Part shown: one piece after another, positions 1 through 64,000 of the stretch
Layout: each line of letters opens with the position of its first letter
How positions within the stretch are numbered: the first letter of the stretch is position 1
From: Pempheris klunzingeri
Taxonomy: Eukaryota; Chordata; Actinopteri; Acropomatiformes; Pempheridae
Direction: 5' to 3'
Length of the DNA stretch: 64,000 nucleotides
Assembly: GCF_042242105.1 (NCBI RefSeq)
Contig: NC_092019.1
Span: forward strand, 17,777,328 to 17,841,327
Made by a program: the position numbers and the translations under genes
Notes under the pieces: model-generated
What the model was told of the DNA's origin: nothing
Database searches by the model: none
Seen by the model: the letters and a program-made list of their open reading frames with translations, nothing else

Positions 1-590
1 GTTTTGATTTTTTGCCATGCTCAGATGACTCAATGGAGGTATTGTCTAAGATACCACAATAACTACAGGCTGGAGGCCGGAAATTTTGTACAAACTTTCA
101 TGCTCCCAAAATTATGCATCCTAATGACTTTAGTGATGCTCTGGCTGATGGATTGTGATGAAATTTGGTTCAGACAATCATGTTTCCCTCAGGAAGAGTT
201 GTAAATGTTTTGTCAAATAATTTGGTTTATGACTAAATACTTGAAAAAGTAATGTACTTTCAGTATAGACCTAAATAGCAAATGTTAACATGCTAACACA
301 ATAAATTAAGGTGGCGAACATGGTAGACATTAAAGTATTAACATTGCCAATTTAAGACCTTTTGGGGTCAGATATAGATTTCAAAGTTTTTTAGCTTTAG
401 CATTAGCTTTCAGTCATTTAACCCAACTCTAAACTTAATGAAGATGATTAAAAGTGTAACATCATACCTGCTAAACATCAGCACATTAGCATTGTCGTTC
501 TAAGTATATGAGCATGCTGACTTTAGCATTTAGCTCAGAGCACTGCTGTGTCTAAGCATTAGCATGTCTTTACGGTCTTAGAAATGTGGC
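1..590. repeat. teleost interspersed repeat relic
   Basis: Phrases such as ATTTGGTTCAGACA, catgtttccctcaggaa and repeated TTAGCATTAGC / CATGCTAACA are characteristic of a very common fish repeat. Related pieces occur at 12130-12780 and 62150-62240 in this window. Confidence 0.5.
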
Positions 591-997
591 CTCTACAGTG
601 TTTGAATTTTACCATTTGAATATGCCAATTTTGAGCCCTTGAAATTGGATTTGACGTTGAGGAGAAAGTGGGAACCCTGTGACTGTCGTCCTCTCCCATC
701 TGTCTCTCTCCCGCCCAGCTCACGCCCTCCCCTCCCCTCCCCTCCCTGTTTCTCTTGTGTCTTTGTTTTGGCTCGCCCCACTCGCACCTCGTCTGTGTTT
801 GTGTCTCACTGTATTAATAGTGTGATGGTAATGTCTGGCATGTGTATTAACAGTGGCCTCCCATATCCCTGTCTCCCTCTTTCCCCGCTCTCTCTATCTC
901 CACCTCCCCTCGGCTTTCTCATTCATCCTTGCTCGTCTGTGTCCACCCCACCCCTCTCCCCTCCCTGTCCGTCTCCACCCTTGACCCTTAACCCCAG

Positions 998-1076
998 AAC
1001 GGCACCCATAACCAGGACCTGTTGGTGTGTGCGTGTGCTGTGGGAGTTGCCACCTGTTTTGCTGCTCCCGTGGGAG
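998..1076 (+). CDS. clcn1: clcn1 exon 7a, alternative exon for helix G
   Basis: A 79-nt open exon begins after CCCCAG and ends before GCAAGT. It encodes [16 protein letters not shown] then [10 protein letters not shown] plus one base. It starts in phase 0 and ends in phase 1, exactly like exon 7 downstream, and shares 12 of 26 residues with it, including the CAVGV core. Its FAAP ending looks more like ClC-2 and ClC-K than ClC-1. Using both exons, or neither, shifts the frame into a stop in exon 8, so it must replace exon 7. The position matches mammalian Clcn1 exon 7a. The donor is GC rather than GT. Confidence 0.82.
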
Positions 1077-4000
1077 GCAAGTCCCGCCCTGCTCTCTCCC
1101 ACCCCCCGACCTGCTCAGTCACAGGTCTCTGGTCAGCTTTGTCCTCCTGAAATAACATCAAGAACACAAACGAGGATATTAAATCTGACCTCAGACCAGT
1201 GCCCTGCATTACAAGTGATGAATATTTAACCATGCAGATTAACCTGTCAGTAATACTGTAGCTTCTGACTACTTTAAAGGACTAGGTCAATATTTTGGGA
1301 ACATTTACATTTATTTGCTTTTCTACTGAGAATGAGAATGAGACACCATTCTTATGTGTGTATGCTAAATATGAGCCAGCAGGTAGCTAATTAGCTTAGC
1401 TTAGCATAAGGACCAAAAGCAGGAGAGCAGTTAGCCTGGCTCGATCCGAAGGTAAAAAAAACCTGCCAGTATTTCTCTAAAGTATTCTAATTAATGCTGC
1501 ACACGTCATATTGTTCAGAAGGCTGATATGTGCAGCTGCAGGGATGACCATTCAGCCTCCAAGATGAAATCTGAGTAGCTTAGTCAGGTAAATAGCTTTT
1601 GGATAAAGCCAAGCTAGCTGTCTCCCTCTGCTTCCAGTCTTTATGCTACTGTATGCTGATGTAACTCTTGACAGGAAAACAAATGAATGTATTTCGCAAA
1701 ATGTTGAACTTCCCCCGAAGTGTCTGGCATCAGCAGCGATGAATTCAAGGTGAATAAATATTTGTTGCAGATTATCTTGTACATGAGCCTTGAATTATAA
1801 CGTTCTTTCTGCTGTTTGGCTTTTTCTGAAGCAGTGAGCTTCAAGGTTTTCCACCTTCTGAGTGAGTCGCAGGTAAAAAAATATAAATTGAATACAAAAT
1901 ACATAATGCAACAAAGTCACAGGTCATAAAGACAATCGCTCAACTCAACTCAACGATTTTATAAAGTTACACAAAACCTTATAATTCAAGGAAATATTTG
2001 ATCTCTGAAACCTTTCATTTTCGGTGTGCAATCAGCTGCCGCGATCTCCGAGGACGATGTTTGTTTCTGTCCTGATTAATTGTTTCTTCTAAGTCTAATT
2101 ACTTTTGGGGTGTGCATGCTCTGCTTCATATTCTCTTGATGTGATTTTTTTTACCCTTCTTTATCACTTTTTTTAACCACACTCCAGTGAGCATTATTTA
2201 TTCACTTTATTCCATTTTGCTTCCCCTCTGTCAATTCTCCCCCCCCCATGGTTCCCCATCCTGTCCTCTCCACCTTGATCTTTTATTCTCTCTTTCTCCA
2301 ACTCACTCTCCTGTCTTTCTGTCTACGTTTCGTCACTCGTTGCTTTCATTTCCCCCCTTCATCATCCTCACACCTTTTATCCCTCATTGTGTCTCTCACC
2401 CCTTTATTTCCCTCCTGTTTTGTCCTCTCCCTCTCTGTTTTCTGTGTCAGTAGAACCCTTATGGTTACACAGATATTCTGACTGTTGGCTGTGCCGTGGG
2501 GGTGGGATGCTGTTTCGGCACTCCACTAGGAGGTACTGTACAACCTGCACACTGACTCGTACAACCAAAACTACTGCACCAAACATCCCCTGAACTGAAT
2601 CAATACTGTACTGAGGCTGCAACAACTGAAATGTGTCAGTAGCACGGGATATGGGAAACCATACGATATTACTCCTGGTGGAGTTATTCCCTGATTTAAT
2701 TTAGGATTCATCTCTCAACCATCTATTTACACAAATATAGCTTAACATAGTCAAATGTTTTTGTTTAAAGCAGTATGACCAGCATATATACTGAGACAAG
2801 GCTTTTTATAGTTGACAATAAATTTGTCAGTTCTCACTGGTGGACAACTACAACACCAATAGTCAGGTTTCTAAATGATCCCAGACTTTCAGTATATGTG
2901 GTATATCTGTATGCAGTCACCTATTGGCTGATTTACACTGATACTATAATGTCCAAAATAAGCTATCAGTGTATGGTCCTGGCCAATTTATCCAGCCAGC
3001 CCTATTAAAGAGTAGCTTTACTCTCCCTTCTGACCTTCAGTGGTTTAACCCCTCACCTCGCTGCAGTGATGAACAGGTGTACTCCAGGACCCTGTGACGT
3101 CACCATTGGGTGTGATCACAGGTACAGCAAAGCAGACGTCTGGCCACATACAACCAGTCAGAGGTGGAACAGGCTTGAAACTCTTTGCTTTACAGCCTGA
3201 AATTATGCTACTATTCAAAGTTAGACATACTTTGTTAAATGGAAAAAGGGGGATGTTGAAACCATGTTTTTTGTCAAAAAAAACAGTATTGATTGTATAA
3301 AAAAAATCACCTGTCATCTCAGAGCTACTGGATTTGTGTACCTCTTTTTGAAGTCATCTTCTCATGACCTTGAGAGTTAGTCAGGCCCTGACAAAAAATA
3401 CACTAAATTATAGGTGACATGATCATAATTCACTGTAACACTTTCAATATTCTTCTGCTCATACAGTATTTATGAAAACATACTAGGTGCACCTGTATGA
3501 ACGACATGTTTCACCACAGGCTTCATTTGGCTTTATTTATAATATTCTTGCAAAAGCAACAATAAATAACCTCAGCTGAGCATTCAACCCACTTTAATTA
3601 CAAACACACGTACTTAATAGCTACTACAGGAAAACTAGAACTGCAGCTATTAATCTAACCCCTAACTGGTGCTGAGAAGAGAGTATCTCTTTTCATGTCC
3701 ATCTCAGCTGCAGATGTTCACATGCATTTTCCACCAATCAACAGAAAATTAACTGGCAGCAATTTTGATAAGTGACTAACCTTTTAATTAATTTTATAAT
3801 CAATAATGCCAGAAATCCTTTGGTTCCATCATCATCTTTTGTGTTTATTCTCTATGGTGGGTAATCTGTGGGGATTGGACTGGTGATCAGAGAAAACTAC
3901 AAATTAGAATAGGTCGGCTTCTACTCTGGGAAATACTCCCACTATTTTCTGATGTTTTATAGAACAAATGATTTACTGATAATGAAAATGCTCAACATCT

Positions 4001-5758
4001 ATAAATGTGCAAAAGTCCCTCGATATGCATGAGCCAAAAAAAGAGCCCAGTTTTCAATCACCATAGAAAGGAAAAAATCCACTAATGACATATTGTTGGT
4101 CTTTATTCTATCTTCTGTTCAGCTGTTTTCATCTTGTTCACAATAATGTTTCTGATGGCTCTGATGTTTATTTCATTGCTTCACACGCTGATTATACCCC
4201 TGTGTGTGTATGTGTGTGTTTATGTGTGTGTTTGAGAGAATGTGTGTGTATTCATTCCCTGTGGTTCTCCTGTTGTGTATAATTACACCCTCAGCTTCAA
4301 GTGTTTTTGGACTCATTCTGCTATTTAACTCATTTCTGTCGCCTTTCTCTCTCCCTCTCTCTCTGTCTCCTCCTCCCCCTCCTCTGTCTTTCTTTCCCCT
4401 CCTATTCCTCCTCTCTTATTTCTCACACTATCCATCTTTATTTTTCCACTTCTCTTCATCCCTCCTTTCCCTGACCCCCCCTCCTCTCTCTCTCTCTCTC
4501 TCTCTCTCTCCCCACTACCAGGGGTGTTGTTTAGTATTGAGGTCACGTCTACCTACTTTGCGGTGAGGAATTACTGGCGGGGATATTTTGCCGCCACATT
4601 CAGCGCCTTCATATTCAGGGTGCTCTCTGTTTGGAACAAGGATGCTGGTGAGGAGCAGAGCAGACACACACTTAACACACACACACACACACGTGCACTG
4701 TTGTAAAAGACTGCTGAACCGGCATTTTATGGAAAGTAGCTGAATATGACAGCTAAGTAACATTTGCTTCTTAAGATAAACCAGACGTCATCACCTACAG
4801 TGTACTCACAATCCACCAGCACTAAAGAATAAAATAGATTCACTGTCCAGCACCAAGAGGCAGACAGACACATTTAGCAATGACCTGATAAACACAGTGG
4901 AGCCAGATATTTCCCTCAGGAGCTGGTGGAGACCAAAACAGAGCTAAGATTAGCGTGACCGTTGGACTTAAGTTAATCAGTTTGGCACAAACACGACTGT
5001 TTGATGTTTATAGTTTCTTTGTCACATGTTTTTTTTTCTCAGTGACAATCACAGCTCTCTTCAAAACTAACTTTCGGATGGATTTCCCCTTTGACCTGCA
5101 GGAGCTGCCTGCATTTGCAATAATAGGGTGAGGATATTAAGGACAGTGTGCTTATGTGTGTGAAATTGAGCAATGGTGTATTCTCTGTATCTAAGTACTA
5201 AGTAAGTTTTTTTTCTCATGTTTTAGGATCTCGTGTGGCTTCCTGGGGGCGTTCTTCGTCTACCTGAACAGACAGGTGGTTCTTTTCATGAGAAGACCGA
5301 CGGCACTCACACGCTTCCTGACCAAACAGTGAGATCCCAACACACACAAACACAACCGTGGACTTCCTGCTGCGGTGGATTAATGTGGCGCTCTTAAACC
5401 ACAGTATTTCAGGGTAGCAGACGTTGTTCCAAGGAACTCAAACCATTTGTGCATTCAAACCCAATTCCTCTTAATGTATCTCAGCTCCATTCTCCCAAGT
5501 CATCAGTCTCACAACGTTGGCCAGGACAGCAGCAAAGCCTTAACAGCCTTTCAGCCAGTTATTCACTCAATGTGGAGATTCACTTATCCTCTGAGACTCA
5601 GCGGTCAGGGAACATTAGTCTCCACCATTAGAGAGAGGCGAGCAGCAGCACCAGGAGAGTCGTACCATCAGTGGTGGTACACAGTTACTTCTGTCACAAA
5701 CACCAGTTATTTTTCATTGTTATAGGTTCCTAAGAATACACTGGGCCACACACTAATC

Positions 5759-5811
<53 letters not shown>

Positions 5812-8800
5812 CCAGTCGATTGATCTATCCAGGTGCAGTGACACTGATCATCGCCACCCTCACGTTTCCTCCTGGATTTGGACAGTTTATGGCTGGAGAG
5901 GTCAGGTTGAATCAATCTCACGCTCTCTGACTTCTTGTTGATGTGTGTCTTGTCCGTTAATATCTAGATTGTGTTGTTTTTGTCATGTTATACATCACCG
6001 TGCATGGAAGCAAAAAATGGTTGTAATGATTTATATGCAATCTAAAGAAATCTGCTGATTTTGCATATCAAAGTCTGTTTGCAGATCTTAGGGAGTAGAA
6101 CTACATATGTGAAATGCCTATGCTTCGTGCTGCTTGGGGCTGAAGACTACGAGTTTGAAAATGATAAAAACTCCAGATTTTTTTGACTAGGGAGGAAAAT
6201 GCATGGGTTTAAAAAAGACAGTATCTCTGGCTCTGCAGCGATTTTGACTATTTCAAAACTATCCATCAAGATGCCAACAATATTTTAGTAATGCTAAATC
6301 ACTCTTTACCTACCTGATTATGAAACATTGTTGAACGGCACTACACTACAGAGTTTAAACATTTCACTTTGAAAACTAACAATCAAAATTTATGTGCTCT
6401 GATTTCCACTCTCTGAAACTTCATGGAGGTAATTTCAAGTTGTGCAATTTGAAAAAGCCCAGATATTCTAGTTTGAATTTGTCATTTTGACTTGACCAAA
6501 AATGACCATTAATACAAGTAAGCAGAATACTGACCATGTGCACTGATACATTTTTTTAAATTAGATTTTTCTTTTTTCAATGTTAAACTATTCTGATTTT
6601 TGATAAAGCATCTGTAAGGCCATAGTCATGAGAGTCATGTGGAAAACTCAGTTTGTTTATGTGTGTCTGTACCCTCTGGCAGCTGATGCCCAGAGAGTGT
6701 ATCAACTCCCTGTTTGATAATTTCACCTGGACCAAAATCTCCGGATCTCCTGCTCCGCCTGGCCTGGGTCGCTCATCTGCATGGCTTCATCCACATGTCA
6801 GCGTCTTCGTAATCCTCCTCCTCTTCTGTGTCATGAAGGTATCTCTCCCTCTTGCTGTGTACTCTAGATGTTGCCTTGAAATATATGTGACAGCGTGAAA
6901 AACCTCTGGGATTGGTCTTGATCCAACCTTGATCCTGTTTTTGTGCTGCAGTTCTGGATGTCAGCAGTTTCCACCACGATGCCCATCCCCTCGGGCGCCT
7001 TTATGCCAGTGTTCATATTAGGTAAGAGGATTTTGTAATGCGAGTGCAGTATCTCCTGCTGAGCTTCACTTCAATTTGTCTTTACCAGCGTCTTATCTCT
7101 CTCCTCAAGGAGCCGCTTTCGGTCGCCTTGTAGGGGAGATCATGGCCACTCTTTTCCCAAATGGAATCCTGTTTGATGGGATAGTCTACCGCATCCTGCC
7201 GGGAGGTTATGCTGTCATTGGTCAGTCTACTTACCTCAGTGCCATGCTCAGGTTCCCACAGGCCTTGAGACTTATCAAGGCCTTGTAGATTTTAAAAAAT
7301 GCTTTGAATTAATGGCTTTGAAATTGCTTGAATTTATATGGCACCAGCATTCACCATTGTGGACTGCTGTCTGCCCTGGCATTTACAATTCTCTTCCACC
7401 AGTTCAAATATGTTGATTCAGCAGCAGTTTAGAAGCAGTTTCATCATTGCCACATGACTTGGTAGCATCTTTGGACAAAATGAGGCCTCTGTAATGTATG
7501 ATTTTGAATGTGACTTTGTAAATCTACTCAGAAACATTTGAATTTCCACAAATTAAACCTTTAAAGTCATTGAAAACTCTTGAATTTGATGTCCCACTCA
7601 GTGTTGTAACCCTGCTCTGTGTGTTTCAGCACAAAAGTGAATGGATTTCATCTTAACTGGATGTTATTATGAGTGATACTTTTTGCCCAGTATGTGCAGG
7701 GACAGGCTCCAGTCGCCCCAACTCTTAAAAAACAAAATAAAAAATAGATGGATGCGATAGACAGATATTTTTGATTCTTTAGATTTTGATTTTCTGCTTC
7801 CCAACAATGTTAAACCCACCATATAAAGTTTCAACTGTACTACATTATTTAAAAGTACAATGTTTTGAATTCAAATGGGATCTTTGTCAGACACAGAGGA
7901 GTCAGGAGGTGGAATACAAAGGAATAATACTTAACTTTTTCCACATGTCCTCTCCGTTGCTTCCTACCAGGTGCAGCTGCCATGACAGGAGCTGTCACAC
8001 ATACGGTTTCCACTGCAGTAATCTGCTTCGAGCTGACCGGTCAGATCTCTCACATCCTGCCCATGATGGTTGCCGTCATCTTAGCAAACATGGTGGCCCA
8101 GGGTCTGCAGCCTTCTCTCTACGACTCCATCATCCAAGTTAAGAAGCTGCCTTACCTGCCTGAGCTGGCCCTCGGGCACATCAGGTAAAGTTAAAACAGC
8201 GAGAACCATTTATTTTGAGTGATTACGTTTTCTTTAGAAGACAAAGGGTATTTATTGGTATCTCTGCATCACCAGCAAGTATAACATCTTTGTGGAGGAC
8301 ATCATGGTGCGCAAAGTGAAGTTCCTGTCTTCTCAGTCCAGCTACCGGGAACTTAACCATCTGCTAGAGAACACAACTCTAAAGACCATCCCCCTGGTCG
8401 ACTCTAAAGGTAGGGCGGGTGACTGATCGTTATATTGGTTCTTCATGCTTCTGTCTAGCTCCATAGATGCTTAGTGTCAGAGGAAGCATTTAAGCATTGA
8501 GGGAAATATGCTTATTTTCTCTCTTACCAAGAGTTAGATGAAGAGGAGGTTAGCTTTTCATAGTATACAGACTGGAAACAGGGGGAAGAGCCGGCCTGAC
8601 TTTGTCCAAAGGTAAAAAAAAATTGCCTACCAGCACCACTAAAGCTTGCTAATTAACACGTTAGAGCCTCCAGGAAATCACAGCTCCCAGCCAAGAAGTA
8701 GTCACACTCATTGACTTTGATTTTATCCACTTTTGTGTTTGATTTTGTATGGATTAAATTAACATGTTATAATGAGTAATTTAGTGCGCTTTTTTTTTTT

Positions 8801-11492
8801 ATCCTTCGAACAGAGCCAAGTTAGTTGTTTCCAGTCTTAATGCTAAATTAAGCTAAAGCCCTGCTGGCTGTAGCTTCATATTTTAACTTACACACATGAG
8901 AGTTGTATGGATCTTCTCATCTAAGTCCAAGAAAGAAAACAAACATTTTCCAAAATGTTAAACATTTTTCTCTGCAGAATCCATGATTCTTCTGGGCTCC
9001 ATCGAGAGGACGGAGCTTCAAGCCGTCTTTGACTGGTGGCTCTCGCCAGAAAGGCGAGTCTTTGAAAGAGGTCAGAGCTCACCAGGTCAGGGATCCAAAG
9101 TCAGTTGGGAGTCCTTCACCTTCGTAGATGAGGAGGGCGGAGCAGAGGGCGCAGAAAAGGTGCAAAAAACAAATCATAAATCAACCTACAGGAAGTTGGC
9201 GTAAAAAAAAAAAAAGATGCAGTTAACAGCTATGTTGTGCCTTCAGACTGGTCCAGTACAGGAGGAATGTAACGGGCCCATGCCTTCCCCCAAACCTCAG
9301 GAGCCCTCCACCAACCACACAGGCTCAGGTAACATGACATTTCCACTGCACATAAAGACAAGGCCACCCATCAAATGTCGCTTCTCTTCTCTTACATGTG
9401 TTGCCATACCATGTCCTCAGACAAGCGCAAGCTGCCGTCTGTCAGGAGGACCCTTCAGAGACTCTTCTCCTCCACGTCTTCGTCAGGCCAGGCTGAAACT
9501 CAGGTACACTGCTAGGATCAACCTCACATTCCCATCTCTTTGACCCCAAAAGCTCAAAGCGCATCACTGATGTGCTGTCGAGCTGGCAGTGACAGCTCAG
9601 ACAGGGGCATCAGTCCAACATGGCAGCTTGAGCCAACCTGGCTAATGTGATGGGAGAAGCGTGACATGATGCATACATACAGGAGTTGACATGTTTTGCA
9701 GTGGGTGATGACATAAAACCACCAGGGGTCATCTTATCATCATCTGTGTAGCTTTTTCAAACTGACTGCATGCCCACCCATCTGTCCCCCGCTCTTTCTT
9801 TCCCCCATCTTTACTCAGGAGACCACGGCCCCTCCTTTGTCGGACACCATGTCCCCCGAGGAGGTACTTCACCTTATTGATTCAGCATTCACACAGCCAA
9901 TAATGACACATTCAAACCATCCAAATGAATAGTTAGAAACTCTGTGTGCTCTGAGTCCATCTCTCTGCCTTGTGATTGGCTGATGCAGATCAAAGCCTGG
10001 GAAGAGGAAGAGCTGGATAAGCCAATCGATATGGAGCAGATACGTATAGACCCCTCCCCATTTCAGCTGGTGGAAAGAACGTCTCTGCACAAGGTGACAA
10101 CACCAGGGTGACATGTCATCACATGCAAATATCATGCTCAGTCACCGATTATGCAATTATGAGTCATGAACAATTACAATTTCATATTTCCACCAGCAGA
10201 TTTTAAAGGAATATTTAGAGGACGACTATTTTTAAGGCATTTTGAAGGAACTAAAACTTGTCAAACTTTGTTCTGTTTGTATTCTTCTGTCCTAACTTTA
10301 ATTTTTCAATGTTTTAAAGGAGTCTCCGTAGACAGATGAATAACGTCCTCTGTGGCTCTAGAATGAGCTTTCCAAACTCTGACAGAATAACCCTGATGAT
10401 TTCGGCTTGAGTTTAAGTTTTTAACAGAGAGCCAAAGTTTCAAACACAGATGTCAGTACGTCTCAGCCAATGCAATGCAATGATAAATTGATAAGTGTCA
10501 ATCAGTGTGACTCACGCTGTGTAGCAAAAGCCATATATTTCCTCTTTTACTTGCAGAGAAATTGTTTACGAGGAACAGTGCAGCCATGCAAGCAGCGTGC
10601 TGTCACACTACAATACATTTAACACTAACTGGATCATGTCCTCCTCTCTCTCATTACTCAGACCCACACTCTGTTCTCTCTGCTGGGTCTCAGTCACGCC
10701 TATGTCACCAGTATTGGAAAGCTGGTGGGTGTCGTTGCACTGAAAGAGGTAAAGTCGTGTTTTTTTCTCCTCATTTTTTTCTTTATCTGCATGTATTTGT
10801 CACCTCTCTTGGTTTGATCCTGTAATGCGGCATGACAGCGAGAGATGTGATGATCTCACACTGTGGGCAGTTGTTCTGTCACAGGGTGCATCATGCTTTA
10901 TGCTCTGAATCATGCAGTTATTCCATTAACCGCCCTCAACTCATCTCCTTGGATGTTCACTGTAGCAATCCTACATTGTCACTTCAACACGTTTCAGCCT
11001 CGCTCTCTCCTCCAACAGTTACAGAAAGCTATAGAGGGCTCAACCCGCAGCGGGGTGAGGCTTCGTCCCCCTTTGGCCAGCTTCAGAGATGCCAGCAGGA
11101 AAACCAAGAAGCACCAGCCTCCTTCCTCGTCCACCCCTTCCTCCCCCACTCGGGACAGAGACATGTGGGGGGAGGGGAGCAGGAGGGAGGGTGAGCTTGT
11201 GAGGAAGGAGTCCAAGGAGGATTCCCGAGAGAAGGCATCATCTTCCAGAGGAGCTCCCGGGTGCGACACTGCTCCCCCCTCCCCCACCAGCATTGGGGGC
11301 ACCAGTGGCAGCTCTGCCACCACAAGAGGAGCTGACGCTGCTTCGCAAGAGCCAGCGTCGCCATCTACCTCCTCCCCTACCTCACCTTCACCTCCTGCCT
11401 CCCCCGTGTCACCGACCAGCCCTGTCCTCACACTATCCTCGCTGCAGGAGGAGAGGGAGAGGGAGAGCGAGGAGTCAGATGAGCCCATATAG
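998..11492 (+). CDS. clcn1: clcn1: ClC-1 type voltage-gated chloride channel (5' part outside window)
   Basis: Plasma-membrane Cl- channel of the CLC family; ClC-1 sets resting conductance of skeletal muscle and works as a homodimer with two pores. Exons 7 to 23 (2454-2532, 4522-4647, 5043-5127, 5227-5328, 5816-5900, 6683-6838, 6952-7021, 7110-7220, 7971-8184, 8276-8409, 8978-9159, 9247-9328, 9421-9503, 9819-9863, 9989-10093, 10662-10748, 11019-11492) join in phase to 739 residues plus stop. Visible are helices G to R, the GAFMP selectivity motif (exon 13), the SLYDSI pore tyrosine (exon 15) and two CBS domains (exons 16-17 and 21-23). ClC-1 rather than ClC-2 is favoured by EVTSTYF, RMDFPF, MAGELMPRE and an ESFTFVDEE tract. 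The N-terminus and the GSGIP and GKEGP motifs lie before the window. Which teleost co-orthologue (clcn1a or clcn1b) cannot be told. Confidence 0.95.
1035..1115 (+). promoter_or_regulatory. YGCY cluster in and after exon 7a (possible MBNL sites)
   Basis: TGCT tetramers preceded by pyrimidine or G occur at 1035, 1060, 1063, 1090 and 1112, that is within the second half of exon 7a and just after its donor. MBNL proteins bind YGCY in RNA and repress exon 7a in mammalian Clcn1. Function here is inferred only. Confidence 0.35.
1280..1713. repeat. MITE-like fold-back element, copy 1 (clcn1 intron)
   Basis: Ends are inverted complements (TTTTGGGAACATTTAC near 1292, cgcaaaatgttgaac near 1695). The interior has AGCTTAGCTTAGCATAAG and CTTCCAGTCTTTATGCTA, shared with the copies at 8499-8963 and 25385-25850. 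Confidence 0.6.
2454..2532 (+). CDS. clcn1: clcn1 exon 7 (canonical), helix G
   Basis: 79 nt, phase 0 to phase 1, encoding [16 protein letters not shown] and [10 protein letters not shown], nearly the mammalian ClC-1 sequence. The start is set by the TAG of a CAGTAG double acceptor; use of the first AG would put an in-frame TAG stop at the exon start. The donor is GAG|GTACTG. Confidence 0.93.
4522..4647 (+). CDS. clcn1: clcn1 exon 8, helices H and I
   Basis: 126 nt, phase 1 in and out. Encodes [20 protein letters not shown] and the following helix I up to WNKDA. Preceded by a long CT-rich tract that serves as pyrimidine tract; donor GCTG|GTGAGG. Confidence 0.96.
5043..5127 (+). CDS. clcn1: clcn1 exon 9
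   Basis: 85 nt, phase 1 to 2. Encodes [20 protein letters not shown] and ELPAFAII at the start of helix J. The RMDFPF motif distinguishes ClC-1 from ClC-2 (RLDFPF). Confidence 0.96.
5227..5328 (+). CDS. clcn1: clcn1 exon 10, helix J
   Basis: 102 nt, phase 2 in and out. Encodes [18 protein letters not shown] followed by a short basic linker ([13 protein letters not shown]). Donor CA|GTGAGA. Confidence 0.95.
5761..5808 (+). repeat. (TG)24 microsatellite before clcn1 exon 11
   Basis: Perfect TG repeat ending seven bases before exon 11. Confidence 0.97.
5816..5900 (+). CDS. clcn1: clcn1 exon 11, helix K
   Basis: 85 nt, phase 2 to 0. Encodes [20 protein letters not shown] and FGQFMAGE. The acceptor lies only seven bases after a (TG)24 repeat. 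Confidence 0.95.
6683..6838 (+). CDS. clcn1: clcn1 exon 12, helices L and M
   Basis: 156 nt, phase 0 in and out. Encodes [16 protein letters not shown], an extracellular loop rich in Ser and Pro, then hydrophobic [12 protein letters not shown]. Confidence 0.95.
6952..7021 (+). CDS. clcn1: clcn1 exon 13, GxFxP selectivity motif
   Basis: 70 nt, phase 0 to 1. Encodes [20 protein letters not shown] and FIL. GAFMP is the Cl--coordinating GxFxP motif at the start of helix N; the residue before it is Ser where human ClC-1 has Cys. Confidence 0.95.
7110..7220 (+). CDS. clcn1: clcn1 exon 14, helices N and O
   Basis: 111 nt, phase 1 in and out. Encodes [20 protein letters not shown] then [17 protein letters not shown], close to mammalian ClC-1. 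Confidence 0.96.
7650..7765 (-). repeat. L2-like LINE 3' tail fragment (degenerate)
   Basis: GGGACAGGCTCCAGTCGCC followed by an A-rich stretch and ATAGATGGATG is the reverse-oriented, degraded form of the tail seen at 21411-21541. Confidence 0.45.
7971..8184 (+). CDS. clcn1: clcn1 exon 15, helices O to R, pore tyrosine
   Basis: 214 nt, phase 1 to 2. Encodes [20 protein letters not shown], the [18 protein letters not shown] segment with the inner pore Tyr, and [14 protein letters not shown] leading to the cytoplasmic domain. Confidence 0.97.
8276..8409 (+). CDS. clcn1: clcn1 exon 16, start of CBS1
   Basis: 134 nt, phase 2 to 1. Encodes [17 protein letters not shown] and a CBS1 helix ending in TIPLVDSK. 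Confidence 0.95.
8499..8963. repeat. MITE-like fold-back element, copy 2 (clcn1 intron 16)
   Basis: GGGAAATATGCTTATTTTCT at the left is roughly inverted at the right end (gaaagaaaacaaacattttcc). Interior phrases CCTGACTTTGTCCAAAGGTA and TTTCCAGTCTTAATGCTA match the other copies. The right end sits next to the exon 17 acceptor. Confidence 0.65.
8978..9159 (+). CDS. clcn1: clcn1 exon 17, end of CBS1 and linker
   Basis: 182 nt, phase 1 to 0. Encodes [20 protein letters not shown] and a linker containing [11 protein letters not shown], matching the acidic FVDED tract of mammalian ClC-1. A MITE-like repeat ends about 15 bases before the acceptor. Confidence 0.94.
9247..9328 (+). CDS. clcn1: clcn1 exon 18, CBS linker
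   Basis: 82 nt, phase 0 to 1. Encodes the Pro-rich linker [18 protein letters not shown], similar to the EEPNGPLP tract of human ClC-1. Confidence 0.85.
9421..9503 (+). CDS. clcn1: clcn1 exon 19, basic linker
   Basis: 83 nt, phase 1 to 0. Encodes [20 protein letters not shown], a basic, probably disordered linker between the CBS domains. Both borders and the phases fit. Confidence 0.85.
9819..9863 (+). CDS. clcn1: clcn1 exon 20 (45 nt)
   Basis: Encodes [15 protein letters not shown], phase 0 on both sides. The MSPEE motif just before CBS2 is conserved in ClC-1 and ClC-2. Skipping it would keep the frame. Confidence 0.9.
9989..10093 (+). CDS. clcn1: clcn1 exon 21, start of CBS2
   Basis: 105 nt, phase 0. 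Encodes [20 protein letters not shown] then [15 protein letters not shown], typical of the CBS2 entry. Confidence 0.95.
10662..10748 (+). CDS. clcn1: clcn1 exon 22, CBS2
   Basis: 87 nt, phase 0. Encodes [20 protein letters not shown] and LVGVVALKE, the CBS2 core. Confidence 0.95.
11019..11492 (+). CDS. clcn1: clcn1 exon 23, C-terminus and stop
   Basis: The last coding exon begins [20 protein letters not shown], the end of CBS2, followed by about 125 residues rich in Ser, Pro, Glu and Lys ending SEESDEPI and a TAG at 11490-11492. The tail is low complexity and diverges from mammals, as is usual for this family. Confidence 0.94.
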   Translation, partial: LQKAIEGSTRSGVRLRPPLASFRDASRKTKKHQPPSSSTPSSPTRDRDMWGEGSRREGELVRKESKEDSREKASSSRGAPGCDTAPPSPTSIGGTSGSSATTRGADAASQEPASPSTSSPTSPSPPASPVSPTSPVLTLSSLQEERERESEESDEPI

Positions 11493-12080
11493 ACTGGGTT
11501 TAAAGAAAAGAGACTTTTACCTTCTTTTGATTTCACTCCTTTACCCCAGAGACAGGGCTGCTGTTGGGGTGGAGGAGTCGGGCTCACCCACAGCCCCCAC
11601 AGACACTGAGCTCTCGGCGAGCGGGATTAGCTGGTGCACACAAAGCTCCTGAAACTTGTAGTACAGGATTTTTTTTTTCTACTCTCACGACAGTCTCACT
11701 TTTTCACTCAAAATCTCAGGTGCCTTCCTGTGTCTTTTGAACTGCAGACGGACAAACGTGTCCAGTCCTACATATCACAAATGTTCAATGTCCAGCCATA
11801 TCTTGGAAATGTTGAATGTAGCTGTACATCATGTATCACTGTCTGTTAATTTCATTACATGCCTTTGATCAAAAATTAACTGACAGCAATGAATTGTATG
11901 ATAATGGTATAACATATTGATGAAGACTTAATTAATTTGACCCAGAGGTCAAAGAGATCATGCATTTAAAGTTTACTGATTGAGGCTAATTTTGAATGAT
12001 GACTTACGTTTATCATATATTTGCTGTATGGTAAATATTCAAATCGTTATTACCAGTCTGTAATTTTTAAAGATAATAAA
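11493..12080 (+). other. clcn1: clcn1 3' UTR (approximate)
   Basis: Non-coding sequence follows the TAG, with an AATAAA at 12075-12080 as the first plausible polyadenylation signal. The end is a guess. Confidence 0.45.
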
Positions 12081-12129
12081 TATCAAAATTGTCTGCTAGA
12101 TTATTTCACTTATTTACAAAATTAGTGGC

Positions 12130-12780
12130 TGTGATTTGAGCTAAATCCTAAAGTCAACATACCAACATGATGATGAGTTAGCTGGTATAACATTTGCCAT
12201 GTTCACAGTTGTTGGTTAGTGTGTTTGCATGCTAACATTTGATCATCAGCACTAAACGCAAAATACAGCCGAGGCTGATGAGAATGTTTTGTAAGTAGCT
12301 GTGCTCCGAGCGACTTTAGGTGAAAAAATACAATCCCCTAAATGCATCCAGTTATGCTTAACTGCAAAACCACATCAATCACGAAGGCACTGCGTCGGCC
12401 AATCAAATACATTACTTTGTAACATTAACCCTGTATGAAATAACTGCCACCATGAAAACTTTCTAAAGTTGCAAAATCGTGTCTTTGAGTATTATAACCA
12501 ACAGTAATGTTTTGGCGTCTGATAAGCCTTCAAATTTACACATCTATTACTAAAAGAGGCCTTTGTAGATAGTATTTCATATCCCATAAACAACAAAATA
12601 CATTTTTAATCTGATGGTGGCATTAAATGAAAATTCAGGAGATTAAAGTTTGTGTGATTCATCCTCAGGTGGGCATGAGTTTGTGTACCCAATGTCATGG
12701 CAATCCATCCAATAGTTGTTGAGATATTTCAGTCTGACTGACAGATAAGCCACTAGTGTGGGTAAAAGAATCACTGTATC
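12130..12780. repeat. teleost interspersed repeat relic
   Basis: Contains TGTTTGCATGCTAACATTTG, GGCTGATGAGAATGTTTTG and CATGGCAATCCATCCAATAG, the reverse-oriented counterpart of the repeat at 1-590. It fills most of the gap between clcn1 and fam131b. Confidence 0.5.
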
Positions 12781-13974
12781 AGTGCTAACACTCAGGCTTG
12801 AAAAGAGAAAATCTCTGAGCACATAAACATTTTTGTGCTGTGAAGGTCAACAGTGTGCTTCAGTCTCTGATTCCTGTGTGAATTTAACTGAATAAGCAGC
12901 CAGTCCCCATAGAGGAGGCCTGCCTCTGAGAATTTGTCATTAATATTCTCCTGGCATAAAATCCCAGATAAGGGCTGGAGAGGAATGTTTTTGGAAAAGC
13001 ATGACAGGCTTGATTACGCTGCTGCCAGGTCCTTGGTGATTGCTGTTTCGTCTGACAAGCACCAACGAGCTGGGCAGAGACACCTGCTGTGGCCAAGAAT
13101 GTTTAAAAAGAGACATATCGCATGTGTTAAAGCTCCAGAGAGAAACTGGTGAACGTGTGATAATCTAATTATTTGCTCCCTGGAAAAAATATCCACACAT
13201 ATGCACAAGAAATGCCGTTTGTTGGTTTGTTTATTTGCTCTTTCTCCACCGGAGGAAAAGAAGAGGAGACAGGTAAAGGAGCTGGAGGGGGTGTAGGAGG
13301 TTCTGTCGTGCAGGAAAAAGAGGGGAAAGGAAGAGAAACAGGAAGAAACGGAGAGTTGTTGACAAAAGGGGAAAGAGGAAGGGGGGGGGGTCACGTGGAA
13401 GAACCGTCCTGTGACAACCGTCCAACTAGCATGCATAGGTGTGAGTGTCGTGAGTGTACACTGGTATCACCAGTCACACTGCCTCATTTCAGACAAATGA
13501 ATCCAATTCTATACAGACTTTTACAGAAGCCATCCAATTTTTTACAGCATTTTTTTTTACAGCGGTTACGTTTGTTTGCCACACATTTCCAAATTATATC
13601 TATGTTACATGTCTGATTGCCTCAAATCCCATTTGGTTGATGTGAAAATTTTTCTTTTTTTTTTTTTTTTTTTTTTAGGCAGTGATTCTTCCAACAAGAC
13701 AGCAGACGACTTACTGTACACTGGCAGACAGACATACAGACAGACACAAATATACAGAACAGATACAAAGAGATAGAAAGAGCAAGAAGGAGAAAGGCAG
13801 AGGACCCGAAGCAGATTTTGAGCGTCATGCCTGCAGACAAGTTATTGTAACTCTTGGAAAGATGGCAGTAGAATTATACAAAAAGAGGAACTCAATTGCA
13901 AACCGGTTGGTTAACAAAGATGTGATCAGTAAACCTTAACATCCACAGAAATATATTTGGCTTCTTGTTCTTAG
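12781..13974. other. intergenic, nothing recognised
   Basis: Between the convergent clcn1 and fam131b genes. Short open frames lack recognisable similarity; it holds a G9 run near 13382 and a T22 run near 13655. Confidence 0.5.
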
Positions 13975-15427
13975 TTTATTCATTCATTGAGATTTTGATC
14001 AACAACAAAAAAAAAAGCGATAAAATAACCCAAATTGAAGCAGTCTCTTTTCATCAAGTCCAGGCGTGTTTCTTTATGAACCAATACCTCTTGTTAGCCA
14101 GGTCCAAATTAGCCTTGAAGCTGTTACATCAACAAATATAAAGCAATAGCCTTTCCACCACATTATGTCCTTAAAACTGAATGACTCATACAGAAAAAGA
14201 TACTGCTCCCAAAAGGGTTGGTACCTACATGAAAGTATAGGCTCTGTACAAGATGTTACATTACTCCTCCCCGCCAAGTAATTGTTCAATAAATAAATGA
14301 ATATGTGCCATCGTGTAAAGACATTCTGTCATTCTGTTTGCAGTTTTGAGCCCACTCTTGACGGGGGTTCTTGAAGTGAGATAAAACCATGATAGATTTG
14401 TTACAATTGAGAGCTGCCAAACTATCCATCTCTGATCTCTTAGCAAGTTGTCGGGGTTTTCTTAGAGTAAAATGCTCAAAACTGACCAGAAGCAAGGCTG
14501 CTTTACAACCATGACACCTATTCTAACTTATACTGGGAGGGGTTTCAACAAGTCCGTAGAAAAATAAACATTGTCCCCAACATTGCATAAAGAAGCAATT
14601 AATAAATAAATTCATTCAAGTCAATAAACTGTATTTTTTTTTTTTTATCTTGAAAGTTTCTCACACAATCATCAAAGTGAGAGGAGAGGGTGCTCCCCAA
14701 CAGAGAAACGATGAAAACAGTGGTTGTGTATTGTTGTAAAGTTCATCAGTGAGTCATGCTCAGAAAAGTCCACGTTCTGCATGGTTTCCGTTTAACTCCT
14801 CGCTGGAAAACAACCATTCTTCCTCAGGCGAAAGAAAGACACGGGAAAATAAATATGTAAAGAAATGAAAACATGCTTTCTCAAACATCATTATAATCAC
14901 TAACACACTCCAGGCAGCTGCTTCACAGTAATCACGATGAGCAGGAAGACACCGATCTGTTCGGCTCTAGTGTTCAGTCCTAGTCTTCTGTTCTATTCCC
15001 TGATTGGCTGATTGAGCGGCACGCAGGCTGTCATTTCCCCCGTGAACTCAGACCTACTGGTGTTCTACCGTGTTTCCCCACTGATGGACCCCCTCCCTCC
15101 CCCGCATAAAACACTCTCCGGTTTGAGCGATTGCTCTATATATACAACACATTCCTCCATTTCACTCGTCTTTGTGTGGTGGTTACACATGAGAAAAACA
15201 AAAGCCAGGCCTAACTTGTGAGCTTGAGAACAATCCCAAAACAACGTGGGACTCAGAGGTGTAAAAAAATAAAGAAATCATACTGTACGAGAACAGTTGT
15301 GACTGTGAGCAAGAGGCGATTTTTATATACTCAGACTATTTACATCTATACGACAGAGCTGACACTGGTCTGTTGGGAAGCCAGTGTTTTGCCTGCCTAT
15401 TGCTGGTTACAATTTAGATATTTGTGT

Positions 15428-15431
<4 letters not shown>

Positions 15432-15467
<36 letters not shown>
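15432..15467. repeat. (TG)n microsatellite
   Basis: Perfect repeat in the probable fam131b 3' UTR (CA in mRNA sense). Confidence 0.95.
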
Positions 15468-15469
<2 letters not shown>

Positions 15470-16557
15470 TGGTGGTCTAGATGAGCAAGCAGTGAATCCG
15501 TTTTCAACAGCTCCCTCCCGCCAGTTTGAAAGACTCACTTGTTTATCTTTGTTTCTTAGGAAAGCGTTTGACTCTCTCCCATGTGGACCGCGAGGAGACA
15601 TCAGGAGCAATGCTCATGTACTGCCGTCTGCCTTCCAGTACATTCAAATAGTGGTTATCATCCTCAATTTATCGCAACTATGTCTGTGGATAAAAGCAGC
15701 TGAGGCTTTGTGTTGTCAAGTGGCTCGGTTTTGGTTGTCGGTGGTGCTGAAAGCTTTCAGAGTGGGAAGTGGGTAACATCAGCCGTCCGAAGGCAACCTC
15801 TGATCTGTTGGATTGCATCAGTGCAAAAGAGACTGGCTTATGCAGCTCTGTCTTTATTTCTTTGTCATGAAACTCACCGCAGGCCCACTGTGGCCCCATC
15901 GTGGATACTATGGTTCAGTGCAAAGTCTATACAGTGCCGTATAGTACAGGTACTCCATAGTACTCTGAAGAAACATGCATACAGAGAGACAGAGTAGGAA
16001 GCACACTATCTTGCATTACAATCCTTATCTGTGCAGAGTTTAGTGTGTGCAGTCAGCAGGACAGGCCTGTCCCTGGGTTGTGCCTCGGGCATCCTGGTGC
16101 CACAACATCATAGAAGAATTCATTTTAGTGGGTTAATCTGCATTTCACTGAAATGCTGACATTTTCTGAGCCTACTTTAATTACATGTGAAATTGTTTGG
16201 GTTGCCATTATTAAAGTATACTGTATGTGTTCAATGCAACAGGGAAATTAATTTGATTAAACACTATCTAATATGTAGAGTAACAGCTGTAAACAGAGTA
16301 GTTCTCCCACAGGAAAACTGTCATATCTTATCATACACTTATACATAGATTTTTGTCTTGCTCTTTTTTTTTGCTTTATTACAAAATTATTCTTATTATA
16401 ATGTTTTATCATGAATAGATTTTTATCATTATTATTATAAGACGATGACAGGGTCGAGTTGCTTGTCTTCATGAAAAGCATGCATGTTTCCATTCCTCTC
16501 CTCCTCCTCGGCTCCACGAGGTTTCATTTCCCTGTTGGAAATGTCTCGCTCAGTTGG

Positions 16558-16620
16558 TCCTCCTCCTCCTCCTCCTCCTCCTCCTCCTCCTCCTCCTCCT
16601 CCTCCTCCTCCTCCTCCTCC
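16558..16620. repeat. (TCC)21 trinucleotide repeat
   Basis: Perfect 63-base repeat just downstream of the fam131b stop; reads (GGA)n in fam131b mRNA. Confidence 0.97.
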
Positions 16621-16879
16621 TCACTCCTCTCAGTTACCTTTGGGATGTAAGGCTTACAAAGAAATAGGTGTCCTTTGTTGCATCAGCTCTTGTCTCATCG
16701 GGAGTCCACTTCCAAATCTGTTTCTCACCACTGTGAAGAAATCATCTCGCAACCAAAAAGTTGTGTTTTTGATACCTGAAAAGGAACAGATTAATAGATA
16801 TATATTTTGTATTATTACGCTCACTCCTAGCTGACTCCTCGGTCAGTTTGTAATAAGGAGTCTCTCAACAGCCAGGAAC

Positions 16880-37177
<20,298 letters not shown>

Positions 37178-37440
37178 GGTGTATTCACAAAGGCCCTGGA
37201 TACAAGCGTGGAATTGTTACCCAGACACCGCGCATTCTCCCTCTTCCTCCTGCGACTCTCTTTCTCCCGGCTCTGGCTTCTTTTCCCTGCTCTCCTGTGC
37301 TCTCTCTTTTTCTCTCTCCCTCCCTGCGCTTGCTCAATCCCTCTCTCTCTCTCTCTCCCTCCCTCTCTTTCACTCTCTCTCTCTCTCCCTCCCGCTCCCT
37401 CTCTCCGGTGCAGTGTCTTAGAAGAGATCCGGTTAGTAAG
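37178..37440 (-). promoter_or_regulatory. fam131b: fam131b promoter and 5' UTR region
   Basis: Directly upstream of the fam131b ATG on the minus strand, a strongly CT-rich (GA-rich in sense) stretch with several CpGs. No TATA box was recognised. Confidence 0.4.
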
Positions 37441-40422
37441 TCAGTATGCCTGAGGGAAATAGATTAGGACTAAATAAAGATGTGAGGCATTATTTAAAAC
37501 AAATGTGTCTTAAAAAGGTATAAATACCACCAATATGTTACCTGTACTATTAGGTTCATGATATCCAGTTCAATTTGCAGCCGTTATCACATTTACCTAA
37601 AATAATTTGAGTTATTGGGGCTGGCAGTGACAATATGACTGGATAATTTGCAAACCAGATAGATCAAAGCAACCACAGGTATTAATCTAATGAGAGGTTA
37701 AAGCAACAATTAGATCGGTTGTGTGTGTATTGGGTTGCCACTACAAGATCAATAGCATCGTGCTGAGTGCTGAGCTGCCATTGTTGTAGATATCTCTGCA
37801 CTGCCGTAATACTGTTGAGCTAAAATGGGGGATTCTCTCTCTGTCTCCCTCTCCTGTGTGCGCTCAGCCTAACAATGCACTGCAGCGGTTTCCTCGCGCC
37901 TCTCCCCTCTACATCTCCCTCTCCATCACCCTCCCTCACACTGATCGCTCAAAAAAAATATGCACGGCACATACACCAATACTAAACAATGATGAAAAAA
38001 AAAAAAGCAGCAGAGGGTTTTCCTTCACAGTCAAGCCGCCGCTGAGTCTCCACCTCTCTCTCTGTCGTCTCTCTGTATTGATCCGCCCCTCAGTCGTCTC
38101 TGCGCCTGTATCTTGCTTTCTGTTCACTCTGAATCACATCCCCAGATGTTCCTCTTTCAGTGTTTGCTCCCCAAACGTGCCCTCCCTCCATCCCCTCGCC
38201 CCTGTAGAAAAAAAAATGAGGAATGGCTCTTTTATCTCCAACTATATCTCTCATTTGACTTGTATCTGCATCTCTAACACCACCACACCTTCCACCTTCC
38301 CTCTCAGTCCCCCTGTCTTACTTCTTTTTCATATGAACACTTGCACTCTGTCTCCCTGTCTGTCTGACTCTGGGCTCTTATCTGGACAGCCCCCTGCCCC
38401 TCTCTTTGCTGATTACAAATTTATGTGTTCTGTTTCTATAAGTGTTTGTCTGGCAAATGACGCAGGAATAGACAGTGAAGGGGGTAGGTGTGCGTGGAGG
38501 ATGAGGGACGGGGGGGGGCACATGTGTGGTCACTCCTGTTTTGTTGACTTAACGTACATTGGGCGAAAAGGAAAGAGAAGAAGAGTGCACGCCAGATGGA
38601 AGGACAGAGAGACAAAGACATGGGCAGATGGGGGGAGTGATGGGAAGGAAAGCAAAGAACAGTTGAGTCATGTGCGAGAGAGGTGTGGAGATGATGCTGT
38701 GTGAAATAAAAATTAGCACTCCAGAATGGACGGAGGAAAAAGACTACGATCTAACCACTTCGTTTAAGAGTTAACAAGAGAAAAAGACAGAGGTGCAGAT
38801 GCACAGATGTGATATTACCATAAAAGTGGATGTGCGACTTGCCAGACATAACAAATTATACATAATCTAACCTATCTCTGCACTGTGGGTTTATATATAG
38901 ATGTGTGTTACATCTCTGTGTTGGGCTCCCTCTGGGGCAGAGGAGCTGAGGCTGTAGGCTGCTGCAGGGGTCAGCTTCACTCTGAGCTGTTGGCTCACAT
39001 TCCCTGAGCCTGGTGGAAAGAAAACACACTACTCCCCTCTGATATGTGTAACTGCAGACTGAGTTTATTGTCTTCGACCCCTGTCTCCCTCTCTAGCTCT
39101 CAACTCCCCCTCCATTTGCCCATCACTCTGTGTAAGTCACAGTCTGGGTGGCTCTGCAATGCTTCAGTCAGAGCGCTCCCTTATCATCCCGTATCATAGT
39201 TAACCTAGGAGCAGCTATTCTGCTCTACCTGTTGTTCCTTGTCCATAATATTCAGTTATAGTTTGCGCTTTCTTCTGTATAGATTACTGAGATGCAAACA
39301 CACCCACACTCTACAGCTGCAACGAGTAGTTTATTAATCATTTAGTCAATCGACAGAAAATTAATCCGCTACTATTTTGACAATTGATTAGATATCTAAG
39401 TCAATTTGAAACTGAAAATACCAAACATTCAATGGTTCCAGCTTCTGAAATTTGATACTTTACATTATAAGGCATTTCATGACATAACCTTCAGCATTTT
39501 CACTGTTTTCTACTGTTCATGTTGTGCATTATAGGCTATGCAATAAATTGGGGACAGAATCTTCTGATTGAAGCAAATAAAAATAATTGTTAGTTGCAGT
39601 CTGATCACACACACTCACATACTTCATATATACACGGTTCACTTGTGACAACTTGGTGATCTATGATATGGATTGTCAACGCGAGACAAGGTCAGCCACA
39701 GAGGGAAGACATTCTTGACACTAATCTCACTCATGATACATGGGCCATTCACAAAGATGACTGTCTCTCAGCACCTTTGTCCGCTACTTCCTAACTCTCA
39801 AACACACACGCACACACACACACACATGGATTTCTACACTAATGCTAACAAAGCATGTGCAGTGGCATGAAACCGCCTTGCAACACATCACACAGACGAC
39901 TTCTATCATGTTCCTGTCAGCACGCCTCTTGTTTTCTTATCTGGGGTGATGCTGCTGCAGTGAATTCAAATGCAGCGGTCCCTGTTTAATATTATCGCAG
40001 GGCCCCACACACACCTTATTTCTGTAATCAGTGACTTTCATGTACCTGTCACTATCTGTCTATCAGCTCCTGGCTGTTGCACCTCTAGGATAATGAATAT
40101 AGCTTTAACACTGTCTCGTTCAGGCACTTTAAAGATGTTCTGCACTGATGAATGGAAATGCCTGTTTGCAAAGTCATTCTGAAGGAAGGCAACTCCATTC
40201 TTCTTTTTAAAAAAATAGCTCAGACTGGTTAAACTCCTCTAAAAGATGCCATTTTCCCATTTCCTGTTGTCTTTACTTCATCACTGCCCACTGCTCTCCA
40301 TATGTCTTTATTCTGTGCTCCGCTGAGCCTAACTGCTGCTAGTGTGTATCACTACATGTGTTAATTAGAACCACATGTTACGCATCTGCCCTAAAGGAGC
40401 CACCAAGTTAGTTAGACAGAGA

Positions 40423-40423
<1 letters not shown>

Positions 40424-40457
<34 letters not shown>
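40424..40457. repeat. (GT)n microsatellite
   Basis: Perfect GT repeat in the fam131b-zyx intergenic region. Confidence 0.95.
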
Positions 40458-40460
<3 letters not shown>

Positions 40461-42172
40461 AAGGGAGGGTGTGTATCTGACAGCCAGCCTGCATTGGGTT
40501 TCACAAATGAAGGAGGAGAGAGAAAATGTGAGCGAGGACGGACTAGTGAAGGGGGGGGGGTGTTTGGAGGGAGGAGAAAAGGATAAGAGAGGTCTCTGTG
40601 GTTTGTTTTTGAGGAGGGAGGGGGCGTAGAAGGTGGGCAGGGATGAGAGAGAGATACAAATGTTGTTATGAAAAGAGGCAATCTCTCATCGTGTGTTCTC
40701 TAATGGCTGTGCTTATGTGATTAGCTTTGTTTTAGCCAGTGGGATATAGAGTTTACTTGTGTTACTATTTGATGCTTTGTGCTGGCAGTTCACCATTTCT
40801 TGCTGGAGTTCTTCAGCAAACACATTTTTTGGGGGGGGTGTTTTATGTTTGTGTGTGGGTGGTATGGAGTCTCTGTGCTCATGATGTTTGTGTGCGTGTG
40901 TGTGTGCACTCCAGCAAACCTTGCGTATGAGGAGTTCCCAATTCTCCTCTATTATTTACAATTCTCTTTCCTTTTCTCCTGCAATTACCCTACATTCCCT
41001 CTCGCTCCAGCCCTCCTCGTCTAGCCCACCGCCACTGCCGCACTGTTTATCCCCAGTGATGCTTCAGTGTCCACCTTACTTCTCATGTGTCCATACCCCT
41101 CAACCAGCCTCTCACAGTCATGTCAGTGTGGGTTTCCACTTCACACACTCTTTATCGCATCTCTCGCTGATGTGGATTTGCTTGCCGTCCGAGATACTGG
41201 GGGAATCTTCCTCCCTCAAGGCATTTTAGTCTAGTCTGGGCTGGTCAGGCCACAGTAATGTGTATCACTCTGACACCTGCTGGGGAAACTGGCACACTGC
41301 AGTCTAACACTGGCTTTGAATGGAAGCCAGTTTGGCAGCAGAGACATTTTTCCTCTGGGTGGTGAGTGATGAGACCATGTTCTGTCACAAGTATGCAGAT
41401 TTTCATCCTGCCTTACGTGCGCATGGAATTTCTGCTGGATGACTTAATGTTTTTTGTCTTAAGGGCACTACTATCTACCTTCTACCTCCACTGCAGGCTA
41501 CAGTTAATGTTTATAGTGTATGGGAGTAGATATGTGCATTTTCAATTTTATCTCAAAGCTACATAAATCCAAACCTAAATTATCAGAGATGTGCTTTAGA
41601 TGTGGAATTCTGGAAAACTCATAAGAATGAACACATTACTTGGTTTATTGTGGAATGGTTGGGAATATAGGACTTTATCTAAAATAATATCAAAGACTCA
41701 ACGATTTTTTTTTTTTTTTAAATGTCATGTGTAGCCAGAAAGAGACGAAAGACGTCTGACTCCCTTCTCTCTACAGCGAAATATTTTTTTTAAAGGAACG
41801 GCTGTGTTCCTGCTGAAAAGATCATATATAGTCTTAGGAAGGCATGGACGACCCTCTGAAAAATTTGGCAGCCTTATATGGATAACACAGACGTGCCTAT
41901 ATCGGTGGTGGAACTGTTACCTTTGTGTATGGCGGCCTGGAGCAGCGTATGTTTGTTTGTTTGTTCGGTGCATGTTATCACACAAAAAAAAGATTTGTCC
42001 TCACATATTATATAAAGAGAGGAAAAGTGGAAAAACAATACAAAGTTATCATTTCTAAGTGCTCAGATTGAATATAAAATAAACGTAGATTCTGTCATAT
42101 CTCAAATGGCTTCCTATTCGCCCTTTGAGTGTTGTGAGAAAATTTGTGTGTGTGTGCAGAAAGAAAGGGAGA

Positions 42173-42178
<6 letters not shown>

Positions 42179-42238
<60 letters not shown>
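42179..42238. repeat. (GA)30 microsatellite
   Basis: Perfect GA repeat in the fam131b-zyx intergenic region. Confidence 0.97.
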
Positions 42239-42240
<2 letters not shown>

Positions 42241-44507
42241 ATGCCTCTGTACATATCGGAAACGATCCAAGATTAGGATATCAACTGTGAGCACTGAGGT
42301 ATTATGAGCAGGTACTGAGTCACATGAGCAGTGGGAGGTGGAGAGGGTGGAGCGGAAAGAAAGATGGGAAGGGAAATAAAAGTGCAGCGTGTGGAGGACA
42401 GACTGAGAAATTGAGGTATTGGGGGACAAAAGTGGTGGAAAAAAATGCAGCACCAAAAAGAGGGGGAGAGGAAACATTCATGCCAGGTTTTGGCTGCAGT
42501 CCAGGCTGTCTGGCTCTGATTCAGACGGCCTCTGTTTTTTTTCTCCTTTTTTTGTCTCACCTCCAGACTGACTGGACCCCAGAGCTGCCTTCTCTCTGCC
42601 TGATCCAAACTTTCCAAACTACAGTCACCATGGCTCCATCTGATGTTTGCAGCTGGCTGAAAGGGGCACAAGAGCGTTACACGTGTCATTTCAGCTTCCT
42701 TACTTCCTTCACAGATCAGACAGACAGCAAACTCATGAATTGGCTGGAATTTGAAACGGCACACAAATGTTGACCTCTACTCGCATGTCACCTGGCTGAG
42801 AGACGCCAGCCAGGATGGAGATCGCTTCTGTGGAAATTTCTGAGTGGAAATTCAGTGTTTTTTTTTTATCACAGTGGAAGTGGGGAGAGACTGGAAACAT
42901 TCCTTTTGGGACAATAGGCTATCAAAGACCCCAATGACCACTCCCTGTAGCTCACAGACATGAATCAGGCAGCAACAGGTTACACAACAGCTACTGCAGA
43001 GGCTTGCACATAGGAGAACCTGTCCTTTGATTTCACAACCTCAATTTAATGCAGCTGTGCTGGTTCTCAACCTGAATATCATATGGTGATCTGTGAGTGG
43101 GTGGCAATCTGAAACCAAGATGAAAACACAGTTGAAAAGGGTCAGAATAAAAGGTGCACTCTTGATGTTCACTGAAAAGACATGTATTCTAAAAATGTTC
43201 TTTAATGTCTGCGCCTGTAGCAAAGACAAGACATAAAAACACTTTTGCCAGTTGGGTGAGATGACAGCAATAGTTTCCAATGCTGGTTTGCATCTTTCAG
43301 GATTATTTAGAAATATGTTGAACACAGACAGGGCTGTAACTAATGATTATTTTCATTATTAACCAAAAGATTTTCAGTTTTCTATCACACAAGACAAATA
43401 AATGCAGAAAATTCTCATAATGGATAAGCTGGCAATCTTGCTTACAAACTGCCTTTAATCATTGATTTGTTATTAAAATAGTTGATTATGTGTTGGACTA
43501 ATAATTTAATCATCTATTCATTTAAGCACAGAATAAAGCATTAGTAATGCAAAAGTGAGCCTTGATTAAAGTAAAATCTTGAATTCTTGACTAGATTTGC
43601 ATTAGGAGGTGAAATGGTCTCACTCAGTTGCCACTTTTTACATGTTGTGGTAGATTAAATTGTAAAATAAAACATTTCTGAAAATATTAACGTACTAATG
43701 ATAATAGCAGTAATAATAAATGTCAAAATAATGTTTCAATTGATGTCAAAATAATATACATGTTATGAGAGATTTCTTGTTTGTATAAGCAATGATGATA
43801 TCTAGACTCAAAGGTGTGGGCTACATGAGTCGCCAAGGGTCTGAGGTGTGTGTGTGTGTGAGTGTGAGTGTGGTGCGTCTGTGTGGGTGACACATTAAAA
43901 GGATATTAAGTCATCGATGTGGTTGATGTGCAGGATGGGAGGTGTCATTTAACACCAGTAGCGTCAGACTGAACAACACAAAGACTTGAGAAAGAGCCAT
44001 AAAAAGTACTTACACTCTGTAATCAAGTGTACTAATCGTGTACAGAGAAGCAGTCTGAGTCTTTGCATGTTTACTGCCTGAGTGCAAAGCAAATAACGAT
44101 GTGGCAGCGAACTTGGCAGCAGACAGAATAATGCCTTTACAATCTGATTCTGAGCTTTGCCTGTTGAGGCAAGTGAAAGAAAGGCATAAAATCAGTTTTA
44201 TGTTTTTTTTTTCTGACAGTAAATAAAGCTAAAATAGGCAACTTATTCCACAGCAAAGCCCCCTTTGAGCAGACTTTCTTCAGCCGTTGTATCTCCTCGT
44301 GTTTAAAACCCTGACCGCTTTTAGTGTCTGTGTCTAATCAAGCCTCTAGCCCCATTATCTCTCCCTCCCTCTCGCTCCCTCATTCCCTCAGTCTGACCTT
44401 ACAAGGAGAGGCAACAGGGTTGATGTCATTGACTGAAGAATGCTGCAAGAATTTAGAGAGAAAAGAGAGCAGGAGGAGGAGTGGTCTGACTGGACACTTT
44501 ATGAACA

Positions 44508-44529
44508 CACATACACACACACACACACA

Positions 44530-44563
<34 letters not shown>
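44508..44563. repeat. compound (CA)n(GA)n microsatellite
   Basis: A CA repeat followed directly by a GA repeat, upstream of zyx. Confidence 0.95.
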
Positions 44564-44566
<3 letters not shown>

Positions 44567-45239
44567 GCTGTTTACATAGTAATACACAAGTCCTGAGCCA
44601 AAGTCAGACGAGAAAGAACTTGTTTGGAGGGATGGTGTCATTCCTTTTCCAGACTGAGAAGCACAGGGGGAGGGTCTAATAGCTGGAAAGGGGAAGAGAG
44701 AAAGAGAAGTTACCATTACAGTCAACTCTTACTCAGCCTGGACCAAGAGAAAAAGAAGAACAAAAGGAAGAGGGGGAAGGAAAAGGGAGATTCACATTGC
44801 AGCTGTATTAACAGGGTAAGTGAATGCATTTGCTCTTGGTGATCAGGGTAATAGTTGCCATGTGTTACTGTTTTTTGGAAGCAGACTGCAGGTTACCTAA
44901 TAAGGTAAAGTGTTTACTCAGTGCAAGTGTGACGGCAGCACAGATTTGCTGGTTATTCAGTGGGTGCTGCTGTTATCGCCACAGGTAATGGCATCTCTGT
45001 GGAGTTACTACTAGTGTGGATCTGACATGTGGCGGCTATTTATATGACATAAAAAACTATTGCAGACCGTGGTTGAAAGATACCTCTCGGTGGGCGGTGT
45101 CTCCCTGGCTGAGTCGTGGTTTAGTGAGTGGGAATAAATCCCCCAGAGCGTGCCGTGGGTTTTTACACCAGCTGATGTCCACCGACGATAAGGAACGCGC
45201 TATGCGGAAGCTCCAACAGGAAGTCCGGCTGAAAAGTTG

Positions 45240-45541
45240 ACCGAGCTAGCTAGCTAGCTAGTAATGCAGCTGTGAGCGTTCACGCACTCCGCAGAGTAGC
45301 AAAACCATTAAACCTCATGTCAGCGCAGTTAGGAGAGGCCGTGTACTTTGGCACATGAGGTAAGAGAAACATGGGGCGGCGTTAGCCCGGTTTGTCCACA
45401 GAAACAGCCTGACCACAGCGTGTGGCGCTAGCAGAGGTGCGGGTGTGTGTGTGTGTGTGTGTCCGGGCGGCTAACGTTACCGCCACCGGAGGTGTGAGTG
45501 ATGATGAGGCAGACAGGTTAACATTTGTCACAGGGCTACAG
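45240..45541 (+). promoter_or_regulatory. zyx: zyx promoter and non-coding first exon region
   Basis: CpG content rises between about 45.0 and 45.66 kb. Two strong donors are present: GAG|GTAAGA (exon end 45359) and ACAG|GTGAGT (exon end 45541). Either could splice to the acceptor at 51090, which precedes the zyx ATG by 13 nt of leader. A MEF2-like CTATTTATAT lies at 45036-45045, one base off consensus. The start site is not determined. Confidence 0.45.
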
Positions 45542-48500
45542 GTGAGTGGCAGCTGTCATTGACCCGTCGGTGAGTCTAAATTAATGACCTGGTGGACTAA
45601 GACAAGCTAACGTTGTCGGCCGTCACGTACTCTGAATACTATGTAGGCTAACCGACTGTCAGCTAGCTAGTTTATAGTGTTTCATCCTAGCAGAAACCTT
45701 CATCACCCCCCCTTGTTCTGTTTATTGTTGGTTAGTGATGAAACCCATTCATGCCAGCTGTCAAAGCCATTGCTGACCCTGTCTAATCAATGGGGTGCAG
45801 AGGTGGGTGGAGCACTAGTGTAGGTTACAGTGTGGTTAACGCCTATTTATTGATGGTGCCTGGTAAATAGAAAGCTGCTCTCAGGTGATACGACTTACTG
45901 TGTTACTGTTTTGTTGTGCCCATGTGGAGGAGGTATTACTCTTTCGAGTATATCTAGCTGGTTGTCTTCGTGTCATGTCCTGTAACAGAGGTTGCAAAGA
46001 GATGAGAGACGGCTCTGTGCACTAATGGGGATGTTGGTAGAGTACATGAGGATTATGGCCATTTTAGTTAGGAATTGCTACAAGTTGGAGAATGTGAAAA
46101 TCCTGTGCTTATCAGTGTTTGTGCCAATGCCTCTCTAATTTGCCCGTTCACTGGCTAGATAGGAGGGGAGCTTCAACCCAAGGCCACAGTAAACGTGCTT
46201 AAGAATAACTTGGAGCACAAGAGGCCTCTTGGTTTGGTCAGCCTGAGGTTATTTGTGGTGGTGCTGTGTTAGAAGACTGGAATTATGGTCGCTGACGCCT
46301 CCGTAAATTGTCGAGGCAAATGAAAATCTGTGAATGAAGATGATCTATGAATGGCTTTAAAACACCCTTTACGATAAGGATGACGAAGAATCCTCCTTAA
46401 TTGCAGGCTCTGTGAGTCTCCTTTCCCCTCCCTTTGCCCTAAATCACTGCATGTCTGGCTCTTTGATTATGTCTCTCTCTGTCTTGTGACTCTCATTTGG
46501 CCAACATCATTCAACTTTATGTCACGGCGAGCGGATAAGGCTGTTTGGGTGAGATCTTGACACGGAGCCTGTTGGCTGATGTTATTACCAGCTTGGACAT
46601 GCTGCCTGTTCAATCAGCCATCTAACTGTAGTCTGAGTGGGAGCAAAACACTGGTGCTCAATGCATGTCCAGTGACCTGTAAGATTGGACTCAAAAGGGT
46701 TGTTTGTCCCCGCATTAGTGACCCCCGGCCTAGACACGCTTTCCTAGAAACTGGGTGTGCTATTAACATCTGAACAATAGAGACTTTCATCAACAACACA
46801 CTAGTCAGTGATACAATGACTGTCCAGACATGGAAGGAGTTTGGCTCTGACAGGAAACCAGGTTGTCTTTAGGTTAGCTGTTAGGGTACTTAAACTTTGT
46901 TTTTTTCTTATTTCTTTTTATAGTTATTATCTCTCATTATTATTTTGCCAACAATGGATAATTAGCTGGCAAAGCAGGAATGAGCCTATTACTGATTTGG
47001 GACATTTACTACTTATCAGAGTTGTTCTCCTTTGGGAGGACAACTGTAACAAAAAAAGTTTTTATATTACGTAGCTGTTTATGACAAAGAAGACTTAAGT
47101 GCAGTGCGTCATGCTACACTTCCATATATGACCTTTTAAAAGCAGGAGCACAGTATATAAACCAAATTTAGTTCCTCCGTAACCACAAAGTAATGAGCCA
47201 CTGCTGAGTTAAACACTTTTCCTTTGAAAAGTGTGGTAAAGTCCTCCTCATCAGCTACTGCATCACGTAGTCTTTGCCTTTAGAGACAAGGGCGTTCATG
47301 TGAAACTTATCAGCACTGACACCAAGCACAAAAATAAAATAAAGTGTGCCACAGAACGAGCTTAGTTCTCCTCTTGTTTGTTTGCATGGTTTTGTTGTTC
47401 ATATGGGACTTAAAGTGCTGAGTCTCAGGTCTACACCCATGCTGGTTTTATATCCTTCAAGGTAGTTGGGCTGATTACATTCACTTTCTGTCCCATGTGT
47501 AAATCTGTCCGTGATAAGATGTAATGAAAACCAACTGGGCTGTGGTACCCAAACCAGGGTTCAGGACCAATTTGTTTTACCCTGTAAAAGCTGTCTAGCC
47601 ATGTTGAGTTTATACAAAGTTCAAAAGCTAGAGTACAGTATGTGATTTATGTTTGGGGCCCTATCAGAAGGCTAGACAATGCCACTGTCCATCACAGCTG
47701 TAAAGGAAAATGATTAAACACAGTCCCCAAGTGATGTCATTCAGTTCAAGTGGTGGGTGAGAGATGAATGATGAGGACTGAGGAAAGCACAAGAATAAAA
47801 GAGATAAAAATGGTTATGGTCTGCTGCAGAACACATATCTACACATCAGACTGAGAGAGTGAGCCTGAGTGACTTTATACAAGCACTCAGTCCTCATTCA
47901 GGGAGTAAAAAAATGACAAAGAGGAAAACGGCAAAGATACAAAGAACAAGAGGCTGAATGGAGGGAAACGCAAAAAAGGTGATGTCATTGAGTTGTGGTG
48001 CCAAAAATGTTCCTCAGCCGAGGGTCTCTCCCATCTCAAGGATCAGGTTTCAAGATAGATTTGCAGTAGGACGGCTGAAGCTGATCTCATCGTATTAAAG
48101 CCCTTAGGACCATATGAAGGAACAGATGGAACCTGACCACAAGTTATCATCACTGTTGAATAATTGAGAGGGCTATATGGTCTCTTCTGTAGTTTAAGTA
48201 CAGCAATGAACAGACTAAATCACAGTCTGCACACACACCCTTGTCAAGCACTCCTTTTTCAAAGCCGTTACAGATCCAAGCGTTCTGTTTCAAGTACTCT
48301 GTTCATATTCAGACGTGCAAGCCTTATTCAAAGCCAAGGGCTTTATCTTGACTGTAACCAGTCAATCTGTTTTTGAATTAAGTGTCCACTCCGTTCAAGT
48401 TGAAGTAGGCCTTGATTCTAGGTTAATGAGTAGCCAGCTCTCTCTCTTTTTCCTTTGGTTTGTTATTTTATCTTTCCAGTGGTGCAAACTGCTCTGCAAA

Positions 48501-51090
48501 CATTGCCTGTGTGCTTGCAGAAAGTTGGCAACCAGAGCAGTTTGTATCTCCATTAGAGTCTGACCATCTCCCCATATTGATTCATGCTGCAACGCTCTGA
48601 ATTATTTACGTGGAGTGAAGCAGAGCTAAGACTGTGTAGGCTGATGTTTTTGTAACTCCACACAAAGGACAGCAACATCTGAGAATGAGTCTCATGTCAT
48701 TAGTTAGTTTTTTCCACTGGTTGTTCAATCAATAATGCTGTTGTAGTTTGATGGATCATCAGGAATTAATTTCCCCAGTCAAACTATGGTCTAGCTAGAT
48801 CGGACAACTGTAACAAAAAAATAAGAATTTTAACAGTTATTTGTCTAAAACTATATATACTATCTCATAAAAATGCATATACACAACAAAATTATATATT
48901 CTGACAAATTATGTGGTTAAAGTGGTGTATCGCCAGTAGGTTTAATACATCAGCAACTGATAATGGGATATCTTAGATTATCTAATGACACAGTGAAACA
49001 GTTGACACTTCCACATGCCCGATGGGCATACTGTATATGGTTAAAATCAGTAAATGCAGACATAAAGGAAGCTGAGCCAAAAAGCAGAAGAGAGATGGCT
49101 GCACTTTCACATCAGAGGAGCAAGTTATCTCACGAGCACTAGAGACACTTTCATGAGTTCTTAAGAGCTTGTTGTCTTGTCAGAACTTGAAGTGTTGCCT
49201 GTTCATCGCAACGAAGTGGAATGAGGATGAATACCTCAAGTTTTCCTGGCTAGTTTAGCGTTCACTGTCAGCTAGGCCCAGTCTGCATACCACTAATCAT
49301 TCTTAAGGCAATGTCAGACTTGATCTCTCCCTGGAAAGGTTGTTTTACCAAATGCAAACTCAATTAGATCTAAATGGTGAAAACCACTCTACATTTTAAC
49401 CCACAGTGTAAACAAAGTTTTCTGTGGCTTTTGGAGAGGTCTAGTTGAAACTGCTCAGAATTACGTGGGCAGGGGAAGGGAAAATATGAATGTAACAACT
49501 TTTTAAAAGGGGAATATACCGTAGGTTTGTTTGTTCACTGGAAAATGTTATCTCCAGATTACCACCTGTGACTCATTCTGTTACAAGTTATGTGCTGTGG
49601 TTGTATGACTTTTATCTTTAACAACCTGTCATAAGCTTAATACATAGTCACAATACTGGTGTATTAATCATTGCCACAGTTGTAACTGCAATTAACTATT
49701 TCAGCGCTTCTGGGTAGAATAGTTTGTGAAGCAGCAACAGGGTGCGAGTTAAGACGGCCAGTGTGTGTGTGCAAATGTGTGAGTGTGTGTTGGTGAAGGG
49801 GGTCCGTTAGAACAACCATGCTTTTGACTAAAGGTTGTGTTTGGGGCCCGTGGCCTTCAGGGAAATGTGTCTAGGCTTTCCGAGGAATCTCGATAGACAC
49901 TGAGGTAACGTCAACATTTGTTTAACCACCAGCATGCGCGAGGTAAATATTTGAGTTCACCCTCTTTTTGACGCACCTCACATGAAAATGTTATAGTAGT
50001 TGCTATCGTCCCTGCTTCAAACACCTGTCCTTCTTTCTAAACGTGCTATCGTCGTGTTTTTATGCCGCTGTAAACAGCCATGTGTTAGATATTTTAAATT
50101 ATCGCTGGGAGTGCCACCATGTCTGCTCTGTATACATGGCCTGAGGAATGTTTCACATACTTTTCTCTCACTGCACTGTAGACCATTTGCCAAAGCTTTT
50201 GTATTTAAAGAGTAACTCTGGATTTGCAGAATGCCTAGAGGTTGTTCTTTTTTTTTTATTGCAATTTCACTAAATTCAGAAATAGTCCAAGTCCAAACTA
50301 CATTTTAAGATGCAGTGCAAGCCACAATAAACCTACATTTTAATTAGTTTTGCTAAGACTTTAGGGGTCCCAGTCCCAGCTGTGTCCCAGTTGTAAAGTA
50401 AACAATAGGTACCAATCTGCAAAGTGTACTCTTTTGGCAGTTAATATGAAAGAAGTCAGTGTTTTATACTAACAGGAAATGCTAAACAATATGTACAGAC
50501 GGAATCAATCAAACTACTGCCAATTCTAAAGTTGGGAACTTGTCGGAGTGGGACAAAAAAAAGCTGTATTCCTCTATTTTTTGAGTCAGTCCTGCAACAA
50601 TCTCATCATTTTTAATTACCATAATTAGCTATTTCAGTTAGCTCCCCCATTTTCACTTTGTATTGCACTGAAGGAAAACACCATTCTCAAAAATGAAGAA
50701 AATTTAGTCTGGCATCTCTGAGTATGGTTCATTTAGCCTCTTTTTCAATGTAAAAGCACCACATACTCAAAATGTGGTTGCAATCAGCATTTAGTTTGGA
50801 ATTGTGTCAGGCCAAATGTTTTGTTGATGTGTCATCACCACTAATTCTCCAGCAAAAGGCCCGACGTGTTAACGCTGCCAGGGAATGTCAGCCCTTTGAC
50901 TCCAGTCAGCTGATTAATGATGGTTTTATTATGTGGGGCGCGAGAGTGAGATTCCTGACACTGGAGTTTTTTGAGCTTCACTGCAACCGGTTTTATACCT
51001 TACTGTTATAAAAGCACTCGTATAAGAATAATTGCTGTCCTGTACGGCTTCTTAACTGTTGTCCATAATGATTCTCGTGTTCATCCTTAG
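45542..51090 (+). other. zyx: zyx intron 1 (about 5.5 kb)
   Basis: No coding sequence recognised between the CpG-rich first-exon region and the ATG exon. Confidence 0.5.
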
Positions 51091-51103
51091 ATAACTACAC
51101 AAA

Positions 51104-56966
<5,863 letters not shown>

Positions 56967-58565
56967 TTGGCTGAAGCAGCATCACTCAGATTAACTATGA
57001 ACCAAATCCAAAAGCACAGGATTCATTCAGCTGCCGTTTTGCCTTTGCAACAGGGCTTTGTTCAGTATATGTGTGCAGGTGTGAGTGTGAATGAGCTGAG
57101 TGAAAAGGTATGTTTGCATGCAGATACAGTGTAGTATTCGACGTTTTCGTTCACCTCAGTGCAGAAGTAATGTACTGCATTGAAATAAACTCCCCTCATC
57201 TTTTAATCCCAATCTCCAATCTCTCATCCAGCCGCCTTTGTGTACTAGAGGATACTTTTTGTGCCAATTCATGTTTACGCTAAAATTTCCAGCATAACTT
57301 GCACAAGAACAGTTTGGTCAAAATAGCAGTCTGATCAATATAAAGTTGCCTTTCTTCGTCTCTCCCCTCAGTATTGTTTGTAGCATAATGTACTGAGATA
57401 TTTCCATTTTTAGACTTTCACTGGCTGGTCTCCTCCCCTGTGAGCATTGTAACTACACAGAGACAGATTGTTACCATAGGGTGAGGAGTATTAGGGACCT
57501 CCCATTTGACCGATTTCACCACTCTGGTTGGCTGTTGGAAGAGCATATCTGTAACACTTTGGCAGTTGTTGTGCCTGCAAGCATGGTCAATGATGCTTTC
57601 CTGCCTAAAAAGAGCTTCATATCAGCCAATCTACACAGGTTTTATAGTCATCTAGGGCTAAACGTTGACTGCAAAAAAAAAAAAGATAAAAAACAGTGAA
57701 TGTTGCTCTTTTTGTGATGTAAATTTGATCATTTCCAGGCATGCCTTGAATTATGCCTTGTTGCGCTCTCTCTCATCTGATCATTCATACTGTATAAGGG
57801 CAAGATTAGAACAAAAATCAGACATTTTCTTCTCAGAAGTAGCTTAAGCTGTTTTAAGAGCGTATTTTTAGATGCATGCTTTTTGGATGCACAAATAATG
57901 AACAAAGAGACGAGCACAGATTTGCCAAGCACAGATTCCCATCCAGGGATCTCATCATTCAAAAAACAGTGTAGTTATAAGTGAATGAAAACAGGACCTA
58001 TAATGTGATCGTTGCACAGTTCCATAGTGAAACAAAATAATCTTTTAGTGTCACTTTGACTCTAAAGCCCATGCACATTATTAGTTTAGTTTAAGTAGAC
58101 GGCATCTGGAAACATATTGGTAGTTTTATGATATGCATTTTCTTGGAATCTCTTGCTTTAAACAATGTAATTTATGGACCTCCTTTTTTTTTTTTTTTTT
58201 TTTTCTAAGTATTAAGGTTGATATGTAGATGAGTGACAAAATAACCTGTCCTTACAGCAGGATAATATGTCAGTAGGGTGTTAGCTCTGAGCTTTAGGTA
58301 ACTGATATTAAAATAGTGACCAAATATTTCAAAGTTGTTGACAAGATTAGGGTTAATAAACATTTGGGATTCAATGTTTTGACATTCATGTATGTTTTTT
58401 TTAAATCATCTTTGTGCTTGAGCCCAGTTTTGTGGCCTGGCTCTATTCTATTGTTGCAGTAAATACCACTATTCTTTCCATTATTCCTCTTTTATACTTT
58501 AGTCTGTTCATGTCGGTTATCTATTATTTTATTCCTATCTTACTGTACTGTATTTCATTAATAAA
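56967..58565 (+). other. zyx: zyx 3' UTR (approximate)
   Basis: Non-coding. AATAAA occurs at 57184-57189 and 58560-58565, allowing a short or a long 3' UTR. A T24 tract lies near 58182-58205. Confidence 0.4.
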
Positions 58566-58969
58566 TGCTTACAATTATTAGGTTTCATTTTAACCTGGAG
58601 ATGTGCCTTCTCCACTATTGTATTCCAATGTTCCTTTTGAATTGAGCCTGGTTTGCAGCCACAGAAATTCATTCCACATTAGGAAAACAGTTCTTACTTG
58701 TGCTTGCATTGAACCTGGTGCAGTATAACACCAGAGTGACTAACATGCCAATAGTTATTCAGCATTGCATGCTTGCTGTGTAGGTGGTGGTGGCATTACT
58801 TCTAGTATTAAGTCTTTTGTTTGCACCAATTGCTCCCACTGTTGTGGCCCTGCCTTTGTCATCACTATGTGATATTATACGTATGATGATGCCTTCACAG
58901 TTGCATTTATCTTGCGTTTTGTTGTGTTATGTCCTATTGTATTACATGCGGATGCCTTGTCTTTTCATC

Positions 58970-59005
<36 letters not shown>

Positions 59006-61042
59006 ATTCCTGTTTGATATGTGTGAATGTGTATATGTTTAAAAAAAATATTTAGCCCCACTCCTCCCCTTTGGCTGTATCAAAAGATAAATAAATGAAA
59101 TGCTACATAACAAATGCTTGTCTGATTCCTCAACTGTCAGTGGTATAACTTTACAGTTCTGAATACCTACAACACACAAGATGGTGTATGCAATATTAGT
59201 GGTAGCTTTAAAACAGCACATAATTAGAGTTTGTCCTATTTGTTTTTGCCACCGTACTCTCTGTTCGGCCTCCATGTGACACTCGTGAAACGTGTGTCCT
59301 GCCAGACGCTTGCTGATGTGTTACAGGACACCAGGCTGCTCTATCAGTTCTAAACAGCCATATGTTGCACTGATAATGGCGAAAGCGGACATGTGTGCAT
59401 ATGCAGCTAAGAGTGTTTACTTGTGGAAGTGCTTGCCCTCATTCAATGCAGTGTAACAATGTGTGAGTGGACCAAATTTGTTGGCCTTCACTTACCGGCC
59501 TCAGCTTTCTGCTCTCAAGCCTTTGACAGTGTAGATGGAAGGGTGGGGGGGTGAGTCTTTATGTTGAGTTTCATCTGGTTTCACAAATCACAAAACGTCC
59601 ACATACACGTTCCACAGTACACCCATGATCTTGGCTTGACTATCTGGGCTCGAGAGGAGAGTAAGACGTAGCCTGCAAGAGTTGTTTTTTATCAGTGTCA
59701 GAAGAGGAGAGAAGAGAGTGATGAAAAGAGATAGAGAGCTGAGACGACAGCTGTTTGACGGAGGGACAGCATGAGCAGAAGGCACATGTGAAACACAGAG
59801 GATGCAACACGCCGGAGAAACATCCATATACTAAGAATGAGTGCAACTCCAATAGAGCTTGAGGTAGGATCTTTCCAGAAACAAAAAGTTGAACATTTTG
59901 TAATGAAGCTGAGTTTACTGTGTTCACACGGTAATGAGGCAAATGTTTTAGTGGCTGCAAACTGGAGCAGAGCCATTTATGTTCCTGGGAAATGATATTC
60001 AAATAATGTGGTTTAGTGGTGTACTCAAACTGTGCTGCCTACAGTGTTGGATGCCAAAATACAAACTAATATCTTTTTTTATCAGCATTTTTTCGGTATT
60101 ATGTATCTACTTTTTTAGTAAGACAGAAAACATGCTGTAAATAGAAAAGCTGCTGGCCAATATTAACTTTGTATGATTCTACTGTACTTTAAAAGTAATA
60201 CTAAAAAAGTAAAGTACATCTCAGTTGAGATGTCTAAGTATAAAGTAAAGTGGTTCAAGCTACTGTCATGGCTGCTCTGATTAAAAACGTGAAATACATG
60301 AATATCCACTCAGTAATGCGTTTCATATAAGATAAGATCAACTTTATTGATCCCGAAGGAAATTACTATATCATGTGGCAGCTATTGATTATGTTTCATG
60401 GTAAAATTTAAACTGAGTGGACTCTTACTAGCGAGCAGTGTTGGTTGCTGAAAGTAGTAGAACAGAAATTCTTCGGTGGTTCTTTGAGGAATGAGGAACT
60501 GAGAGGCTTCGCTCTGGATATTAGGAATCACTGTTGAGTGTTGCGGGCTCAGTTCAATTAAAGATATGTGATGCAACATGCCCAGTCGATGACTGCACTC
60601 ATATACTCGAACCTTTAATGTAATCAACATGGCTTATTAATCATGATGTTTTTGCGTGATAGTCTTGTAGATTTATGATGGCATAGCCTGATGTTTAATC
60701 TGTACATACATTGCATTCATTATTGAGTAAAAAGGCTGTGAGTAAACATCAGTAGTTCCCAACCCTTGGATCTGGAGTTCCCAAAGGGCAAGACAAATCT
60801 AAGGTGTCACCAGATGATCAATAAGGCAGGAAAAGGGAAGAAAAATTCACTAACTTTTACAGGCTTTTCTCAAATCTTTGCTTTTACTTGAAATGCTGGA
60901 GATATTTATTAAAATCAAACACCCTGAGAAGGGAACTTCACTGATTGGTTAAACTGCTCTCAGCTCAAAGCAGCCTGTAATATGAGGCACTGGATCCTGG
61001 ACAACAACAAACCATGTATACTTCTATATCTCTAAAAGTGCT
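58566..61042. other. zyx-kel spacer
   Basis: Contains a T-run near 58975-59000 and repeat fragments. It probably holds the kel promoter and possibly an unseen short first kel exon; neither was identified. Confidence 0.45.
60329..60375 (+). repeat. interspersed repeat end
   Basis: ATCAACTTTATTGATCCCGA followed by AGGAAATTAC is a phrase found at the ends of many fish retroelement copies; family not assigned. Confidence 0.45.
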
Positions 61043-61400
61043 ATGGTATCTTGGTTGAGCCAGTTACATTTTTTTGTTTCCCTTGCTCACTTCCTGCCTC
61101 AGCTATCAGTCCAGCCATCGTCACAGCCAGAACCTGAGAGGGGCCTTCAACCTCCACCTCTGTTTCAGCTGCCACTCCCCACCCAAGATCCCTCTGAGAC
61201 CCATCAACAAACCCAGCTCCGGTCGGAGCTACAGCTGTCAGAGTCTAACCCTGATCACCAGCACCAAGCAAAGCCTGTGTGGATACGCCAGCGAAGGCTG
61301 CTTCTGTTTTTGGGGTTCTCCTTCTGTGCTGCCACTCTGGGACTAATTTGCTATATGTATAAGAATCCTCAAAATAGGAGCAATAACCAGGAAGGCACTG
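61043..61400 (+). CDS. kel: kel first visible exon, cytoplasmic tail and TM
   Basis: Open from the ATG at 61043; an acceptor-like CCTCAG ends at 61102 in the same frame. Encodes a Gln/Pro-rich tail, PVWIRQRR, the TM helix and YMYKNPQNRSNNQEGT plus one base. The stretch 61043-61102 is pyrimidine-rich and may be intron. Confidence 0.65.
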
Positions 61401-63936
61401 GTAAGCCTCAAGTGAAACACGATCGCAATGAATCTGGAATCTGCCATTTTGTCTTACTCTTCTCTCACTCTTTCTGCAGAGACTCCATGTCTCTCCCCAG
61501 CCTGTCAGTGGGCCTCAGCCCGCCTGTCCTCGTCTGCCGATCCCTTCACGCAGCCCTGTGATTACTTCCTGTTCACATGTGGATCTGACAGACTTTCACC
61601 AGACAGTGGAGGCGGGGGGAGACAAAGAGGTCAGGGCATCCCTGGACATCCACAGAACCGGAGGGGAAACGCTGTGTGGCCAGAGAGGAGAGGAAGAAGT
61701 AAAGAGATAGAAGACAGAGGGCTGAGAGAGGACAAAATACTGAACAGAAAAACTGTGCTGCTGCAGTATCTCAGGGAGATTTTAGGTAGGAGTCTGTAAT
61801 CAAAATATCCTCTAATGTATAATAGGTTCTGCACTGTATTGCTTTAAGCACTCATATTTCATCGTAGGAGAGTTTAATAGATGAATGTATTGGATGAGTT
61901 GTGTTTTTCTTGATCTGTCTGCCAGAATCAAACGACAGACCGGGAAACACAGCAGTGCAGAAGGCCAAAGGATTCTACCATTCCTGTTTGGACACCAAAT
62001 CCATAGAGAGTGCTGGTGCAGAGCCCTTCCTCACACTCATCCAGAAAGTGAGATAATTATCTGCCCTTACAATAAGGGCCTTGGGCTGATAAATAGGATT
62101 TTCAGCCACATGCGCAGCATGATGATGAAGCCTAATGATTTTGATTACCCTTGGACTTTCAGACCTCTAGCGCCACCATGAGCTTCACATTTGTGGTTTT
62201 TGAGTGAAAAATATCTCAACTGTTGCCATGTAATTCATGCCACACACATACATGCCCCCCTCAGTACACACTGAAATCACTTTGGTGATTCACCGACTTT
62301 TCATATAGCCACACCATCAGGTCAAAATTCTAATTTGTCCACTGCTTTAGTTTATGATGAAACACTTAAGGCATTAAGCTCAAAGCCTCACAGTGCACTA
62401 TTATTACTTATATTATTACAAGTAATTTGTTAGAACAACTGATTTTTCTGTTTGACAAAGGTATTTAGGAGCAGTACCTCACATATTTCTCCTGGTTGTC
62501 TCAGATTGAACATACATTATGTGTAAAGGGAACATGTTTAAAGTTTTGTCTATTGTAATATCTGTGGCCTCATTACTTCTGATAATCCCTGTTTGTATTT
62601 AATCTGTCTCCATCGCTCTCTCTCTCTGTGCAGCTGGGAGGCTGGGCAGTGTCAGGCCAGTGGAATCAGACTGATTTAAACTCAACCCTGAGTCTGCTAA
62701 TGAGAGACTACGCCACTTTTCCATTCTTCAACCTTTATGTGGGCAAAGACCCAAATGACATTGCCCGCGGGACAACCAAAAGATACATACAGGCCAGTAT
62801 CCATTAGGATAATTTGTTAGTCCTAACATGCTGGCAGGAGCACTGACAGAACAAAGTAGACTTTTGTGTTGTTGCTTTAACTCAAGTGTCCTCTTTGTCA
62901 ACAGATTGATCAGCCAGATCTGTTGATCCCGATTGAATGGAACAGCAAGACACATAAGTCTCAAGCTAAAACGCAGGTTGATGTCTGTGCCAACTAATCC
63001 AAGAAATATGCTTTAATGAAAACAATATTCTTCCATCCCTAATGCTAATGCATTCTGTTATCGTTGTCTTGTCTCTTTTCATCCAGACGCTACGTCCTTT
63101 CTTGGCTTCATGTCAGAGGTACCTGGCCCTGTTGGGGGCCCCGCCCAGCAGCAGCATGATCCACGTCGGCACGTTCATATCTCTGTCCTCCGAGCTTGCT
63201 GTGGCCGCTGCACCTCTGCACTATCGCCTGTCGAAAGGGCAGCTCTATCAGCGCATGACCATCAAAGAGCTACAGGTAATGGAGGAGGAGGCTGCGTCAC
63301 TATATAAACACACACGCACTGAATCCACTGTAGTGATTGATTTTCTTTATGTAAATATGTCAACAGAGCCAGGCCCCTGCCATCGACTGGTTGGGCTGTC
63401 TGCAGGCTGCTTTCCGTCCACTGTCCCTGATCGAAGATGATCCTGTCCTTCTGCATAACTTACCTTACATCGTGCAAATGTCCCGAATCATTGGCAAATG
63501 GCTGAACAAGCATGAGCTGAGCACCAGGTACTGTAAGTGACACAAAACAATGCACAATAAAAGATGTATGGGCTTTTCCTTTCCTCTGTTTTGACCTTGT
63601 GTTGCCACTTTGTATTCCACTCAGCGGCCCCCTTCATACTTACATGGTCCTCAATCTGCTGCACACCCTGACGCCCGCTCTAGACTCCAGATTTTCGGAA
63701 ACCGCAGAGAGTTTGTCTGCAGCTCTGGGTAACACTGAAGAGGTGAGTCAACACAGATGTAGCCATCTGTACTTGTTTAAACCATGACACCTATGAGTTG
63801 GTTTGTGGAGTCACATCTTCACTATGGGCCTTTTTACCAGGTAGCCCCTCGCTGGAAAGACTGTGTGTTAGAGACTGAGAGAGGATTTGAATTAGTTCTT
63901 ACAGACCTTCTCAGTGAGAGGACAGCACACAGAGAG
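61043..63936 (+). CDS. kel: kel: Kell-type M13 metallopeptidase homologue (3' part outside window)
   Basis: Type II membrane protein of the neprilysin/ECE family (M13). Nine exons are visible (61103-61400, 61480-61785, 61926-62047, 62634-62792, 62905-62976, 63087-63275, 63367-63527, 63625-63742, 63841-63936), joining in phase to 507 codons. A hydrophobic segment RRLLLFLGFSFCAATLGLIC precedes the ectodomain, which has the PC-x4-C and PCDYFLFTCG cysteines, GFYHSCLDTKSIESAG, LGGWAVSGQWNQTDLN, AIDWLGCLQAAF and LTPALDSRF, all best matched by Kell. The zinc motif HExxH would lie beyond the window, so activity cannot be judged. Start uncertain: ATG at 61043 (G at -3 and +4), or an unseen exon spliced to 61103. 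A different M13 member is possible, but synteny supports kel. Confidence 0.85.
61480..61785 (+). CDS. kel: kel exon, start of ectodomain
   Basis: 306 nt, phase 1 in and out. Encodes TPCLSPACQW, DPFTQPCDYFLFTCGSD, then a Gly/Arg-rich insert of about 45 residues not recognised in mammals, then KTVLLQYLREIL. Confidence 0.86.
61926..62047 (+). CDS. kel: kel exon, FYHSCLDT motif
   Basis: 122 nt, phase 1 to 0. Encodes AVQKAKGFYHSCLDTKSIES and AGAEPFLTLIQK, aligned with the FYNSCMDT region of Kell. Confidence 0.92.
62634..62792 (+). CDS. kel: kel exon, LGGW motif
   Basis: 159 nt, phase 0. Encodes LGGWAVSGQWNQTDLNSTLS (two N-glycosylation sequons) and FPFFNLYVGKDPND. The only in-frame donor is CAG|GCCAGT, a GC donor. 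Confidence 0.9.
62905..62976 (+). CDS. kel: kel exon, IDQP motif
   Basis: 72 nt, phase 0. Encodes IDQPDLLIPIEWNSKTHKSQ and AKTQ; human Kell has IDQPEFDVP here. Confidence 0.88.
63087..63275 (+). CDS. kel: kel exon
   Basis: 189 nt, phase 0. Encodes TLRPFLASCQRYLALLGAPP through LSKGQLYQRMTIKELQ, aligned with GKLFQMVTIDQLKEM of Kell. Confidence 0.92.
63367..63527 (+). CDS. kel: kel exon, AIDWL motif
   Basis: 161 nt, phase 0 to 2. Encodes SQAPAIDWLGCLQAAFRPLS and ends NKHELST. Donor AG|GTACTG keeps frame; a stronger-looking GTAAGT lies five bases on and would not. Confidence 0.9.
63625..63742 (+). CDS. kel: kel exon, TPALDSRF motif
   Basis: 118 nt, phase 2 to 0. Encodes GPLHTYMVLNLLHTLTPALD and SRFSETAESLSAALGNTEE. 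Confidence 0.92.
63841..63936 (+). CDS. kel: kel last exon in window
   Basis: 96 nt, phase 0. Encodes VAPRWKDCVLETERGFELVL and TDLLSERTAHRE; human Kell has RPRWMKCVEETG. The gene continues beyond the window. Confidence 0.9.
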
Positions 63937-64000
63937 GTAAGCAGCCATCACGGGGGTTGAAGACATATTGAATTAACCAGTGATTGAATTTTTACAGCTG

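Follow-up and report, generated by a model that had tools for sequence, protein, structure and literature searches.

Exons 7a and 7 of fish clcn1 as a probable ancient tandem pair that includes the counterpart of the myotonic dystrophy exon

We analyzed a 64,000-nt stretch of the Pempheris klunzingeri genome (hereafter, the window), which holds exons 7a, 7 and 8 and the later coding exons of clcn1 on the + strand. Exons 7a and 7 of CLCN1 probably form a tandem pair of ancient origin, with three splice outputs. The order 6-7-8 would give the standard channel, 6-7a-8 an alternative full-length channel that may be made and used, and 6-7a-7-8 a frameshift with a stop in exon 8 here, followed by decay, so that joint inclusion would act as an off switch. 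Exon 7a would retain the older, ClC-2-like helix G segment, and exon 7 would be a diverged copy turned standard muscle form. The swap may alter gating, in teleosts through T277. The clcn1 features in the window are as follows.

957..997, + strand: polypyrimidine tract and exon 7a acceptor (..CCCTTAACCCCAG/), pyrimidine fraction 0.77 upstream of the acceptor
998..1076, + strand: exon 7a, 79 nt, 26 residues + 1 nt, putatively carrying the helix G segment in its older, ClC-2-like form
1036..1066, + strand: four YGCY tetramers (1036, 1048, 1060, 1063), from mid exon 7a on
1077..1082, + strand: GC donor of exon 7a, GCAAGT, a sequence-based prediction
2448..2453, + strand: tandem acceptor CAGTAG of exon 7; the first AG, if used, adds an in-frame TAG ahead of exon 7
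2454..2532, + strand: exon 7, 79 nt, 26 residues + 1 nt, putatively the derived FGTP version
4522..4647, + strand: exon 8, to which either 7 or 7a joins
4532..4534, + strand: TAG from joint inclusion of 7a and 7, 113 nt upstream of the exon 8 end
4564..4566, + strand: TGA from skipping both 7a and 7, 81 nt upstream of the exon 8 end
5043..11492, + strand: later clcn1 coding exons to the stop, frame open throughout and ending in TAG (exon numbers above 8 are running labels)
+ strand, coding exons, part 1: 5043-5127, 5227-5328, 5816-5900, 6683-6838, 6952-7021
+ strand, coding exons, part 2: 7110-7220, 7971-8184, 8276-8409, 8978-9159, 9247-9328
+ strand, coding exons, part 3: 9421-9503, 9819-9863, 9989-10093, 10662-10748, 11019-11492

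Among the fish ClC-1 proteins compared, the encoded chain matched Pempheris klunzingeri P0332 best (669/678 aligned residues). Exon 6 lies upstream of the window, and its phase was taken from other fish ClC-1 proteins (VYE/NGTH.. or ..E/NPYG.., the slash marking the exon boundary here and below). The first-pass annotation had described two 79-nt exons of the same phase with 12/26 residues in common, each reading in frame into exon 8, and we recovered this arrangement at 998-1076 and 2454-2532: besides length, phase and the 12/26 residues the two share 42/79 bases, and with either of them the chain is open for 739 residues, to the stop at 11492. Different codons are used at 7/12 of the common residues, as expected for an old duplicate.

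Frame reading also reproduced the two stops given in that annotation, TAG at 4532-4534 when both exons are included and TGA at 4564-4566 when neither is; joint inclusion is thus non-productive by frame. Nonsense-mediated decay follows a 50-55 nt rule. As 113 and 81 nt separate the two stops from the exon 8 end and many introns come after it, decay of such mRNAs is expected. The further claim that exactly one of the two exons must be chosen is correct for a coding mRNA but not for splicing, as mammals include both and the spacing of 7a and exon 7 (1,377 nt) permits it; neither a short intron nor incompatible sites that would physically block joint splicing were found here. The choice of 7a or 7 is best read as exclusive through the reading frame, not through splicing.

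The likeness of the two encoded segments stands far apart from the background. With BLOSUM62, 7a scored 63 against exon 7, and the runner-up among 36,526 open 26-codon windows, both strands counted, scored 24 (mean of the background against exon 7 -30.8, sd 11.1). Length and phase were dropped as an argument against chance, since about 1-4520 holds 20 AG-79 nt-G[TC] segments, six of them open in phase 0, both counts including 7a and 7.

The acceptors read CCCCAG (7a) and CAGTAG (7). The donor of 7a, overlooked in the first-pass annotation, is GC and not GT (GGAG/GCAAGT); GAG/GCAAGT agrees with CAG/GTAAGT at 7/9 positions, with mismatches solely at -3 and +2, and the exon 7 donor GAG/GTACTG is weak (5/9 to consensus). 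Judged from these motifs, the sites of the two exons appear to be of no incompatible kind, and the GC donor should be usable in principle. Both exons were present together in 7/349 proteins compared (four fishes, a snake, a titi monkey and a colugo), with 7a always ahead of 7. In 5/7 of these models the sequence continues beyond 7a as GGK.., which fits G/GYAAR after the exon; the gene finders may have run on past 7a since the donor there is GC as well.

By its start, length and place, the fish exon at 998-1076 is identified with exon 7a of myotonic dystrophy. In excerpts of PMC10082032, the mouse antisense oligo CCAGGCACGGT/ctgcaacagagaag marks the start of exon 7a; read on the other strand it gives ..gcag/ACC GTG CCT GG, that is TVPG, the first 7a residues in most mammals listed. 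The same excerpts give mouse RT-PCR products of 345 and 424 bp, and the difference sets mouse 7a at 79 nt. A 79-nt exon between exons 6 and 7 is represented here by 998-1076, upstream of exon 7 and with exon 6 itself outside the window, and the 7a peptides of fish, sauropsids and mammals aligned without gaps. The mouse oligo, together with the 7a-8 models found across vertebrates (below), supports the earlier proposal of a real alternative helix G exon as the ancestor of the mammalian poison exon.

The fish exon thus resembles that of mammalian CLCN1/Clcn1 in lying between exons 6 and 7, in its 79 nt, in the frameshift with 7 and in a homologous peptide, and it differs in C277T and the GC donor. 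The stop after joint inclusion falls in exon 8 in fish, whereas in mouse it is said to be in exon 7 (PMC10082032, in part). Joint splicing of 7a and 7 occurs in mammals according to excerpts of PMC10082032 and PMC10760957. Reviews, as excerpted, differ on the mechanism: 7a itself carries the stop in PMC7404189, its inclusion is in-frame in PMC13044900, and PMC10082032 and PMC12458930 describe a frameshift. Mammalian 7a is termed cryptic and frameshifting, not a twin of exon 7, in the excerpts of PMC10760957 and PMC12458930, and the open-access excerpts consulted, a scope outside which Mankodi 2002, Lueck 2007, Kino 2009 and Wheeler 2007 fall, nowhere described 7a and 7 as twins or credited 7a alone with keeping the frame.

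The carriers of 7a were sought with three protein queries, the 7a form (region 1-40; best 120 of 1,279 matches listed), a mammal-type 7a (best 120 of 2,086) and the exon 7 form (best 120 of 2,619, in order of similarity to exon 7 of this fish). Among the matches listed, ClC-1 models in which exon 8 directly follows 7a came from teleosts, from bonytongue and eel to percomorphs and including zebrafish isoform X2 (P0055), and from reedfish (P0088), squamates, birds, turtles, alligator, marsupials and placentals; most of these models are predictions, and such listings can hold intact-frame models alone. At the level of such models, the 7a reading frame is conserved in many vertebrates. In the models P0162 and P0165, the exon 8 that follows 7a is shortened. 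A 7a-bearing ClC-1 of shark, gar, coelacanth or amphibian was absent from the best 120 matches listed per search, a depth at which absence is not decisive.

Both forms were listed for 17 teleost species, and in 13 of them the 7a form and its best exon 7 partner were identical at all aligned residues of the next 317-350 (the other four pairs: 329/346, 343/346, 341/350 and 331/338), indicating that the 7a and 7 forms come from one gene. Beside these annotated models, which supply both isoform kinds for a single gene, stands one spliced-RNA contig with the 7a-8 junction. Its protein, P0089, has 421 aa with 6-7a-8 joined, and the contig of 1,376 bases covers many exons and must therefore be spliced RNA; it continues beyond exon 11 into expected intron sequence. 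Over its length P0089 is nearest to mouse lemur (340/359), and its source is probably a mammal. The source tag 'lgn' presumably denotes the Logan assemblies.

In rows chosen by hand from the listed matches, the mean pairwise identity over residues 265-284 of 7a was 0.950 (47 teleosts), 0.941 (15 mammals) and 0.925 (22 sauropsids). Identity between teleosts and amniotes was 0.606 in 7a, 0.863 upstream and 0.934 in exon 8, with segment borders off by one residue. The identity counts left out the both-exon models (P0002, P0003, P0039, P0085, P0077, P0123, P0136), models with bent edges (P0046, P0073, P0080-P0084, P0137, P0162, P0165), P0089, second models per species, and the sauropsids Anser brachyrhynchus, Falco tinnunculus, Otus sunia and Mauremys mutica; 13 vertebrate and 11 arthropod ClC-2 rows were kept and most others left out. 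A residue recount over all listed rows except the both-exon models and P0046, P0162 and P0165, in which the site is unreadable, left the trend unchanged.

The 7a of some mammals looks damaged, with FAAH in Cercocebus (P0132) and FAALLE in colugo (P0123), where 7a is joined in frame to exon 7; this could be decay of 7a in mammals. Among the matches listed, sauropsid entries without an isoform label use 7a and not 7 (P0151, P0152, P0155, P0159, P0160, P0164, P0167, P0169, P0171, P0173 and P0175, from gecko, goose, sparrow, parrot, cormorant, hawk, leatherback, kestrel, owl, prinia and pond turtle), and 7a may be the main or sole form in birds and turtles. The sauropsid 7a listed also has the exon 7-like states G280 (27/30 rows) and L283 (30/30).

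To order the two copies in time we compared them with ClC-2, carrying human ClC-1 residue numbers over by alignment. A270 and A281 were both present in all readable 7a rows listed (78 teleost, 19 mammal, 30 sauropsid) and in all ClC-2 rows listed (62/62 vertebrate, 34/34 arthropod), and in 0/118 of the exon 7 rows listed, which have G270 and T281; these exon 7 rows are nearly all from fish and were chosen by likeness, so their uniformity is partly selection. The exon 7 of titi, colugo and cobra, taken from fused models, matched the fish exon 7 states. T268 and V269 of exon 7 were absent from every listed ClC-2 row, and V268, nearly always present in the listed 7a, was not seen in the listed exon 7. 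Since A270 and A281 are common to 7a, vertebrate ClC-2 and arthropod ClC-2, exon 7 holds the derived states: FAAP (7a, ClC-2, arthropod channels) is, on this residue comparison, the older state and FGTP of exon 7 the derived one. In agreement with this order, 7a matched vertebrate ClC-2 at 14.7-17.2 of 26 residues and exon 7 at 11.9-13.1.

The ClC-2 segment, arthropod ClC-2 included, is like most 7a in A270, A280 and A281, and differs in that the form sits in another gene. The 7a/7 pair dates back at least to the ancestor common to ray-finned fish and amniotes. A tree of the 26 residues gave exon 7 a long branch (0.83, support 100) without placing the duplication; constrained and free trees had equal likelihood, the segment being too short to resolve the tree. 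In Poecilia latipinna, ClC-2b (P0122) carries the helix G segment, along with the first part of the exon after it, twice (CAVGLSSCFASPIGG and a 15-residue stretch), either a second case of twin exons or an assembly or model error.

A residue outside the FAAP motif may matter more in a teleost 7a-channel. Codon 277 is ACC in 7a and TGC in exon 7 of this fish, and among the matches listed 7a has T277 in 78/78 teleost rows with a readable site and C277 in the mammal (19), sauropsid (30) and reedfish rows. In teleosts, the exchange of the slow-gate-linked Cys277 for Thr may be a larger change than FAAP, and the slow gate of a teleost 7a-channel is expected to be weak and its block by zinc slight. 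In the source text as excerpted, C277Y lowers the current in human ClC-1, so site 277 is sensitive and a bad outcome of T277 is possible too. In amniotes, the swap would act via residues 268-270 and 280-283. Ser stands at the place of Cys277 in 33/34 arthropod ClC-2 rows listed; the same change weakens the slow gate in human ClC-1. An AlphaFold2 model of the 7a isoform (41-row alignment) was discarded (mean pLDDT 51.6; residues 173-301, the segment included, below 50).

We hold tentatively, as somewhat short of an even chance, the reading that 7a still serves as an alternative exon in bony vertebrates at large, mammals included, a 7a-for-7 channel of different slow gating (lacking the slow-gate Cys277 in teleosts) being made in some tissue or stage. 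A swap leaves the amplicon at the length of the exclusion product, so RT-PCR by product size would miss a 7a-channel in mammals, and the droplet assays excerpted from PMC10082032 target the 7a-7 and 6-7 junctions, where a swap would likewise not stand out. Long reads could show it, and the mouse data in the excerpted PMC12458930 describe 7a inclusion with no mention of a 7a-for-7 swap, which makes it less likely that the swap is common in mouse quadriceps. Those reads fit an account in which 7a is a regulated poison exon only, triggering decay with 7 and keeping ClC-1 low in embryonic muscle, its frame being a relic without any 7a-channel. The same account is favored by fetal muscle, in which the main ClC-1 form is said to include 7a with the channel lost (PMC10760957, in part), and by the position of the exon 8 stop ahead of many introns. 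An open frame would be superfluous in such an exon, yet over residues 265-284 the counted rows vary little and remain CLC-like, and 7a-8 joins recur in models of many species and in one spliced-RNA contig, both points subject to a bias toward open models; we regard the poison-only account as unlikely.

Much less likely still is an artefact of gene prediction, in which annotators take 7a for 7 by its ClC-2 likeness and the exon is unused in fish. Predicted models do make up most of the matches listed, and seven of them force both exons together with bent edges, but 7a is a real spliced exon in mouse and human (in the excerpted literature), its place, phase and length are conserved, and P0089 derives from spliced RNA. 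Separate duplications of exon 7 in fish and mammals would account for the first six 7a residues differing among groups; the shared place upstream of exon 7, the same length and phase, the A270, A281 and nearly always V268 common to the 7a groups and missing from exon 7, and the amniote-like core of reedfish 7a make such an origin hardly credible.

Control by MBNL was considered for the proposed 7a/7 choice. Exon 7a has four YGCY tetramers, which we take to be MBNL-type motifs, against 1.0 expected, and as many occur in 2.8% of 79-nt windows; they weakly hint at MBNL binding. The zebrafish evidence, from excerpts, is mixed: the CLCN1 orthologues were unchanged in mbnl mutants (PMC8246264), whereas an mbnl2 knockdown cited in PMC3882056 mis-spliced clcn1. 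In that paper, clcn1 splicing shifts in embryos with CUG-repeat DNA and not with the RNA, and the clcn1 variants named are exons 3 and 4, not 7a.

The proposed pair is similar to the mutually exclusive tandem exons of Nav and Cav genes, which are homologous neighbors matched in length and phase and exchange a single channel segment, and unlike them in that joint inclusion would double as an off switch. Two surveys of twin exons in human genes (PMC5740500, PMC9741552) make no mention of CLCN in their main texts. If 7a is an older twin with an intact frame, the disease form would be a failed twin choice and not a stray exon, deleting 7a may cost a genuine channel form as well, and slow gating could be studied in a natural ClC-1 that has a different helix G segment.

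Farther along the window, open frames lie at 55347-55715 and 61416-61796. They resemble, as we presume, exons of a zyxin-type LIM protein and an M13 (Kell/ECE-like) peptidase, an order that together with clcn1 recalls that of human 7q34.
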